From Couchioplanes azureus (GTDB lineage Bacteria; Actinomycetota; Actinomycetes; Mycobacteriales; Micromonosporaceae): a DNA stretch of 64,000 nt. The stretch is taken from the NCBI RefSeq assembly GCF_014648355.1, contig NZ_BMQY01000002.1, positions 62,001-126,000 of the forward strand, written 5' to 3'. Shown one piece after another: positions 1 to 64,000 of this stretch; position 1 is the first letter of the stretch; every line of letters begins with the position of its first letter. Under the pieces are notes generated by a model that saw only the letters and a list, made by a program, of their open reading frames with translations, was not told where the DNA came from and did not search any database. A program made the translations under genes and the position numbers.

Positions 1-1866
1 TCGTCGGTGCCGGCCCAGTCCCAGATCCCGGCGCCGCGGGCGCAGTGCTCGGTCGCCTGGTCCATCGTCAGGTACTGCAGCTGCGGCTGTTTGTCGATGA
101 CGATCAGGTTGATGTACGAGCGCGAGCGCAGGCAGTGGTCGGCGACCGAGAGCAGGCAGTTGGCGTCCGGCGGCAGGTAGACGCGGGCGACGTCGCCGCG
201 CTGGGTCAGCACCACCTGGATGAGGCCCGGCCCCTGGTGGGAGAAGCCGTTGTGGTCGTTGCGCCACGCCGTCGAGGTGAGCAGCACGTTGAGGCTCGGG
301 ACCGGGGCACGCCAGGGCAGCTGCCGGGCCTCCTGGAGCCACTTGCCGTGCTGGACCGTCTGCGAGGCGCTGACCATGGCGAACGCCTCGTACGTGGCGA
401 ACATGCCGTGCCGGCCGGTGAGCGTGTACCCCTCGAGCCAGCCGTGGCAGCTGTGCTCGCTCAGTACCTCCATCACCCGCCCGTCCGGGCCGATCGCCAC
501 ATCGCCACCGACGACGTTCTCCATGAACGCCCGGTCGGACACCTCGAACACGGCGCCGAGGCGGTTGCTGTTCGTCTCGTCCGGGCAGAACAGCCGGAAC
601 CGGTCCGGGTTGCGGGCGTAGATGTCGCGCATGAGCTCGCCGAGCTTGCGGGTGGACTCCGCCCGGCTCTCCGCGGGCCGCGACACGGGCACCGCGTAGT
701 CGCGGAAGTCCGGCAGGTCCAGATCCCTGGTGAGCAACCCCCCCGTTGGCGTGCGGGACGGCGCTCATCCGCAGGTCACCCTCCGGTGCCAGCTCCCGGA
801 CGCGAGCGGTGGGCGCGCCGGTCGCATCGAACAGCTCCTCCGGACCGTACGACCGGAGCCAGCGCTCCAGCAGCGCCAGGTGTTCCGGGTTGTCGCGGAC
901 GCCGGCCAGCGGCACCTGGTGCGAGCGCCACGTGCCGGTGACCTGGACCCCGTCGACCTGCTCGGGCCCGGTCCAGCCCTTGGGCGAGCGCAGCACGATC
1001 AGCGGCCAGACGGGACGGCCGCCGGCCCGCTCCCCCGCCCGGGCCGCCGTCTGAATCTCGCGGATCCGGCCCCACGCCTGTGACAGGGCCGCCGCGAACC
1101 GGCGGTGCATGCCGGGCAGGTCGTCGCCCTCGACCTCGATGACGTCGTAGCCGTGGCCGCGCAGCAGGGCGCGCACCTCGTCCGGGTCCTTGCGGGCCAG
1201 CACCGTCGGACCGGAGATCTTGGCGCCGTTGAGGTGCAGGACCGGCAGCACCGCGCCGTCCCGGGCAGGGTTGAGGAACGAGATGCCCTTCCACGATCCC
1301 TCCAGCGGGCCGGTCTCCGCCTCGCCGTCGCCCACCACCGCGACCGCCAGCAGGTCCGGGTTGTCCATCACCGCGCCGAACGCGTGCACCAGCACGTACC
1401 CCAGCTCGCCACCCTCGTGGACGGATCCGGGCGTGGTGACCGAGACGTGGCTCGGTATGCCGCCGGGACTGGAGAACTGGCGGAACAGCCGGGCCATTCC
1501 CTGCTCGTCCTGCGACACCCGGGGGTAGATCTCGCTGTAGGTGCCCTCCAGCCACCCGGCGGCGACGAGGGCGGGACCGCCGTGCCCGGGCCCGGCCAGA
1601 TAGATCGCCTCCTGCCCGGTGTGCCGGATCAACCGGGACACGTGCGCGTAGATCAGCGACAGGCCGGGACTGGTGCCCCAGTGGCCCAGCAGCCGCGGCT
1701 TGACGTGCTCGGCGGACAGCGGCTCTCGCAGCAGCGGATTGGCCCTCAGGTAGATCTGCCCGATGGTGAGATAGTTGGCGGCACGCCACCACGCGTCGAG
1801 GCGGGCCAGGTCGGTCTCGTCGGGCTCGGCGAGCGTACGCAACAGATCCGGGGCAACCGTGGTCAC
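1..1866 (-). pseudogene. xfp: Phosphoketolase, frameshifted and cut by window edge
   Basis: Thiamine-diphosphate enzyme that splits xylulose 5-phosphate (and often fructose 6-phosphate) with phosphate to give acetyl phosphate; cytoplasmic. The GTG start at 1866 follows a GAAGGA ribosome site. Visible family marks include LGHWGTSPGLS, GPGHGGPA, the diphosphate-binding GDGEAETGPLEGSW and PHANGG. Just after PHANGG the frame breaks at a run of seven C on the plus strand (738-744): past it, the frame expected for the family (RDLDLPDFRDYAV, then HGWLEGYTLTGRHGMFATYEAF and NDHNGFSHQGPG) is offset by one base. Both halves are well conserved, so this is a recent mutation, a slippage site or a base-call error. 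The C-terminus lies beyond position 1. Family assignment is certain; whether the gene is functional is not. Confidence 0.9.
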
Positions 1867-1899
1867 GGCGATTCCTTCCGCAGGACGGGTCCTCGCCCC

Positions 1900-1928
1900 A
1901 CCCTAGGCGCGCCGCGGACGCCTGTCCC
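1900..1928 (-). promoter_or_regulatory. Predicted promoter of the phosphoketolase gene
   Basis: On the minus strand GGGACA (1928-1923) is followed after 17 bases by TAGGGT (1905-1900), about 34 bases before the GTG start. The spacing is right for a housekeeping-type promoter; the -10 TAGGGT is a common actinobacterial form. The -35 match is only moderate. Confidence 0.4.
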
Positions 1929-1950
1929 AGGGTCGCTCGACGCGGCCGCC

Positions 1951-1965
1951 GGGACCTTCGGCCCT
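1951..1965 (-). promoter_or_regulatory. DosR/DevR-like dyad upstream of phosphoketolase
   Basis: Minus strand reads AGGGCCGAAGGTCCC, an imperfect dyad resembling the GGGnCnnnnGnCCC boxes bound by DosR/DevR/OsdR response regulators in actinobacteria. It sits about 22 bases upstream of the predicted -35. Seen: the dyad. Inferred: control by a hypoxia/dormancy regulator. Confidence 0.3.
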
Positions 1966-2080
1966 ACCCCCGCGCGCAGGCGATTCACGTTTCCGCCACT
2001 TTTCTCCCGGCATGACAACGTCCGATGAAGACCCGTCGACATCCCTGGCCGGCGGTCGGCGGCCGGGTGAGGGTGGAGCC

Positions 2081-2866
2081 ATGAGACGCATCGGGATGAT
2101 GGCTTCGATCGTGGTCGCCGCCCTGGGCGCCGCCCTCGCCGGTCCGTCCGCGGCGGCGTCCGCCGGGCCCGCCTGTCAGCCCGGTGGCCCGCTGACCGTG
2201 GACGGCGAGACCGCATACGCCGTCACCACCGAGCCGGGGGTGGCCGTCTGCCACCCGTTCGAGGGCCGGATCGGGCAGGACCTCGCCATCGGCCTCTACA
2301 TCCCGCTCGACGACGGCAGCTGGCGCGGCTATGCGAGCCGCGCGACGGTGCTCGATCCCGGCGGCGCCGTCGTGGCGGTGTTCAGTGCCGAGAGCCCGCA
2401 GGTGCGGCCGACGTTCCGGGTGCCGGTGCCGACCCTGTCCCGCGACGGCACGTACACGCTGGTGCTGGCGCCGATCCAGGCCACGTCCACCCTGCGGGTC
2501 GCAGCCGCCGTCTCGGCACGCCAGGTGGCCGGCACGACCCGGGTCGACGGCCCCGGCCGGCAGGTGCGCTACGACCGGGTCGGCCAGGACAAGGACCTGC
2601 GCTTCGCGGGTACGCCGGAGCAGTTCGTCGCCCTGCGCGTCACCGACGTCGCCATGGCCACCCGCGAGGCCGGCGCGACCCCCGGGCTGTGGATCGAGGT
2701 GCGCCGGGCACAGAGCGACGCCGTCGCCTATCGCGGCGTGGTGTCCGGCCCGGGCGACGTCACCGTCGGGCCGCTGCGCGAGGCCGGCGACTTCACCGTC
2801 CGCACCTGGCCGCTGGACGGGTCCCTCGGCCGCGCCACGGTCGGCATCGTGACCTCCCGGCCCTAG
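2081..2866 (+). CDS. Secreted protein of unknown function
   Basis: A 261-residue protein with a signal peptide: basic MRR, a hydrophobic stretch, then a likely cleavage after AAASA near residue 28. The start at 2081 is preferred over an in-frame ATG 69 bases earlier because it places the signal at the N-terminus and has GGTGGAG just upstream. The mature part is rich in beta-type sequence and contains two similar segments (around FEGRIGQDLAIGLYIPL and YDRVGQDKDLRFAGTPEQF), suggesting two repeated beta domains like those of bacterial pre-peptidase C-terminal modules. No catalytic motif is visible. It stands alone between the divergent phosphoketolase and the carboxypeptidase. Confidence 0.7.
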   Translation: MRRIGMMASIVVAALGAALAGPSAAASAGPACQPGGPLTVDGETAYAVTTEPGVAVCHPFEGRIGQDLAIGLYIPLDDGSWRGYASRATVLDPGGAVVAVFSAESPQVRPTFRVPVPTLSRDGTYTLVLAPIQATSTLRVAAAVSARQVAGTTRVDGPGRQVRYDRVGQDKDLRFAGTPEQFVALRVTDVAMATREAGATPGLWIEVRRAQSDAVAYRGVVSGPGDVTVGPLREAGDFTVRTWPLDGSLGRATVGIVTSRP

Positions 2867-2909
2867 AACCCGCATCGCCCTCATTGCCGACGGCGTAGGG
2901 CCATTTTTG

Positions 2910-2940
2910 TTGACGGGATCGTCGATATCGATGATTGTGA
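2910..2940 (+). promoter_or_regulatory. Putative promoter/operator of the M14 peptidase
   Basis: TTGACG (2910-2915) is a good -35 in an AT-rich island. Overlapping the spacer is a near-perfect 18-bp dyad at 2918-2935, ATCGTCGATATCGATGAT. The 11-mer CGATATCGATG within it recurs in the same orientation upstream of the secreted S1 protease at 34775-34785. The -10 is unclear (GATTGT at 2933-2938 gives 17-bp spacing). Confidence 0.35.
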
Positions 2941-2998
2941 ATAGTCAACCGGCCCCGTGTGCGGTGACGCCGGGCCCATCTCGACGATCGAGGTTCCG

Positions 2999-4366
2999 AT
3001 GACCAGGTTCACGCTGTCGCGCCGGTCGCGCCTGCGCAGCTCGCTCGCCGCCGCCACGGCCCTCCTGCTGGCCCTGCTCGGCGCTCAGGTGACGGCGCCC
3101 GGCGGTGCCGCCGGGGCCGTCCCGGGCCCGGGCGAGCCGGCGTACTACGACGTCACGTCGCCGTCCGCGAGCACCGGCGCGCTGGCCGGCGACCTGGTCC
3201 GGGGCGGCTACGACGTGCTGGAAGGGCCGCTGACCGACGGCGTACCGATCCTGGCGACCGCCGCGGACGCCCAGCGGCTGCGGCACCGCGGCCTGACCGT
3301 GCGCTACGCCGGTCCCCTGCACCAGCCGGTGCCGGCGTCCTTCCGGGCGGCGGCCGGCACGTACTACGGCGGCTACCACACCACGGCCGGGCACGAGGCC
3401 CACCACCAGCAGGTCGCCACGGCCCATCCCGACCTGGTCGTCCTGCGCACCATCGGCCGGTCCTGGCTGAAGACCCAGGGGCGGGGCGGCCACGACATCC
3501 AGGCCCTGTGCATCACCAGGATCCAGGCTGGGGACTGCGCGACGAACACCGGCGGCCGGAAGCCGAAGTTCACCCTCATGGCCCAGATGCACGCGCGCGA
3601 GCTCGCGACCGGCGAGCTGGCGTACCTGTGGATCGACCACCTGGTGACCAACTACGGCCGGAATGCCGACGTGACGCGGCTGATGGACAGCACCGAGCTG
3701 TGGGTCGTCCCGATCGCCAACCCGGACGGCGTGGACATCGTCTCGTCGAACCCGACCCGGCCCGTCTCCCAGCGCAAGAACGCCCACGACAACGGCTGTT
3801 CCGGCACCGGTCGCGGCGTCGACCTCAACCGCAACTCGAGCTACCACTGGGACGCCAACCAGGGCACCACGTGCAGCGAGACCTATCCGGGCACCAGCGC
3901 GGCCAGCGAGCCGGAGACGCAGGCCATCCAGAGCTTGCTGTCCAGCATCTACCGCGACTCCAAGCCCGGCGCCGACTTCTCGCCGGCGACCACCGACACC
4001 ACCGGCACGTTCCTCACCCTGCACAGCTTCTCCGAGCTCAACATCTACCCGTACGGCTGGACGAACTCGCTTGCGCCGAACAACGACGACCTCCGGGCCA
4101 TCGCCACGGCCATGAGCCGGGCCAACCACTACGACGTCGTGCACGGTGACGGCGGCCTGAACTACTTCGCGCCCGGGGCCACCGACGACTGGATCTACGG
4201 CACGCTGGGCGTGCCGGGCTACACCATCGAGGTGGGCCCCAGCTCCTCCAGCTGCGGCGGCTTCTTCCCCCGCTATTCGTGCATGGCGGGCTTCTGGAAC
4301 CTCAACCTGCCCGCCTTCATGGCCTTGGCGAACGCGGCGGCGCGTCCCTACCCGACCGGTAGCTGA
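2999..4366 (+). CDS. Secreted M14 zinc carboxypeptidase
   Basis: A 455-residue metallocarboxypeptidase of the M14 family, predicted to trim C-terminal residues from extracellular peptides. An N-terminal signal (basic residues 3-14, hydrophobic core to about residue 35) precedes a pro-region. Zinc ligands are His198 and Glu201 in MHARE and His342 in LHSFSE; the catalytic Glu411 is in TIEVGP. NPDGVD, the RKN substrate motif and GVDLNRN are all present, so the active site looks complete. The start at 2999 has GAGG five bases upstream; the open frame extends further upstream without a ribosome site. It is monocistronic and convergent with the GGDEF gene. Confidence 0.93.
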   Translation: MTRFTLSRRSRLRSSLAAATALLLALLGAQVTAPGGAAGAVPGPGEPAYYDVTSPSASTGALAGDLVRGGYDVLEGPLTDGVPILATAADAQRLRHRGLTVRYAGPLHQPVPASFRAAAGTYYGGYHTTAGHEAHHQQVATAHPDLVVLRTIGRSWLKTQGRGGHDIQALCITRIQAGDCATNTGGRKPKFTLMAQMHARELATGELAYLWIDHLVTNYGRNADVTRLMDSTELWVVPIANPDGVDIVSSNPTRPVSQRKNAHDNGCSGTGRGVDLNRNSSYHWDANQGTTCSETYPGTSAASEPETQAIQSLLSSIYRDSKPGADFSPATTDTTGTFLTLHSFSELNIYPYGWTNSLAPNNDDLRAIATAMSRANHYDVVHGDGGLNYFAPGATDDWIYGTLGVPGYTIEVGPSSSSCGGFFPRYSCMAGFWNLNLPAFMALANAAARPYPTGS

Positions 4367-4407
4367 GCGGCGCGGCACGGGACGTCGGGGGCGTACCGGG
4401 GCGGGCC

Positions 4408-5916
4408 TCAGCCGACCGGGACGACGGTGGCCCGGACCTGGTTGCGCCCGCCCCGCTTGGCGGCGTACAGCTGCTCGTCGGCGGCGCTGATCGCCAGGTC
4501 CAGCGTGGTGACGTGGTCGAGCAGCGCCGCACCGATCGACACGGTGACGTCGACGGCGCGCCCGTCCGGCAGCGGCACCGGCTCGCCGCACACGGCGCTG
4601 CGGACCTTCTCGGCGACCAGCCGCAGCACCCCGGCGTCCGGTACGGCGCCCAGCAGCACGCAGAACTCCTCGCCGCCCCAGCGTCCCACCAGGTCGTCGG
4701 CGCGCACCGCCGCCGCCAACCGGCGGGTCACCGCGACGATGACGGCGTCGCCGGCCTCGTGGCCGTACCGGTCGTTGATGTGCTTGAAGTGATCGATGTC
4801 GACGAGCAGGATGCCGGCGCTCGCGCCGCGGCGGGAGCCGTCGAAGGCCTCGCCGAACGCCCGCCGGTTGGCGGCACCGGTCAGCGGGTCGGTCCGCGAC
4901 AGGCGGTCGGCGACGGCGTGCGCCGCCTCCAGCCGCGCCTGGACGCGGCGCACGTCGGCGAAGAGCAGGCCCACCCGGACCACCAGGGCGAGGTAGCTCA
5001 CCGTGACCAGCACCAGCGCCACCGGGTTGAAGTGGCCGAACGCGGCGTGCAGCAGCACTCCCAGCACCACGAGCGCGCTGCCGGCGGGTGCGGCGAACAT
5101 CCGCCAGCCGGTGACCTCCACCTGCTCCACCCGCGGTACCGCCTGCCACGCGGCCCGGGCCAGCGCCACCGCCACGAACGGCCAGGCGCCGAACAACAGC
5201 CGGTCGGAGGCGTGCGCCGACAGGTAGGCGCCGTCGATCGTGGCGCTGCCGGCCAGGCCGGCGACCAGCCAGCCCCAGCCACCGTGCACGCGCCAGCCGT
5301 GCACGGCCAGGACACTGGTCACCATCGCCAGCAGCACGATGTCGCCGGCCGGATAGGCGAACGCGGCCACCAGGTCCACCACGCGCACCGACGCGGCGTC
5401 GCCGGGCCGGTAGACGTCGACCACCGCGACGGCGTACACGGCCCCGATGGCACAGCCCACCACGACGCCGTCGAACCACAGGTTGCGCGGCACCGCCGAG
5501 ATCCGGGCTCGCAGCAGCAGCACCAGCGCCGCGCCGACCAGCGGGTACCACGCCAGCCACGCGGCGTCGCCCAGGCTCAGCACCGGGTACGTGTCCAGGT
5601 GGCGCAGCCACACCAGCGAGTACATGTTGCCCAGCCCCCACAGCAGCAGCGCGGCGCCCAGCAGCGTCCACGCCGGCCGCTCCCGTGGAGTCGCCGCCGC
5701 CCGGCACAGACACGCGGCGGCCGACAGCAGCACCGACAGCGTGTAGAGCACGTACCGCCCGGCGTCCCCGCCCAGCGGCATCCGCGGACCGAGCAGTGCC
5801 GCGAGGACGGCGATCAGGGCCACGGCCGCGGTGAGCAGCACCAGCGAGGCGCCCGCCCGGGCACCCCACCGCGGTACGCGGACGCCGACCAGCCGCCCCG
5901 CACCCCGGCCGTCGCT
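4408..5916 (-). CDS. Membrane-bound diguanylate cyclase (GGDEF)
   Basis: Makes cyclic di-GMP from two GTP. About 502 residues. The N-terminal two-thirds holds roughly nine or ten hydrophobic segments, resembling integral membrane sensor modules; a short coiled linker (VQARLEAAHAVADRLSRTDPLTG) leads to a complete GGDEF domain with DIDHFKHINDRYGH and an intact GGEEF signature at residues 414-418. The product-inhibition RxxD site is not obvious. There is no EAL domain. The GTG start at 5916 is chosen because CGGAG lies upstream; a TTG at 5961 would add 15 residues. The input signal is unknown. Confidence 0.9.
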   Translation of the reverse strand, partial: SDGRGAGRLVGVRVPRWGARAGASLVLLTAAVALIAVLAALLGPRMPLGGDAGRYVLYTLSVLLSAAACLCRAAATPRERPAWTLLGAALLLWGLGNMYSLVWLRHLDTYPVLSLGDAAWLAWYPLVGAALVLLLRARISAVPRNLWFDGVVVGCAIGAVYAVAVVDVYRPGDAASVRVVDLVAAFAYPAGDIVLLAMVTSVLAVHGWRVHGGWGWLVAGLAGSATIDGAYLSAHASDRLLFGAWPFVAVALARAAWQAVPRVEQVEVTGWRMFAAPAGSALVVLGVLLHAAFGHFNPVALVLVTVSYLALVVRVGLLFADVRRVQARLEAAHAVADRLSRTDPLTGAANRRAFGEAFDGSRRGASAGILLVDIDHFKHINDRYGHEAGDAVIVAVTRRLAAAVRADDLVGRWGGEEFCVLLGAVPDAGVLRLVAEKVRSAVCGEPVPLPDGRAVDVTVSIGAALLDHVTTLDLAISAADEQLYAAKRGGRNQVRATVVPVG

Positions 5917-5973
5917 CACGATCTCCGAGGCTACGGGAGGTGGGGTGCCGTCACCCTCCAATCGACCACCATG

Positions 5974-6396
5974 TCAGTCCGGCAGCGGCAGCAGGTCGGG
6001 TGCCACCCAGCCGGTTCTCGCCTCGGCCGTCGCCAGCGTCGACGACCGGTAGTGCCGGGCCAGCAGCCGCTTGTCCAGCAGTGCCGGGTGGCGGCCGACG
6101 AAGGTCTCGAAGTCGTCGCCGCCGCCCGCCGCGTGGTGGCCGACGAGCTCGACCCAGGCCCGGCTGACGGTCGCGTGATACTTCTGCGGCGTGCCGGCGT
6201 ACCGCGCCGTGCGCCGGATGCCGTCGCCGACCAGGGCGATCGCGGCGGCGGTCCCGTGGCGGCGCACCGCGAGCCAGGTCAGGTGCACGTGTTCGCGATG
6301 GCCGAACCGGTCGGCACCGGCCATGACGTCGGCCATCAGGGCGTCGAACGCCCGGTCGCCGGGCGGCTCCGGGTCCGTGGCCGGATCGCGGCTCAC
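5974..6396 (-). CDS. Conserved hypothetical protein, His-rich motif
   Basis: A 140-residue soluble protein with no signal peptide or membrane segment. The visible conserved-looking stretches are FGHREHVHLTWLAV and KYHATVSRAWVELV, two histidine-containing helices that could form a metal or cofactor site; I know similar short proteins in other bacteria but no proven function. Its GTG start overlaps the stop of the MarR gene upstream by GTGA, so the two are translationally coupled and probably work together. Confidence 0.75.
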   Translation of the reverse strand: MSRDPATDPEPPGDRAFDALMADVMAGADRFGHREHVHLTWLAVRRHGTAAAIALVGDGIRRTARYAGTPQKYHATVSRAWVELVGHHAAGGGDDFETFVGRHPALLDKRLLARHYRSSTLATAEARTGWVAPDLLPLPD

Positions 6397-6809
6397 CGCC
6401 CGGCCTCGGTCAACGCTCGCAGGACCGCGCGGGCGGCGGCGACCGTGTCCGCCGGGACGCCGGCGAGCGCCCGCTGCTCCAGATCGCGCAGTCTCTGCCG
6501 GATCAGCGCCGCGGTCCCGGTGCCGTCCGGCGTGAGCTCGATGAGCACGGCGCGCCGGTCGCCCGGCCGGGCGCCGCGGGTGATCAGGCCCCGGCGCTCC
6601 AGGCGGTCGAGGATGCCGGTCAGCGTCGTGGGCCGTGACCCCACGGCGGCGCCCAGCTCGGAGACCGTGCGGGGCACACCGTCCGCCAGGTTGCCGAGAG
6701 CGTTGATCTCCGACGCCGTCAGATCGAGGTCCACCAGCTCGGTCGTGATCAGCTGGAGCGTGGCATGCGTGGCGCGCTGCAGCTCAAGTATTACGGATTC
6801 GGTGTTCAC
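6393..6809 (-). CDS. MarR-family transcriptional regulator
   Basis: A 138-residue winged-helix regulator. The recognition region is TVSELGAAVGSRPTTLTGILDRLERRGLI followed by the wing GDRRAVLIELTPDG, with flanking helices for dimerisation. The GTG start at 6809 lies only eight bases after a perfect TATAAT, so the transcript is probably leaderless. It is first in a two-gene operon with the conserved hypothetical protein. The gene likely represses itself, because a dyad overlaps the promoter. Confidence 0.88.
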   Translation of the reverse strand: MNTESVILELQRATHATLQLITTELVDLDLTASEINALGNLADGVPRTVSELGAAVGSRPTTLTGILDRLERRGLITRGARPGDRRAVLIELTPDGTGTAALIRQRLRDLEQRALAGVPADTVAAARAVLRALTEAGR

Positions 6810-6817
6810 GGATCAGG

Positions 6818-6833
6818 ATTATACGGTTTCGTA
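6818..6833 (-). promoter_or_regulatory. MarR promoter with overlapping dyad
   Basis: Minus strand carries TATAAT at 6823-6818, directly preceded by TACGAAACCGTA (6832-6821), a dyad with arms TACG/CGTA. A -35 is weak. The position suggests leaderless transcription and autorepression. Confidence 0.45.
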
Positions 6834-6854
6834 CAACTTCCGTCGAGCCGCGGA

Positions 6855-7634
6855 TCAGCCACCGGCCGGGGCCGGGCAGCCGGCCGGCGCCGTGAGAGCG
6901 GCCGGGCCCAGCGCCCGCATGACCAGCGCGACCACCAGCGGGTTGCCCGGCAGCTCGCCGTGCGCGACCCGGGCACCGGGGCAGAGGTCCTGCAGCGCCA
7001 CGTTGACCGCGCCGTCCAGCCGGGCCGAGTCCGGCGGCTGGACCGTCCGGTCGTCCTCCGTCCACACCGACAGCCAGGGCAGCCGCTCCGGCAGCGGGGC
7101 GTCGGCCAGCTCGTCCAGCAGGTCGCTGCCGGTGGCGAGCTGGCGGCAGGCGGTCGGGCACTCGTCGCGGGCGAAGGCCGCGCCGGCGGCGGCGAGCCGG
7201 GTGCCGTGCAGCGGCGAGCCGAGGCTCACCACACGGCGGGCGACGACCTCCCCCTCGTACCGGTCGATCCAGATCCGGGCCACGACGCCGCCGGCGGAGA
7301 AGCCGACCACGTCGACCGAGGGGGCGCCGTCGCCCAGCTCCCGGCGCACGGCCTCGTCGAGGACGGCGGCCTGGCGCAGCAGGTCGCCGGTGCCGCCGTC
7401 GGGCAGGGTGAGCACGGTGGCGCGGCGGCCGTCCGCGGTCAGCCGCTCGGCCAGCGGCGCCAGCGAGGCCCGGCTGCCGCCGTACCCGGGGACCAGCAGG
7501 ACCGGTCCCGGGCTGGCCTGGTCCGCTCGGGCCGTGGGGCGGTCGTCGGCGACGAGCCGGAAGGCGGCCAGCACCAGCAGGACCAGCGCCACCGCGGAAC
7601 CCACGCCGATCAGGAGGCTACGTCGGGCCGGCAT
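6855..7634 (-). CDS. Alpha/beta hydrolase, lipase-like, membrane-anchored or secreted
   Basis: About 259 residues. An N-terminal hydrophobic segment (residues 6-22) acts as signal or anchor. The fold is that of class-2/triacylglycerol lipases: VLLVPGYGGSRASL carries the oxyanion region, VDVVGFSAGGVVAR the nucleophile elbow with the serine, and VSLGSPLHGTRLA is typical of lipases of this group. An acid (WTEDD) and a late histidine (VAHGELPGNP) are in the right places for a triad. The ATG at 7634 is preferred because it puts the hydrophobic segment at the N-terminus. Substrate unknown. Confidence 0.85.
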   Translation of the reverse strand: MPARRSLLIGVGSAVALVLLVLAAFRLVADDRPTARADQASPGPVLLVPGYGGSRASLAPLAERLTADGRRATVLTLPDGGTGDLLRQAAVLDEAVRRELGDGAPSVDVVGFSAGGVVARIWIDRYEGEVVARRVVSLGSPLHGTRLAAAGAAFARDECPTACRQLATGSDLLDELADAPLPERLPWLSVWTEDDRTVQPPDSARLDGAVNVALQDLCPGARVAHGELPGNPLVVALVMRALGPAALTAPAGCPAPAGG

Positions 7635-7864
7635 TGCCCCATCGTCGCGCACCGGCCACGGCACATTCCGGCGATCGGGGATGCCGGCCGCCCGCGCCGC
7701 CATAACGCCTGCCGCATATGGCCTGCGATATGCACGTATCACCTTTTTCAGATGGACTGAGCCGCACCGCGCAGCCATTGACGACTGTCACTTTGTTACT
7801 TAGCGTTCAAGAACGTAACCGGCGCGGTCCCCTGCCGGCTCCTCCGCCCGAAAGGCAGTCCACC

Positions 7865-9169
7865 ATGCTCCGAGGAGTACGCCGCACGACGCTCGCTGTC
7901 ACCGCGCTCCTGCTGCTCGCCGTCGCGGGCGTGCCGGCCACGGCGCACGACCCGGGCACCCCGGAGGGCCGGGCCGAGCAGGCGGAGCTGCTCCGCATCT
8001 ACGAGCCCACCTGGCGCAGCGGCGAACGCCTCGCCGGCGCGCCGCTGAGCTGTGTCGACGGCAAGGTCGACAAGTACCCGTGCAAGAACGTCGACCTGCT
8101 CAGCTTCCTGCCGCAGTCCGAGCTGGGCGGCGGCGGCTCGTCGAGCATGTGGTACTGGACGGACGCCACCGACCGCAACGAGTACGTCCTGTACTGCCGC
8201 TCCAACGGGGTGTCCTTCGTCAACGTCACCGACCCGGTCAACCCGAGGTACGTCGGCAACCTCCCGGCCACGAACGGCCTCAACTCCTCCTGGTGCGACG
8301 TCCGCACGTACCGCAACTACGCCTACATCGGCAAGGACTCGGTGGCGCACGGCATCCAGGTCTTCGACCTCAACCGGTTGCGCGGCGTGACCACCACGCA
8401 GACGTTCACCCCGGACGCCCACTTCACCGGCCTGACCAACAGCCACACCCTGTGGATCAACCAGGCCACCGGCTTCCTGTACGTCTCCGGCGCCAACACC
8501 TGCCGCAAGGGCCTGACGATCTACGACATCACGACGCCGCTGACCCTCGAGCTGGCGGCGTGCTACGACCGCGAGGTCTACTCGCACGAGTCCATCGTGG
8601 TGAACTACAGCGGCCCGGACACCCGGTTCACCGGGCGGGAGATCGCCTTCAACTACACCGGCCAGGGCAAGCGCTTCCAGATCCTCGACGTGACCGACAA
8701 GGCGGACATCAAGCTCCTGTCCAGCGTCGCCCACCCCGGCGCCAGCTTCGTCCACCAGGGCTTCCCCACCAGCGACTACAAGCACATGATCGTCAACGAC
8801 GAGACGATCAGCACCCGGGGTGGCAGCCCCGACTTCGTCTACAACATCGAACGGCTCGACGCCGCCCGCTACGTGGGCAAGGACGTCAGCACGCGGGGCA
8901 CCTTCGTCAACCACAACGGCTACACGGTCGGCAACCGGCACTTCCAGGCGTCCTACCGCGGCGGCCTGCGCATCCTGGACACCACCTCCGCCGCCTCCGC
9001 CCGGCTGCCCGAGGTCGGCTACTTCGACACCGACCCGGACTCCAACGCCAAGGGCTACAGCGCCACCTGGATGGTTCTGCCGTACCTGAAGAACGGGGTG
9101 GTCGCGGTCCAGAGCATCGGCGTGGGCCTGTACCTCGTGCGGCCCACCGGCGCGGCGGCCGTCCGCTGA
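7865..9169 (+). CDS. Secreted LVIVD-repeat / choice-of-anchor B family protein
   Basis: A 434-residue exported protein. The signal peptide (RRTTLAVTALLLLAVAGVPATAHD) begins at the ATG at 7865. The body has the repeated GVSFVNVTDPVNPRYVGNLP type element, IQVFDLNRL, LTIYDITTP and LRILDTTSA, the LVIVD repeats of a beta-propeller, matching the actinobacterial choice-of-anchor B family. Two cysteine pairs are visible early on (SCVDGK, YPCKN). No enzyme motif; the role is probably binding or structural outside the cell. It is followed at once by a strong hairpin, so it is transcribed alone. Confidence 0.85.
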   Translation: MLRGVRRTTLAVTALLLLAVAGVPATAHDPGTPEGRAEQAELLRIYEPTWRSGERLAGAPLSCVDGKVDKYPCKNVDLLSFLPQSELGGGGSSSMWYWTDATDRNEYVLYCRSNGVSFVNVTDPVNPRYVGNLPATNGLNSSWCDVRTYRNYAYIGKDSVAHGIQVFDLNRLRGVTTTQTFTPDAHFTGLTNSHTLWINQATGFLYVSGANTCRKGLTIYDITTPLTLELAACYDREVYSHESIVVNYSGPDTRFTGREIAFNYTGQGKRFQILDVTDKADIKLLSSVAHPGASFVHQGFPTSDYKHMIVNDETISTRGGSPDFVYNIERLDAARYVGKDVSTRGTFVNHNGYTVGNRHFQASYRGGLRILDTTSAASARLPEVGYFDTDPDSNAKGYSATWMVLPYLKNGVVAVQSIGVGLYLVRPTGAAAVR

Positions 9170-9180
9170 CCGGTCAGCCC

Positions 9181-9210
9181 GCCGGCGCGGACCGCCCGGT
9201 CCGCGCCGGC
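9181..9210 (+). terminator. Intrinsic-type hairpin after the LVIVD gene
   Basis: Perfect 13-bp GC-rich stem (9181-9193 pairing with 9198-9210) around a four-base loop, 11 bases after the stop codon. No U-tract, as is usual in high-GC actinobacteria. Confidence 0.75.
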
Positions 9211-9243
9211 ACCGGCCGGGGTCACCGCCGTCTGACCGCGGCG

Positions 9244-10053
9244 GTGACGCTCGCCGCGTCCGTCGCGGCCGCCTATCTGCTCGCCGACAGCCGTGGCCCG
9301 GCCCCGGCGCCGGCCCTCCCGCCGGCCGCCTACCACACCGACGGACTCTCCGACGCCTACGACGGCTTCCGCGCCGAGGCGCTGACCCTGCCCACGGCCC
9401 GCGGCCCGGGCCGGTTGTCGCTGCGCATCACCGGCCCCGCCGGGCCGGTCACCGACCTGCGGCACGTGCACACCAAGCCGATGCACATGTACGTGCTGCG
9501 CGACGACCTCTCCGGCTACCAGCACCTGCACCCGGAGGTCGTCGACGGCGCGTGGACCGCCCCGGTGACCATCGCCGACGGCGGCGCGTACCGGGTGTAC
9601 ACCGAGTTCGTCCCGCACGACCGTCCCGCGGGCGCCGAACCCACCGTGCTCGGCGTGCCGTTCGTCATCGCGGGCGACACCACCATGGTCCCGGTGCCCG
9701 CACCGCAGGAGCGGGCCCGCTCCGGCCCGTACACCGTGCGCCGCCTCGACGGCACCGCCGACCTGGCCTCCGGGGCCCCGACGGCGCTGCAGTTCCAGGT
9801 GTCGCGCGACGGCCGCCCGGCGAGGCTCGAACCGTACCTGGGCGCGTACGCCCACCTGTCCGCCTTCGAGGTCCGTACCCAGGGCCTCAAGCACCTGCAC
9901 CCGCTGCCGGCCAACGCCACCGGCGACGCCCCGGCCGACGGCGTCCTGTCCTTCCACGCCGCCTTCGCCGAACGCGGCGACAAGCGTCTGTTCCTGCAGT
10001 TCCGCGCCGGCGGCACCGTCCACGAGGTGGCCTTCACCATCTTCACGACCTGA
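9244..10053 (+). CDS. Secreted protein with HLHP histidine motifs
   Basis: About 269 residues after a short hydrophobic signal. Histidine and methionine clusters stand out: HVHTKPMHMYVLRDD, YQHLHPEV and LKHLHPLPA, set in two beta-sandwich-like halves. This pattern is typical of exported proteins annotated as heavy-metal-associated in actinobacteria, and it suggests periplasmic-side copper handling; that is inference. The start is uncertain: the GTG at 9244 follows the hairpin of the previous gene, but the signal then lacks a basic N-region, so an upstream CTG (9229) is possible. Confidence 0.7.
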   Translation: MTLAASVAAAYLLADSRGPAPAPALPPAAYHTDGLSDAYDGFRAEALTLPTARGPGRLSLRITGPAGPVTDLRHVHTKPMHMYVLRDDLSGYQHLHPEVVDGAWTAPVTIADGGAYRVYTEFVPHDRPAGAEPTVLGVPFVIAGDTTMVPVPAPQERARSGPYTVRRLDGTADLASGAPTALQFQVSRDGRPARLEPYLGAYAHLSAFEVRTQGLKHLHPLPANATGDAPADGVLSFHAAFAERGDKRLFLQFRAGGTVHEVAFTIFTT

Positions 10054-10079
10054 CCGGTGGACGGGCGACCGGCCACGGC

Positions 10080-11090
10080 TCAGAAGGTCCGGTGGTACAG
10101 CGAGCAGCCGCGGCACACCTCGGGCGGGTCGTCGCCGGTGAGGCGGCGGCGGAACTCGCGGTACGCCGGGCCTCGCCAGATCTCCGGGAAGGTCTGCTCG
10201 GTGACGTCGCCCAGGGAGACCCGGTCGTCGCCCATGACCATGCAGCACGGCTGGACGACCCCGGCGCTCGTGACGTACGCGGCGTCCCAGGGCCACGAGC
10301 AGCCGCGCCGGTGCGCGCCGCCGGGGTCCGGTGCGCCGACGGCCGGCAGCCGCAGGCGCAGCCCCAGGTCGCGGGCCGCCTCGGCGGCGGCGGCGAACGC
10401 CTCCCGGGCGCGGTCCTGGTCGGCGCCGGTCCACAGGGCCTGCTCGGCGGTGAAGCTGCGGATGCCCTCGTAGCGGCCGGCGGGGTCGGTGTCGGAGAAG
10501 CTGTGCGACAGGTTCTGCACGTGCAGCTCGTCGACGCCGATCCCGCCGAGGAGCCGCACCAGGCCGGACAGCTCGCCGACGTTGTCGCGCATGGCCACGA
10601 AGACCACCCGGATCCACGGCGTCGCGCTGCCCGCGGCGCGCTTGGCGGTCACCAGGCCGGCCAGGTTGGCCACCACGGCGTCGAAGCTCGCCCCCTCGCG
10701 GATCTTCTCGTACGCCCGCGGATGGGCGCCGTCGAGGGAGACGTGCAGCCAGTCCACCCCGCTCGCGACCAGCTCCGCGGCGCGCCGCGCGGTCAGCAGG
10801 GTGGCATTGGTGTTGAAGCCCACCGTGATGCGCCGGTCCACCGCGGTCCGGATCATCTCCGGCAGGTACGGCGACAGCAACGGCTCGCCGAGCCCCTGCA
10901 GCGTCAGCCGCCGCAGCTCCGGGACCTGCTCGACCAGGCGGTGGAACAACTCCGGTCGCATCGCCCCGGAGAGCTTGTTCACCGGCGGCCGGTAGCGCAC
11001 CAGGCACATCATGCAGCGCAGGTTGCACGCCGACGTGATCTCCAGCTGGAGGTGGGACGGAAGCGGCGGGGAATCGATGCCGGTCGACAT
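10080..11090 (-). CDS. Radical SAM protein with SPASM domain
   Basis: About 336 residues. Radical chemistry from S-adenosylmethionine with a 4Fe-4S cluster bound by CNLRCMMC (CX3CX2C) near the N-terminus. The barrel has GLGEPLL and HVSLDGAHPRAYEKIR. The C-terminal half carries further cysteines (RRGCSWPW, QPCCMV, EVCRGCSLY) typical of SPASM proteins that bind auxiliary clusters and often modify peptides or metabolites. I see no precursor peptide gene next to it. The ATG at 11090 has a poor ribosome site; an ATG 93 bases upstream is an alternative. Substrate unknown. Confidence 0.85.
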   Translation of the reverse strand: MSTGIDSPPLPSHLQLEITSACNLRCMMCLVRYRPPVNKLSGAMRPELFHRLVEQVPELRRLTLQGLGEPLLSPYLPEMIRTAVDRRITVGFNTNATLLTARRAAELVASGVDWLHVSLDGAHPRAYEKIREGASFDAVVANLAGLVTAKRAAGSATPWIRVVFVAMRDNVGELSGLVRLLGGIGVDELHVQNLSHSFSDTDPAGRYEGIRSFTAEQALWTGADQDRAREAFAAAAEAARDLGLRLRLPAVGAPDPGGAHRRGCSWPWDAAYVTSAGVVQPCCMVMGDDRVSLGDVTEQTFPEIWRGPAYREFRRRLTGDDPPEVCRGCSLYHRTF

Positions 11091-11254
11091 GACGAGGGAG
11101 TGCCCCGCCCGCGCCGCGGCAAACCGGGGTGACGGCCCGGCGGCCGCGCCCCGCCAGCGCAGAAACCGGGGGGTCGCACGCATTGATCCGAAGCGGGGCA
11201 CGCTACGTACTCCGGCTCACCAGGGACCATCCACGGTCGTGGCTGGAGGTAGAG

Positions 11255-12082
11255 ATGTTCGCGGTGACGTTTCGATGGCCCGGCCGTCTGTCGGGTGCGG
11301 CGCTGGTCGCCGTGGCGATGATGCTCTTCGACCCGCAGGGGGCGCGCGCCGAGCCCGGCGTGCCGGATCCGCCCAACGGGCTGCTGACGGACCGGGGCAA
11401 GGGCGAGGTCTCCGACGCTGACCGCGACTTCGCGGTCAAGGTCCGCCTCGCCGGGCTGTGGGAGATCCCCGCCGGCAAGATGGCCCAGGAGAAGTCCGAC
11501 GACCCCCGGATCCAGTCCATCGGGCGCGACATCGCCGCCCAGCACGTCGCGCTCGACAAGCTCGTTCGCGACGCCGCGAAGAAGCTGGACGTCGAGCTGC
11601 CGGACGAGCCCAACTCCGACCAGCAGGGCTGGCTCGCCGAGATGCGCGACGCGGAGGGCGAGGACTTCGACCGGGTGTACATCGACCGGCTGCGGGCCGC
11701 GCACGGCAAGATCTTCCCGGCCATCGCCACGATCCGGGCGAGCACCCGCAACGACACGGTACGCAAGCTCGCCCAGCGCACCAACCAGTTCGTCATGACG
11801 CACATGACCCTGCTGGAGAGCAGCGGCATCGTGAACTTCGCCGCGCTGCCGACCGCGCCGCCGCCGAACGCCGCCCCGAACGGACCGGCCGGCGCCGCAC
11901 AGCTGCAGACCGCGGGAAGGTCCACGACGACGACGTCGGTCGGCGGCGCGCCGGTGGTGGCCCTCGTCCTGGTCGCCCTCGCGAGCGCGGCCGTCACCGT
12001 CTTCATCTGCCGGCACTTCATTCGGGATTCCCGCCGGTCCTACTCCTACCGGCGACAGCGAGGCCGCTACTTCACCTCCTGA
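11255..12082 (+). CDS. DUF4142 secreted/membrane protein
   Basis: A 275-residue exported protein with a signal peptide ending near GARA (residue 29), a DUF4142 helical-bundle domain (about 45-190, ferritin-like, with motifs AQHVALDKLVRDAAKKL and VYIDRLRAAHGK), a Pro/Ala linker and a C-terminal transmembrane helix (VVALVLVALASAAVTVFI) with a basic tail. This topology places the domain outside the membrane. GGAGG six bases upstream fixes the ATG at 11255. The function of DUF4142 is not established. Confidence 0.85.
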   Translation: MFAVTFRWPGRLSGAALVAVAMMLFDPQGARAEPGVPDPPNGLLTDRGKGEVSDADRDFAVKVRLAGLWEIPAGKMAQEKSDDPRIQSIGRDIAAQHVALDKLVRDAAKKLDVELPDEPNSDQQGWLAEMRDAEGEDFDRVYIDRLRAAHGKIFPAIATIRASTRNDTVRKLAQRTNQFVMTHMTLLESSGIVNFAALPTAPPPNAAPNGPAGAAQLQTAGRSTTTTSVGGAPVVALVLVALASAAVTVFICRHFIRDSRRSYSYRRQRGRYFTS

Positions 12083-12108
12083 TCCGCACCGGCGGAGGGC
12101 GCTGTCCC

Positions 12109-12114
12109 TAGCCT
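12109..12114 (+). promoter_or_regulatory. -10 element of a leaderless AraC transcript
   Basis: TAGCCT lies six bases before the ATG at 12121 and no ribosome site is present, the arrangement of leaderless actinobacterial genes. Confidence 0.4.
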
Positions 12115-12120
12115 GGGGGC

Positions 12121-13131
12121 ATGTCGCTGGTCCGCTCCGCCGGTCTACAGATGTTCCGGCAGGTCGTCGAGTCTCTCGGTGGTGACGCCGTCGGCTGCGC
12201 CCGGCGGGTGGGGCTGCCGGTGGAGGCGCTGGACACCGACGAGTTGCTGGTCGAGGACTCGAAGCTGGCGGCGGTGCTCGAGGTGGCGGCGGCCGACCTC
12301 GGCTGTCCCGATCTCGGGCTGCGGGTGGGCCAGGCCCAGGACCTGAGCCTGCTGGGGCCGCTGGCGGTCGCGATCCAGCATTCGCCGTCGGTGGCCGACG
12401 CCCTGGAGTGCACGTCGCGCTACATGTTCGTGCACGCCCGCGACCAGAGCGTCTCGCTGGTCGAGGATCCGGAGGGCGACCGCGGTGTGGTCGCCCTCCG
12501 CTACGCGTTCCCGGGGGTACGGCCGCTGCCGCAGGCCACGGACATGACGGTGCTGTTCCTGCACCGTACGGTGATGTTTCTCGCGGGCGGCCAGTACGGG
12601 CTGAAGTCGGTCGACCTGCCGCACGACCCGGTCGCGCCCCGGCGGCGCTACGAGGAGGCGTTCGGCGCGCGGGTGCGCTTCGGTCGCGCCGCGGCGGTGC
12701 TGCGGCTGCCGTCCAGCCTGCTGTCCCGCACGCTGGACGGCGTCGATGCGACCGTACGCGGGCTGGCGCTGGCCTTCCTGTCGCGCCAGTCCCCCGAGGC
12801 GGGCAAGGCCGTCACGTCGCGGGTGCGCGCGGTGCTCGACCAGTCGCTGGGCACCGGGTCGACCGAGCTCGCGGACGTCGCCCGCGCGCTGGCCGTGCAC
12901 CCCCGGACGTTGCAGCGGCAGCTCGCGGCGGAGGCGACCTCGTTCGGGGCCGTCCTCGACTCGGTGCGCCGGGCCCGGGCGCGCTCGTACCTCACCACGA
13001 CCACCATGCCCCTCGCCCAGGTCAGCAACCTGGTGGGCTTCGCCGAGCAGGCGGTGCTGACCCGGTGCGCGAAGCGGTGGTGGGGACGTACGCCCTCGCA
13101 GCTGCGGCGGGAGGCCCGCAGCCGCGACTGA
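12121..13131 (+). CDS. AraC-family regulator (arabinose-binding-like + HTH)
   Basis: A 336-residue regulator: an N-terminal ligand domain of the AraC_N/arabinose-binding type used by OruR/ArgR-like activators (about 20-215), then two helix-turn-helix units (about 240-330: LADVARALAVHPRTLQRQLAAE and MPLAQVSNLVGFAEQAVLTR). It is immediately followed, same strand, by 21-bp direct repeats and the acyl-CoA dehydrogenase operon, which it most probably activates. Start at 12121 appears leaderless. Confidence 0.9.
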   Translation: MSLVRSAGLQMFRQVVESLGGDAVGCARRVGLPVEALDTDELLVEDSKLAAVLEVAAADLGCPDLGLRVGQAQDLSLLGPLAVAIQHSPSVADALECTSRYMFVHARDQSVSLVEDPEGDRGVVALRYAFPGVRPLPQATDMTVLFLHRTVMFLAGGQYGLKSVDLPHDPVAPRRRYEEAFGARVRFGRAAAVLRLPSSLLSRTLDGVDATVRGLALAFLSRQSPEAGKAVTSRVRAVLDQSLGTGSTELADVARALAVHPRTLQRQLAAEATSFGAVLDSVRRARARSYLTTTTMPLAQVSNLVGFAEQAVLTRCAKRWWGRTPSQLRREARSRD

Positions 13132-13133
13132 GC

Positions 13134-13190
13134 TGTCGTGCAGGATCAAATCATTGTCGCGTAGGATCAATTACTCGTCGGTAGGTTGCC
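13134..13190 (+). promoter_or_regulatory. AraC-type operator: direct repeats with 21-bp period
   Basis: GTCGTGCAGGATCAA at 13135 and GTCGCGTAGGATCAA at 13156 are exactly 21 bp apart; a weaker third copy, GTCGGTAGGTTGCC, begins at 13177 and reaches the -10. Two-turn-spaced direct repeats next to an AraC gene are the classic binding arrangement for this family, with the proximal copy placed to contact RNA polymerase. Confidence 0.6.
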
Positions 13191-13196
13191 TACGCT
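13191..13196 (+). promoter_or_regulatory. -10 element of the acyl-CoA dehydrogenase operon
   Basis: TACGCT, six bases before the ATG at 13203 and directly after the proximal AraC repeat; no ribosome site, so leaderless. The -35 position is taken by the repeat, fitting activator dependence. Confidence 0.45.
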
Positions 13197-13202
13197 GGGG
13201 GC

Positions 13203-14464
<1,262 letters not shown>

Positions 14465-14468
<4 letters not shown>

Positions 14469-15277
14469 GCGGGCGCCGGGTCCTCGTCACCGGAGGGGCC
14501 TCCGGCCTGGGCCGGGCCCTCGCCGCGCAGCTCGCGGCCCGCGGGGAGCGGGTGCTCGTCACCGACCTGGCGCCGGAGCACGACGTGCCCGCGGGCGCGC
14601 TGTACCAGCGCCTGGACATCACCTCGGCCGGCGACTGGGGAGCCGCCTGGGACCGGGTCGAGCGCGATTTCGGGGGCCTGGACCTGCTCGTCAACAACGC
14701 CGGCATCGCCGCCGGCGGGCGGGTCGACCGGCTCGGCGACGCGCACTGGCGCCGGGTCCTGGAGATCAACGTCCTCGGCACGGTGAACGGCTGCCGCACC
14801 TTCGCCCCGATGCTCAAGCTGCAGGGGAACGGCCACATCGTCAACGTCGCGTCGATCGCCGGGCTCACCCATCCGGCCGCGATGAGCTCGTACGACGCCA
14901 GCAAGGCGGCCGTCGTCGCGCTGTCCGAAGGCCTGCGCCACGAGCTGCGGCCCTGGGGCGTCGACGTCAGTGTCGTCTGCCCGTCGTTCTTCCGTACCAA
15001 TCTGGCCGCTTCGCTCGGCGGCGACGACCCGCTCATGGAGCGGATCGCGACCAGGCTGATCGCCCGCGCGCCGCTGGACGCCACCGAGATGGCGGCCCGG
15101 GTCCTGCGGGGAGTCGACGCGAGGCGCTTCCTGATCCTGCCGGACCGGCCGGCCCGCAGGGCGTTCTGGAGCAAGCGCCTGGCGCGTCCGCTCTACGACC
15201 GCCGGATGATCGCCGCCGGCGCCCGGATCCGCGACATCGAGCTCGGCGACGACGCCGCCGCCCGGGAGGCGTCGTGA
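14465..15277 (+). CDS. Short-chain dehydrogenase/reductase
   Basis: A 270-residue NAD(P)-dependent oxidoreductase. TGGASGLG binds the nucleotide, NNAG and the Ser...YDASK catalytic motif are complete. A C-terminal extension (after residue 205) with many Arg residues resembles SDRs of lipid metabolism. The ATG overlaps the dehydrogenase stop and its own stop overlaps the next SDR start (GTGA). It may oxidise or reduce the hydroxyacyl intermediate of the operon's pathway. Confidence 0.9.
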
Positions 15278-16020
15278 CCCGCGGCGTCGTCCTGATCACC
15301 GGCGCGAGCGCCGGCCTCGGCGCGGAGATGGCCCGCCAGTTCGCCGCTCTCGGCTACGACCTGGCGCTGTGCGCGCGGCGTACGGACCGGCTCGACGTGC
15401 TCGCCGGCCGGATCCGCGCCGACACCGGGCGGCGGGTGGAGACGGCCGCGCTGGACGTCACCGATGCCGAGGCGGTCACCAAGGTCTTCCACACCTTCGC
15501 CGCCACGTTCGGCCGGCTCGACCGGGTGATCGTCAACGCCGGCCTCGGCAAGGGCGCCCCGCTGGGCACCGGCCGCGCCGACGCGAACCTCGCCACGGCG
15601 ATGACCAACTTCGTCGGGGCCCTGTCGCAGTGCGAGGCCGCCCTCGAGATCTTCCGTGCGCAGGGACGCGGCCATCTCGTCCTGATCTCCTCGATGTCGG
15701 CGCTGCGCGGCATGCGCCGCTCGATGACCACGTACGCCGCGACGAAGGCGGGCGTGGCGGCGATCGCCGAGGGACTGCGCTCGGAGCGCATCCGGGGGCT
15801 CGACGTCTCGGTGATCTATCCCGGCTACATCCGCTCGGAGATGAACGCCCACGTCGAGCAGAAGACCCGCTTCATGGTCGGCACCGAGACCGGCGTGCGG
15901 GCGATGGTCCGGGCGATCGAGAAGCGCCGCGTCAAGGCGTACGTCCCGCAGTGGCCCTGGGTGCCGCTGGCCGCCGCCATGAAGGTGCTGCCCCTGGGCA
16001 TCGTCCGGAGGCTCACGTGA
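15274..16020 (+). CDS. Second short-chain dehydrogenase/reductase
   Basis: A 248-residue SDR with TGASAGLG, NAGLG and YAATK; the serine partner is in LISSMSAL. It differs from its neighbour by a C-terminal helix (PWVPLAAAMKVLPLGIV) that could be membrane-associated. GTGA overlaps on both sides show translational coupling. Two non-identical SDRs in one operon suggest two redox steps or different stereochemistry. Confidence 0.9.
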   Translation: MTRGVVLITGASAGLGAEMARQFAALGYDLALCARRTDRLDVLAGRIRADTGRRVETAALDVTDAEAVTKVFHTFAATFGRLDRVIVNAGLGKGAPLGTGRADANLATAMTNFVGALSQCEAALEIFRAQGRGHLVLISSMSALRGMRRSMTTYAATKAGVAAIAEGLRSERIRGLDVSVIYPGYIRSEMNAHVEQKTRFMVGTETGVRAMVRAIEKRRVKAYVPQWPWVPLAAAMKVLPLGIVRRLT

Positions 16021-17171
16021 GCGACCGGGAGGTACGCGGGGAGGACGCCTTCGACGTCCGCGCGATGGCCGCCTGGCTGGCCGCGAACGCCACCGGCGCG
16101 GACGCCGGGATCGACCTCACCGCGGTTCCCGAGGTGCGCCAGTTCTCCGGCGGCGTGTCGAACCTGACCTACCTGCTGCGCTACCCGGGCGGTGACCTCA
16201 TCCTGCGCCGGCCGCCCCGGGGGACGCACGTCAAGGGCGCGCACGACATGGCCCGCGAGCACCGGGTGCAGACCCAGCTGGCCCGGCACCTGCCCTACGT
16301 ACCCCGCACCGTGGCCCTGTGCGAGGACGCCTCGGTCATCGGCACGCCGTTCTACGTCATGCAGCGGCTCGACGGTCCCATCCCGCGCAAGGAGCTTCCC
16401 CGCGGCGTACACCTGGATCGGGAGCAGACCGCCGCACTCTGCCGCAACGTCATCGACCTGCTGGCCGGCCTGCATTCGGTGGACGTCGCCGCCACCGGCC
16501 TGGGCGACCTCGGCAAGGGCGACGGTTACGTCGCCCGGCAGGTCTCCGGCTGGTCCGAGCGGTACCGCCGGGCCCGCACCCGCAACGTCGGCAGCTTCGA
16601 GACGGTGATGCGCTGGCTGGACGAGCACCGGCCCGCGGAGCGGCCGCACACGCTCGTCCACAACGACTTCCGCTTCGACAACGTGGTGCTCGACCCGGCC
16701 GATCCGACCCGCCCGATCGGCCTGCTCGACTGGGAGCTCGCCACGGTCGGCGATCCGCTGCTCGACCTCGCCAGCTCGCTGGGCTACTGGGTGCAGCCCG
16801 GCGACGGGCTGCTGCTGCGCCTCTTCCGCCGCCAGCCCACGCACCTGCCCGGGATGATGACCCGCGAGCAGGTCGTCGCCTACTACTGCGCCCGGACCGG
16901 CGCCACCGTCACCCACGCCGAGTGGGCCTGGTACCAGGTGTTCGGCCTCTTCCGGGTCGCCGTCATCGCCCAGCAGGTGTACCAGCGGTACCTGAGCCGG
17001 CAGACCACGAACCCCCAGTTCCGGCTCTTCGGGATCGCCGTCGTGGTCCTCGAGCTGCGGTGCCGCCGCATCATCCGGCGCGCCCGCAGGATGTCCCCGC
17101 GCACCGCCGCCACCCCCGTCCGGCCGTCCCACCCGGGACGGCGCCCGACCACCGAGGAGCCCTCGAAATGA
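16017..17171 (+). CDS. APH-fold phosphotransferase (4-hydroxyacyl kinase-like)
   Basis: A 384-residue kinase of the aminoglycoside phosphotransferase/ACAD10-11 kinase group. FSGGVSNLTYLL is the nucleotide loop, the lysine-equivalent region is LILRRPP, the catalytic loop is HNDFRFDNVV and the metal-binding segment is LLDWELATVGDPLLDLA. Homologues (LvaA, the kinase half of ACAD10/11) phosphorylate the 4-hydroxyl of an acyl-CoA; with the dehydrogenase upstream this would isomerise 4- to 3-hydroxyacyl-CoA. The GTG at 16017 overlaps the previous stop. Not a resistance gene by context. Confidence 0.88.
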   Translation: MSDREVRGEDAFDVRAMAAWLAANATGADAGIDLTAVPEVRQFSGGVSNLTYLLRYPGGDLILRRPPRGTHVKGAHDMAREHRVQTQLARHLPYVPRTVALCEDASVIGTPFYVMQRLDGPIPRKELPRGVHLDREQTAALCRNVIDLLAGLHSVDVAATGLGDLGKGDGYVARQVSGWSERYRRARTRNVGSFETVMRWLDEHRPAERPHTLVHNDFRFDNVVLDPADPTRPIGLLDWELATVGDPLLDLASSLGYWVQPGDGLLLRLFRRQPTHLPGMMTREQVVAYYCARTGATVTHAEWAWYQVFGLFRVAVIAQQVYQRYLSRQTTNPQFRLFGIAVVVLELRCRRIIRRARRMSPRTAATPVRPSHPGRRPTTEEPSK

Positions 17172-18181
17172 GCCGCAGCAACAGTCAGTACCGCTTGGCA
17201 GCCCGCCCGGTCGGCCTGCCGAAGCCCACCGACTGGGAGTACGCCGAGGAACCGGCCGCCGAGCCGGGCGAGGGTGAACTGCTGATCCAGACCCTCTACC
17301 TGTCGCTGGACCCGGCCATGCGCGGCTGGATGAACGAGGGCAAGTCCTACATCCCGCCGGTCGGGATCGGCGAGGTCATGCGCGCCGGCGGGGTGGGCCG
17401 GGTCGTCGCCTCCCGCCACCCGCGCTTCGCCGTCGGGGACCACGTGTCGGGCGCCCTCGGCGTGCAGGAGTACTGCCTGTCGGACGGCCGCGGGCTGACC
17501 AAGGTCGACCCGGCGCTGGCGCCCCTGCCGGTCTACCTCGGCGTGCTGGGCATGCCGGGCATGACCGCGTACTTCGGGCTGCTCGACATCGGCCGCCCAC
17601 AGCCCGGGCAGACCGTCGTGGTGTCCGGCGCGGCCGGGGCGGTCGGTAGCGTGGTCGGCCAGATCGCCAAGCTCCACGGCTGCCGGGTGATCGGCATCGC
17701 CGGCGGCGAGCGCAAGTGCCGCCTGGTCGTGGAGGAGTTCGGCTTCGACGCCTGCATCGACTACAAGTCGCAGGACGTCCGCACGGCACTGCGCGAGGCG
17801 GCACCCGACGGGGTGGACGTCTACTTCGACAACGTCGGCGGCGACATCCTGGACGCGGTCCTGACCCGGCTGGCCCGGGGCGCCCGCATCGTCATCTGCG
17901 GCGCGATCTCGCAGTACAACGCGACGGAGCCGGTCAAGGGCCCGGCCAACTACATGTCCCTGCTGATCAACCGCGCCTCCATGACCGGCATGGTGGTCTT
18001 CGACTACGCCGACCGGTACGGCGAGGCCGCCGCCGAGATGTCCGGGTGGCTGGCGGCCGGGAAGCTGCGGTCTCTGGAGGACGTGGTGGAGGGCGGCGTG
18101 AAGGCCTTCCCGGAGACCCTGCTGCGGCTGTTCCGTGGCGAGAACACCGGAAAGCTCGTCCTCAAGGTGGCGGATGAGTGA
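17168..18181 (+). CDS. NADP-dependent MDR reductase (alkenal/curcumin reductase type)
   Basis: A 337-residue zinc-free medium-chain reductase. SLDPAMRGWM and the Rossmann motif VVSGAAGAVGSVVGQIAKLHGC are characteristic of the 2-alkenal/prostaglandin/curcumin reductase subgroup, which saturates alpha,beta-unsaturated carbonyls with NADPH. ATGA overlap with the kinase and a GAGGAG nine bases upstream. Last gene of the operon; a gap follows before the next gene. It could reduce an enoyl or enal intermediate. Confidence 0.9.
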   Translation: MSRSNSQYRLAARPVGLPKPTDWEYAEEPAAEPGEGELLIQTLYLSLDPAMRGWMNEGKSYIPPVGIGEVMRAGGVGRVVASRHPRFAVGDHVSGALGVQEYCLSDGRGLTKVDPALAPLPVYLGVLGMPGMTAYFGLLDIGRPQPGQTVVVSGAAGAVGSVVGQIAKLHGCRVIGIAGGERKCRLVVEEFGFDACIDYKSQDVRTALREAAPDGVDVYFDNVGGDILDAVLTRLARGARIVICGAISQYNATEPVKGPANYMSLLINRASMTGMVVFDYADRYGEAAAEMSGWLAAGKLRSLEDVVEGGVKAFPETLLRLFRGENTGKLVLKVADE

Positions 18182-18228
18182 AATCCGGCCCTAATCCGGG
18201 CATGTCCGACACGTGACGGTGGTGGGCG

Positions 18229-20238
18229 GTGAAGGATGCCCTCGTGGTGTACGCGAAGGGCGGCCGTCCCGTCACGGTGGATGAGTACAGCGACTGGAAC
18301 GCGCAGGAGCTGGCGCGGGAGCGGATCAGCCGCCGCTCCGTACTGAAGGCGGTCATGGCGGGCGCCGGGGGCTACGCGTTCGCGCAGTTCCAGCTCGCCG
18401 AGGCCGCCTTCGCCGCGGGCGGCGGCACGGCGGGCCGGGCCGGGGTGGTGGTGTCCGGCCGCCACCTGTCCTTCGTGCCCGGCGCCGACGGGGTGCTGCG
18501 GCCCGCGATGGCGGTGACGGCGCAGCTGGTGAGCAAGACCGGCACCCTGCCGGCCAAGCTGCGGGCGTTCGTCGACGTCGGCGCCGCCCCGGGGCAGTAC
18601 GGCACCAGGGTCGAGGCGGCCATCACGCACCTGGTCGGCCAGTACGCGATCCCGGGCGGGCCGATCGGCAGCCAGTTCTACCTCAAGGCGACCGTCGACG
18701 GCCTGCGCCCGGGCACGGTGTACCACTACCGGGTCCGGCTCTCCGACGGCACCGTCAGCGGCGACGCGCACTTCACCACCGCCCCGGTACGCGGCGCCGC
18801 GGTGCCGGCCCCGTTCACCTTCACCGCCTTCGCCGACGTCGGCACCAACACCGCCCCCACCGATCCCCGGTACGCCTGGGGGCAGAATCCCTCCTCCGTC
18901 GTCGCCGCCGGGGGCACCTGGCCGGCGGGCGTCTTCGACGACAACTCGTACCTGCCGGACGACCCGGTCGCCGGGCCGCAGGGCACCGACCGGCGTCCCG
19001 CGCTGACGCAGACCCTGCTCATGGCCACGCAGAAGCCCGTCTTCACGTTGCTGGCCGGCGACATCTGCTACGCCAACCCGTCCGGCTCGGGCCTGCCCGC
19101 GGACGACACGACGGCGCTCACCCGGGTCGCGCCCAAGGGCAAGAACCTCTACAACCCGTACGTCTGGGACGTCTTCCTCAACCAGATCGAGCCGCTGGCC
19201 GCCTACACGCCGTGGATGTTCGCCACCGGCAACCACGACATGGAACCGCTCTACGGCAAGACCAGGTTCCTGGGTGACAGCCCCACCCACGGGTACGGCG
19301 GTCTCGTCGAGCGCCTCGACTTCCCGGGCAACGGCCCGAAGACCTGCCCGTCGGTGTACCGGTTCGTCTACGCCAACGTCGGCGTGATCTCCATCGACGC
19401 CAACGACCTCTCCGCCGAGCTGCAGACCAACACCGGCTACTCCCGCGGCGCCCAGCTGAGCTGGCTCAAGCGCACCCTGAAGGAATGGCGCACCCCGGGC
19501 GAGCGGGCGAAGAACATCGACTTCGTCGTCGCGTTCCTGCACCACTGCGCCTACTCGACGACCAACAACCACGCCTCCGACGGCGGCGTGCGCGACGCGC
19601 TCGACCCGCTGTTCAGCAAGTACCAGGTCGACCTGGTCGTCCAGGGCCACAACCACCTGCTGGAACGCACCGACCCGATCCGGTACGGCAAGCGGACCCG
19701 CTCGGCGCCCGACGGCTCGACGATCCACCCGGCCAAGGACGGCGTCACGTACATCTGCGTCGGATCCGGCGGCCGTCCACGGTACCCGTTCCGCCAGGCG
19801 CCGGGCCCCGCCGCGCCGCCCCCGGCCGGCGTCACGCCGACCGGACCGCAGAAGCTCGCCGCCGGCCAGCGCTACCGCGGATACCAGCCGCCCGGCGGCC
19901 CGAACTCCAGCGAGAACAACACCGAGAACATCGTCAACAGCTACTTCTGGTCGAGGGAGAAGAGCTCGGTCAAGCCGGCCGGCCACCCGGCGGGCAGCCG
20001 GGTCCCCGAGGTGGTCGACTGGTCCCAGGTCCGCTACGACGACTACGCGTTCATCGCCGTCGACGTCGTGCCCGCCGCCCGCGGGGCCCGCACCACGCTG
20101 ACGGTGCGCAGCCTGGCCGACGCCCTGCCGGGCACCACGGGGCCCTACACCGAGATCGACCGCATCACCCTGGCGCGCACCGCCGGCCGCGGTGCGATCG
20201 CGGCGTCGGTCCGGGAGGGGCTCGAACCTCTGCGCTGA
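18229..20238 (+). CDS. Tat-exported purple acid phosphatase-like metallophosphoesterase
   Basis: A 669-residue exported phosphoesterase. A twin-arginine motif, SRRSVLK, near residue 35 precedes a hydrophobic stretch. A fibronectin-like N-domain (YHYRVRLSDGTV) leads to the catalytic domain with the purple acid phosphatase ligand sets: FADVG, AGDICYAN, GNHDME, FLHHCAYS and GHNHLLER. Thus two metals, one probably ferric through the GDxxY tyrosine. The N-terminal 35 residues before the arginines are unusually long. GTG start; ribosome site poor. Likely hydrolyses phosphomonoesters or diesters outside the cell. Confidence 0.88.
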   Translation: MKDALVVYAKGGRPVTVDEYSDWNAQELARERISRRSVLKAVMAGAGGYAFAQFQLAEAAFAAGGGTAGRAGVVVSGRHLSFVPGADGVLRPAMAVTAQLVSKTGTLPAKLRAFVDVGAAPGQYGTRVEAAITHLVGQYAIPGGPIGSQFYLKATVDGLRPGTVYHYRVRLSDGTVSGDAHFTTAPVRGAAVPAPFTFTAFADVGTNTAPTDPRYAWGQNPSSVVAAGGTWPAGVFDDNSYLPDDPVAGPQGTDRRPALTQTLLMATQKPVFTLLAGDICYANPSGSGLPADDTTALTRVAPKGKNLYNPYVWDVFLNQIEPLAAYTPWMFATGNHDMEPLYGKTRFLGDSPTHGYGGLVERLDFPGNGPKTCPSVYRFVYANVGVISIDANDLSAELQTNTGYSRGAQLSWLKRTLKEWRTPGERAKNIDFVVAFLHHCAYSTTNNHASDGGVRDALDPLFSKYQVDLVVQGHNHLLERTDPIRYGKRTRSAPDGSTIHPAKDGVTYICVGSGGRPRYPFRQAPGPAAPPPAGVTPTGPQKLAAGQRYRGYQPPGGPNSSENNTENIVNSYFWSREKSSVKPAGHPAGSRVPEVVDWSQVRYDDYAFIAVDVVPAARGARTTLTVRSLADALPGTTGPYTEIDRITLARTAGRGAIAASVREGLEPLR

Positions 20239-20324
20239 CGCGTCCACGACACCGCACGCAGGCGGCTATCGGTGGTGATCGAAAGTGATTAGCATCGATG
20301 GATCCACGTGCGACAGGAGACGCG

Positions 20325-21722
20325 TTGAAGAAGACACCGCCCGTGCTCGTATCCGTACTCCTCACCGGCCTCGCGACGGTGGTGGCCGGACCTGCCGCCG
20401 CGGCACCGGCCGCCGTGCCCGGCGAGCTGCGGCAGCTCCAGACCCGCCAGTCGCTGCTCGGCACCCACACCTGGTACCAGCAGACGTACCGGGGAATCCC
20501 GGTCTTCGGCGGCTACTACGCCACGCACCAGGCCACCGACGGCACCGTCACCACCGCCGACGGCCGCAAGACGATCACCGGCCTGACCGGCACCGCCGCG
20601 GGCCTCACCGAGCACCGCGCGCGGTCCGCGGTGGCCGGCCGGCTCGGCAGACAGCCCGCGCGCGCCGAGCTCGTCGTCGTCCCGGGGCCGGCCGCCACGC
20701 TGGCCTGGCAGACCCTGACCCCGACCGCGCGCGGCACCGTCCGTTCGCTGATCGACGCGGGCACCGGCGCCGTGCTGCGCGAGGAGAACACGGTCCGCGA
20801 GGCCAACGGCACCGGCCAGGTGTTCAACCCGAACCCGGTCGTCGCCCTGCAGGACGAGTCGCTCACCGACCAGGACGACACCGACCACCCCGCGCTGCAG
20901 GCCGCCTACCGGCGCGTCATCCTGCGCCACCTCGACCCGGACAAGGAGACGCTGCAGGGCTCGTACGCGAACAACCTCAGCGAGCCCGCCGTCACCTCGG
21001 CCGAGCGCACGTACGTCTACCCGCGCTCGGATCCCGGCTTCGAGCAGGTGATGACCTACCACAGCATGACCACGGCCGAGGAGTACATCCACCGGCTGGG
21101 GTTCATCGACGTCAACAACGAACCGCAGGACTACGTCACGACCGGGTTCACCGCGGACAACTCGTACTACGACCCGTCGGTGGACGCGATCACCCTGGGC
21201 ACCGGCGGCGTCGACGACGCCGAGGACAACGAGGTGATCTGGCACGAGCTGGGCCACGCCATTCAGGACGACCAGGTGCCGGGCTTCGGCAGCACGGTGG
21301 AGGCCGGCGCCGTCGGCGAAGGCTTCGGCGACTACTGGGCCGTGACGATGTCCCAGGCGACCAGCCCCGACACCGCCGTCACGCCGCTGGCCTGCGTCAT
21401 GGACTGGGACGCCACCTCGTACACCGACGACGAACCGCACTGCCTGCGCCGCACCGACACCGGCAAGCGCTACCCCGCCGACCTGGTGGGCCAGGTGCAC
21501 GCCGACGGGGAGATCTGGTCGCACGCCCTCTGGGACGTCAACCAGGCCCTGGGCCGCACCAGGGCCAACCGGATCATCCTCGAGGCCCAGTTCCGCTTCA
21601 CCCCCGACGTCACCATGCCGCAGGCGGCCGAGGCGACCGTCGCCGCCGCCAGCGTCCTCTACGGACCACGCGCCGCGACCCGGACCCGCGAAGCCTTCCA
21701 GGCTCGCGGGATCCTCTCCTAG
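20325..21722 (+). CDS. Secreted thermolysin-type metallopeptidase
   Basis: About 465 residues. The TTG at 20325 follows AGGAG by five bases and opens a clean signal peptide (KKTPPVLVSVLLTGL...). The pro-region has a fungalysin/thermolysin propeptide pattern (QTYRGIPVFGGYYATH). Catalytic HELGH is at residues 307-311 with the third ligand Glu332 in GEGFGDYW, and a late HADGEIWSHALWD holds the active-site histidine. It looks complete. An in-frame ATG nine codons upstream is less likely. A strong terminator follows. Confidence 0.88.
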   Translation: MKKTPPVLVSVLLTGLATVVAGPAAAAPAAVPGELRQLQTRQSLLGTHTWYQQTYRGIPVFGGYYATHQATDGTVTTADGRKTITGLTGTAAGLTEHRARSAVAGRLGRQPARAELVVVPGPAATLAWQTLTPTARGTVRSLIDAGTGAVLREENTVREANGTGQVFNPNPVVALQDESLTDQDDTDHPALQAAYRRVILRHLDPDKETLQGSYANNLSEPAVTSAERTYVYPRSDPGFEQVMTYHSMTTAEEYIHRLGFIDVNNEPQDYVTTGFTADNSYYDPSVDAITLGTGGVDDAEDNEVIWHELGHAIQDDQVPGFGSTVEAGAVGEGFGDYWAVTMSQATSPDTAVTPLACVMDWDATSYTDDEPHCLRRTDTGKRYPADLVGQVHADGEIWSHALWDVNQALGRTRANRIILEAQFRFTPDVTMPQAAEATVAAASVLYGPRAATRTREAFQARGILS

Positions 21723-21741
21723 CACGCCCTACCGGTCTCCC

Positions 21742-21779
21742 GGTCAGCTGCGGGCACCTGAGCGGGCCCGCAGCTGACC
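21742..21779 (+). terminator. Hairpin after the thermolysin-type peptidase
   Basis: Perfect 14-bp stem (21742-21755 with 21766-21779) and 10-base loop, 19 bases after the stop codon. Confidence 0.75.
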
Positions 21780-21809
21780 ACCGGCTGCCGGCTCCGAGCC
21801 GCCCTGTGC

Positions 21810-21815
21810 CAGGCT
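21810..21815 (+). promoter_or_regulatory. -10 element, leaderless PEP mutase-family gene
   Basis: CAGGCT seven bases before the ATG at 21823, no ribosome site in between. Confidence 0.3.
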
Positions 21816-21822
21816 GAGCGCC

Positions 21823-22623
21823 ATGAACGGCCTTCGCGATCGCTTCCGCCTGCTGCACGAGTCCGGCACCTTCCTGCTGCCGAACCCCTGGGACACCGGC
21901 TCCGCCCGGCTCCTGCAGGGGCTGGGATTCCCGGCGCTGGCCACCACGTCCTCCGGCCTCGCCGCCAGCCTGGGCAAGCTCGACCAGCAGGTCACCCGCG
22001 CCGAACTCGTCGCACACGTCGCGGCGGTCACCGCCGCGGTGTCGGTTCCCCTCAACGTCGACGCCGAGCGCTGCTTCGCGGACACCCCGGCCGGCATCGC
22101 GGAGACGGTCGACATGCTGGCCGACGCCGGCGCCGCCGGCATCTCGATCGAGGACTACGACCCGGCGACCGGGCGCATCGAGACCGTGCCGGCAGCCGCC
22201 GAGCGCGTCGCGGCAGCGGCCCGGGCCTGCGCCCGGCACGGCGTGGTGCTGACGGCCCGCGCCGAGAACCACCTGTACGGCCACGACGATCTGGAGGACA
22301 CGATCCGCCGGCTCCGCGCCTACGAGGCCGCGGGTGCCGACGTGGTGTACGCGCCCGGCGTACGCACCTCCGCCGACATCGCCCGGCTGGTGGACTCGGT
22401 GACCGCCCCGGTCAACGTGCTGGCGATGGCGGACACCCCCGACGTCGCGGAGCTGGCCAGGCTCGGCGTCCGGCGGGTCTCGACCGGCGGCGCGCTGGCC
22501 TGGGCCGCCTACGGGGCGCTGCGGGACGCCGCCCGGGAACTGCTGGAGGCGGGAACCACGACGTTCCGGGCCGGCGCCCTCTCCGGGGAAGAGATCGAGA
22601 ACGCCTTCGGCCGGAGCGCCTGA
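21823..22623 (+). CDS. Isocitrate lyase / PEP mutase family enzyme
   Basis: A 266-residue TIM-barrel lyase. LPNPWDTGSARLL, TTSSGLAAS, the metal/substrate loop NVDAERCF, ISIEDYD and LTARAENHL match the 2-methylisocitrate lyase/phosphoenolpyruvate mutase superfamily. The isocitrate-lyase signature K-K-C-G-H is absent, so the reaction is more likely C-C or P-C bond chemistry on another oxoacid. Single gene; probably leaderless. Substrate not determinable from sequence. Confidence 0.85.
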   Translation: MNGLRDRFRLLHESGTFLLPNPWDTGSARLLQGLGFPALATTSSGLAASLGKLDQQVTRAELVAHVAAVTAAVSVPLNVDAERCFADTPAGIAETVDMLADAGAAGISIEDYDPATGRIETVPAAAERVAAAARACARHGVVLTARAENHLYGHDDLEDTIRRLRAYEAAGADVVYAPGVRTSADIARLVDSVTAPVNVLAMADTPDVAELARLGVRRVSTGGALAWAAYGALRDAARELLEAGTTTFRAGALSGEEIENAFGRSA

Positions 22624-22923
22624 GGCAGGCCACGCCGGCGTACATGCGATGACATCTCCGGAGGCCTCGCCCTTGCGCCGGCGGCGGCCACCGGCCGCCG
22701 TTCAGACATGCCGTCCGCGTGACGTCGGCGCATTCTTCAACGCTTTCTCGAGCTGTTTCCGGCTTGCCGACGTTGCTGCACAGCCTGCCCATCCCCCCGC
22801 TCCCGCCGCCACTCATGTGGCGTCCATCTCTTTTCGAGGAACCGGGCCGCGGACGCCGGACGGGGTGAGGCCGTCGCCACCGGCGCCGGCGGGTTGCATC
22901 GGCGAGCCGCGAGGAGGTGGCAC
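22624..22923. other. Non-coding stretch upstream of the mannanase
   Basis: About 300 bases without a convincing gene. The one plus-strand open frame (22649-22927) lacks a ribosome site and has shadow-like Pro/Arg/Ala composition. No strong hairpin or repeat is visible; the regulatory elements begin at 22924. Confidence 0.6.
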
Positions 22924-22940
22924 TTAAATTATTAATCTAA
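22924..22940 (+). promoter_or_regulatory. ROK-type operator, mannanase promoter
   Basis: TTAAATTATTAATCTAA, a 17-bp dyad (TTAAATTA / TAATCTAA, one mismatch), very AT-rich against its surroundings. A matching dyad lies in front of the importer operon next to the ROK gene. Confidence 0.65.
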
Positions 22941-22942
22941 GC

Positions 22943-22972
22943 TTGACAGGGTGGAGTGGACGGTCGCATGCT
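22943..22972 (+). promoter_or_regulatory. Mannanase promoter
   Basis: Perfect -35 TTGACA (22943-22948), 18-bp spacer, -10 CATGCT (22967-22972). The operator ends two bases before the -35. The same elements at the same spacing occur on the minus strand at 29607-29578. Confidence 0.65.
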
Positions 22973-23014
22973 GAGCCCGCATCCCCGGAAGTCCGTCCCC
23001 CACGGAGGTCCTCG

Positions 23015-24016
23015 ATGAAGATCCCCCGCCCTGCCTGGGCTGCCGGCACCACGCTGGTGCTGCTCGGCGCCGGCATGGTCCACACCGCCACCCGGGCCGA
23101 GGCGTTCCCGCCCACCCCCAGGTCGACCGTGATCAGCTACCTGCGGTCGATCACCGGGACGTCCATCGTGTCCGGCCAGCACAACAAGGAACCGGCGGCC
23201 GCACCCCGGCAGTACAGCCAGCAGGCCTTCGACGTCACCGGCCAGTGGCCCGGGCTGTGGGGCGGCGACATGATGTTCCGGGCCGAGGACGTCGCCGACC
23301 GGCAGCGCGTGGTCGACGAGGCCAGAGCCCAGTGGTCGGCCGGCTCGCTGGTCGCGCTCACCTGGCACGCCTGCTCACCGACCGTCGGCGCCACGTGCGA
23401 GTTCGAGGGTGGGGTGAAGACGCAGATCTCCTCCGCGCAGTTCCAGGAGATCGTCACCGGCGGCACCTATCTCAACTCCGTCTGGCGCAGCCGCATGGCG
23501 GCGGTCGTGCCCTTCCTGCGGCAGCTGCGGGACGCCGGCGTCCCGGTGCTCTGGCGGCCGTTCCACGAGATGAACGAGAGCTGGAACTGGTGGGGCGCGC
23601 GGCCCGGCGCGAACGGCGGCGCCAAGATCTACCAGCAGATGCGCGACTACTTCGACAGCCAGGGGCTCGACAACCTCGTCTGGGTGTGGAACGTCCAGGA
23701 CAATCCGGCCGGCGGGTGGGTGTCGTACTACCCCGGCAGCGCCTATGTGGACATCGTCTCCCTGGACGCCTGGTACCAGGACCACCCGTCCGCCTCCGAC
23801 TACGAGCAGATCCAGTCGATCGCGGCCGGCAAGCCGATCGCGATCGCCGAGATGGGCCGGGTGCCGGACGACGCCCTGCTCACCGGCCAGCCGCGGTGGA
23901 GCTATTTCATGGTCTGGTCGGAGCAGCTGCGCGGCAGCAACTCCAACGCCGAGATCCAGGCCGCGTACTTCCATCCCCGGGTCCTGAACCGCGGCGAGGT
24001 CCGCATCGGAGGCTGA
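23015..24016 (+). CDS. Secreted GH26 endo-beta-1,4-mannanase
   Basis: A 333-residue exported glycosidase that cuts beta-mannan backbones. Signal peptide to about residue 30. GH26 marks: SGQHNKE, WGGDMMF, the acid/base Glu185 in RPFHEMNESWNWWG and the nucleophile Glu279 in IAIAEMGRV. No carbohydrate-binding module is attached. CGGAGG lies six bases before the ATG. It supplies manno-oligosaccharides for the importer and beta-mannosidase encoded on the other strand; all share one operator type. Confidence 0.93.
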   Translation: MKIPRPAWAAGTTLVLLGAGMVHTATRAEAFPPTPRSTVISYLRSITGTSIVSGQHNKEPAAAPRQYSQQAFDVTGQWPGLWGGDMMFRAEDVADRQRVVDEARAQWSAGSLVALTWHACSPTVGATCEFEGGVKTQISSAQFQEIVTGGTYLNSVWRSRMAAVVPFLRQLRDAGVPVLWRPFHEMNESWNWWGARPGANGGAKIYQQMRDYFDSQGLDNLVWVWNVQDNPAGGWVSYYPGSAYVDIVSLDAWYQDHPSASDYEQIQSIAAGKPIAIAEMGRVPDDALLTGQPRWSYFMVWSEQLRGSNSNAEIQAAYFHPRVLNRGEVRIGG

Positions 24017-24030
24017 CCCGCCCTCCGCGG

Positions 24031-24057
24031 GGCCGTCCGGATGTCATCCGGGCGGCC
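24031..24057. terminator. Bidirectional hairpin between mannanase and mannosidase
   Basis: 12-bp stem (24031-24042 with 24046-24057, one G-T pair) around a 3-base loop, placed between convergent genes and overlapping the stop codon of the mannosidase gene. Confidence 0.65.
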
Positions 24058-26506
24058 TCGTGCGCAGCACGGAAAACAGGTCGGAGAGCACCCAGGGCGC
24101 CTTGACGAGCCCGGCGTCCAGCTCCACCGGGGCGCGGAGGCGGTACACCGTGGACTCGCCGGCCAGGAGGGTGACGAAGCCCCGGTCGACCACCGCCTCC
24201 GGGTGCACCCGGTCGGCCTGGAGCAGGACGTCGCGCGCGAGGCGGGCCGCGTGGACGTGGACGTCGAGCCCGCCGGGAACGGTCTCGACGCGGACGGTGA
24301 GCCCCGGATCCCCGTCCGGGAGGTCCCGGCCCCCGGCCGCGAACCACAGGGCGCGGGCACCGCCGAGCCGGGCGACCACCAGCTCGGTGACCGCCAGGCC
24401 GGCGACCGCGGCGGGCACCGGCACCAGCGCCACCGACCGGGCCGGCACGGACACCCGCTCGGCCGCGGTGGCCCGCACCGCGCCGGCCGCGTCCTGGCGC
24501 TCGACGAGCAGGGTGGCGGTCCAGTCGGCGGCGTGGTCGTTGAGCACGGCCACCACGAGACCGCCGTCGCGGGGCTGGATCGTGACGGCCCGCTCGGCGT
24601 ACAGCTCGCGGAGGGCGAAGTAGAGGGGCTTGTGCCGTCCCGCGCCGTCGATCGCCGCCCACGAGGTGACCGGCCACAGGTCGTTGAGCTGCCAGAGGAT
24701 CGTGCCGCCGGTGTGCGGCCAGTGTGCGCGCCAGTGCTCGACGCCGGTGCGGATCGCCCGTACCTGGTTGAGCTGGGTGAGATAGTGCCAGGCCTCGGTG
24801 CTCGCCGGCGCCGGGAAGTGCGCGGCCAGGCCGCGGGCCAGCTTGCCGTTGCCGTCCTCGGCCTTCTGGTGGTGGAGCACGCCCGGGGAGTCCGGCAGCA
24901 ACGGATCGTCGGACACCGCGTCGCGCAAGGTGGTCCACGCCGGTGGCGCCTGCCAGCCGAACTCCGCGACGAACCGCGGCGCCGAGTCACGGTAGTGGAG
25001 GTAGTCCCGCCGGTTCCACACCTCCCAGGAGTGGTGGGTGTGGTGGTCCGGGTCGTTCGGCGGATGCTCCCAGCTGCCCGACCAGGGGCTGCCCGCCTGG
25101 TACGGCCGGGACGGGTCCAGCTCCGCGACGACGGCCGGCAGCGTCTCCAGGTAGTACCTCTCACCCCAGCTCGACTCGCCACCGGGCTGGTCGGGCCAGC
25201 CGGACGGTTCGCGCAGCCACAGGTTCTCGTTGGTGCCGCACCACGTCACGAGGCTGGGGTGCGGCGCGAGGCGGAGCACGTTCTCCCGCGCCTCGGCGAC
25301 CACTTCGGAGTAGAGCGGCTCCTCCTCGGGATAGCAGGCGCAGGCGAACAGGAAGTCCTGCCAGACCATCAGCCCCAGCTCGTCGCAGACCTCGTAGAAG
25401 GCCCGGTCCTCGTAGATCCCGCCGCCCCACACCCGGACCAGGTTGACGCCGGCGTCGGCCGCCTCGCGCAGCCGCCGCTCGTAGCGTTGCCGGGTCATCC
25501 GGGCCGGGAAGATGTCGTCCGGGATCCAGTTCACGCCCTTGACCAGCACGGGCTCGCCGTTGACGTGGAAGACGAACCGGTGCCCGGCCGCGTCGGCGGA
25601 CCGGTCGATCCTCACGGTACGGAATCCGGTGCGCCGCTCCCACCGGTCGAGCACCCGGTCACCGTCGCGCAGCTCGACGGTCAGGTCGTACAGCTGCGGT
25701 TCACCGTATCCGCGCGGATGCCAGGGCGTCACCTCGCCGGCGTCGACGACCGCGTGCGCGGTCGTCGAGTCACCCGGCAGATCCAGATCGGCGAGCTCCC
25801 GCCCGTCGAGCAGGACGCGGGCACGCAGGTCGCGTTCCCGGGTGCGCTCCACGTCGACGGTCACCTCCAGCCGGCCCCTGGTGTCGTACGTCGCCAGTGG
25901 ACGGACGACGGCCAGCCGCGCCGTGCTCCAGCCCTCCAGCCGCACCGGCCGCCAGATGCCCGCGGTGACCAGCGCCGGACCCCAGTCCCAGCCGAAACCA
26001 CAGGCCATCTTGCGGATCAGGTTGTACGGCTCGGGGTACGCGCCGGGTCGCGGCCCGAGCAGCTCGCGGACCCGCGCCGTCTCGGTGTACGCCGACGCGA
26101 AGCGCACGGTGAGCGGGCGCGGGACGGCGTCGACGAGCGCCGTGACGTCGTACCGGTAGCTGCGGTGCATGTTGCGGGTCGCGCCGAGGGCGACGCCGTC
26201 CAGCTCGACGGCCGCCACCGTGTCGAGCCCCTCGAACACCAGGTCGACGCGCTCGTGCGCCGGCCCGTTCCAGGCCACCGCGCGGCGGTACCGCCAGCCG
26301 GTGCGCCCGACCCACGCGACCGCGGTCTCGTTGTCGTCGTGGAACGGATCCTCGAGCCGCCCGTCGCTCATCAGGTCGGTGTGCACGCATCCCGGGACGA
26401 GCGCCGGCACGGTGACACCGGCCAGCGCCCGGGCCTGCTCCGCCGGCGCGCCGTGGGCGTCGACCCGCAGCTCCCACGCCCCGCCGAGATCCTGGACCTG
26501 CCGCAT
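24044..26506 (-). CDS. GH2 beta-mannosidase
   Basis: An 820-residue intracellular exo-enzyme releasing mannose from manno-oligosaccharides. Sugar-binding jelly-roll (about 10-190), immunoglobulin-like domain, then the GH2 barrel with acid/base Glu427 in CGTNENLW and nucleophile Glu515 in FVAEFGWQ. PGCVHTDL and CGFGWDWGPAL are characteristic of beta-mannosidases. No signal peptide. The ATG at 26506 has GAAAGGA upstream. It is the last gene of the importer operon (14-base gap to the permease). Confidence 0.93.
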   Translation of the reverse strand: MRQVQDLGGAWELRVDAHGAPAEQARALAGVTVPALVPGCVHTDLMSDGRLEDPFHDDNETAVAWVGRTGWRYRRAVAWNGPAHERVDLVFEGLDTVAAVELDGVALGATRNMHRSYRYDVTALVDAVPRPLTVRFASAYTETARVRELLGPRPGAYPEPYNLIRKMACGFGWDWGPALVTAGIWRPVRLEGWSTARLAVVRPLATYDTRGRLEVTVDVERTRERDLRARVLLDGRELADLDLPGDSTTAHAVVDAGEVTPWHPRGYGEPQLYDLTVELRDGDRVLDRWERRTGFRTVRIDRSADAAGHRFVFHVNGEPVLVKGVNWIPDDIFPARMTRQRYERRLREAADAGVNLVRVWGGGIYEDRAFYEVCDELGLMVWQDFLFACACYPEEEPLYSEVVAEARENVLRLAPHPSLVTWCGTNENLWLREPSGWPDQPGGESSWGERYYLETLPAVVAELDPSRPYQAGSPWSGSWEHPPNDPDHHTHHSWEVWNRRDYLHYRDSAPRFVAEFGWQAPPAWTTLRDAVSDDPLLPDSPGVLHHQKAEDGNGKLARGLAAHFPAPASTEAWHYLTQLNQVRAIRTGVEHWRAHWPHTGGTILWQLNDLWPVTSWAAIDGAGRHKPLYFALRELYAERAVTIQPRDGGLVVAVLNDHAADWTATLLVERQDAAGAVRATAAERVSVPARSVALVPVPAAVAGLAVTELVVARLGGARALWFAAGGRDLPDGDPGLTVRVETVPGGLDVHVHAARLARDVLLQADRVHPEAVVDRGFVTLLAGESTVYRLRAPVELDAGLVKAPWVLSDLFSVLRTRPPG

Positions 26507-26520
26507 GGGAACGTCCTTTC

Positions 26521-27342
26521 TCACTTGGTGGCTCCGGCGGTGATGCCGCGGTAGACGAAGCGCTGCAGCAGCAGGAAGAGCACGACGGTGGGCAGGATGA
26601 CGATCATGGTGCAGGCGGCGATCGTCTCCCACTGGGCGCCGTACGGTCCCTTGAAGCGGAACAGCGCGGTCGAGATGACGTTCAGGTCCTCGGATCGCAG
26701 GTAGAGGAACGGGATGTAGAACTCGTTGTAGACGGCGATCCCCTTGATGATGACCACAGTGGCGATGGCCGGCTTCATCAGCGGCAGCACGATTTTTCGG
26801 TAGACGGTGAACCGGCCGGCGCCGTCGAGCATCGCGGCCTCGTCCAGGCTCCGGGGGATCGACTGCATGAACTGGATGAAGATGTAGATGGACACGATGT
26901 CGGTGCCCAGGAACAGCACGATGGCCGACCACGGGGTGTTGACCAGGCCCATCGACTTGACGATCCGATAGGTCGCCACCTGGGTCGTGACGCCGGGCAC
27001 GAGCGCGGCGACCAGGAAGAGTCCGAGGACCGCACGCTTGAGGGGAAAGGCGAAACGGCTGATGGCGTACGCCGCCAGCGTGCCGACCAGGACGGTGCCG
27101 GCGAGCGACGCCACGAGGATGACCGTGGTGTTCCAGAAGCCGCGCAGCATGTCCCCGTCGGTCCAGGCGGTGACGAAGTTGCCGACGTTGAGCCAGTTCC
27201 GCGGAGGCGTGAGCGGACCGGTGGTCCGGTATTCCGCGTGGGTCTTGAACGAGGCGAAGAGGACCACCACGAGCGGGACGAGGACCACGGCCGACGCGAC
27301 CACGAGTGAGGCGTACTTGGCGACGCGCGCGAGGGTGCTCAC
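26521..27342 (-). CDS. Sugar ABC transporter permease (MalG type)
   Basis: About 273 residues with six membrane helices and the ATPase-contact loop EAAMLDGAGRFTVYRKIVLP (EAA motif). CUT1 family inner permease for oligosaccharides. The GTG start overlaps the stop of the other permease (GTGA). No ATPase gene is present in the cluster, so a shared ATPase such as MsiK probably powers it. Confidence 0.92.
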   Translation of the reverse strand: MSTLARVAKYASLVVASAVVLVPLVVVLFASFKTHAEYRTTGPLTPPRNWLNVGNFVTAWTDGDMLRGFWNTTVILVASLAGTVLVGTLAAYAISRFAFPLKRAVLGLFLVAALVPGVTTQVATYRIVKSMGLVNTPWSAIVLFLGTDIVSIYIFIQFMQSIPRSLDEAAMLDGAGRFTVYRKIVLPLMKPAIATVVIIKGIAVYNEFYIPFLYLRSEDLNVISTALFRFKGPYGAQWETIAACTMIVILPTVVLFLLLQRFVYRGITAGATK

Positions 27343-28208
27343 GACAGCGTGACCTCCTCGTCGGGCAGGAGCCGCCGCTGGATCCAGGTGACGACGAGGA
27401 CCACCACGAGCAGCACCACCGCCATGGCCGAGGCCAGGCCGATCTGCCGGAACTGGAAGGCCGTCTCGTACGCCTGGACGACGAAGGTCCGGGTGTCGTT
27501 CGCGCCGCCGGTCATGATGAACGGGATCTCGAACACCGAGAGGCTGCCGGAGACCGCCAGGATGAAGGACAGGCTGATGATGCGCCGGATCCCCGGGGCG
27601 ATGATGTGCCGGAACTGGTGCCACCGGTTGGCGCCGTCGATCTCCGCGGCTTCGTAGATCTCGCCGGGGATGGACTGGATCGCGCCCAGGAACAGCACGA
27701 AGTTGAGCCCGGTGAACCGCCAGACCGACGTGGCGGCGAGCGAGACGTTCGCCATGTCCGGGTCACCGAGCCACAGCCTGGTGTGCTCGCCCAGTCCGAT
27801 CAGCCGCAGCACCGTGTCGAGTGTGCCGTCGGGCTGGAACAGATAGAGGAAGACGAAACCGACCGCGACGCCGTTCAGCAGGTACGGGAAGAAGAGGATG
27901 CCTTTGAACAGGTTGCGCAACCGCACGGGGAACGACAGGACGACCGCGAAGTACAGGGCGATCGCGATCTGCGCGAACGACGCGGCGAAGTAGTAGAGGC
28001 TGACCAGAAAGACCCGCCGGTACCGCTCCTCGGTGAAGACCCGGACGTAGTTGTCCCAGCCCACCGGGTCCATGGTCGGGTCCAGGCCGTCCCACTTGTG
28101 GAAGCTGTAGAACAGCATGTTGCCGACCGGCACGTACGTGAAGGTGATCAGGAGAACGACCGCGGGCGCGAGGTACGGCCACGGGCCGCGCCGGAGGCGA
28201 GCGATCAC
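27339..28208 (-). CDS. Sugar ABC transporter permease (MalF type)
   Basis: A 289-residue CUT1 permease with six helices and EAAEIDGANRWHQFRHIIAP as the EAA loop. Starts with GTG overlapping the stop of the substrate-binding gene (GTGA), so all three transporter subunits are translationally coupled. Context indicates manno-oligosaccharide uptake. Confidence 0.92.
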   Translation of the reverse strand: MIARLRRGPWPYLAPAVVLLITFTYVPVGNMLFYSFHKWDGLDPTMDPVGWDNYVRVFTEERYRRVFLVSLYYFAASFAQIAIALYFAVVLSFPVRLRNLFKGILFFPYLLNGVAVGFVFLYLFQPDGTLDTVLRLIGLGEHTRLWLGDPDMANVSLAATSVWRFTGLNFVLFLGAIQSIPGEIYEAAEIDGANRWHQFRHIIAPGIRRIISLSFILAVSGSLSVFEIPFIMTGGANDTRTFVVQAYETAFQFRQIGLASAMAVVLLVVVLVVTWIQRRLLPDEEVTLS

Positions 28209-29518
28209 CTCATGACCCGGGCCTGGGCGGCGCCCCACCGCTTGTTGAGCTCGGCGAAGTACGAGCCCTTGTCGCCCTCGGCCGCCCCGCGGGCGATGTC
28301 GACCAGCTTCTGCCGGTAGATGTCGCCCTCGAGGTCGATCTCGGACTCCCGGATGATCTCGTCCTCCTTGCCGGCGTGGGTGGTGGCCTCCGGGATCTCG
28401 AGCAGCTCGACGCCGGTGGCGGTGAAGGCCTGCAGGGTGGCGGGCAGCGGCTGGTCGAGCGTGGGCGGGATGGCCTGCTGGTCCGCGGCGAAGCCGGACT
28501 CGCGGACGAACCAGTCCAGCCAGGCCCGGGCGGTCGCCTTGTTCCGGGAGTTCCGGCTGACCGCCGCCTTGTAGTCGCCCTCGATGCGGGCGTGGAACCG
28601 GCCGGAGGCCTGGTACGGGAACGGCCAGAACGTGATGTCCCCGGGGTCCGCCTCGACCGCCGTGGCGGCGTCCCTCATCTGCGGGACGGCCCAGGAGCCG
28701 AGCAGCATGGTGGCGATCTTGCCGGTGGCGATCATCGGCTTGGCGCCCTCCCAGTTCGTGGTCAGCGGGTCCTTCTCGCTGAGCCCCCCGCGCACGATGT
28801 CGAAGAGCAGGCCGTCGGTGATGTACTGGACCTTGCCCGGCTGCCACGGACTGGGGTCGGCCGGGAAGTCCTCGGTGATCCGGGGATCGCCGAGGATGGC
28901 CCGCTGGTTGTTCCACATGCTCAGCGGCCAGCCGTCCTGGTAGTTTGTGTAGTACGGGATCGCGCCGGTCCGGTCGGCGATCGCCCGCAGCCCGGCCAGG
29001 AACGCCTCCGGCGTCGCCGGGGGCTCGGTGATCCCGGCCTGGGCCCAGATCCGCTTGTTGACCACGAGGCCGTTGGCGACGCCGCCCAGGGAGAGGCCGT
29101 ACACCCGGCCGTCGTACGCCTTCTCGTCGACGAACCGGTACTCGGTCCTGAGCTCGTCGACGGTGCCCAGCGGCGCGAAGAACTGAGACAGCTGGTCGAC
29201 GGCCACGGTGTTCGGGATCAGCAGCACGTCACCGTAGTCGCCGGAGCCGAGCTGGGTCGTGACGTCGCGCTCGTAGTTGGTCACCGCCTCGAACGTGACC
29301 TTGGTGCCGGGATACTTCGCCTCGAACTTGCCGGCGTACTGCGGCAGTGTGGTCTTCACCAGGTCCGTCCTGTTCGTCAGGACCGTGATGGCGCCCTTCA
29401 CCTCGCCGGAGAAGTCGCCGCTCCCCGGGCCCTCCTCCGCCGCTCCCCCGGTGCACCCGGTCACCAGGCCGAGCGCCACGGTCGCGACGGCGCCCGCGAG
29501 GGATCTCTTGTTGATCAT
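28205..29518 (-). CDS. Sugar ABC transporter substrate-binding lipoprotein
   Basis: A 437-residue extracytoplasmic lipoprotein. Lipobox LVTG-C with the modified Cys22, acidic linker, then an extracellular-solute-binding family 1 fold (ITVLTNRTDLV, GVANGLVVNKRIW, KIATMLLGSWA). AGGACGG precedes the ATG. First gene of the importer-mannosidase operon, divergent from the ROK gene, with the operator between them. Specificity for mannan fragments is inferred from neighbours. Confidence 0.92.
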   Translation of the reverse strand: MINKRSLAGAVATVALGLVTGCTGGAAEEGPGSGDFSGEVKGAITVLTNRTDLVKTTLPQYAGKFEAKYPGTKVTFEAVTNYERDVTTQLGSGDYGDVLLIPNTVAVDQLSQFFAPLGTVDELRTEYRFVDEKAYDGRVYGLSLGGVANGLVVNKRIWAQAGITEPPATPEAFLAGLRAIADRTGAIPYYTNYQDGWPLSMWNNQRAILGDPRITEDFPADPSPWQPGKVQYITDGLLFDIVRGGLSEKDPLTTNWEGAKPMIATGKIATMLLGSWAVPQMRDAATAVEADPGDITFWPFPYQASGRFHARIEGDYKAAVSRNSRNKATARAWLDWFVRESGFAADQQAIPPTLDQPLPATLQAFTATGVELLEIPEATTHAGKEDEIIRESEIDLEGDIYRQKLVDIARGAAEGDKGSYFAELNKRWGAAQARVMR

Positions 29519-29577
29519 GACGATGTCCGTCCTGCCGGTTCGACGGGGGTGGATGCCGACCGCCCGCTGGAGCGCTC

Positions 29578-29607
29578 AGCATGAGACCGGCGTCACGGCG
29601 CTGTCAA
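29578..29607 (-). promoter_or_regulatory. Promoter of the importer/mannosidase operon
   Basis: Minus strand TTGACA (29607-29602), 18-bp spacer, CATGCT (29583-29578). CATGCTGAGC (29583-29574) is identical to the mannanase promoter at 22967-22976. Confidence 0.65.
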
Positions 29608-29609
29608 GG

Positions 29610-29626
29610 TTAGATTACTAATTTAT
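29610..29626. promoter_or_regulatory. ROK-type operator between importer and ROK gene
   Basis: Plus strand TTAGATTACTAATTTAT, dyad TTAGATTA / TAATTTAT (two mismatches), two bases upstream of the minus-strand -35. Its place between the divergent genes also allows autoregulation of the ROK gene. Confidence 0.65.
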
Positions 29627-29676
29627 TTGATGCGTGCGACGCCGAGCCGCTGGTGAGAGGCGTGCCCGCCGACGGG

Positions 29677-29682
29677 TACGGT
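29677..29682 (+). promoter_or_regulatory. -10 element of a leaderless ROK transcript
   Basis: TACGGT seven bases before the ATG at 29690; no ribosome site. The same -10 and gap precede the ABC ATPase gene at 46073. Confidence 0.4.
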
Positions 29683-29689
29683 GTCGGTC

Positions 29690-30892
29690 ATGGCACGTCG
29701 AGAATCGCCCGCGGCCGGGCCGGGCAGCCGCGCCCTCATCGTCGACGTCGTCCGTTCCGCGGTGACCATCAGCCGGGGCGAGCTCGCCCAGCTGACCGGC
29801 CTCACCCAGCCGTCGATCTCGAACATCGTCCGGGACCTCATCGCGGACGGCATCATCCACGAGATCGGCTCGGTCGACTCGACCCACGGCAGACGGCGCA
29901 AGCTCATCGCCATCAACCCCGGCAGCCGGTTCGGCATCGGCTTCCACCTCGGCCCGCAGACGGTCACCTGCATCGCCATCGACCTCACCGGCGGCGTGGT
30001 CGGCCGCGAGGTCGTCCCCCGGCCGCCGGACGAGGCGTGGCGGGTGGACCGGCTGGCCGAGCGGTTCGACGACTTCACGGCGGGCCTCGACCTCCCCCGC
30101 GGCCGGGTCGAGGGGCTGGCGATCGTCGCGCCGTCCGCCGTACCGGGATCCGGGGAACCCGGCGCCGATCCGGCCGGGGTGCGCGCCGAGCTCGCGGAGC
30201 GGATCGGCGTGCCGGTGCTGACCGAGAACGACGCGGCGGCCGCCGCGCTCGGGGAGTTCTGGAGCCGCCGGGTCTCGCGCGAACAGGCGTTCGGGTGCAT
30301 CTACCTGTCCAGCGGGATCGGCGCCGGCTTCGTCTTCGGTGGAGCGTTGTTCCGCGGCGCGAGCTTCGGCGCCGGCGAGCTCGGCCACGTCTCCATCGAC
30401 CACGACGGACGCCCGTGCCCGTGCGGCAACCGGGGCTGCGTGGAGCAGTACGCCTCGACCCGGGCGGCGGTGGCGGCCGCCCGGGAGAACGCGGCGCTGC
30501 GGGCCCGGCTGCCGCTGGACGGCAGCGAGTCCGACGCCTACGACGCGATCGCGCGGGCCGCCGTCCACGGCGACCCGGACGCCTACCAGGTGCTGGACCA
30601 GGCCGCCGCCCGGCTGGGCGTCGCCGCGACGTCGGTGGTGAACCTGCTGGACCTCGGCCGCCTGGTGCTCACCGGACCGGGGGTCGCGCTCGCCGGATCG
30701 ATCTTCGCCCGCCGGCTGCGCACCCACCTGGGCCGTACGGCGCGCTCCCGGCGGCGGCACACCGTGTCCGTCGAGCTCTCCGCCCAGCCCCGCGACGCGG
30801 CCGGCATCGGCGCGGCGGTGCTGGTGGTCCAGGCGTCCGTCGCTCCCGGCCACACGCCCGGGCAGGCGCTACCGTACCTGTCCACCATCTGA
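29690..30892 (+). CDS. ROK-family transcriptional repressor
   Basis: A 400-residue repressor. Winged helix near the N-terminus (ISRGELAQLTGLTQPSISNIVRDL, about 27-52), then the ROK sugar-kinase-like fold with the zinc site CPCGNRGCVEQYAS. The ATP-binding DxGxT of active kinases is replaced (HLGPQTVTCIAI), as in regulators. It most likely binds the dyads at 29610 and 22924 and releases them when a mannan sugar binds. ATG at 29690 chosen over GTG at 29681 because of the -10 spacing. Confidence 0.9.
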   Translation: MARRESPAAGPGSRALIVDVVRSAVTISRGELAQLTGLTQPSISNIVRDLIADGIIHEIGSVDSTHGRRRKLIAINPGSRFGIGFHLGPQTVTCIAIDLTGGVVGREVVPRPPDEAWRVDRLAERFDDFTAGLDLPRGRVEGLAIVAPSAVPGSGEPGADPAGVRAELAERIGVPVLTENDAAAAALGEFWSRRVSREQAFGCIYLSSGIGAGFVFGGALFRGASFGAGELGHVSIDHDGRPCPCGNRGCVEQYASTRAAVAAARENAALRARLPLDGSESDAYDAIARAAVHGDPDAYQVLDQAAARLGVAATSVVNLLDLGRLVLTGPGVALAGSIFARRLRTHLGRTARSRRRHTVSVELSAQPRDAAGIGAAVLVVQASVAPGHTPGQALPYLSTI

Positions 30893-30905
30893 TGCGGAGA
30901 ATGCG

Positions 30906-31742
30906 GTGACTCAGGCGCCAGGGCGGATCGGTCTCGTGCTGACCCGGGCTTCCCAGGTCCTCGGGGAGGAGCCCTACTACCACGAGTTCCTCGAGGGACT
31001 GGAACGCGTGCTGACGCCCGCGGGCCTGTCGGTGCTGGTCAAGGTCGTCACCGATCGCGCCGCCGAGACCGCCACCTACGAGCGGTGGTCCGCCCGGCGG
31101 CAGGTCGGCGGCGTAATCCTGGTCGACCTCAGCCCGGACGACGACCGCGTCGGCCTGGTGCGCGGACTGGGCATGCCGGCCGTCGTGATCGGCGACCCGT
31201 CGACCGCGTCCGGGCTGCCCACGGTCTGGACCGACGACGCGGGATTCGCCCGCGAGGCGGTCCGGTTCCTCGCCGACCGCGGGCACACCGTGCTGGGCCA
31301 CGTCTGCGGACCGCTCGGGTTCGCCCACACCCAGCTGCGCCGCGGCGGCTTCGAGGCCGAGGCCGCCGACCGCGGCCTGACCCTCGTCACCGCCGAGGGC
31401 GACTACTCACAGGATTCCGGGCGCGCGGCCACCGCGCAGGTGCTGGCCGCGCATCCGGTGCGGCCCACCGCGATCGTCTACGACAACGACGTCATGGCGC
31501 TCGGCGGCCTGGAGACCATCACGGATCACGACCTGCGGGTCCCGGCCGACGTCTCCGTGGTGGCCTGGGACGACTCCGCCCAGTGCCAGCTCGCCGTGCC
31601 GGCCCTCTCCGCGATGAGCCACGACGTCGGCCGCATCGGCGAACTGGCGGCCGGCGCGCTGCTGGACGCGATGCGCGGAGCCCCCGCCGACGTCTACGAG
31701 GCCCCCCGGGCCCACATCGTCGTGCGCGACAGCACCCGGTAG
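30906..31742 (+). CDS. LacI-like sugar-binding protein without HTH domain
   Basis: A 278-residue protein matching only the ligand-binding part of LacI/GalR regulators (GRIGLVLTR, YYHEFLEGLERVL, VGGVILVDL, VYDNDVMALGGLE, VSVVAWDD). The usual 50-60 residue N-terminal helix-turn-helix and hinge are missing; the first codons already correspond to the start of the sugar-binding fold. The GTG at 30906 has CGGAG upstream, and the 13 bases between it and the ROK stop leave no room for the missing domain. No signal peptide or lipobox, so it is cytoplasmic. Probably co-transcribed with the ROK gene. Confidence 0.85.
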   Translation: MTQAPGRIGLVLTRASQVLGEEPYYHEFLEGLERVLTPAGLSVLVKVVTDRAAETATYERWSARRQVGGVILVDLSPDDDRVGLVRGLGMPAVVIGDPSTASGLPTVWTDDAGFAREAVRFLADRGHTVLGHVCGPLGFAHTQLRRGGFEAEAADRGLTLVTAEGDYSQDSGRAATAQVLAAHPVRPTAIVYDNDVMALGGLETITDHDLRVPADVSVVAWDDSAQCQLAVPALSAMSHDVGRIGELAAGALLDAMRGAPADVYEAPRAHIVVRDSTR

Positions 31743-31755
31743 GCGTCGTACGCCC

Positions 31756-32436
31756 TCACGGGGCTCGCCGGTGCATCAGGGCGGCCAGACCGTCGAGGAT
31801 GCGCTCCAACCCGAACTCGAACGCCTGCTCGCGCTCGTCGTCGGTGGACTCGGCGACGGCCGCGGCGAGCGCGGGGAACCGTTCCCCGTGCTCGCGCAGC
31901 ACCGTCGCGATGACGCTGGTCAACTGCGCCTCGGGGTCGGCGCCGGCACGCGCCTGGTCGGCGATCGAGCGGGCCTGCGCGGCGAGCGCGGCGAGGGTGT
32001 CGAGCCGCTCGGCGCCGCGCAGCCCCGTGCCGGCGAGCAGCCGCAGGCCCGCCTCCATCCAGGTCAGCTCGTGCGGGCCGAGAGGACGCGGGCCCACCGT
32101 GGCGTCGAGCACCCACGGGTGGCGCAGATAGGCGTCGAGCAGCGCGCGCGACCATCGGGCCAGCCCGGTGCGCCAGTCGCCGGGGTCCAGCCGGGGCGGT
32201 GCGCCGATCGCACGCTCGAGCATCAGGGCGACGAGCTCTGCCTTGCCGGGAACGTACCGGTAGAGCGCCATCTTGGTGACGCCGAGCGCGGCGGCCACCC
32301 GCTGCATCGAGACCGCGGCGAGCCCTTCGGCGTCGGCGAGGGCTACCCCCGCCTCGGCGAGGCCGGCCAGGTCCAGCGTCGGCCTGGGCCCGCGGCTGGG
32401 CCGTGCGCGGCCGCCCCAGAGCAGTTCCATCGACAT
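31756..32436 (-). CDS. TetR-family repressor
   Basis: A 226-residue regulator. Helix-turn-helix near residues 30-70 (AAVSMQRVAAALGVTKMALYRYVPGKAELV) and a C-terminal domain of the TetR_C type (HPWVLDATVGPRPLGPHELTWMEAGL) seen in repressors of drug-modifying enzymes. It is divergent from the FAD monooxygenase with 93 bases between, so the monooxygenase is its likely target. Confidence 0.9.
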   Translation of the reverse strand: MSMELLWGGRARPSRGPRPTLDLAGLAEAGVALADAEGLAAVSMQRVAAALGVTKMALYRYVPGKAELVALMLERAIGAPPRLDPGDWRTGLARWSRALLDAYLRHPWVLDATVGPRPLGPHELTWMEAGLRLLAGTGLRGAERLDTLAALAAQARSIADQARAGADPEAQLTSVIATVLREHGERFPALAAAVAESTDDEREQAFEFGLERILDGLAALMHRRAP

Positions 32437-32529
32437 CGGGCACTCCGCGGGGGTTGCGGTCGGGCAGAACTGCTTCTACCGTACACAAATCTGAACAGCT
32501 TCCGGCGGACACAGTTTGGAGACCGGCGC
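32437..32529. promoter_or_regulatory. TetR/monooxygenase divergent control region
   Basis: Contains a direct repeat GAACTGCTTC (32467-32476) and GAACAGCTTC (32493-32502), 26 bp apart, flanking the more AT-rich TACCGTACACAAAT. TACGGT on the minus strand could be the -10 for the repressor gene. Confidence 0.35.
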
Positions 32530-33744
32530 ATGCGGAACAGGACCGTGCTCATCTCAGGCGCCAGCGTGGCCGGCCCCGCCCTGGCACATTGGCTCGGCCG
32601 GTACGGCTTCCGGCCCACCGTGGTCGAGATCGCTCCGGGGCTGCGCCCCGGGGGCAACGCGGTCGACTTCCGCGGCGAGAACCACCTGACGGTGCTGGAG
32701 CGCATGGGCGTGCTGGGCCCACTACGGGCGATACAGACCGGTGGCACCGCGATGCGCTTCGTCGACGCACAGGGCCGGCGGCTGATGGAGCTGCCCGCCG
32801 ACTTCGCCGGCGGGGATCTCGAGGTGTTGCGCGGCGAGCTGTCCCGGGTGCTGTACGAGCACAGCCGCGACGCGACGGAGTACATCTTCGGCGACAGCGT
32901 GACCGCCCTGACCGACACCGCCGACGGCGTGCGGGTCACCTTCGCGAGCGGCGCCGCCCGCACGTTCGACCTCGTCGTCGGGGCGGACGGGGTGCACTCG
33001 CAGGTTCGGCGCCTGGCCTTCGGTCCGGAGGCGGACTTCGTACGCCACCTCGGCTACTACGTCGCCACCTGGAGCGTGGCCGGCCACTCCCGAGCCGGGC
33101 GGGACTCGCTGCTGCACAACGCGCCCGGGCTCATGGCGAGCGTGGGCGGCGACCACCGGGACCCGCACCGGGCGCTCGCCTTCGTCATGTTCGCCTCACC
33201 GCCGCTGGACTACGACCGGCACGACCTCGACGCGCAGCGGGCCATCGTTCACGAGCGCTTCGCCGGGCTCGGCTGGGAGGTACCGCGGCTGCTGGACGCG
33301 CTGCCCGACGCCACCGACCTGTACTTCGACGCGATCTGCCGGGTGGACCTGCCGGCCTGGTCGCGAGGAAGGGTCGCGCTGGTGGGTGACGCCGCCGCCG
33401 GCGCCACGCTCGGCGGGATGGGCACCGGCACGGCGGTGCTCGGCGCGTACATCCTGGCCGGCGAGCTCGCTCGGGCCAAGGGCGACCACACCGTGGCGTA
33501 TCCGCGCTACGAGGCGCTGCTGAGCGGTCTCGCACGCCGGTGCCAGAAGAGCGGCGACGGCGCCGGGAAGTTCCTGGCCCCCCGGCGTGCGTGGACGGCG
33601 CGGGCACGCAACGCACTGCTCAACCGAAGGTGGGCGATGGACATGACGCTGCGGATCGCCCGGAACCGGACCGAGAGCATCGCATTGCCGGACTATCGGC
33701 AGGTGGGTGGAGACCTCGATGCCACCGGCCCGTCCGGCCGCTAG
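32530..33744 (+). CDS. FAD-dependent monooxygenase (PHBH-fold)
   Basis: A 404-residue flavin hydroxylase. GASVAGPALAHWL is the dinucleotide-binding loop, VVGADGVHSQVRR the DG motif and RVALVGDAAAGATLGG the GD motif, so both cofactors can bind. Relatives include tetracycline-inactivating (TetX-type) and polyketide-tailoring enzymes; regulation by a TetR fits a xenobiotic role. GGAG eight bases before the ATG. Substrate unknown. Confidence 0.9.
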   Translation: MRNRTVLISGASVAGPALAHWLGRYGFRPTVVEIAPGLRPGGNAVDFRGENHLTVLERMGVLGPLRAIQTGGTAMRFVDAQGRRLMELPADFAGGDLEVLRGELSRVLYEHSRDATEYIFGDSVTALTDTADGVRVTFASGAARTFDLVVGADGVHSQVRRLAFGPEADFVRHLGYYVATWSVAGHSRAGRDSLLHNAPGLMASVGGDHRDPHRALAFVMFASPPLDYDRHDLDAQRAIVHERFAGLGWEVPRLLDALPDATDLYFDAICRVDLPAWSRGRVALVGDAAAGATLGGMGTGTAVLGAYILAGELARAKGDHTVAYPRYEALLSGLARRCQKSGDGAGKFLAPRRAWTARARNALLNRRWAMDMTLRIARNRTESIALPDYRQVGGDLDATGPSGR

Positions 33745-33772
33745 GCGATCGTCCGGCCCCGACCCGCGACGG

Positions 33773-33798
33773 GCCCGGCGGGCGGTGGCCCGCCGGGC
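33773..33798. terminator. Hairpin between monooxygenase and S1 protease
   Basis: Perfect 11-bp stem, 33773-33783 with 33788-33798, four-base loop; serves the two convergent genes. Confidence 0.65.
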
Positions 33799-33819
33799 GC
33801 GGGAGCCGCGGCCTGCCTC

Positions 33820-33849
33820 TTCGGCTACGGCTTGTTCGGCTACGGCTTG
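33820..33849 (-). repeat. 15-bp tandem duplication across a stop codon
   Basis: TTCGGCTACGGCTTG occurs twice in tandem (33820-33834, 33835-33849). The second copy contains the TAG stop of the S1 protease gene, so the first copy repeats the end of the gene and its stop in the 3' region. Confidence 0.9.
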
Positions 33850-34694
33850 GTGAGCAGGCAGCCCGGCAGGTTCAGGTCGATCGCCCGGCTGCTGGTCAGG
33901 CAGGTGGTGAACCAGTAGGTCTGCTGGCCGTAGCTCTGGCCCTGGTAGGCCCGGGTGGTCCCGTCGGCGGCGACCTCGCAGGGGTTGTTCAGCGTGCACA
34001 TCTCGCCGTCGTCGTTGCCGGTGTTGTTGATCCCGACGATGCGTCCCGTGCTGTCGTCCACGATCGGGGACCCGGAGGTGCCGTGAATGGTGTCGCACGC
34101 GGAGTCGTAGCGGATCGAGTCCCGCCACGTCCACTGGTCCTCGCGCAGCGTGTCGACGAAGGTGTCGACCTTGCAGTTCCAGATCCGCTTCCAGTAGCTG
34201 GACGGGATGGTCATCGAGCTACCGGGGGCCGGCCGGGTGCTCGACAGGGTCAGCGCGGTCGCGCCGTAGCGGCTCTGGATCGAGGCGTACGTGCTGGTCA
34301 GCCGGTACAGGGTGACGTCTGTGCCGGTCATCGTCGCGTACAGCACGCGGTCGGCGCGGAGCGTACCCAGGGCACCGCCGGTGCTGTCGAGCAGCGTGCC
34401 GGAGCGGCTGCTGGCCCGGTTCTGCACCACCTGTCCGGCCGGGATGAAGCCGCGCTCGTAGCAGTGCCCGTTGGTGAGCATCATCGCCCGGTCGGAGCTG
34501 ACGGAGTTCGGGTACCGGACCAGGGCGGCGGAGCAGTTGCTCAGCTTGATGGTCGACGCCAGCGTGACGGCGCGGGCGGCCAGCGCCGGGGCGGCTTCAG
34601 CGGGGGCGGCGTGAGCGGGGGCGGTGCCGGCGAGCAGGCTGCCGGCGGCCGCGAGGGAGGCGGCGCCGAGGACGAGCGCACGACGTAGGCGCAT
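33840..34694 (-). CDS. Secreted trypsin-like serine protease (S1)
   Basis: A 284-residue exported protease. Signal peptide to about residue 30 (ending AHA-AP). Triad residues are His77 in TNGHCY, Asp126 in GTDVTLY and Ser207 in GTSGSPI; several cysteines can form disulfides. It belongs to the chymotrypsin-fold trypsin-like group of actinobacteria rather than to the alpha-lytic proteases, since no long pro-region is present. GAAGGG lies eight bases before the ATG at 34694. Monocistronic. Confidence 0.88.
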   Translation of the reverse strand: MRLRRALVLGAASLAAAGSLLAGTAPAHAAPAEAAPALAARAVTLASTIKLSNCSAALVRYPNSVSSDRAMMLTNGHCYERGFIPAGQVVQNRASSRSGTLLDSTGGALGTLRADRVLYATMTGTDVTLYRLTSTYASIQSRYGATALTLSSTRPAPGSSMTIPSSYWKRIWNCKVDTFVDTLREDQWTWRDSIRYDSACDTIHGTSGSPIVDDSTGRIVGINNTGNDDGEMCTLNNPCEVAADGTTRAYQGQSYGQQTYWFTTCLTSSRAIDLNLPGCLLTKP

Positions 34695-35027
34695 CGGGAG
34701 GTCCCTTCTGCTGGGTGCCGCGGCCGGATCGACGACTGTGCGGGCACCACATGATCTCGGTGCCACGATCCTGACATCGATATCGGTTTATGTAAATCAT
34801 CCGTGCGACCGGCGGACTCTCCGGGGGTCGTCCGTACGGCATCCCGGCCTCACCACTTCAGGCCCCGTCCGGCGCCGATCGAGCACGCCGGGGGCCTGCC
34901 CGGCTCGATTCCACGGTCGGAGAGCTCGCCGCGTTCCGCGCCTCTTGCGGCCGGTTCCGTGCCGCTGCTCCACTCAGCTCATTGGCGTCCATCGCACCTT
35001 CTCGACAGCGACGCGGAGGTACCAGCC
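34695..35027. other. Intergenic region between S1 protease and GTPase operon
   Basis: 333 bases with no gene. The AT-rich part at 34775-34800 is the likely protease promoter region and carries CGATATCGATG (34785-34775, minus strand), the 11-mer also found before the M14 peptidase. The right half, before the GTPase operon, shows GGAGG at its end as ribosome site but no clear promoter to my eye. Confidence 0.5.
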
Positions 35028-36995
35028 GTGACCAACGGCGTCCGGGTGCCGCCCGCTGCCCATGGGCTCGGCGAGCATCTCGACCTTGCACACCGCCTGA
35101 TCGACCTCTTCCCGCCGGGTGACGAGCGGCGGGACGTCTGGCGGGGCCGGATCGCGCAGGTCCACGACAGACTGGCGGACCCGCGGCTGCGGCTGGCCGT
35201 CATCGGCGAGTTCTCCAGCGGCAAGACGACATTCGTCAACGCCCTGCTCGGCGAGGAACTGTTCCCCGCCTCGGCCGTACCGACGACGACGGCGGCCGTG
35301 CGGATCTCCTATGGACCGCGGCCGGTGGTCCGTGCCCGGTTCCGCGACGGCACGCAATGGTCGTCGAACCCGGCCGACGTCGCGGACGGCGCGATCCGGG
35401 AGACGCTGCGGCGGCTCACCACCGGCGACGACCTGGCCTCCCGGGTCACCGCCGTGGAGCTCGACCACGGCGCGCCGGTGCTGCGCCAGGGGCTGGTCAT
35501 CGTCGACACGCCGGGAACCAACGACGACGCCGGGCACTCCGAGACCGCCCGGCGCGCCGTTCTCGACGCGGACGCGGCGGTGGTCGTGCTGAACGCCCGT
35601 ACCCTGGTGCCCGCCTCGCTGAGCTCCTTCCTGGTCGGCGCCCTGGATCCGCACCTGCTCGGCCGGTGCGTCTTCGTCGTCACCCGGATGGACGAGGTGG
35701 ACGCCGAGGACCACGACCGCGTGCGGGCCGACGCCGTGCAGCGGGTCCGCACGGCGCTCGGGGTGGCGGAGCCCGCCGTCGCGTTCGGCGCACCCGGGGC
35801 GGTGGTCCGTCTCCGCCGCGGCGTGCCGCTCAGTGCCGCGCAGGCGGAATGGGCCCCCCAGTTCGACGCACTCGCCGACTGGCTCGCGGTGACCGTGGGC
35901 GAGCGCCGCCCGGCGGCCGTCGCCGATACCGCCCTGCGTCTGCTCGACGACCTGCTGTCCGGGCTCGACGACGGACTGACCGAGGACCGGGCGCAGGCGC
36001 GCCGGCAGGAGTCCGCCCTGGACGCTGCCCAGATCGCGGATCTCGACGACTTCCTGCGCAGGCACCACAAGGCCGCCTCCCGGGCGCTGCGCGAAGCCGC
36101 GTCGGCCGCCCGGGCGGCCAGCCACAAGGTGCACGCCGCCGCGCTGAGCCGGACGCGGGCCGAGGTGCGCTCGGCGATCGCCGGCTGCCCGAACACCTCC
36201 GCCCTGGAGGACGCGCTGCGCGGCACCGTACCGCAGCTCGTCCGCACGCAGCTCGACGCGCTGGCCGGCCGGATCGCCGGGGAGGCACGGCCGATCTTCG
36301 CCGACGGCCTGCGCACCGCGACCGGCGTCGTCCAGACCGCGTTCGACCGCGAGTACCACCGGCTGGAGCGGGCCGGCCGGCCGCGGGCGGCCGCGCCACC
36401 GGTCACCCGGATCTCGCCGGATCAGCTCGTGCTGACCGAGACGTTCGGCGCCGCCGTCGCCGTGGCCACCGCCGACCGGAGCCGCGACAAGATGGCCTTC
36501 GGATGGGGTGCGGCGTCCGGCGCCGCCATCGGCACGATGATCGTGCCGGGCGTCGGCACGGTCATCGGCGGGTTCCTCGGCCTGGTGGCCGGCGCCGTCT
36601 TCTCCCGCGACCTGGCCGAGGTACGAGCCGAGGCGACGACCAGCGCGGTGACCACCACCGAGGCGGTGTTCGCCCAGGCCGCCACCCAGCTCGACGCCGC
36701 CGTGGCCAAGACCGCGCACCGCGCCGAGCTGGCCCTGCGCGATCACCTCGGCTGGTACCGGGACAGCTATCGGCAGACGGTCGACCGCATCCGCAGCGAT
36801 CAGCACCGCCGCCGGGAGGAACTGCGGCGGCGTGCGGAGCAGCTGGAGCGCGCGAGGACGGAAACGGCCACGCACCGCGCCCGGCTGGAGGCGGAGCGCG
36901 TGCGCCTGGCCACCGGCGGCCCGGCGCCCTCCGCCCCGGGCCGCCACCGCCCCACCACCATCCCGTCCGAGCCGCGAAGGGCGATGACGTCATGA
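35028..36995 (+). CDS. Dynamin-like GTPase 1
   Basis: A 655-residue large GTPase. G1 loop GEFSSGKTT at 60-68, switch-I region PTTTA, G3 DTPGTND at about 160 and G4 TRMDEVD are all present, so GTP hydrolysis is plausible. Helical arms follow, then a glycine-rich hydrophobic hairpin (about 492-525, GAASGAAIGTMIVPGVG...) suited to membrane insertion and a final charged coiled coil. GGAGG eight bases before the GTG. First of four genes linked by 4-base overlaps. Bacterial dynamin-like proteins remodel or protect membranes; this one's role is unknown. Confidence 0.88.
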   Translation: MTNGVRVPPAAHGLGEHLDLAHRLIDLFPPGDERRDVWRGRIAQVHDRLADPRLRLAVIGEFSSGKTTFVNALLGEELFPASAVPTTTAAVRISYGPRPVVRARFRDGTQWSSNPADVADGAIRETLRRLTTGDDLASRVTAVELDHGAPVLRQGLVIVDTPGTNDDAGHSETARRAVLDADAAVVVLNARTLVPASLSSFLVGALDPHLLGRCVFVVTRMDEVDAEDHDRVRADAVQRVRTALGVAEPAVAFGAPGAVVRLRRGVPLSAAQAEWAPQFDALADWLAVTVGERRPAAVADTALRLLDDLLSGLDDGLTEDRAQARRQESALDAAQIADLDDFLRRHHKAASRALREAASAARAASHKVHAAALSRTRAEVRSAIAGCPNTSALEDALRGTVPQLVRTQLDALAGRIAGEARPIFADGLRTATGVVQTAFDREYHRLERAGRPRAAAPPVTRISPDQLVLTETFGAAVAVATADRSRDKMAFGWGAASGAAIGTMIVPGVGTVIGGFLGLVAGAVFSRDLAEVRAEATTSAVTTTEAVFAQAATQLDAAVAKTAHRAELALRDHLGWYRDSYRQTVDRIRSDQHRRREELRRRAEQLERARTETATHRARLEAERVRLATGGPAPSAPGRHRPTTIPSEPRRAMTS

Positions 36996-38740
36996 CCGAG
37001 AAGACAGCAACCGCGACCGGGACCCCCGACGGCACGGTGAGCGCCGCCGCGTTGGGCGCCTGGCTGGCGCGGGCCCGGCGCCTGACGGACGGCTCCGCCC
37101 TCGCCGGGGTGGCCGACGACCTGAACGCCATCCAGCGGCACACCACCCGCCCGGCGTTCCGCGTCGTGGTGGCCGGCGAACGCGGCCGCGGCAAGACCAC
37201 ATTGGTCAACCAGCTCCTGGGCGGGGACGTCGTCGCCGCGGACTCGCCGGTCCCGGTCCTGGTGGTCGGGGACACCACGGACTGGCTGGAGGTCCGGCGG
37301 GACGGCGCGGCCGAGACCGGCCCCGCCACCGCGGCGGCCTGGGCGTCGCTGCGCGAACGGCCGCCGGACGAGGGCAGCGTGGTGCGCCGCGGCACGCCGC
37401 ACGCCCTGCTGACCGGCCTCGACGTCGAACTGCTGGACACGCCCGGCTGCAACGACGCCGACCCGGACGTGCCGGCCAGCGTGCGGACGGCGGTCCGCGG
37501 CGCCGACGCGACGCTGATGGTGCTGTCCGCCACCGCCGCCCTGAGCCTGACCGAGACCCGCTTCCTGCGCGAGTTCGTGCTGGCCGCCGACATCCCGCTC
37601 ATCGCCCTGGTGCTCAGCCGGCTCGACCAGGTGGAGGCCGACGAGCGCGACCAGGTGCTCGCGTACGTCACCAGCCGCGCCGCGGGAATCTCGCCGCGGC
37701 TGGCGGTTCTTCCCGGACCGGATCTGCGGGACGGGCACGGCGCCGGTCCCGTGGCGAGCTGGCTGACCGCGAACGCACGCCACGGCGATCGGGTACGGCT
37801 GCGTACCGAACAGCTCAGCGCGCAACTCGCCCGGGTCATGGGCGGCCTGGCCGACCTGGCCACCACGGCGGCGGACGCCGCCACGCTCGACGCCGACACC
37901 CGCGCCGAGGACGTCGCCAAGGCCCGCCTCGCGCTGACCGACGAGTTGCTGGCCTTCGACGAGATCCGCGTCGAGTTGCGGCGACGGCAGAACGCGGCGG
38001 CTGCCCGCTTCCGCGGTCACCTGGCGGGCACGAGGGAGCGGCTGGCCGAGATCCTGCGGTACGAGCTCTACCACCATCCGGAGCCGCGGACCTGGTGGGA
38101 GCGCGACCTGCCGTACCGGTTGCGCCGGGAACTGGCGACGGCCGCCAAGGAGTACGAGAAGTCGCTGCTCGGCGGCGTCCAGCTGGACCTGCAGTGGTTG
38201 CGCCGGCAGCTGGCCGAGCGGTTCCGGATCGAGCCGTCCGGCCTCGACGTGACGCTGACCAGCCTGCGCGCCCCGCAGGTCGACCCGGACGACCTGAAGC
38301 TGGGCGATCTGCGGAACCGGCGGATCGCGTACCGGGTGGGACCGCTCGGCCTGGCACTGCTCATCGGCACCCTGAGCGCGGGATTCTTCCCCTTCGCCTC
38401 GCTGGGCGCGACCGCGGCCGGCGTCGTCTTCGGCGAGGTGCTGCTCCGCGGCGCGGTCGACAACCAGCGCCGGGTGGCCGAGCGCCACCTCGCCGGGCTG
38501 GTCGACCGGGCGGTGAGCGAGTTCGGCCTGGGCGTGGCCGAGGCGATCCGCTCCCTCTACGACCAGCTCGTCGACGAGGCCGTGCAGCAGCGCAAGCAGT
38601 GGTACGCGGACCGCGAGGCGGCCTTGAGCGCGGCACCGCCCGCGGACCGGACCACCCGGTGGACGGAGATCGCGGATGCGGCCACCCGGCTGCGCGACGA
38701 GATCGAATCGACCCTGACGACGGACGGGACCGAGGCATGA
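36992..38740 (+). CDS. Dynamin-like GTPase 2 (atypical switch I)
   Basis: A 582-residue protein. G1 GERGRGKTT starts at residue 62, G3 is DTPGCND and G4 SRLDQVE, but where the other two GTPases have PTT the sequence reads SPVPVLV, so the conserved switch-I threonine that positions magnesium and water is missing. It may bind GTP without efficient turnover. Long helical region, then two hydrophobic segments near 449-490 (LGLALLIGTLSAGFFPF). ATGA overlaps upstream and downstream. Probably pairs with one of its neighbours, as tandem bacterial dynamins do. Confidence 0.85.
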   Translation: MTEKTATATGTPDGTVSAAALGAWLARARRLTDGSALAGVADDLNAIQRHTTRPAFRVVVAGERGRGKTTLVNQLLGGDVVAADSPVPVLVVGDTTDWLEVRRDGAAETGPATAAAWASLRERPPDEGSVVRRGTPHALLTGLDVELLDTPGCNDADPDVPASVRTAVRGADATLMVLSATAALSLTETRFLREFVLAADIPLIALVLSRLDQVEADERDQVLAYVTSRAAGISPRLAVLPGPDLRDGHGAGPVASWLTANARHGDRVRLRTEQLSAQLARVMGGLADLATTAADAATLDADTRAEDVAKARLALTDELLAFDEIRVELRRRQNAAAARFRGHLAGTRERLAEILRYELYHHPEPRTWWERDLPYRLRRELATAAKEYEKSLLGGVQLDLQWLRRQLAERFRIEPSGLDVTLTSLRAPQVDPDDLKLGDLRNRRIAYRVGPLGLALLIGTLSAGFFPFASLGATAAGVVFGEVLLRGAVDNQRRVAERHLAGLVDRAVSEFGLGVAEAIRSLYDQLVDEAVQQRKQWYADREAALSAAPPADRTTRWTEIADAATRLRDEIESTLTTDGTEA

Positions 38741-40716
38741 GCGGCAGGAATCAGACCGGCTACGAATGGGTCGGCCAGGTGCGCGGCGAGCTGCTGCGCC
38801 TGGTGGACGTCATGGGCGAGGTCGCCGGGGACCTGCGGCTGCCGCAGCTCTCCGCGTTCGACGAGCTGCGCGACCGGGTCCGCAGCGACGAGTTCGTGGT
38901 GCTGGTGGCCGGCGAGTTCAAGACCGGCAAGAGCACCACGATCAACGCCGTGCTGGGCGACAAGGTGCTGCCGGCGTACGCGACGCCCACGACCGCGGTG
39001 TTGAGCGTCGTGCGGTGGAGCGAGGAGAAGGCGGCCCGGCTGTACGAGCTGGACCCCGCCGCGCCGAACGGTCGGTCCGAGGTCGCCAAGCCGGTCCGCA
39101 TCGAGGACCTCACCCACTACATCACCATCGACGAGAACGACCCGGAGAGCGAGAGCCCGTGGGGCCTGGCCGAGATCGACTGGCCGCTGGAGCTCTGCCG
39201 CAACGGGGTCACCGTGGTCGACTCCCCCGGCCTCAACGAGCATCCGCACCGCAGCCGGGTGACCATGGGGTACATGGGACGCGCCGACGCGATCGTGTTC
39301 GTCTCGGACGCCACCCGCGTGCTCTCGGCGAGTGAGCAGGACTTCCTCAACCTGCACATCAAGGCGCAGGGCCACGAGGACATGTTCTTCGTATGCAACC
39401 GGATCAACTTCGTCGACGACGATCCGGACGAGCGCGAGCGGGTACGCCACCGGGTGCGCCGGATCCTGTCGCAGAACTGGGACGCCGGCCCGCACCGGGT
39501 GTTCTTCGTCAACGCGAAGGCCGCGCTGGTCGGCCGGCAGACCGGAGACGCCGCCGCCGTGGCCGGTTCCGGCATCCCGGAGTTCGAGCGGGAGCTGGAG
39601 CGCTTCCTCAGCAACCAGCGGGCCCGCGTCAAGATCGTGCCGCCGGCCCGCCTGCTGCAGCGGATGGTGGCCGAGGCGCGGGATGCCATCGACCGGCAGA
39701 TCATGATGCTCGACCAGAACGTCGAGACGTTGCGCGACCGCTACGAACGCGCACAGGAGCCGTTGCGGCGGCTGGAGCAGGAACGGCGGCTGATCGTCCA
39801 GCTGGTCGACGAGCAACTCGCCAAGGCCCGGATGGAGGCCGAGACGTCGGCGCAGCGGATGCTGGCCGAGGCGGCGTCGTCCTGTGCCGGGTGGGCCCGT
39901 GCCGCCGAGCGCACCCACAAGATCACCGCGAATCCGATCACCGCGCGGAAGCAGACCGAGGCGGCCACCAAGGAGCTCGCCGACCGGCTCGGCGCCAAGC
40001 TCCAGGAGCACTTCGCCACGTGGCAGAAGGACACGCTCATGCCGCTGCTCGAGCGGCACATGGAGCGCCTCGAGCAGGAGATCGACGGGAGCCTGCGCCA
40101 CTTCGTGGCCGGGGTCGACGACGTCAAGCTGTCCTTCACCGCGGGCGCGACGGCGGACGGCACGGCGGTCGCGCAGCCGTCCGCCCTGGAGCGGACGGCC
40201 GCCAGCGCCGTCGCGCTCGTCCTGCTGAGCCCCGGCATGGCGCTGGTCGGCGCCCGGTTCGGTTTCAAGCAGGTGCTGCTCGGCGTCGGACCCCAGCTCG
40301 GCGTCGCGGTGCTCGGCGTGCTGGTCGGCCTGGGACCGGTCGGCCTGGCCCTGGTGCTGGCCGGCGCGGCGTTCGTCCAGCTGGTCATCGGCGTGGACAA
40401 GGCGAACGAGCACCTGGCCGCCAAGGTCGCGGAGAAGGTCGCGGACGACATCCGCAGCGGGTCGGCCGAGCAGACGGCGAAGATCGGGGTCGAGGTGCAG
40501 GCGGCCCTGGACGCGATCCGGGCCGGCATCGACGACAGCCTCGGTGCCCAGCTGGCCGCCGTACGCCACGACGTCGAGGACGTGCTGCAGGAGCTCACCC
40601 GCGGCCAGGGCGGCGCGGCCGAGATGAAGCAGCGGCTCGCGGGCCACCGTGCGCGGCTCGCGGAGGTCGACGCCGGGGCGGTCGACATCATCACCCAGTT
40701 CGCGGCGATCCCGTGA
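38737..40716 (+). CDS. Dynamin-like GTPase 3
   Basis: A 659-residue GTPase. G1 GEFKTGKST at residue 59, PTTA in switch I, G3 DSPGLNE; the G4 position reads NRINF, with Asn in place of the base-recognising Asp, so nucleotide specificity may be relaxed. A clear coiled coil (NVETLRDRYERAQEPLRRLE...) spans roughly 325-375 and a strong hydrophobic block at 488-553 can cross or wedge into the membrane. Coupled by ATGA upstream and GTGA downstream. The three GTPases differ too much from each other to be recent duplicates. Confidence 0.88.
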   Translation: MSGRNQTGYEWVGQVRGELLRLVDVMGEVAGDLRLPQLSAFDELRDRVRSDEFVVLVAGEFKTGKSTTINAVLGDKVLPAYATPTTAVLSVVRWSEEKAARLYELDPAAPNGRSEVAKPVRIEDLTHYITIDENDPESESPWGLAEIDWPLELCRNGVTVVDSPGLNEHPHRSRVTMGYMGRADAIVFVSDATRVLSASEQDFLNLHIKAQGHEDMFFVCNRINFVDDDPDERERVRHRVRRILSQNWDAGPHRVFFVNAKAALVGRQTGDAAAVAGSGIPEFERELERFLSNQRARVKIVPPARLLQRMVAEARDAIDRQIMMLDQNVETLRDRYERAQEPLRRLEQERRLIVQLVDEQLAKARMEAETSAQRMLAEAASSCAGWARAAERTHKITANPITARKQTEAATKELADRLGAKLQEHFATWQKDTLMPLLERHMERLEQEIDGSLRHFVAGVDDVKLSFTAGATADGTAVAQPSALERTAASAVALVLLSPGMALVGARFGFKQVLLGVGPQLGVAVLGVLVGLGPVGLALVLAGAAFVQLVIGVDKANEHLAAKVAEKVADDIRSGSAEQTAKIGVEVQAALDAIRAGIDDSLGAQLAAVRHDVEDVLQELTRGQGGAAEMKQRLAGHRARLAEVDAGAVDIITQFAAIP

Positions 40717-41696
40717 GCACGCCCCGGTTCCGTCGCCGGCTGTGCCTGGTCACCGACATCGAGCGGTACAGCCGGCACAGCAACCGCGAGCAGGTGGACG
40801 CGCAGCGCCGGCTGACCCGGGTCATGCAGGACGCGTGCGCACGAGCGGGCATCGTCTGGCCGCGCCCGCAGAAGCAGGGCGACGGGCAGCTGATCGTCAT
40901 GCGGCCCGGGCTGGACGAGACGCACGCGGTTCCCGCGCTCGTTCTCGGCCTGCGGCACGGTCTCTACGAGACCAACCGGGACGGCGGCCTCTTCGGCCGG
41001 CTGCGCCTGCGGGCGGCCCTGGCCGAGGGAATCATCGCCACCGGAGCCAACGGGTACGTGGGTGAGGCGGTCATCGAGGCCTGCCGGGTGGTCGACTCGC
41101 CGCAGATGCGGGCGGCGCTGGTGGACGACGACTCGATCGATCTCGCCCTGGCCGTGACCGACGAGCTGTTCCAGGCGGTGGTCAGGCCGGGTGACTCCAC
41201 GCTGGACGGTGCCGACTTCACGGCGACCGCGGTGGCCGTGCCCGGCAAGAACTTCCGCAGTAGTGCGTGGCTGCACACGCCCCGCCCGGGCCCCGCACCG
41301 GCGCCGCCCGGGCCGGCCCCGGCGGCCACGGCCGGGATGATGCTGCGGGTCCGGCGCAGCGGCGCCTCCCGGGCCGTCGTACCGGGCCTCGGGGCGGTCG
41401 CCGGGTGGGGCGCCGTCGGATACGGCGGCCATGCCACGGTCGGGGCCGAGGTGCACGCGGACCTCACCCACGACCCTTCGCCCCAGGCCCCGCACGGCCC
41501 GCCGCCCGGCACCGCCGCATCGGGCCATCCCCACGACACTGTGACGGTGCATCTCGACGTGCACGTGAACGCGGACGTCGAGATGCACCACCACTTCGAG
41601 CCGTACGCCGGCCCTGACCTGTCACCCGACATCGGTCACGTACACCACGACGGCGGTGTCGACGACGGGCCCGGCCCGGCCGGCCACCATTGCTAG
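40713..41696 (+). CDS. Nucleotidyl-cyclase-like protein with His-rich tail
   Basis: A 327-residue protein whose first 170 residues follow the class III adenylate/guanylate cyclase pattern: metal-binding Asp15 in TDIERYS and Asp57 in QGDGQL, then RAALAEG and the dimer-face helix GYVGEAVIEACRVV. In active cyclases this helix reads VNxAAR; here the Asn is Ile121 while Arg125 remains, so catalysis may be lost or altered. A Pro/Ala linker, a short glycine-rich hydrophobic stretch and a histidine-dense tail (HPHDTVTVHLDVHV, MHHHF, HVHHD, GHHC) follow. GTG overlaps GTPase 3. Its stop shares CTAG with the convergent gene. Confidence 0.75.
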   Translation: MSTPRFRRRLCLVTDIERYSRHSNREQVDAQRRLTRVMQDACARAGIVWPRPQKQGDGQLIVMRPGLDETHAVPALVLGLRHGLYETNRDGGLFGRLRLRAALAEGIIATGANGYVGEAVIEACRVVDSPQMRAALVDDDSIDLALAVTDELFQAVVRPGDSTLDGADFTATAVAVPGKNFRSSAWLHTPRPGPAPAPPGPAPAATAGMMLRVRRSGASRAVVPGLGAVAGWGAVGYGGHATVGAEVHADLTHDPSPQAPHGPPPGTAASGHPHDTVTVHLDVHVNADVEMHHHFEPYAGPDLSPDIGHVHHDGGVDDGPGPAGHHC

Positions 41697-42916
41697 CCGG
41701 CGCGAGAGCCCGACCGGCCGCCGCATCCGTAGGGACAAGGCGCGGAGAACTGCGCGAAGTGCGGGCGGTCGGCGCCGCCGAAGGTGGTGAACTCGCCGCC
41801 CACCGCGATCCGGCGCAGGGCCGGGTTGGCGTCCATGGTGAGGACTCCCCACTTGCCGTTGCTCTTGGGGTTCCAGGCGAGCAGCGCGCCGGTCCCGGCG
41901 TTCCATGCCGCGAGCTTCGGCTGGGTGCGCAGGTCGGCCGGGCACCACGAGGTGGCGGTGCGCGACCGCTGCGGGCAGGCGACGGTGAAGTGCCCGCCGG
42001 CGTACACGGTCCCGTCCAGGTAGGTGATCGCCTGTACGTCGCCGTCCGTGACGCTGCTCCAGACCAGGCCGCCGTCCGGGCGGTAGGCGGCGACCCGGCC
42101 GCCGGGGCCGGCCAGCCCCGCGTACACCGTGTCCGGTGCGACGGTGAGCGCCATGACGCCGTACGGCGTGGCGGGCCGGAACGTGGTGTCGACCTTGCCG
42201 TCGGCCAGCCGGAGCGCGGCCAGCCGGACGGTGCCGTCGGCCCCGTTGAGGCGGTGGAACGAGCCGCCGACGTACAGCCGGGAGCCGGCCACCGTCAAGG
42301 CCTTCACCTCTTTGTCGGCGCCGCTGGTGAACGCGGTGTCCCGGGCGCCGTCGGCGAGGCGGAACGCCGCCAGGTTGCGGGCCGCGCGTCCGTCCACCGC
42401 GCTGAACTCCCCGCCGAGGAAGAGCCGTCCGCCACCCACGGCGAGCGCGCGCCCCTCGCCCGTCACCGTGTGCCGCAGGGAGCCGACGGCGCCGGTCTGC
42501 AGATCGATGCCGGCGAGGCCCGCGCGAGGCTGACCGGCGACGGTGGTGAACTTGCCGCTGACGTACAACGACCCCCCGAACGCGGTCATCGCGAAGACGG
42601 TGCCGTTGGTCGCCGGCGCCCACGGCAGCAGCTGGCCGGTACGGGCGTCCAGCGCGGCGAGGCGTTTGCGCGGCACGGACCGTCCGTCCACGATGGCGTT
42701 GCGGAAGCTGCCGGCCACGTACACCGTGGATCCGGCGTACGCGCTGGCGTAGACCAGGCCGTCGAAGCCGACCGAGCGGGCCGGGACGACCGACACCAGC
42801 GGCGTCGCCGCGACGGCGGCGGTGGGAGTGCTCGTCGCGGCGAGCACCGCGGCGAGCACCAGTCCGAGGTGGCGCCGCTGCGGTAGGGCACGGCGCGCAA
42901 TAAAGGCTAAACGCAT
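41693..42916 (-). CDS. Secreted beta-propeller protein (delta-60-like repeats)
   Basis: About 407 residues. Signal peptide from the ATG at 42916 (basic ARRALPQRRH, hydrophobic core, AVAA). The body is a run of repeats with the pattern VYVGGSFxxxxG and AAxxLADGxVDTxF, as in delta-60 and similar propellers found on actinobacterial surface proteins. Six to seven blades can be picked out. C-terminal cysteines (CPYGCGG). No catalytic motif. The stop overlaps that of the cyclase-like gene by four bases. No clear ribosome site. Confidence 0.75.
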   Translation of the reverse strand: MRLAFIARRALPQRRHLGLVLAAVLAATSTPTAAVAATPLVSVVPARSVGFDGLVYASAYAGSTVYVAGSFRNAIVDGRSVPRKRLAALDARTGQLLPWAPATNGTVFAMTAFGGSLYVSGKFTTVAGQPRAGLAGIDLQTGAVGSLRHTVTGEGRALAVGGGRLFLGGEFSAVDGRAARNLAAFRLADGARDTAFTSGADKEVKALTVAGSRLYVGGSFHRLNGADGTVRLAALRLADGKVDTTFRPATPYGVMALTVAPDTVYAGLAGPGGRVAAYRPDGGLVWSSVTDGDVQAITYLDGTVYAGGHFTVACPQRSRTATSWCPADLRTQPKLAAWNAGTGALLAWNPKSNGKWGVLTMDANPALRRIAVGGEFTTFGGADRPHFAQFSAPCPYGCGGRSGSRAG

Positions 42917-43032
42917 AAAAGGAACGATAAAGCGGACTTCAATGACGAATCTGGGAAATAAGGAATGTCCGCCGACCGGACCACTTCCGGCGCCATGCCG
43001 CGGGCCGGACCCGCGGCGTGGCGACTCGCTCC

Positions 43033-45369
43033 TCACTCGGTGTGCAGCGCCTGGGCCACCGGAAGCCGCGCGGCCGACCGGGCGGGAATCAGCGCACCGG
43101 CGATCGCGATCGCGATCCCGGACAGCGCCAGCCCGCCGATCGTCGCGGGACGCCAGACGTCCAGCAGGAAGGCCGGGGTGCTGATCTGTGCCGCCCGGGC
43201 GGCGAGCGGCGTGATCAGCCGGTGGGCCAGGATCCCGGCCGGCACGCCGAGCAGCCCGCCGAGCAGGCCGAGCGCGGCCATCGACGTCACCGTCATCGCG
43301 ACCACCTGCCTCGGCGTCATCCCGATCGCCTTGAGCATGCCGAGGTCACGGCGTCGCTCATGGACGTTGAGCAGCACGGTGTGCAGGACCCCGAGCGCCG
43401 CGACGACGCCGAGCAGCACCGACAGCGTCGCGCTCAGGGCCACCATGGCGGTGGTGAAGTCGTTCGTCGCGCGGTTGTCCCAGGCGGTCAGGCCGGGTGC
43501 GGCCGCCCGCACGGCCTCGACGTACCTCGTGACGTCGGTGCCCGGCGCCGGCGCGATCTCGTAGAACATCTCGCTCGTGACCGGCTCGTAGCCCGGCGCC
43601 AGGGCCTCGAGGGTGGGCCAGGTCGCGAAGAAGTCGTTGGCGCCCACCCCGCCGGACAGGGTCTCGCCGGCGATGCGGACGGTCACCCGCCGGTCGCCGC
43701 GCTGCAGCGCGAGCCGGTCGCCGACGTGCAGGGCGTGCCGGTGCAGGACCGCGGACGGTACGGCGATCTCGTCCGGTGCCGCCGGCCAGCGGCCGTCGAT
43801 CACCTGCTTCGGCAGGCCCGTCGTGGCGTGATCGCCGCGCAGGAAGGTGCCGGTGAGCGAGCCGCTGCGGCCGGCCACCGTCACCGGAATGTTCGTGCTG
43901 GCCGTGACCTGCGCGGTTCCCGGCAGCGACCGGAGCAGCGCCTCGAGCCGCGCGCCGGACAACGGCGTCGCCACCTCGCCCAGCGCGGCGATGCCGGAGC
44001 GGACCGCCACCGGTGCCGCGTTGTTGGTGTCCGCCGCGGCGGCGTACCGGGTGACCGTGCCGACCAGGCCGGTCGCGAACGTCACGGTCGTCACGCCGAG
44101 CAGGATCGCCGCCAGGGTCAGGCCGGTCCGGCCCGGGCGCGCGAACGGCAGGCCGAGCCCGAGGCCGACCGGGCGGGGCAGCCGGCTTGCGCTCAGCCGG
44201 CGCTGGACGCACAGCCCGCGACCGGTGCGCGGGGCGCTGCCCGCGCTGATCGCCCGGGCCGCCGGCAGCCGGTACGCCCGCAGCGCCGGCACCAGCGCGG
44301 CGACCGTCACCACCGCGGGCACCACGACCAGGGCCGTGAGGATCACCGCCAGGTCGGCGCCCAGGCCGGCGGTGTAGCCGGCCGCCTGGAACGCGGAGCG
44401 GGTCAGCGGCTGGGCCGACACCGCCCCCGCCACGGTGCCCAGCACGGCCCCGGCCGTCGCCGGCACCAGCACCATGACCAGGTGGATCGCGACCACCGCG
44501 CGCGGGGTGAAGCCGAGCGCCTTGAGCACGCCGATGTGCCGCAGCCCGGTCACCACCGCGCCGCTGACCACGTTGCCGACGATGAGCACCGCCACCGTCA
44601 GCCCGAGGACGCCGAACACGACGAGGAAGGGCAGATAAGCGCCGGGCCCGGCGGCCAGGGCCTGCTTGATCGTGAGGTACGACCGGGTGCCGAGAACCGC
44701 GTCCGGCGGCAGGCCCGAGCGCACCGCCGCCAGCCCGGCATCGAGGTCGGCCTGCCGGTCGGCGTGGGAGAACCGGTACAGCACCTGCAGGGCCGTGGGA
44801 CGAAGCGCCGAGATCTGCGCCGGAGCGACCCAGGCGTCGGCGCTGTGGCTCACGCTGTACGCGCGTCCGACCACGGTGAGCGTGGGGCCGCCGGGAACGT
44901 GCAGCTGCTCACCGGCGCCCGGGGGCGTCGCGGCCCGCCGGTCGGGAGGCGCGTTCAGCACGATCTCCCCCGGCCCGGTCGCCCACCGGCCGGTCCACAC
45001 CTCGACCCGGTCGACCGGGCCGCCCGGATCGGCGCGCCCGGCCACCGTCAGCGACACGGGCCCGAGCGTCGAGTCGGCGGTCGCCGGGACGTCCAGGACC
45101 GCCTGCGCGAAGGGACCCGCGACGGCCGCCACCCCGGCCGGCCGCGCGCCGAGCTGCCCGGCGGAAACCTTGCCGGCGTCGAACGCCGCGACCAGATGTG
45201 CCCCGTGCTGCCGGTCGAACGCGGCGTCGAACGGGCCCGACGCGGCGGTCAGCAGGGCCAGCGCGACCGTCACGGTGGCGGTGGACAGGACCGAGACGAG
45301 GCCGACGACCAGGGTCTGCAGCCGGCGGCGCCGGACCGCCGCGCGCGCGACCCGCCACACCGCGCTCAC
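43033..45369 (-). CDS. FtsX-like ABC transporter permease
   Basis: A 778-residue membrane protein with about ten helices and two FtsX domains (around 230-380 and 640-770, each with RRxxIGxLKAxGxTPxxV: GLRHIGVLKALGFTPRAV and RRDLGMLKAIGMTPRQVV). Large extracytoplasmic loops lie between helices. This MacB/BceB-like layout is used to expel or remove peptides and lipids from the membrane face. Its GTG overlaps the stop of the ATPase gene. The divergent two-component genes probably regulate it. Confidence 0.9.
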   Translation of the reverse strand: MSAVWRVARAAVRRRRLQTLVVGLVSVLSTATVTVALALLTAASGPFDAAFDRQHGAHLVAAFDAGKVSAGQLGARPAGVAAVAGPFAQAVLDVPATADSTLGPVSLTVAGRADPGGPVDRVEVWTGRWATGPGEIVLNAPPDRRAATPPGAGEQLHVPGGPTLTVVGRAYSVSHSADAWVAPAQISALRPTALQVLYRFSHADRQADLDAGLAAVRSGLPPDAVLGTRSYLTIKQALAAGPGAYLPFLVVFGVLGLTVAVLIVGNVVSGAVVTGLRHIGVLKALGFTPRAVVAIHLVMVLVPATAGAVLGTVAGAVSAQPLTRSAFQAAGYTAGLGADLAVILTALVVVPAVVTVAALVPALRAYRLPAARAISAGSAPRTGRGLCVQRRLSASRLPRPVGLGLGLPFARPGRTGLTLAAILLGVTTVTFATGLVGTVTRYAAAADTNNAAPVAVRSGIAALGEVATPLSGARLEALLRSLPGTAQVTASTNIPVTVAGRSGSLTGTFLRGDHATTGLPKQVIDGRWPAAPDEIAVPSAVLHRHALHVGDRLALQRGDRRVTVRIAGETLSGGVGANDFFATWPTLEALAPGYEPVTSEMFYEIAPAPGTDVTRYVEAVRAAAPGLTAWDNRATNDFTTAMVALSATLSVLLGVVAALGVLHTVLLNVHERRRDLGMLKAIGMTPRQVVAMTVTSMAALGLLGGLLGVPAGILAHRLITPLAARAAQISTPAFLLDVWRPATIGGLALSGIAIAIAGALIPARSAARLPVAQALHTE

Positions 45370-46073
45370 GGCGTACGCTCCAGCGTGCCGTCGCGGACCA
45401 CCCGGCCGTCGGCGACCTCCACCAGCCGGCCGGCGCACCGGGTCGCCAGCCGGTGGTCGTGGGTGACCAGCAGCAACGTCTGCCCCATCTCGTTGAGGTC
45501 GATCAACAGGTCCATCACCTGCTCGCCCGACTCGCTGTCCAGCGCCCCGGTCGGCTCGTCCGCCAGCAGGACCGCGGGCCGGTTCATCAGGGCCCGCGCC
45601 ACCGCGACCCGCTGCCGTTCGCCGCCGCTGAGCACCGCCGGATAGGCGTCGCCCCGGTCGGCGATGCCCAGCTCGCCGAGCAGCTCGCGGGCCCGCCGGC
45701 GGGCCTGACCGGCCGGCACCCCGGCCAGCTGGGCGGCCAGCGCGACGTTGTCCAGGGCCGGCAGGTCGTCGATGAGGTTGAAGAACTGGAAGATCATGCC
45801 GATCCGGCGGCGGCGGAACAGCGCCAGGCCGGTCTCGTCCAGCGAGCCCAGGTCCTGACCGTGCACGACCACCGAACCGGACGTCGGGCGGTCCAGCCCG
45901 GCCACCATGTTGAGCAGTGTGGACTTGCCACACCCCGACGGCCCCATGACCGCCACCGCCTCACCGGCGCCGATCCGCAGCGACACCCCGTTCAGGGCCG
46001 TCGTCTCGCCGTACTGTCTGCGCACGCCGTCGATCTGCACGACGGTCCGCGCCTCCCCGTTGTCGTCGATCAT
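45366..46073 (-). CDS. ABC transporter ATPase (LolD/MacB type)
   Basis: A 235-residue ATPase: Walker A GPSGCGKST, Q-loop FQFFNLI, signature LSGGERQR, Walker B VLLADEP, switch His in THDHR. Typical partner of FtsX-fold permeases. The ATG at 46073 sits seven bases after TACGGT, so a leaderless transcript; a longer frame to 46142 is open but unneeded. Confidence 0.92.
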   Translation of the reverse strand: MIDDNGEARTVVQIDGVRRQYGETTALNGVSLRIGAGEAVAVMGPSGCGKSTLLNMVAGLDRPTSGSVVVHGQDLGSLDETGLALFRRRRIGMIFQFFNLIDDLPALDNVALAAQLAGVPAGQARRRARELLGELGIADRGDAYPAVLSGGERQRVAVARALMNRPAVLLADEPTGALDSESGEQVMDLLIDLNEMGQTLLLVTHDHRLATRCAGRLVEVADGRVVRDGTLERTP

Positions 46074-46080
46074 GGCGAGA

Positions 46081-46086
46081 ACCGTA
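46081..46086 (-). promoter_or_regulatory. -10 element of the ABC transporter operon
   Basis: TACGGT on the minus strand, seven bases before the ATG at 46073; same element and gap as at the ROK gene. Confidence 0.4.
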
Positions 46087-46172
46087 GGACGTCGCCCGGT
46101 GCCGGGCATCGGCCCGAGGTGGTAGCCGGGCACCGGGGTCATCCCGCGGATGTATGCCGCCGGTACCGGGGG

Positions 46173-47015
46173 ATGATGCGGATCTTGTCACGGGGTGCGA
46201 AGGTGGTCGGCGTGTGGCGGTACGGGGTGTTCTGGTCGGCGGCGCTGCTGGTGGCGGCCGTCGCGGCCGCGGCCGGGCTCGCCGTCGCGCTGCGGCGTAC
46301 CCGGCGGTTGCACCGCGCGGCCATCGAGGAACGCACCTGGCTGCTGGAACGGGAACGGGAGGCCGCCGCCCAGGCCGCCGTCCACACCGAACGGGCCCGC
46401 ATCGCCGGGGAACTGCACGACATCGTCAGTCACAACGTCAGCGTGATGGTGGTCCAGGCCGGCGCCGCGCGGGAAGTCCTGGCCACCAGCCCGGACGACG
46501 CCGCGACGGCGCTGGCGGCCGTCGAGGAGGCGGGCCGCAACACGCTGACCGAACTACGCCACCTGCTCGGGCTGCTGGCCCCGTCGCCGAGCGGCGACGG
46601 CGATGCCGAGCTGTCGCCGCAGCCGGGGCTGAGCCGGCTGGGCCCGCTCGTCGACCGGATCGCGTTCGCCGGGCTCCCCGTCGAGGTACGGATCTCGGGA
46701 GAGCCCCGGCCCCTTCCCGCGGGGGTCGACCTCACCGCGTACCGGATCGTGCAGGAGGCCCTGACGAACGCGCTGCGCTACGGAGACGGGGTCAAGGCCG
46801 AGGTGGCCATCCGGTACGGCGACCGCTACCTGCGGGTCGAGGTACTCAACACCGGAGCCGGGCCGGCGTCCGCACCGGCCGCCGACCGGCCGGGCCGGGG
46901 TCTGTTGGGACTCCGGGAACGGGTCGCCGTCTACGGCGGTGACCTGGACGCCCGGCGACGCCTGGGCGGCGGCTACCGGGTCCGCGCCCGCATCCCTCTG
47001 GAGCGGACGGCGTGA
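46173..47015 (+). CDS. NarL-type sensor histidine kinase
   Basis: About 280 residues: one or two N-terminal hydrophobic segments (VFWSAALLVAAVAAAAGLAVAL), then a HisKA_3 dimerisation box with His82 in GELHDIVSHN, and the ATPase domain with YRIVQEALTNALRYG and GRGLLGLRERV. Almost no extracellular loop, so it may sense the membrane or the adjacent transporter. Its stop overlaps the response-regulator start. Start could also be the second ATG or a GTG 36 bases later. Confidence 0.88.
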   Translation: MMRILSRGAKVVGVWRYGVFWSAALLVAAVAAAAGLAVALRRTRRLHRAAIEERTWLLEREREAAAQAAVHTERARIAGELHDIVSHNVSVMVVQAGAAREVLATSPDDAATALAAVEEAGRNTLTELRHLLGLLAPSPSGDGDAELSPQPGLSRLGPLVDRIAFAGLPVEVRISGEPRPLPAGVDLTAYRIVQEALTNALRYGDGVKAEVAIRYGDRYLRVEVLNTGAGPASAPAADRPGRGLLGLRERVAVYGGDLDARRRLGGGYRVRARIPLERTA

Positions 47016-47707
47016 CCACTCCCGAGCCGGCGCCTCGCGTCCTCATCGCGGACGACCAGTCCCTGGTCCGCACCGGGTTCCGCATGATCCTGACCGCCCG
47101 GGGCATCGAGGTGGCCGGCGAGGCCGCCGACGGCGCCGAGGCGGTCACCGCGGCCCGCCGGCTGCGGCCCGACGTCGTGCTGATGGACATCCGCATGCCC
47201 ACCATGGACGGCCTGCAGGCCGCCGGGCACATCCTGAGGGAACAGCCGGCCTGCCGGGTCATCATGCTCACGACCTTCGACCTGGACCGCTACGTCTACG
47301 CCGCCCTGGCCCTGGGCGCCAGCGGCTTCCTGCTCAAGGACGTGACCGCGGCCCACCTCGCCGCCGCGGTACGCCTGGTCGGCACCGGCGACGCCCTCCT
47401 GGCCCCGTCGATCACCCGGCGGCTCGTCGAACGGTTCGCCGCCGACCATCGGCGTGCTGCGTCCGGCGAGCCGCCGGCCGTGCACCGTGACCTCGCCTCG
47501 TTGACACCGCGCGAGCTCGAGGTTCTCACGCTGATGGGCCGCGGCCTGTCCAACGCCGAGCTGGCCCGGGCACTGACCCTCACGGAGGCCACCGTCAAGA
47601 CCCACGTCGCCCGGATCTTCGCCAAGCTCGCCCTCCGGGACCGCGCCCAGGCCGTCGTCGTCGCCTACGAGACGGGACTCGTCGTCCCGGGCGACCGGGA
47701 CGAGTGA
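47012..47707 (+). CDS. NarL/LuxR-type response regulator
   Basis: A 231-residue regulator. Receiver domain with acidic pocket ADDQ, phospho-acceptor Asp59 in VLMDIRMP and Lys in FLLKD; C-terminal LuxR helix-turn-helix LTPRELEVLTLMGRGLSNAELA. Coupled to the kinase by GTGA. Divergent from the FtsX-type transporter, its probable target. Confidence 0.93.
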   Translation: MTTPEPAPRVLIADDQSLVRTGFRMILTARGIEVAGEAADGAEAVTAARRLRPDVVLMDIRMPTMDGLQAAGHILREQPACRVIMLTTFDLDRYVYAALALGASGFLLKDVTAAHLAAAVRLVGTGDALLAPSITRRLVERFAADHRRAASGEPPAVHRDLASLTPRELEVLTLMGRGLSNAELARALTLTEATVKTHVARIFAKLALRDRAQAVVVAYETGLVVPGDRDE

Positions 47708-47886
47708 CCGGCGGTCAGTAGGTCGTGTCGAGCCCGCCGGCCGCGGTTGGCGGCATCCGCGGCCAGCCCCTCCGGGTGGGCCTCGATACGGTCGGGATCC
47801 GGGGCATCCACGGGCTCTCGCGGTGAGCGCGGTCAGCTCCGGCCGTCGGAGCCGGCCCGCAGCGGGTCCGAGCGGTCCTCCCGATC

Positions 47887-48390
47887 TCAGCCGTCCTGAG
47901 TGGCGGCACCCGCGAGGTTGTCCTCGATGCACTCCAGGAGGCGGAGGGCTTCGGCGCGTTCGGGGGCGCTCAGGTCGCCGAGGGTCCTGTCCTCCAGCTC
48001 GGTCCAGATGCTCTCCACCTCGCGGCGCAGGGCGAGGCTCGCGGCGGTGGGCTCGATGAAGGTGGCGCGCTTGTCGGTGGCGCACGGGCAGCGGCGGACG
48101 AAGCCCGCGTGCTCCAGGCGCTGGATGGTGCGGGTCATGGTGGCGGCGTCCGAGTCGAGCAGCCGCACGAGGTCGGCCTGGCGCTGGGGGCCGCGCTCCC
48201 AGAGATGCATCATGACCAGCTCCTGCCCGGGGTGCAGGCCCACCCGGCGCAGCAGCTGGCCGACGTGCATCCGGTGCAGCCGGGCGACCCGGAAGATCGC
48301 GTGACTGACCGGCCCGTTCCGGGCGCAGGCCGGGACCGGCACGCCCTCCGCGAGGCTCGGCTCCGGGCAGGTCGGTCCTTCGGCGGGCAC
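47887..48390 (-). CDS. MarR-family repressor next to Old Yellow Enzyme
   Basis: A 167-residue winged-helix regulator (VGLHPGQELVMMHLWERG, QADLVRLLDSDAATMTRTIQRLEHAGFV, wing KRATFIEPT). Two cysteine pairs, RRCPCAT in the wing and an N-terminal CPEP/CARN, could give redox or electrophile sensing. GAGGAGG before the GTG. Divergent from the Old Yellow Enzyme gene, with a 22-bp dyad between. Confidence 0.9.
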   Translation of the reverse strand: MPAEGPTCPEPSLAEGVPVPACARNGPVSHAIFRVARLHRMHVGQLLRRVGLHPGQELVMMHLWERGPQRQADLVRLLDSDAATMTRTIQRLEHAGFVRRCPCATDKRATFIEPTAASLALRREVESIWTELEDRTLGDLSAPERAEALRLLECIEDNLAGAATQDG

Positions 48391-48526
48391 GTGACCTCCT
48401 CGGCGGGCCGAAACATTGTGCGAGCAGTGATTTTGCGGCCCTCAGTTTACCGTACGCACTTATTCCCAGCTTGTTGCCGCAAGTGACGTGAGTTACGGGA
48501 GCGTTCCCCGCGCCATCCGGCGGTGC

Positions 48527-48548
48527 TTTACTTGTTCGGACAGGTAAA
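48527..48548. promoter_or_regulatory. Operator dyad between MarR and Old Yellow Enzyme
   Basis: 22-bp inverted repeat: TTTACTTGT, TCGG, ACAGGTAAA; one mismatch between arms. It ends 21 bases before the ATG at 48570, over the expected promoter. The best candidate site for the adjacent MarR protein. Confidence 0.6.
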
Positions 48549-48569
48549 TCCTCGGGACAGGGACTGATC

Positions 48570-49637
48570 ATGACCTCAGCATTCGACTCGCACGAGCTGG
48601 GCGGCAAGCGCCTGGCCAACCGCATCGCGATGGCACCCATGACGCGCAGCCGTGCCTACGGTCCCGGCGAGACGCCGACGGACCTCATGGCCACGTACTA
48701 TGCGCAGCGCGCCTCGGCGGGTCTGATCATCACCGAGGGCATCCAGCCGTCGGTTGTGGGGCAGGGCTACCCCGACACCCCCGGTCTGCACTCGGCCGAG
48801 CAGGTCGCCGCCTGGCGCACGGTGACCGACGCCGTCCACGCCGCGGGCGGAGTGATCTTCGCCCAGCTGATGCACGCCGGGCGCATCGGCCACCCGAGCG
48901 TGCTGCCGGGCGACCTGACCCCCGTCGGGCCGTCCGCGGTCGCCCCCGCCGGCCAGATCTTCACGAAGCAGGGGCCGCAGCAGTTCATCGCACCGAGGGA
49001 ACTGACCGAGCAGGAGATCAGGGAGACGATCCGCGACTTCGCGACCGCCGCCCGCAACGCCGTCGCCGCCGGGTTCGACGGCGTCGAGATCCACGGTGCC
49101 AACGGCTACCTGGTCCACCAGTTCCTGTCGGCCAACGCCAACCGGCGCACCGATGCCTGGGGCGGCACCGTGGAGGGTCGCACCCGGTTCGGCGCCGAGG
49201 TCGCGGCCGCCGTCGCCGACGCCATCGGCGCCGAGCGGGTGGGCTTGCGCATCTCGCCGAGCAACTCCTACAACGACATCGTCGAGGAGGACACGGACGC
49301 CACCTACGGCACGCTGGTCGACCGGCTGGCTCCGCTGGGCCTGGCCTACCTGCACCTGGTCGAGGGACCCGACCGCGACCTGACCCGCCGGCTGCGCAAG
49401 GAATGGCCCACCACGTTCATCCTCAACCCCCTCACCCACCCCGCGCCGACCGGCCCCGAGGCGCTGGAGCTGATCGAGGACGGCACCGCGGACGTCATCG
49501 CCTTCGGCGCGCTGTTCCTGGCCAACCCCGACCTTCCCGCGCGCCTCGCCGCCGGCGGTCCGTTCAACACCCCCGACCCGGCCAGCTTCTTCGGCGGCGA
49601 CCACCACGGCTACACCGACTACCCGGCTCTCGCCTGA
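48570..49637 (+). CDS. Old Yellow Enzyme-family FMN ene-reductase
   Basis: A 355-residue FMN/NADPH reductase of activated alkenes and nitro compounds. MAPMTRSRA, the substrate-binding HGANGYLVHQF(L), NRRTDAWGG and the late AFGALFLANPDLP are all canonical (NemA/XenB class). AGGGA upstream of the ATG. Induction by electrophiles through the divergent MarR is expected. A strong terminator follows at once. Confidence 0.93.
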   Translation: MTSAFDSHELGGKRLANRIAMAPMTRSRAYGPGETPTDLMATYYAQRASAGLIITEGIQPSVVGQGYPDTPGLHSAEQVAAWRTVTDAVHAAGGVIFAQLMHAGRIGHPSVLPGDLTPVGPSAVAPAGQIFTKQGPQQFIAPRELTEQEIRETIRDFATAARNAVAAGFDGVEIHGANGYLVHQFLSANANRRTDAWGGTVEGRTRFGAEVAAAVADAIGAERVGLRISPSNSYNDIVEEDTDATYGTLVDRLAPLGLAYLHLVEGPDRDLTRRLRKEWPTTFILNPLTHPAPTGPEALELIEDGTADVIAFGALFLANPDLPARLAAGGPFNTPDPASFFGGDHHGYTDYPALA

Positions 49638-49657
49638 GCGGCCGGCCCATCCCCGCG

Positions 49658-49698
49658 AACCGCGCACGCCCGGCCCGAACGGCCGGGCGTGCGCGGTT
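49658..49698 (+). terminator. Strong terminator after Old Yellow Enzyme
   Basis: Perfect 18-bp stem (49658-49675 with 49681-49698), five-base loop, extendable outwards with one bulge; 20 bases after the stop codon. Confidence 0.8.
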
Positions 49699-49699
49699 T

Positions 49700-50245
49700 C
49701 GCGATCGGGTGCGGTAGGACACCCCGGGCACCGTAGCCCCGTGCAACGAGCCGCCCGGCGGGCCGGCGGCGAAGACGTCCGGCACGTTCGCCCGGGTGGT
49801 GTCCGCCGGTCCGGCGTCCAGCCGGCTCCCGGACCGGCGGCCCGACACGTCTCGACGCTCACACCGGGCCCCCTCAGGAAGAGCTCGTCACCGGCGCGTG
49901 CCGCCGCGATCGCGCCGATGCCGCGGGCGTCGGCACCGGTGGCCGCGGCGACAGCGCCGTTCCGGTCGATCCGCGTGGCCGCCACCGAGGCGACGTGTTC
50001 CGCCACTCCACCGCCCGGCACCGGGGTGAACAGGTGCAGCCGCCGGCCCCCGCCGAGCGCCACCGCGATCCGGGCGATCGTGCCGTCAGCGTCGACGCGC
50101 CGGGCGGCGCCGTCGGTCTGCTCCCACACGCCCGCGCCCGGCACGACCGTGCTTCCTCGCGCAGCATCGCCAGGTGCACGGCGGTCAGTTCCGCACCGGG
50201 CTCGGCACCCACACCCGCACCCTTGTCCACGCGGACCCACGCCAT
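49700..50245 (-). pseudogene. Decayed gene, multiple frameshifts
   Basis: Three adjoining minus-strand segments in different frames each have real-gene codon use: from an ATG at 50245 (MAWVRVDKGAGVGAE, AVHLAMLREE), then from about 50155 (VVPGAGVWEQTDG, HLFTPVPGGGVAEHVAS, DELFLRGPG), then from about 49830 (TTRANVPDVFAAGPPGGSL). Joined, they would make one protein of about 175 residues. I do not recognise the family. At least two frame changes, so probably a dead gene. Confidence 0.4.
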
Positions 50246-50261
50246 TTGTCCAAGCAAATGG
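50242..50261. promoter_or_regulatory. Perfect inverted repeat at the decayed gene's start
   Basis: CCATTTG, six bases (TCCAAG), CAAATGG; perfect 7-bp arms, AT-rich, overlapping the start codon of the decayed gene. Looks like an operator left behind, or one used by the plus-strand transglutaminase about 100 bases away. Confidence 0.4.
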
Positions 50262-50360
50262 ATAAGCGTATTCCACCGCCGATCCCATGAGGACGGACTC
50301 CCGCGTCGCAATGGCCGATCGAATGGTGTAAGTTCCTTCCGCGTAGATAGGGAGGTATCG

Positions 50361-51239
50361 ATGGCAAAGAGCCTCGGTAGATTGTTTGTCATCTTTGTAA
50401 CCGGAATGAGTTTCGCCACCTCTGTGTCGGCTCCGGCGCTCGCCACCGACCACGATCCGCGGACGCCCGCTCCGGCGGCGAGCGCGAGTCAGCCGGCGAT
50501 CGCCGAGGTGCCGCCCGCGGAGAGGTCGCTCGCGAACGCCAACGCGGCCACCGCCATCGAGCTGGCACCCCTGGCTCCGGCCCTGCCTCCGGGGGTCAGC
50601 ACCAAGACCTGGTCCGTGCCGGCGTTCATCGAGCTCTTCGAGAACAAGTACGGCCGGCCGATGACCGAGACCGAGAAGCAGGCCCTGGCCAGGGGCTGCA
50701 TCGGCGTCACCACGGTCAACCTGGAACGCGGGAACATCAACCCGCCGCTGGGCATGTCGTTCGGCACGTTCGACACCGCCCGCAACGTGCAGGACGCGAT
50801 CAACGACATCCTGGCCACCAACCCGACGAGCAGCCAGTTCGTCCGGGCCGTCGAGCAGCACCCGCTGCTGAGCCGGATCGACAACGTCACCCGCTCGCTG
50901 CCCGGCGGCCCGACGTCCCAGTGGACCGCGGTCATCTTCTCGAAGCGTTTCTATTCCAAGCAGGATCCGACATGGACGGACGAACAGGCCGCACGCGCAT
51001 TCCTTCCGGACCCGGAAACGGACCAGGTCGACATGACGGGATATCGTTACGTGGCCAAGCCGGGATATGTCAATTTCGACTACGGCTGGCTGGACGAAGG
51101 CACCGGGAACTGGTGGCACGCAAACCACGCCGAACCGGGGATGAAGGTCTACCAGAGCACGCTGAGGCACTATTCCCGGCCGTTGCTGGACTTCGACCGC
51201 CAGGTCTTCTCCGTGACGTTCGCACGGAACCACCCGTGA
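50361..51239 (+). CDS. Secreted microbial transglutaminase
   Basis: A 292-residue exported protein-glutamine gamma-glutamyltransferase, which crosslinks Gln and Lys side chains. Signal peptide to about residue 28, an Ala/Pro pro-region to about 80, then the catalytic domain of Streptomyces-type transglutaminase: Cys113 in ARGCIGVTTVN, AVIFSKRFYSKQD, Asp240 in VNFDYGW and His256 in HANHAEPGMKVYQS. All three catalytic residues fit. The domain is some 100 residues shorter than the classic enzyme. GGAGG precedes the ATG. A small gene is co-translated downstream (GTGA). Confidence 0.85.
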   Translation: MAKSLGRLFVIFVTGMSFATSVSAPALATDHDPRTPAPAASASQPAIAEVPPAERSLANANAATAIELAPLAPALPPGVSTKTWSVPAFIELFENKYGRPMTETEKQALARGCIGVTTVNLERGNINPPLGMSFGTFDTARNVQDAINDILATNPTSSQFVRAVEQHPLLSRIDNVTRSLPGGPTSQWTAVIFSKRFYSKQDPTWTDEQAARAFLPDPETDQVDMTGYRYVAKPGYVNFDYGWLDEGTGNWWHANHAEPGMKVYQSTLRHYSRPLLDFDRQVFSVTFARNHP

Positions 51240-51523
51240 CGATCGACCATCTCGTGGGCCGGCACGTGACCTTGCGCGGCATCGCGGGCGACGCGGCCGC
51301 CGGGGCGGTGCTCGTGCTCGGCGGTGGCACGCCGGTCTACATCGACGGCAAGTCCGGCTGGGCTGCGCTGGCCGGGAGGACCGTCGAGATCGCCGGCGAC
51401 CTCGACCACACCGAGATCGCCCCGCTGCCCCCGGCCTCCGGGAAGCCGGCGAGCCACGGCGCCCCAGGACGCCAGTACGTCCTTCGCAACTGCACGCCGC
51501 CGCGCCTGCAGCCCGGAGGATAG
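51236..51523 (+). CDS. Small protein co-translated with transglutaminase
   Basis: A 95-residue cytoplasmic protein (no signal). Sequence pattern GRHVTLRGIAGDAAAGAVLV, TPVYIDGKSGWAALAGRTVE and IAGDL suggests a small beta-barrel of OB type. The GTG overlaps the transglutaminase stop, so the two are made together. Possible roles: inhibitor or immunity protein against enzyme retained in the cell, or an unrelated partner. The function is a guess; the gene call rests on the overlap and good codon use. Confidence 0.65.
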   Translation: MTIDHLVGRHVTLRGIAGDAAAGAVLVLGGGTPVYIDGKSGWAALAGRTVEIAGDLDHTEIAPLPPASGKPASHGAPGRQYVLRNCTPPRLQPGG

Positions 51524-51549
51524 GTCTCCCGCGCTCCTCGTACCACCAC

Positions 51550-51590
51550 CGTCGAGGGCATCGGCCCGGCCCGGGCCGATGCCCTCGACG
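51550..51590. terminator. Large bidirectional hairpin
   Basis: Perfect 20-bp inverted repeat (51550-51569 with 51571-51590) around a single base, between convergent genes. Confidence 0.8.
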
Positions 51591-51620
51591 CGGGCGTGCG
51601 GACCGGTCGCCGCCGCGGCC

Positions 51621-53045
51621 CTAGGCCTTGCGGCGGATCCAGGTGAGACAGGCCTTGTCGACGGCGGCGAAGGGCTTGCCGAAGGCCTCCCCGGACGCCC
51701 GGTCGAGGTCCTTGTCCTCGCGCAGATACAGCCGGACGAAGGTCATGAGGGCCCGCTCGCCGTACTTCGCGGCGAAGCAGCTCGCGGCGAAGTGACCCAG
51801 GCCGTAGAAGGCGTCGGTCTCCTCCCCGCCGGCGTCGTCGGGAAGCGCGGAGAGCGCGACGGACTCCGGGCGCCCGCTGCCGTGCACCGCGTCGCGCACG
51901 GACTGGCGGCTCCAGCTGGCGGTGGCCGGCTTCGGATACCAGCCGATGTACTCGGCGATGCCCTCCTCGAGCCACATCCCGCTCCACCCGGAGGCGCTCA
52001 GGTCGACGCCGCCGACGGTCGCCACGTGGGCGAGCTCGTGCTGGATCGTCAGCGCGAGGAGCTCCGGGTCGTCCTTCAGCTCGGCCATGTTCAGCACCAC
52101 GTCGGTCATCGTCGGGGTGATCGTCTGCGTGTAGCCGACCCATGCCGTGCCCTGGGCGCCGCCGTACCAGGTCTTCCACTGCCGGGGACCGGCCAGGTAG
52201 ATCCGGTAGTGCCGCTGCAGGTTCCCGACCATCCCGGCGAAGCGGTCGACGACCGCGGCGGCGCGTTCCGCGACGGGCAGCAGCCGCTCGAGGTACTTGC
52301 GCTCGCCGGGCGCGGCCACCAGCGTGAGCCGCTTGCCCTGGGCGGCGATGAGCTCGGTCTCCTCCCAGGGCGCGGGCAGGAGGTCGTCGTCGCTCTTCGT
52401 CGACGCGACCGACGTGACCAGCGGCAGGTCGTCGTGCCACGCGAGGCTGAGCTCCTGGAGGGCCTCCGGCAGGACCGGCGCGGAGTCGCAGAGGTCGCCG
52501 GTGAGGCAGTACCTGATCCGCACGTCGGCCTTGAACGTGTCCTCGTCCTCGTCGTACACGTCGGTGGTGAGGTGCTCGAAGTGCCGCACGCCGAGCGACC
52601 GCAGCGACCGGAACATGGTGCGGTAGCGGGTGCGCAGCCCGGGCCGGCCCGGGTCGACCGGCTCCAGCCAGGCCTTCTCGTCGCCGGTCAGGAGAGCCTG
52701 CGCCTGGTACAGCAGGATGGCGTCCACCCACTCCTTCGCGGTCTGGGGGCCGGACGGCTCGGCGGCGGCCCCGGCCGGCGTACCGGGCGCCTCGCGCTGC
52801 GCGACGTGGACGACCCCGCCGGCGACGGCGAGCGCGGCGACGAGGGCGAGCACACCGCCGGCCCACAGGAGCCCGCGGCGGCCGCGCGGCCCCGGTGGTG
52901 GTTCCGGCGGCGCGGCCGGAGGCGCGGGGACACCCAGCGGCGCCCCCGGGAACATCTCCGCGGCATCCGGCGGGCGCGGTGACGGCACGAACGCCGGGGC
53001 GGCCGGCCCCGCCGCGGGAAGGATGACGTCGTCGCCGTCGGGCAC
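51621..53045 (-). CDS. Membrane-anchored peptidase MA-like metallohydrolase
   Basis: A 474-residue protein with a Pro-rich cytoplasmic N-terminus, one transmembrane helix (RRGLLWAGGVLALVAALAVAGGVV, about 72-92) and an external domain. The zinc motif HELAHVATVGG with the downstream WLEEGIAEYIGW (Glu ligand) is that of the peptidase-MA group. GAGGAG upstream of the GTG at 53045. The middle part (SLRSLGVRHFEHL) may be a dimerisation or substrate-sensing region. Protease activity is likely but unproven for many of this family. Confidence 0.82.
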   Translation of the reverse strand: MPDGDDVILPAAGPAAPAFVPSPRPPDAAEMFPGAPLGVPAPPAAPPEPPPGPRGRRGLLWAGGVLALVAALAVAGGVVHVAQREAPGTPAGAAAEPSGPQTAKEWVDAILLYQAQALLTGDEKAWLEPVDPGRPGLRTRYRTMFRSLRSLGVRHFEHLTTDVYDEDEDTFKADVRIRYCLTGDLCDSAPVLPEALQELSLAWHDDLPLVTSVASTKSDDDLLPAPWEETELIAAQGKRLTLVAAPGERKYLERLLPVAERAAAVVDRFAGMVGNLQRHYRIYLAGPRQWKTWYGGAQGTAWVGYTQTITPTMTDVVLNMAELKDDPELLALTIQHELAHVATVGGVDLSASGWSGMWLEEGIAEYIGWYPKPATASWSRQSVRDAVHGSGRPESVALSALPDDAGGEETDAFYGLGHFAASCFAAKYGERALMTFVRLYLREDKDLDRASGEAFGKPFAAVDKACLTWIRRKA

Positions 53046-53385
53046 AGCCACTCCTCGAAGGTGAATCCCTTTTCTTGGCGGGCTCATCCTTGCAGTCCGG
53101 TCGCCTTCCGCGCTGCCCCGATCCGGCGGGGCCCCGACCGCCCGCGGCCGGGCCGGTCCGCCGAACGGCCGGCCGGCCGCACCGGCTCGGCCACCGGGCC
53201 GTCGCCACACAGCTCCCCCGGGAGTTCCGACCCGGCCCGATCTCGCCGTGGCCGGTGGGAACGTTCGTCGGCCGTCCGGTGCGCGTGCCGCCGGCACCCG
53301 TTCCGCAACCGGCGCGCACCCGCCACGCACCGTCCACCCGTTCTGCTTGGTCACCGCGACCCCACCCTTCCCCCCGGAGTGATGC
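53046..53385. other. Intergenic region, divergent
   Basis: 340 bases between two divergent secreted/membrane protein genes. Open frames here have shadow composition. I see no strong dyad or promoter beyond the GGAG at the right end. Confidence 0.5.
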
Positions 53386-54369
53386 ATGTTCCGTCCGTCC
53401 CGGTCCGCTCTCCTGATGACGACCATCGCGCTGACCGCCGGCTTCGTGGCGGTCCCGCAGGCCGCGTACGCCGCCGGCACCACCGCGCTGTCCGCCACCG
53501 AGATGGTCGCGGCGCTCGAGGCGGTGTCCACCACGTCGACGGCCGCTTCCCAGGGCGGCTGGAAGGCCACCATGTCCGCCGTGCGCGGCTCGATGACCTA
53601 CTCCAGCCTGTACGTCGTGGACGCCGGACACGGTGTCGTGATGGACCAGTCGGACTTCGGCACGGGCCCGGTCGCCGCGTACGCCGCCGCCGGCAGGGGG
53701 ACGTACACGTACATCGCCTACTCCAAGAACATGCGGGCCGCGGTGCGGATGATGGGCCGCCCGGCGGTCCGGTACATGTTCCGGTCGCAGCCCACGCTGA
53801 ATCTGGACGACTACGTGGACGCGACCGGCCCGACGCCCGCCAAGGTGCTGACCGACGACCCGGCCCATGCGGGTACGAAGACCGTGCAGGACGACGGGTC
53901 CACCGACTACACGTACACCGACGACGACGGCAACACCTTCACCATGCAGGTCGACCCGGCGGGGGCGCTGACCGACGTCCAGGTCACCTCCACCGGTCTG
54001 TCGGCGACGCTGACGTACACGTACGGCGCCCAGCAGGCGACGCTGCCGGCGGCGTCCGTGACGATCGGCGAGAAGGCGCTGTCCCAGGCGGTGACCTACC
54101 TGACCATGCCGGCCGCCGTGAAGAAGGTCGCGTCCGACGGCGCGGCGGAGGCGGTCCGGACGGCGGGCGGGCGCACGCTGAAGGTGGCGGCCCTGCGCGC
54201 GGCCGTCCGCTACTGGGCGACCGTGACCAACACCCGCGCCGGAACGAGAATGATCAAGCTCGCGGACGTCAGCCGCGGCGTGCGGGTGTACGCGACGAAC
54301 CCGTGGACGCGCAAGACCGTCGCGTACACGGTCAAGGCCTCCGGCACGAAGGCCGTCGTCAGGGGCTGA
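53386..54369 (+). CDS. Secreted LppX/LolA-like protein
   Basis: A 327-residue exported protein. Signal peptide ends near AYAAG (residue 30); no lipobox cysteine. The body alternates short beta strands (TMSAVRGSMTYSSLYVV, FTMQVDPAGALTDVQVTSTGLSATLTYTY) as in LppX/LprG/LolA folds that carry lipids, but the similarity is by pattern only. It overlaps the convergent carbonic anhydrase gene by 11 bases. Binding or transport of a hydrophobic ligand is a reasonable guess. Confidence 0.7.
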   Translation: MFRPSRSALLMTTIALTAGFVAVPQAAYAAGTTALSATEMVAALEAVSTTSTAASQGGWKATMSAVRGSMTYSSLYVVDAGHGVVMDQSDFGTGPVAAYAAAGRGTYTYIAYSKNMRAAVRMMGRPAVRYMFRSQPTLNLDDYVDATGPTPAKVLTDDPAHAGTKTVQDDGSTDYTYTDDDGNTFTMQVDPAGALTDVQVTSTGLSATLTYTYGAQQATLPAASVTIGEKALSQAVTYLTMPAAVKKVASDGAAEAVRTAGGRTLKVAALRAAVRYWATVTNTRAGTRMIKLADVSRGVRVYATNPWTRKTVAYTVKASGTKAVVRG

Positions 54370-54892
54370 GCCGCGGCGACCCGGCGATGTGCCGCCGGTG
54401 CGCGCCGGCCAGGTCCACGTAGGTCGCGGCGTTGGCGCTGATCTGCGCCACCTCGGCGGGCGTGAGCTCGCGGCGGACCTTGCCCGGCACGCCGGCGACC
54501 AGCACGCCGCCGGGTATCTCGGCGCCCTGGCCCACGAGCGCGCCCGCGGCGACGAGGACGCCGTCGCCGATCCGGGCGCCGTTGAGGACGGTGGCGCCCA
54601 TGCCGATCAGCACGTCGTCGCCGATGGTGCACCCGTGCAGGGTCGCGTTGTGTCCCACGGACACCCGGCTTCCCACCGCCAGCGGGAAGCCGGGATCGGC
54701 GTGCAGGACACAGCCGTCCTGGACGTTGGAGCGCTCGCCGATGGTGATGCGCTCGCCGTCGGCCCGGACCACGGCGCCGTACCACAGGCTGCTGTGCTCG
54801 CCGATCCGGACGCGGCCGACGAGGGTGGCCGTGGGCGCCGTCCACGCGGTGGGGGCGACCCAGGGGGTGTGGCCGTCGTACGCGATTCTCAT
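54359..54892 (-). CDS. Gamma-class carbonic anhydrase-like hexapeptide protein
   Basis: A 177-residue left-handed beta-helix protein (IGDDVLIGMGATVLNGARIGDGVLVAAGA repeats) of the YrdA/gamma-carbonic anhydrase group. Metal-ligand histidines are present in VLHADPG and VGHNATLHG. Possibly CO2 hydration or another zinc/iron reaction. ATGA overlap with the FAD oxidase gene makes a two-gene operon. Confidence 0.88.
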   Translation of the reverse strand: MRIAYDGHTPWVAPTAWTAPTATLVGRVRIGEHSSLWYGAVVRADGERITIGERSNVQDGCVLHADPGFPLAVGSRVSVGHNATLHGCTIGDDVLIGMGATVLNGARIGDGVLVAAGALVGQGAEIPGGVLVAGVPGKVRRELTPAEVAQISANAATYVDLAGAHRRHIAGSPRLSP

Positions 54893-56523
54893 TGCCGTCC
54901 TGTCCTTGCCGGGCCCGGGCGTACCGGGTCGATGAGCACGCCGGGGTTGAGGATGCCGGCCGGGTCGAGGGCGGCCTTGCCGGCCTGGAGAGCGGAAGCG
55001 AACAGGTCGGGGCGCTGCCGGTCGTACCAGGGCCGGTGGTCGCGGCCCACCGCGTGGTGGTGGGTGATGGTGGCGCCGCCGGAGATCAGGGCGTCGGAGA
55101 CCGCGATCTTGATCTCGTCCCACTGCTCCACGGTCCGGCCCCACTGCCCCGCGGCGTAGATCCCGAAGTACGGCGCCGGGCCGTCGGGATAGACGTGGGT
55201 GAACCGGCAGGTCACGACGCCGAGGGCACCGACCTGCCGGAGGGCGTCCGCGGCCGCGGCCTGGACGGCCGCGCGCAGGGCGTCGAACCGGTCCCACGTA
55301 CACGCGGTCTCGAAGGTCTCCACGATCATGCCCTGCGCGGCGAGCGCGTCCCGCTGGTACGGCATCCGTACGAACGCCGAACGCCAGGCGTCGGCGGTGG
55401 CGGTGCGCGCGTCGCCGCCGGCGGCGTCGGTGTACCGGGCCGGCTCGCTCAGCACGCCGCCGTGGTCGCGGCACAGCTCCAGCGCCCGCTTCATCCCCGC
55501 GGTGACGGGATGGTCGGCGGACTCGAACCCGAGCACCAGCACGGCGGTCGCCGAGCCCGCGTTGATCAGTGCCTCCATGGGGTCCAGGAGCCGGCAGTTC
55601 GCCGGGTGCAGCCCGGACTGGGAGAGCGCCCGCACCGCCCGCACGCCGTCGTCGTAGTCGGCGAAGTTCACCGAGGCGCCGGCCCGCCAGCGGGGCCGCT
55701 CCTGGAGCCGCACCCAGGCCTGGGTGATCACACCGAGCGAGCCCTCGGAGCCGAGGAACATCCGGTCGGGAGACGGGCCGGCACCCGAACCGGGGAGCCT
55801 GCGGGTCTCGACCACGCCGGCCGGGGTGACGACCCGCAGCGACTCGGTGAGGTCGTCGATGTGGGTGAGCCGGGTGGCGAAGTGGCCGCCGGCCCGGGTG
55901 GCCAGCCAGCCGCCCAGGCTGGAGAACTCGAAGGACTGCGGGAAGAAGCGCAGCGTGAGCCCCCGGGGCCGCAGCTGCTCCTCCAGGTGCGGGCCGAGCA
56001 CGCCGGCCTGCACCAGCGCGGCCCGGCTGGCCGGGTCGACCTCCAGGACCCGGTTCATCGAGCCGAGGTCCAGGCTGACCACGCCGGCGTACTCGTCGCC
56101 GACCCGCGGCTCGACGCCTCCCACCACCGAGGAGCCCCCGCCGAAGGGGACGACCGCGACGTTCGCGCCGGTGCACCAGTCGAGCACCTGGACGACCTGC
56201 TCCTCCGAGGTGGGGCGCACGACGAGGTCGGGAACGTACGGCAGCGTGCCCAGCAGCGCCCGCACCACGTCGCGGAACGCCTGCCCGTGGCTGTGCGCGA
56301 GCCGGTCGCGGACGTCCTGCGAGGTGATCGGCTCCAGGGCTCGCGGCGCCCGGACCCGGGCGGCGCGCACGCCGAACGACTCGACCGGCGGCGCCTCGTG
56401 CACCGTGAGGTCCGCGTCCGGGAGCAGCGTCGCGGTGCGCCGGGTGAGCTCCGCCCGCTCGGCGCCGGCCACCGCGTCCTCGACGTGTCCCCATCCCCAC
56501 CACGAGCGCGTCTTGCCGCCCAC
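54889..56523 (-). CDS. FAD-linked oxidase, alkylglycerone-phosphate-synthase-like
   Basis: A 544-residue flavoprotein. PCMH-type FAD domain (VVPFGGGSSVVGGVEP, GLTLRFFPQSFEFSSLGGWLATRAGGHFATR) and C-terminal cap with HHHAVGRDHRPWY, matching alkyldihydroxyacetone-phosphate synthase relatives of actinobacteria, which may make ether lipids or oxidise hydroxyacids. GTG start at 56523. Divergent from a TetR gene with overlapping dyads between them. Confidence 0.88.
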   Translation of the reverse strand: MGGKTRSWWGWGHVEDAVAGAERAELTRRTATLLPDADLTVHEAPPVESFGVRAARVRAPRALEPITSQDVRDRLAHSHGQAFRDVVRALLGTLPYVPDLVVRPTSEEQVVQVLDWCTGANVAVVPFGGGSSVVGGVEPRVGDEYAGVVSLDLGSMNRVLEVDPASRAALVQAGVLGPHLEEQLRPRGLTLRFFPQSFEFSSLGGWLATRAGGHFATRLTHIDDLTESLRVVTPAGVVETRRLPGSGAGPSPDRMFLGSEGSLGVITQAWVRLQERPRWRAGASVNFADYDDGVRAVRALSQSGLHPANCRLLDPMEALINAGSATAVLVLGFESADHPVTAGMKRALELCRDHGGVLSEPARYTDAAGGDARTATADAWRSAFVRMPYQRDALAAQGMIVETFETACTWDRFDALRAAVQAAAADALRQVGALGVVTCRFTHVYPDGPAPYFGIYAAGQWGRTVEQWDEIKIAVSDALISGGATITHHHAVGRDHRPWYDRQRPDLFASALQAGKAALDPAGILNPGVLIDPVRPGPARTGRQ

Positions 56524-56532
56524 CGCCGCACC

Positions 56533-56559
56533 ACCTATCTGAACGCTAGGTAAGTTACC
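56533..56559. promoter_or_regulatory. Overlapping dyads between FAD oxidase and TetR
   Basis: ACCTA (56533) and TAGGT (56547) form an inverted repeat with 9-base gap; GGTAAGTTACC (56549-56559) is a perfect 11-bp dyad that covers the expected -35 of the TetR gene. Probable TetR binding region controlling both directions. Confidence 0.5.
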
Positions 56560-56576
56560 CCGCGGTCACTTTGACA

Positions 56577-56582
56577 TAGGGT
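56577..56582 (+). promoter_or_regulatory. -10 element of a leaderless TetR gene
   Basis: TAGGGT six bases before the ATG at 56589; no ribosome site. Confidence 0.4.
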
Positions 56583-56588
56583 GGATCC

Positions 56589-57203
56589 ATGGGCAAGCAG
56601 AACCTCGCGCGCACGGTCGGCACCAAGGGGATGCCCCGCAAGGAACGCGAACAGCTGATCCTGGACGCGGCGGCGGAGGAGTTCGCCCGCAAGGGCTATG
56701 CGCGCGGGTCGACCGCGGAGGTCGCGGCGCGGGCCGGGATCACCAAGCCCCTGATCTACGAGTACTTCAAGTCCCGGGACGGCCTCTACCTCGCCTGCGT
56801 GATCCGCGCGGGCTCCCGCCTCGTGGCCGCCGTACGGTCCGCCCAGGAGGGTCCGTCCGACATCACGCGGGCCGCGCGCACGCTGGAGGCGATCTTCCGG
56901 GCGCTCGAGTCACGGGTGCACGACTGGGCACTCGTCTACGACTCGACGCTGCCGGCCGAGGGCGAGCTGCACGACGCCGCCACCGTGTACCGGCGCGAGC
57001 TGAACCGGCTGGGCGCGGCCGGCGTGGCCGAGGTCCTCGGTGCCGCCCGCGCCGGGGAGGCGCTGGACGCCGACCTCGCCACCCACCTCTGGTACGGGAC
57101 CGTGAGCGCCGCCGTCGCCTGGTGGCGGCACCACCCCGAGCAGAGCGCGGAGGACATGATCTCCAGGTTCGCGCGCCTCTCCGCGGTCCTCCATCCCAGG
57201 TGA
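56589..57203 (+). CDS. TetR-family regulator
   Basis: A 204-residue repressor. Basic N-terminus, helix-turn-helix at about 20-65 (STAEVAARAGITKPLIYEYFKSRDGLYLA) and a ligand domain with LWYGTVSAAVAWWRHHPE. Resembles AcrR/FadR-type regulators of lipid genes. Divergent from the AGPS-like oxidase and carbonic anhydrase operon, which it likely controls. Confidence 0.9.
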   Translation: MGKQNLARTVGTKGMPRKEREQLILDAAAEEFARKGYARGSTAEVAARAGITKPLIYEYFKSRDGLYLACVIRAGSRLVAAVRSAQEGPSDITRAARTLEAIFRALESRVHDWALVYDSTLPAEGELHDAATVYRRELNRLGAAGVAEVLGAARAGEALDADLATHLWYGTVSAAVAWWRHHPEQSAEDMISRFARLSAVLHPR

Positions 57204-57217
57204 TAGTGATAATTATC
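57202..57217 (+). promoter_or_regulatory. Fur-box-like AT-rich dyad
   Basis: GATAGTGATAATTATC contains the perfect 10-bp dyad GATAATTATC and resembles stacked GATAAT hexamers of Fur-family sites. It lies 27 bases upstream of the next gene's ATG. Pattern only. Confidence 0.25.
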
Positions 57218-57244
57218 GATGTATGCCGCGGTGAGGGGAGCACC

Positions 57245-57739
57245 ATGCGTCGTCGCGCCGCCGCCCTGCCGGCCCTGCTCGTGGCGGCGCTGGCCGGCGT
57301 CGTCGCCACGCAGTCCCCCGCCGCCTCCGCCGGCGTGCCGGCGGAGGCCGCGATGATCCCGACCCTGCGCGAGTGGACGCCGCCACCCGGCAGACCTGGG
57401 ACACGGAAGGCGGCGGCCACGTACGGCGCGTTCCGGCCGATGATCGCCGCCGGGTGGCCGGGCGCCCGGCCACCCGGCGGCGACCACCCGGACGGTGACG
57501 TCGGCGTGGACGATTTCACCGGCCTGGCCGGTCACGGCCGCTACCTGCGCCTGCTGGGCGTCACCCGGGCCACGCGCTGGGGCTACTCCCTGTTCGAGCC
57601 GGAGGCGTTCGCCGCCGGCTCAGGTCCTCGGCAGTGCCCTGAGCGCGCCTCGGAAAAGTGTCCGGAATCGGCTCGGACACTCCTGGATCTGCCGGATCGT
57701 GGTGGGCAACGGCACCTAGAGACTCTGGAGGAGTCATGA
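57245..57739 (+). pseudogene. Remnant of a secreted glycosidase with discoidin domain
   Basis: Begins like a complete gene (GGGGAG ribosome site, ATG at 57245, signal peptide to about residue 34). Then IPTLREWTPPPGR matches the N-terminal strand of secreted beta-N-acetylhexosaminidases of the GH20/GH84 type, but the sequence jumps directly to HGRYLRLLGVTRATRWGYSLFEPEAF, a typical discoidin (F5/8 type C) end, with no catalytic domain between. After that the frame runs into low-quality sequence. Best read as an internal deletion of a much larger gene. Confidence 0.6.
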
Positions 57740-57909
57740 TCCAGGCTATCGTCCCCGTCGCGAAGGCCATCTGGGCCTCGCCCCTCGGCCGCAAGGTCAC
57801 CGTCATGGCCGCCGGCGCGCTGGTCGGCAAGGTCGCCGACAAGCACAACGCCGGGCTCGGCGGACACGGCCCCGGCACCACCGACAACCAGGGCGTGCGC
57901 CTCAACTGA
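57736..57909 (+). CDS. 57-residue hydrophobic small protein
   Basis: Strong GGAGGAG four bases before the ATG. The first half (IQAIVPVAKAIWASPLGRKVTVMAAGALVG) is an amphipathic or membrane helix with three basic residues, the second half is polar and glycine-rich (KHNAGLGGHGPGTTDNQ). No family recognised. Followed by a terminator. It could be a bacteriocin-like or membrane peptide, or a regulator; nothing in sequence decides this. Confidence 0.55.
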   Translation: MIQAIVPVAKAIWASPLGRKVTVMAAGALVGKVADKHNAGLGGHGPGTTDNQGVRLN

Positions 57910-57918
57910 TCAGGGCGG

Positions 57919-57948
57919 CGGCCCCCGGGGCTCCGGCCCAGGGGGCCG
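57919..57948. terminator. Hairpin between small protein and STAND gene
   Basis: CGGCCCCC (57919-57926) pairs with GGGGGCCG (57941-57948); between convergent genes. Confidence 0.55.
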
Positions 57949-60339
57949 TCAGCCGAGCCGGTCGAGCGCGCTTCGCGCTTCCTGCGCGGCTGAGTGCGCG
58001 CCGACACCCTCGAGCAGACCCACCGCCTGGCGCAGGGCCTGCCGGGCCGCCTCGACATGCACGTCGGCGAGCCGGCCGAGCGATGCCGCCTGCTCCCCCG
58101 GGTCGCCGGTCTCGGCGAACAGCGCGGCAGCGGCCACCAGGTTGGTTTCGGCGCTCCGCAGATCACCGAGCCGCAGGTACGCGGCGCCGATGCTGTCCAG
58201 GGTCGCCGCCTCGCCGGACCGGTCGCCCGCCGCACGGTTGCGGAGCAACGCCTGCTCACACACCGCCAGGGCCTGGGCGTGCGCGCCGCCGAGGCTCAGA
58301 TACCACCCGACGGCGTTGAGAGCGTTGGCCTCGCCCGCGGCGTTGCCGGCCGCCGCGTAACACTCCGCGGCTCGCCGCGCGAGCTCGGCGCCGCGGGAGT
58401 AGAGCTTGCGTGCATCGGCGTTGCGGCTGAGGTCGATGTACGTGTGCGCCTGGCCGGCCGGGTCATCCGCCGCGATCCACAGCCGCAGCGCCGCCTCCAG
58501 CTGGGCATCGCTGTCGTCGAGACGTTCGAGAAGCGCGTACGTGCGCCCCAGCAGCCGCTGCATCCGGGCTTCGGCGCGCCTGTCCCCGCCCCGGCGCGCC
58601 GCGACCAGACCCTGCTCCACCGCCGCCGCCAGGTCATGCCAGTAGCCCTGACGGTTGAGGAAGTCGCTCATCGTCCAGGCCAGCTGCCACGCGTGGGTGT
58701 CGAAACCCAGGTCGACCGCGATCGGGATCATCCGCATCACGCCCAGGTGCTGGCGCCTCAGCCAGTCGAGGCCTTCGGTGGCACCGACGATCCTCTCGAC
58801 GGGGACACCGGACGCCGGGGGCGACAGGCTGAGCGGATCGCGTGGCGGATCCCACGCCATGGCGGCTCGGTGGGCGCCGTGCAGGTAGAAGTCGAGTGCC
58901 CGGGCGATGGCGGCCCGTCTCCCCGCGGCTGTCTCCTCGGCGCCGGCCAGCACGATCGCGTACTCCCGCAGCAGATCGTGCAGGCCGTACCGCCCGGACT
59001 GCCGTTCCTCCAGCAGGTGCCGGTCCACCAGCGCGGCGATGATCCGCCCGGCCTCCGGCACGGTCGTCGCGGCAAGGCTCGCCACGACGCCCTGGGTCAC
59101 GAACGGCCCGGGATGGACGCCGAGCAACCGGAAGACGCGCGCCGCCCCGGGCTCCAGGTCGGCGTAGGACAGCCGGAAGACCCGCTCGACGCCGGCGCCG
59201 CGCCCCGCGCCCAGGCGCAGGTCTGCCGAGGTCACCGCCGCGGCCACCCGGCCGAGCGAGGAGTCCCTGTTCCGCTCCACCAGCGCCGCCGCGACGTTCA
59301 CGGCCAAGGGCAGGCCCGCGCAGGCGGTCATGACCGTCGCGGTCGCCGCCGGATCCGCGGCGACGACCTCCTCGCCGAGCCGCTCCACGAGCAGAAGCCG
59401 GGCCTGCGCGGCGGTGAACGCCTCGACGCGTACCACCTGGGCTCCCCGGTCCTCGATGAGGCGATCGAGGGCGGAGCGACCGGTGACGAGCACGAAGGAC
59501 CCCCTCGCCGCGGGCAACAGCGGAAGTATCTGGTCGGCCGACTCGGCGTTGTCGAGGACGATCAGCATCTGCTGCCCGGCGAGGCGGCCACGCAGCACCT
59601 CCTGCTGCTCCTCGTCGGTGGCCGGAGGCCGTTCACCGAGCTGGAACAGCAAAGCCCGCGCAGCCTGTGCGGCATGGAGCGGGGTGCCGTCGGGCCTGCG
59701 CAGGTCCAGGTACAGCTGACCCGCCGGGAAACGTCCGGCGACGAGATGTGCCCACCAGACGGCCAGGCTGCTCTTGCCCGAGCCGGAGAGCCCGCAGACG
59801 ACGGCCACGCCTGGCGCGGCCGGCGTTCCTCCGGCGTGGTCCAGGACGGCCGTCAACGCGGCCAATTCGGTGTCACGCCCGACGAAGTACGGCGCCGTGG
59901 GCGGCAGGCGACGCGGCACGGCGAGCATCCGCAGTCTCTCGCTGGCATCGGCCGACCGCATGTCGTTGTGCCGGTCGAGCTCGATCGTCTCGAGCAGGTC
60001 CGTGAGCCGGCGCAGCCACACGTGCTGGTCGACCATGGCGTCGGTCAGCACCGCGCCGTGCGATCGCGCCCAGGCCACGCACGCGTCCACGAACAGCTGC
60101 AGCCATTCCCTCGACGGCAACGAGTCGCCCTTGAGCTTGTCGTCGACGCTCGACTTGCCCGTTCCCCGTACGGCTCGCCCCGGCTTACCCCGAGGCGCCG
60201 GAACCGGCGTGTCGCCGGAGCGCCGCCGGATGCGCTCGGCCAGCCAGCGCAGCGACGGCGACCCCGCCGCCGTCCGCAGCTCTTGCAGGCTGTCGGCGAA
60301 CGCGCGTCGAGGGTCTGCCTCGGTCTGCTGCTCGGCCAT
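57949..60339 (-). CDS. STAND NTPase with TPR repeats (NB-ARC type)
   Basis: A 796-residue signal-transducing ATPase. An N-terminal helical domain (about 1-130) with LRWLAERI...SSVDDKLKGDSLPSREWLQ, an HTH-like start seen in actinobacterial regulators; VGRDTELAAL; P-loop GLSGSGKSS near 183-191; Walker B LIVLDNAESADQI; the sensor GSFVLVTGRS and GLPLAV; winged-helix; then about six TPRs (DPAGQAHTYIDLSRN, GEAATLDSIGAAYLRLGD). No C-terminal effector, so it may act by DNA binding or partner recruitment. Such proteins serve as regulators of secondary metabolism or as defence sensors. Confidence 0.85.
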   Translation of the reverse strand: MAEQQTEADPRRAFADSLQELRTAAGSPSLRWLAERIRRRSGDTPVPAPRGKPGRAVRGTGKSSVDDKLKGDSLPSREWLQLFVDACVAWARSHGAVLTDAMVDQHVWLRRLTDLLETIELDRHNDMRSADASERLRMLAVPRRLPPTAPYFVGRDTELAALTAVLDHAGGTPAAPGVAVVCGLSGSGKSSLAVWWAHLVAGRFPAGQLYLDLRRPDGTPLHAAQAARALLFQLGERPPATDEEQQEVLRGRLAGQQMLIVLDNAESADQILPLLPAARGSFVLVTGRSALDRLIEDRGAQVVRVEAFTAAQARLLLVERLGEEVVAADPAATATVMTACAGLPLAVNVAAALVERNRDSSLGRVAAAVTSADLRLGAGRGAGVERVFRLSYADLEPGAARVFRLLGVHPGPFVTQGVVASLAATTVPEAGRIIAALVDRHLLEERQSGRYGLHDLLREYAIVLAGAEETAAGRRAAIARALDFYLHGAHRAAMAWDPPRDPLSLSPPASGVPVERIVGATEGLDWLRRQHLGVMRMIPIAVDLGFDTHAWQLAWTMSDFLNRQGYWHDLAAAVEQGLVAARRGGDRRAEARMQRLLGRTYALLERLDDSDAQLEAALRLWIAADDPAGQAHTYIDLSRNADARKLYSRGAELARRAAECYAAAGNAAGEANALNAVGWYLSLGGAHAQALAVCEQALLRNRAAGDRSGEAATLDSIGAAYLRLGDLRSAETNLVAAAALFAETGDPGEQAASLGRLADVHVEAARQALRQAVGLLEGVGAHSAAQEARSALDRLG

Positions 60340-60543
60340 GGGCTTCGTGCCACTCCCGGTCGTCCCCAGGTCGCCGGTCGCGGCGCGACGGCGCGCGGGA
60401 TCGCCGGAGGACCGGACGGCCCCGCGCTGACAGACACGGCGCAGCGGGCGTCACGGTTGAACCGGACTCCGCGATTTCACTATCTGCAATGGATCCGCCG
60501 TCCGGGACGGGCGATCGGGCGTCATCCGATACTCAGCGATTCG
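60340..60543. other. Intergenic region
   Basis: 204 bases between the STAND gene start and the end of the RTX gene; probably carries the STAND promoter. I see no strong dyad. Confidence 0.4.
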
Positions 60544-61367
60544 TCAGGACTCGCAGTCGCGGACGAAGTCGGGCTCGTCGGCGCGGCACTTGTCGGTGCC
60601 GTCGCCGCCGTCGGCGACGTCGCCCGGGTTCCCGTCCGCCACGTCGATCGCGTCGTCGCCGCCGCGGCCGAACAGGCTGACGAGGGCCTTCCCGCCGACG
60701 AGAACGTCGTCGTAGTCCGTACCGTGGATCGTTTCCACCTCGGAGAGGTTGTCGTTCTCGCCGGCGACGCCGTCGTTCGCCACACCGTCGAGGGAGACCC
60801 GCACGGCCTCGCGGCGGTACTGGAAGTCGACGAGGTCTGTGCCGTAGCCACCCACGAGGGTGTCACCGGCGTCGGCGTCGCCATCCAGGGAGAACGTGTC
60901 GTCGGCGTAGCCACCGGAGGCGATGTCGGCGCCCGTCCCGTCGCTGATCCAGTCGTCCCCACCGGCGCCGTCGATCGTGTCGTTGCCCGCGTCGCCGACG
61001 AGCTTGTCGTCGCCCTCCCGGCCGTCGATCTTGTCGTTGCCCCGGGAGCCGTCGAGCCAGTTGGCCTCGTCGTTGCCGGTGAGGACGTCCGCGTACGGGG
61101 TGCCCGTCACATGCTCGACATCGCGCTGGACGTTGTCGAACTCGTCCAGGGCGCCGTCGCCGCTGAAGCCGTCCAGCTTCACGATGACGGAGGCCGCCCG
61201 GTTCAGGTAGTCGACGTGGTCATAGCCGTCGCCGCCCGACAGGTCGTCGGCTCCGTCCGCCCGATCTCCGCCGCGAGTGCGGGCGCGGGCACACCGACGA
61301 GGCCGGCGGCGACCACTGCGGCGGGGACGAGAAGCGTGCGGGCAAGGGCGACGGTCGGTCGCTGCAT
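60544..61367 (-). pseudogene. RTX calcium-binding protein, frame broken after signal peptide
   Basis: The ATG at 61367 follows GGGAG by six bases and opens a clean signal peptide (TLLVPAAVVAAGLVGVPAPALA). In that frame the sequence soon ends at a stop, whereas the long calcium-binding part (GGDGYDHVDY, RGNDKIDGREGDDKLVG, AGNDTIDGAGGDDWIS, GRGGDDAIDV) lies in another frame that begins to make sense at DGADDLSGG. The break is within about 61240-61262 and equals one missing or two extra bases. Hemolysin-type nonapeptide repeats bind calcium and fold outside the cell. Either a pseudogene or a base-call error. Confidence 0.75.
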
Positions 61368-61464
61368 GATTTCTCCCTCGAACGGACGTGCGGAGGTTGC
61401 ACGCGTACCGAGGCATTGTGGCCGGCGCCCTTTCGGTGACCTTTCGGTGCGGACGAGACGGAAC

Positions 61465-62997
61465 CTAGCCGGCGAGGACCTGGGCCTCCGTACGGCCGCT
61501 CTTCGTCCCGGACTTCTGCACCCGCACCAGGTCGAGGCGGCCGTCGCCGTTCCAGTCCGCGGTGAGGAAGACGTGCCGCTCGTCCGCCGCACCCCAGGCG
61601 GTGCGGGCCTGCACGAGATCGCGCCCGAAGCCGCGGGCGCCGTCGAGGACCCGGACGTCGGTCTTGCCGCTCCTGGTGCCGGACTTCTGCACCGCCACGA
61701 GGTCGAGCCGTCCGTCGCCGTTCCAGTCCGCCGTCGACAGCGCGTGCCGCTCGTCGGTCGTGCCCAGTGCGGTGGCGGTCTCCACCAGGGGCCGCTGGAA
61801 GCTCGCGGCACCGTCGAGGACCCGGATCTCGGTCTTCCGGCTCGCCGTGCCCGACTTCTGGATCACCACGAGGTCGAGGCGGCCGTCGGCGTTCCAGTCC
61901 GCCATCGAGAACGCGGGGCGCTCGTCGGTCGCCGCCAACGCCGTGGTGGTCTCGAGGAGGTAGCGCTGGAAGCCCGCGGCGCCGTCGATCACCCGCAGTT
62001 CGATCCGGCCGCTCGCGGTGCCCGACCGCTGCACCGCCACGAGATCGAGGCGGCCGTCGCCGTTCCAGTCCGCCATCGAGAACGCGTGCCGCTCGTCCGT
62101 GGCGCCCAGCGCGGTGCCCGTGTGCAGGAGCAGGTGCTGGAAGCTCGACGCCTGCTGGGGAAGGCTCGACGTCGCGTCCAGGATGAACAGCTCGGTGCGG
62201 CCGCTGCCGGTCCCGGAGCGCTGCACCACCACCAGATCGGGGCGGCGGTCGCCGTTCCAGTCGGCCATGGACATGTCGTGCCGGTTGTCGGCCGGCCCCT
62301 GGCCGGTCGCGGTCGCCATCAGCGAGCGCTGGAACGGCCCGGCCGGCTTGGCCGGCTTCGGCGGGGCGGCTTCCGGCCCGGCCGGGGCGGCCGCAGTGCC
62401 GCTCCGGTCGCGCCACAGCGCGGCCACGATCAGGTGGGCGTCGTGCTCCTCCGGGGCGTACGCCAGCGGAAAGGCCGAACCCTGCACCCGCTGGCAGATC
62501 TGTCCGATGTCGCCGCTCTGCCAGCTTCCCGCGGGGTGCTTGCGGATCATCGCGTTGAGGAAGGCGTGGGTGGCATGGCGCGGGTCCGCGAGCTGGCCGG
62601 GCTGGCCCCAGCCCTGCGACGGGCGCTGCTGGAAGAGCCCCAGGCTGTCGTGGTCGACCGCGACGGTGTAGTTGTGCAGGGTGCTCTCGGCGATGGCCGC
62701 GGTCACGGCGATCACCGCCGCCCGCTCACCCAGCCCGCGGGTCCGCACGTTGCTCACGATGGCGCGGGCACAGGAGATGTTGTAGCCGGTCACGGAGGCA
62801 CCGAGCCGCGGACCGTTCATCAGCGGCCGCAGCTGGTCCGCGATGGCCGTGTCCGCCGCGGCGACGCCGGCGGGCTGGCACGGTGCGGACGGGATCGCCG
62901 CCCGCGAGCTGCCGGCGTAGGCGAAGGCGGACGACAGCAGCGATCCCGCGGCGAGCACAGCGACCATCAGGGCGGGTCTCCGGCCCGGACGCCTCAT
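61465..62997 (-). CDS. Secreted muralytic-like domain fused to FG-GAP repeats
   Basis: About 510 residues. Signal peptide to about residue 30. Residues ~75-155 (VRTRGLGERAAVIAVTAAIAEST, HDSLGLFQQRPSQGWG) match the actinobacterial lysozyme/transglycosylase-like domain; the Glu in AAIAEST is the likely catalytic acid. After a Pro/Ala linker come five FG-GAP/VCBS-like repeats of about 57 residues, each with SMADWNGDGRLDLVAVQ and a calcium-binding DWNGDGRLD. Probable cell-wall hydrolase with a calcium-bound propeller for surface binding. Start at 62997 is chosen over 63006 from GAGGA spacing. Confidence 0.8.
   Translation of the reverse strand: MRRPGRRPALMVAVLAAGSLLSSAFAYAGSSRAAIPSAPCQPAGVAAADTAIADQLRPLMNGPRLGASVTGYNISCARAIVSNVRTRGLGERAAVIAVTAAIAESTLHNYTVAVDHDSLGLFQQRPSQGWGQPGQLADPRHATHAFLNAMIRKHPAGSWQSGDIGQICQRVQGSAFPLAYAPEEHDAHLIVAALWRDRSGTAAAPAGPEAAPPKPAKPAGPFQRSLMATATGQGPADNRHDMSMADWNGDRRPDLVVVQRSGTGSGRTELFILDATSSLPQQASSFQHLLLHTGTALGATDERHAFSMADWNGDGRLDLVAVQRSGTASGRIELRVIDGAAGFQRYLLETTTALAATDERPAFSMADWNADGRLDLVVIQKSGTASRKTEIRVLDGAASFQRPLVETATALGTTDERHALSTADWNGDGRLDLVAVQKSGTRSGKTDVRVLDGARGFGRDLVQARTAWGAADERHVFLTADWNGDGRLDLVRVQKSGTKSGRTEAQVLAG
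61468..62270 (-). repeat. Five tandem ~171-bp coding repeats
   Basis: The FG-GAP units recur in tandem with a period near 57 codons (first spacing 64). The middle copies are the most alike in sequence, suggesting recent homogenisation. Each carries the D-x-N-x-D calcium loop; the first has DRRPD in place of DGRLD and the third reads NADGRLD. Confidence 0.8.
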
Positions 62998-63163
62998 GCC
63001 GCACATCCTCGGCGGTGCAGGTCCTGAGGATGCGCCGCATCAACTGCCATGTTCCGGTCCCCTTGCCCGATGACGGTGTCGCTGCCCCAACCTGCCACAT
63101 GCGACGCCGGCAGGGAAGGACGGTCCGGCTGGGAGCTGGCTGAGAAGTTCATCCACTGTGCCG

Positions 63164-63625
63164 TCAGCCGGTCGCTGCTCCGGCCACGCGGTCCAGCTCC
63201 GCGGCCATCTCCCGCACCAGCGCGGTGAGGCCGACCGCCACGGCCTCCCGCTCCGCCGGGGTCAGGGCGGCGAGGATCCGCTCATGCCGTGCCCGCATCA
63301 CCGCGGCGACCTCGGCGGCGGTCCGCACGCCCGCCTCGGTGAGCCGCACCTGCGCGAAACGACGATTCGCCGGGTCCCGCTCCTTGGTCACCCAGCCCTT
63401 GGCGGCCAGGGCGTCGACCAGGCGACTGACCGTACTCTTCTCCAGGCCGAGGAAGTCTCCGAGCTCCCATTGCGAGGCTCGCCCGCGGGCATGCAGCTCC
63501 TGCAGCGTCATCGCCTCCGACAGCGAGGCGCCCAGGCCGGGAATCGCCCGGGTGGGGTCGAGGACGCCCCGCAGCCGGAACAGCAGCCCGAGACCTTGCC
63601 GCAGCGAGTCGGGTTCGTCCACCAC
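63164..63625 (-). CDS. MarR-family regulator
   Basis: About 153 residues. Winged helix RASQWELGDFLGLEKSTVSRLVDALAAKGWV with wing DPANRRFAQVRLTEAG and helical ends. The GTG at 63625 has GGAGG six bases before it and is preferred to the ATG at 63649, which sits inside an operator-like dyad without a ribosome site. Divergent from the molybdopterin oxidoreductase. Confidence 0.87.
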   Translation of the reverse strand: MVDEPDSLRQGLGLLFRLRGVLDPTRAIPGLGASLSEAMTLQELHARGRASQWELGDFLGLEKSTVSRLVDALAAKGWVTKERDPANRRFAQVRLTEAGVRTAAEVAAVMRARHERILAALTPAEREAVAVGLTALVREMAAELDRVAGAATG

Positions 63626-63642
63626 CCACGACCTCCACGGTT

Positions 63643-63654
63643 GTTGCATGCAAC
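63643..63654. promoter_or_regulatory. Operator dyad 1 of the MarR gene
   Basis: GTTGCATGCAAC, perfect 12-bp dyad just upstream of the MarR ribosome site. Same core as the dyad at 63681. Confidence 0.55.
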
Positions 63655-63680
63655 CATGCCGGGGCCACACCTCCGGCTGA

Positions 63681-63695
63681 GTTGCATGATACAAC
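63681..63695. promoter_or_regulatory. Operator dyad 2 overlapping the MarR -10
   Basis: GTTGCATGATACAAC, imperfect 15-bp dyad. On the minus strand it contains TATCAT (63691-63686), a good -10 for the MarR gene, so binding would block transcription. Confidence 0.5.
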
Positions 63696-63746
63696 CGTGG
63701 GCAGGGTCCCCTCGCCGGGAGGCGTCCGGCACGGGACAGCGCCACC

Positions 63747-64000
63747 ATGATCTTCGGCGTACGCTGCCGGGCCGGGGGGTGCGCGGTGGTGGGGGTTGTC
63801 GGCGGAAGCGACGCGACGCGGATTCGGACGGTGTGCTCGTACTGCGGTGTCGGATGTGGAATGGTGCTGGAGGTCGGCCCGGGCCCGGACGGGCGCCGCA
63901 CGGTGCTCAGAGCCGATGGTGACCGGGCGCATCCGGCGAACGCCGGCCGGTTGTGCGCCAAGGGCGCGACCAGCGCCGACCTGCTCGCCGCACCCGGGCG
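63747..64000 (+). CDS. Molybdopterin oxidoreductase, N-terminal part (nitrate reductase/formate dehydrogenase type)
   Basis: Runs off the right edge; only about 84 residues are visible. VCSYCGVGCGMVLEV and RLCAKGATSADLL form the N-terminal 4Fe-4S binding pattern (C-x2-C-x3-C...C) of the bis-MGD oxidoreductase family, closest in pattern to assimilatory nitrate reductases and soluble formate dehydrogenases. The first 28 residues are not conserved-looking; a GTG at 63786 may be the true start. Divergent from the MarR gene. Confidence 0.8.
   Translation, partial: MIFGVRCRAGGCAVVGVVGGSDATRIRTVCSYCGVGCGMVLEVGPGPDGRRTVLRADGDRAHPANAGRLCAKGATSADLLAAPG

What the first reader, a model, noticed from the sequence alone, without database searches (positions are those of the whole stretch)
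35028..41696. Four-gene operon: three distinct dynamin-like GTPases plus a cyclase-like protein
Seen: three large GTPases (655, 582, 659 residues), each with a G1 loop and hydrophobic membrane segments, followed by a protein with a class III nucleotidyl-cyclase pattern; all four joined by ATGA/GTGA overlaps. Known: bacterial dynamins often work as tandem pairs (DynA/DynB, IniA/IniC, LeoA/LeoBC) in membrane fusion, division or stress. A trio coupled to a nucleotide-cyclase-like partner is not one I recognise. Inference: a membrane-remodelling device gated by nucleotide sensing, perhaps a stress or antiphage system.
Basis: partly seen in the sequence, partly recalled or inferred. Interest (0 to 1): 0.75.

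Follow-up and report, generated by a model that had tools for sequence, protein, structure and literature searches.

The report
Cyclase-coupled three-dynamin operon in actinobacteria
A rare set of four actinobacterial genes, three different membrane-shaping dynamin GTPases followed by an enzyme that looks built to make a cyclic-nucleotide alarm signal, keeps the same order in unrelated genomes and is probably an undescribed alarm-triggered membrane response, most likely a defence or self-destruction device.

Summary
Window 35028-41696 encodes three divergent bacterial dynamin-like proteins (D1, D2, D3) and a class III nucleotidyl-cyclase homologue (CYC), joined by 4-bp overlaps. Five of the six true D3 orthologues found (the window plus four genomes of one other-family genus, probably Streptomyces) have exactly D1-D2-D3-CYC; the sixth keeps D1-D2-D3 with another fourth gene. 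Two quartets add a PycTM-like small membrane protein, three a convergent Crp-type cyclic-nucleotide-binding gene. The set is rare (4/374 in that genus; 1/301 in the window's family) and patchy. CYC belongs to an un-modelled actinobacterial cyclase family (140/251 genomes) repeatedly next to Crp-type cNMP receptors, caspases, NACHT proteins, Hsp70 and other dynamins, the company of conflict systems. Metal aspartates and one catalytic arginine are kept; purine-selecting residues and the catalytic Asn are not. CYC has a His/Asp-rich tail shared by dynamin-linked members. Best reading: a Pycsar-like signalling head fitted with a dynamin trio as membrane effector. Defence function, product and wiring are inferred; no experiment exists and no defence island flanks it. 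I found no description of a dynamin-cyclase system in the searchable literature.

The parts
35028..36995 (+). D1: bacterial dynamin-like GTPase, 655 aa, complete G1/G2/G3/G4-type motifs, glycine-zipper hydrophobic segment near residues 493-530
   Evidence: Pfam Dynamin_N 4e-23; orthologues L087, L119-L121, L015
35205..35228 (+). D1 P-loop GEFSSGKT
   Evidence: motif table
36992..38740 (+). D2: divergent dynamin-like protein, 582 aa; P-loop present in the window, switch-I Thr missing, G4 without Lys; likely weak or regulatory GTPase
   Evidence: Pfam Dynamin_N 3e-8; AF2 model hits BDLP/IniA; motif table
37175..37198 (+). D2 P-loop GERGRGKT
   Evidence: motif table
38737..40716 (+). D3: BDLP-type dynamin-like protein, 659 aa, with bacterial dynamin helical domain
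   Evidence: Pfam Dynamin_N 2e-24 and PF21808 1e-17; PDB 2j68 9e-40
38911..38934 (+). D3 P-loop GEFKTGKS
   Evidence: motif table
40198..40371 (+). D3 hydrophobic paddle-like region (residues 488-545), predicted membrane insertion
   Evidence: hydropathy
40713..41696 (+). CYC: class III nucleotidyl-cyclase-like protein, 327 aa
   Evidence: profile vs PDB cyclases 9e-5, AF2 + Foldseek CyaC 6e-8
40713..41282 (+). CYC cyclase homology domain (residues 1-190): metal Asp15 and Asp57, Gln53 at the adenine-Lys position, Gly114 at the adenine-Asp position, Ile121 for the catalytic Asn, Arg125 kept
   Evidence: family alignment and profile alignment to 3mr7/Ma1120
41466..41696 (+). CYC His/Asp-rich C-terminal tail (18% His)
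   Evidence: all five quartet cyclases share such a tail; dynamin/Hsp70-linked relatives enriched, p=5e-7, relatedness not corrected

Best explanation
A cyclic-nucleotide-signalled membrane response module of the conflict-system type. CYC, when triggered (possibly through its His/Asp-rich tail), dimerises and makes a cyclic mononucleotide, probably not a standard cAMP-cyclase product judging by its base-selecting positions. The signal, or CYC itself by contact, releases a hetero-oligomer of three dynamins: D1 as the competent GTPase, D2 as a degenerate regulatory partner, D3 as the BDLP-like membrane-inserting subunit, which remodels, seals or breaches the membrane to protect or kill the infected or damaged cell. 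In sister loci a Crp-type receptor and a PycTM-like membrane protein probably read the same signal. Shown: gene order, fold families, conservation, neighbours, motif status. Inferred: catalysis, product, trigger, assembly, outcome.
For: Exact order D1-D2-D3-CYC in five of six true D3-orthologue loci, three of which were found by D3 alone; each member is the reciprocal best match of its counterpart. CYC is the best conserved member between families (46-48% vs 29-32% for the dynamins), so it is not a passenger. PycTM-like gene after CYC in L087 and L119 (weak library scores in these two; PADLOC PycTM 8e-8 in the related L060 protein); convergent Crp-type cNMP-binding gene in L119-L121. Across 46 CYC loci of the family chosen only by CYC similarity: Crp within 5 genes in 24 (the window genome has only 4 PF00027 genes), dynamin in 7 (0.6 expected, p=2e-6), caspase in 9. 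The receptor phosphate cassette GE-x-PRSA is intact in 31/34. Further neighbours are Peptidase_C14, CHAT, NACHT, DO-GTPase and Hsp70-WD40, as in the actinobacterial conflict systems of PMC7159879, where cNMP cyclases are common.
Against: The window copy has no adjacent Crp, PycTM or recognised defence gene. The catalytic Asn is missing and cyclase activity is untested. No cNMP-binding domain is recognised in D1-D3, so how the dynamins would read a diffusible signal is unknown. D2 and D3 GTP motifs are degenerate. G259 has the trio with another fourth gene. No phenotype is known.
Confidence: 0.5

Rival explanations
1. An envelope-stress or developmental membrane-remodelling operon, like Streptomyces DynA/DynB or mycobacterial IniA/IniC, in which the cyclase tunes dynamin activity; no defence role.
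For: D2 and D3 relatives outside the quartet occur as plain two-gene dynamin pairs without cyclase (L122-L126, L128, L016-L018); most bacterial dynamins are operon pairs with division, stress or repair roles (PMC6104087). No defence genes were recognised beside the window copy.
Against: Very patchy distribution (4/374 of one genus, 2/68 of the window's genus carry D2) and different chromosomal sites in one genus argue against a housekeeping role; the cyclase family's other partners are caspases, CHAT and NACHT proteins.
Confidence: 0.27
2. CYC is a catalytically dead or nucleotide-binding regulator that senses a nucleotide and scaffolds the dynamins.
For: The catalytic Asn is replaced (Ile121) and the purine-selecting Lys and Asp are Gln and Gly; some relatives also lose the Arg (L049, L050, L067). 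PMC7159879 reports inactive cNMP cyclase domains in such systems.
Against: Both metal Asp residues and the Arg are kept in the window and in the quartets; family members sit beside intact cNMP receptors.
Confidence: 0.17
3. A true Pycsar system (PycC making cUMP or cCMP) whose effector happens to be a dynamin trio.
For: PycTM-like neighbours (PADLOC PycTM 8e-8 in L060, 2e-4 in L119); Crp-type receptors score against PycTIR models; class III cyclase fold.
Against: No CYC tested has a PADLOC PycC hit (window and relatives, E up to 1, up to 0.01). The Crp neighbours' scores come from the shared cNMP-binding domain. The EaPycC CTP residues F100/R142/Q144 (PMC11224242) correspond by position to V13/Q53/Q55: only the last agrees.
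Confidence: 0.05
4. Chance adjacency of a cyclase gene with a dynamin operon.
For: The system is rare.
Against: Order conserved between two actinobacterial families in five loci, with 4-bp overlaps in the window; 12-fold excess of dynamins near the cyclase family.
Confidence: 0.01

Closest known systems
Bacterial dynamin-like protein pairs (Nostoc BDLP, Cj-DLP1/2, DynA/DynB, IniA/IniC)
   Same: Dynamin_N G domain, helical trunk, operon arrangement, D3 closest to BDLP
   Different: Three divergent paralogues instead of two, plus a cyclase; pair relatives in the same genera lack the cyclase
Pycsar (PycC + PycTM/PycTIR)
   Same: Class III cyclase-fold gene with membrane-type effector candidates; PycTM-like and Crp-type cNMP-binding neighbours in sister loci
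   Different: Cyclase not recognised by PycC models; main partner genes are three dynamins; base-selecting residues differ; product unknown
Actinobacterial NTP-dependent conflict systems (VMAP/vWA-MoxR, GAP1-N2 GTPase-HSP70, caspase systems; PMC7159879)
   Same: cNMP cyclase domains, Crp-like regulators, caspases, HSP70 and GTPases in multicellular actinobacteria
   Different: Dynamins are not mentioned in that paper (0 occurrences); no vWA/MoxR/VMAP core here
LeoA/LeoBC dynamin systems in PADLOC
   Same: D1 and D3 match LeoA/LeoBC profiles (best 1e-23 and 6e-27)
   Different: Three-gene dynamin set with cyclase; NCBIfam LeoA score 30 against a cut-off of 325
Class III nucleotidyl cyclases (CyaC, Ma1120, Rv1625c)
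   Same: Fold, two metal aspartates, catalytic Arg
   Different: Catalytic Asn and purine-selecting Lys/Asp replaced; His/Asp-rich tail

Membership tests
Bacterial dynamin-like proteins | Dynamin-type G domain (Dynamin_N) above curated cut-off | tested here: met
   D1 82.7, D2 34.1, D3 87.2 bits against a cut-off of 27
Bacterial dynamin-like proteins | Helical trunk with membrane-interacting tip | tested here: met
   D3 PF21808 64.7 bits; D2 fold match to BDLP with low-confidence tip; D1 hydrophobic gly-zipper segment only
Bacterial dynamin-like proteins | Competent GTPase motifs | tested here: inconclusive
   D1 complete; D2 lacks switch-I Thr and G4 Lys; D3 G4 is NRIN or FTYFD
Class III nucleotidyl cyclase | Cyclase homology fold | tested here: met
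   Profile hits 3mr7 and Ma1120; Foldseek CyaC E 6e-8
Class III nucleotidyl cyclase | Two metal-binding Asp | tested here: met
   Asp15 and Asp57 in the window and quartets
Class III nucleotidyl cyclase | Transition-state Asn/Arg pair | tested here: inconclusive
   Asn replaced by Ile121, Arg125 kept
Class III nucleotidyl cyclase | Makes a cyclic nucleotide | not testable with these tools
   needs an enzyme assay
Pycsar | Cyclase recognised as PycC | tested here: not met
   No PADLOC PycC match for window or relatives
Pycsar | Adjacent PycTM or PycTIR effector | tested here: inconclusive
   None in the window; PycTM-like in L087 and L119, weak scores there
Pycsar | cUMP or cCMP product | not testable with these tools
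   needs LC-MS
LeoABC | LeoA subfamily model above cut-off | tested here: not met
   NCBIfam NF041922 29.8 bits (D1) and 12.3 bits (D3) against 325
DynA (fused dynamin, Bacillus) | NCBIfam DynmDynABac above cut-off, two fused dynamins | tested here: not met
   9-68 bits against 1600; separate genes
Actinobacterial conflict systems (Kaur 2020) | vWA/MoxR/VMAP or GAP1 core in the operon | tested here: not met
   Only three dynamins and a cyclase in the operon; other members of the cyclase family do sit with caspase, CHAT, NACHT and DO-GTPase genes

The most novel reading that the evidence does not exclude
A new class of bacterial immune or cell-death system in which a non-canonical cyclic mononucleotide made by an un-modelled class III cyclase family switches on a three-component dynamin machine: the first nucleotide-signalled dynamins and a bacterial functional parallel to the antiviral Mx/GBP GTPases of animals.
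Probability: 0.3. Interest if true: 0.9.

Novelty: new variant of a known kind. Interest (0 to 1): 0.64.

Why it matters
If true, it would add membrane-remodelling dynamins to the effectors driven by cyclic-nucleotide alarm signals, and give a testable answer to what many actinobacterial dynamins are for. It also points to a large cyclase family with no Pfam, NCBIfam or PADLOC match (140 of 251 genomes sampled in one family, up to 9 copies) that sits beside cNMP receptors and cell-death proteases, so one biochemical assay could open a whole signalling network.

Tried and rejected
Full-length CYC as query failed twice in the genome search (low-complexity tail perhaps) and found nothing by peptide patterns; the 190-aa domain worked. 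P0004 and P0005 have no Pfam, NCBIfam or PADLOC match alone. A PDB hit to a viral phosphoprotein (E 0.07) is low-complexity tail noise. Plasmid search: no D3, one distant CYC. Literature searches for dynamin with Pycsar, cyclase or conflict systems gave no description (three papers that hold both 'dynamin' and 'Pycsar' were not opened; open-licence papers only). Chance adjacency rejected. PADLOC hits of window neighbours look like generic ABC-transporter and beta-galactosidase matches, not defence systems. L122-L126 and L128 looked like D3 relatives but are two-gene pairs without cyclase; L127 and L129 are other two-dynamin arrangements.

Full report
OBSERVATION. Codon-position composition marks all four as coding, including the odd C-terminal tail of CYC. 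Flanking genes are on the other strand on both sides: a secreted protein that looks like a trypsin-type protease upstream (33840-34694, by eye) and a secreted repeat protein that overlaps CYC's end by 4 bp downstream (41693-42859). The operon therefore stands alone.

THE DYNAMINS. All three carry Dynamin_N above Pfam's cut-off, and D3 also the bacterial dynamin helical domain. D3's nearest solved relative is Nostoc BDLP, E 9e-40. D2 is so divergent that a model was useful: a moderate-confidence AF2 model (pLDDT 68) gives BDLP, IniA and the Campylobacter dynamin pair as best folds. They are not recent duplicates: each is closer to its counterpart in another family than to its neighbours. D1 has intact GTPase motifs. 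D2 lacks the switch-I threonine and the G4 lysine, and its G259 counterpart has lost the P-loop lysine. D3's G4 is degenerate. So there is at least one likely motor and one probable regulatory pseudo-GTPase. Hydrophobic segments mark D3's tip and a glycine zipper in D1.

THE CYCLASE. Alone, CYC hits nothing. Its domain (residues 1-190), however, has relatives in 140 of 251 genomes of the window's family, and a profile of 27 of them hits class III cyclases of known structure (3mr7 E 9e-5; Ma1120). The AF2 model has pLDDT 96 and matches CyaC, Cya2 and Rv1625c. Both metal aspartates (15, 57) are kept. The adenine-selecting Lys and Asp are Gln53 and Gly114; the catalytic Asn is Ile121; Arg125 remains. 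From general knowledge, some bacterial class III cyclases without the canonical Asn are active, so activity is plausible but unproven, and the base is unpredictable. By position relative to the metal Asp, the EaPycC CTP residues F100, R142 and Q144 (PMC11224242) correspond to V13, Q53 and Q55; only the last is shared.

CONSERVATION OF THE QUARTET. A D3-orthologue profile was run over 374 genomes of the genus of G429 and 395 of the class. Scores split into a high group (over 700 bits: the window, G429, G740, G864, G907, and G259 from the earlier family search) and a low group (about 200-300 bits). Five of the six high-group loci read D1-D2-D3-CYC in that order. The sixth, G259 of the window's own genus, has D1-D2-D3 followed by an unrelated 509-aa gene. 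Most of the low-group loci (L122-L126, L128, L016-L018) are ordinary two-gene dynamin pairs without cyclase. The cyclase is the best conserved member between the window and the other genus (46-48% against 29-32%). The four sister loci lie in at least three different surroundings. The window's family is Micromonosporaceae, because L083, Dactylosporangium sp. AC04546, matches contig G122:C1 in length and content; the genus of G429 is probably Streptomyces from its size and genome sizes (inference). Caveats: the first look of these searches scores only a few candidates per genome, so prevalence is a lower bound; G864 and G907 are near-identical in the proteins, so the independent count is about four. 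The window, G429 and G259 built the profile, and G429 was noticed because its cyclase region was fetched; G740, G864 and G907 were found by D3 alone and are the cleaner test (3/3 with D1, D2 and CYC).

THE COMPANY THE CYCLASE KEEPS. In 46 loci chosen only by similarity to CYC, a Crp-type cNMP-binding regulator lies within five genes in 24, a caspase-type protease in 9, a dynamin in 7 and Hsp70 in 6. The window's genome has only four PF00027 genes and nine Dynamin_N matches in 7.6 Mb, so these are large excesses (dynamins 0.6 expected, p 2e-6, relatedness not corrected). The receptors' phosphate-binding cassette is intact in 31 of 34. Other neighbours are CHAT, NACHT, DO-GTPase and Hsp70-WD40 proteins and PycTM-like 2TM proteins. 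Two quartet loci, L087 and L119, carry a PycTM-like gene right after CYC, and L119-L121 carry a convergent Crp gene. A second, only distantly related set of large dynamins is also joined to CYC: three in L043, two plus Crp in L045/L083. Dynamin-cyclase coupling may thus have arisen more than once.

THE TAIL. All five quartet cyclases end in a His/Asp-rich low-complexity tail, with HHxDP-like repeats of varying number in the sister loci. Cyclases near dynamins or Hsp70 average 27% His+Asp in the tail, the others 10% (p 5e-7, relatedness not corrected; groups assigned by hand). The others often end in G/N-rich motifs instead. I read the tail as a partner-specific adaptor or a metal-binding switch (inference).

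MECHANISM. My best reading is a signalling head (cyclase, triggered by an unknown cue) coupled to a three-part dynamin effector that acts on the membrane, with outcome either sealing or lysis; sister loci add a receptor-type regulator and a small membrane protein. Shown are families, order, conservation and neighbours. Catalysis, the messenger, how dynamins read it, and defence as the purpose are inferred. The main weakness is that D1-D3 have no recognised cNMP-binding domain, and the window copy lacks the Crp and PycTM-like partners.

KNOWN OR NEW. Bacterial dynamins usually come as operon pairs (PMC6104087). cNMP cyclases and Crp-like regulators are described in actinobacterial conflict systems (PMC7159879), but that paper has no occurrence of 'dynamin'. 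Pycsar couples a class III cyclase to PycTM or PycTIR (PMC11224242), but CYC fails the PycC models. No paper describing a dynamin-cyclase system was found (open-licence library only). I file it as a new variant of known kinds: membership in Pycsar, LeoABC and DynA is not met; membership in the dynamin and class III cyclase superfamilies is met.

Noticed in passing
L043-L106: An actinobacterial class III cyclase family with no Pfam, NCBIfam or PADLOC match, up to 9 copies per genome, sits beside Crp-type receptors in about half of loci and beside caspases, CHAT and NACHT proteins.
   Followed up: partly
L043 531-8625; L083 3442-10849: A second, only distantly related set of very large dynamin-like proteins (774-857 aa) is followed by the same kind of cyclase, once as three dynamins and once as two plus a Crp gene.
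   Followed up: partly
L015 7303-8832: In G259 the dynamin trio is followed by a 509-aa protein without any Pfam or PADLOC match in place of the cyclase.
   Followed up: no
L085 9998-17408 (Actinomadura chibensis); L044; L060: Cyclase with Hsp70-like protein, two DO-GTPase-like GTPases and dynamins in one cluster, part of the set divergent in L044 and L060; resembles HSP70-GTPase conflict systems but with dynamins.
   Followed up: partly
L120/L121 CYC tails: HHxDP-like repeat number differs (13 and 22 units) between two cyclases that are 96% identical in the domain, so the tail evolves quickly.
   Followed up: no
L067 559-2625: Hsp70 fused to WD40 repeats next to a dynamin pair and a cyclase.
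   Followed up: no
G000:C4:231789-233782 (L020); G000:C12 (L019): The window's genome has further dynamin loci: a tandem pair, and a cluster with an Hsp70-like gene, both without the cyclase.
   Followed up: no
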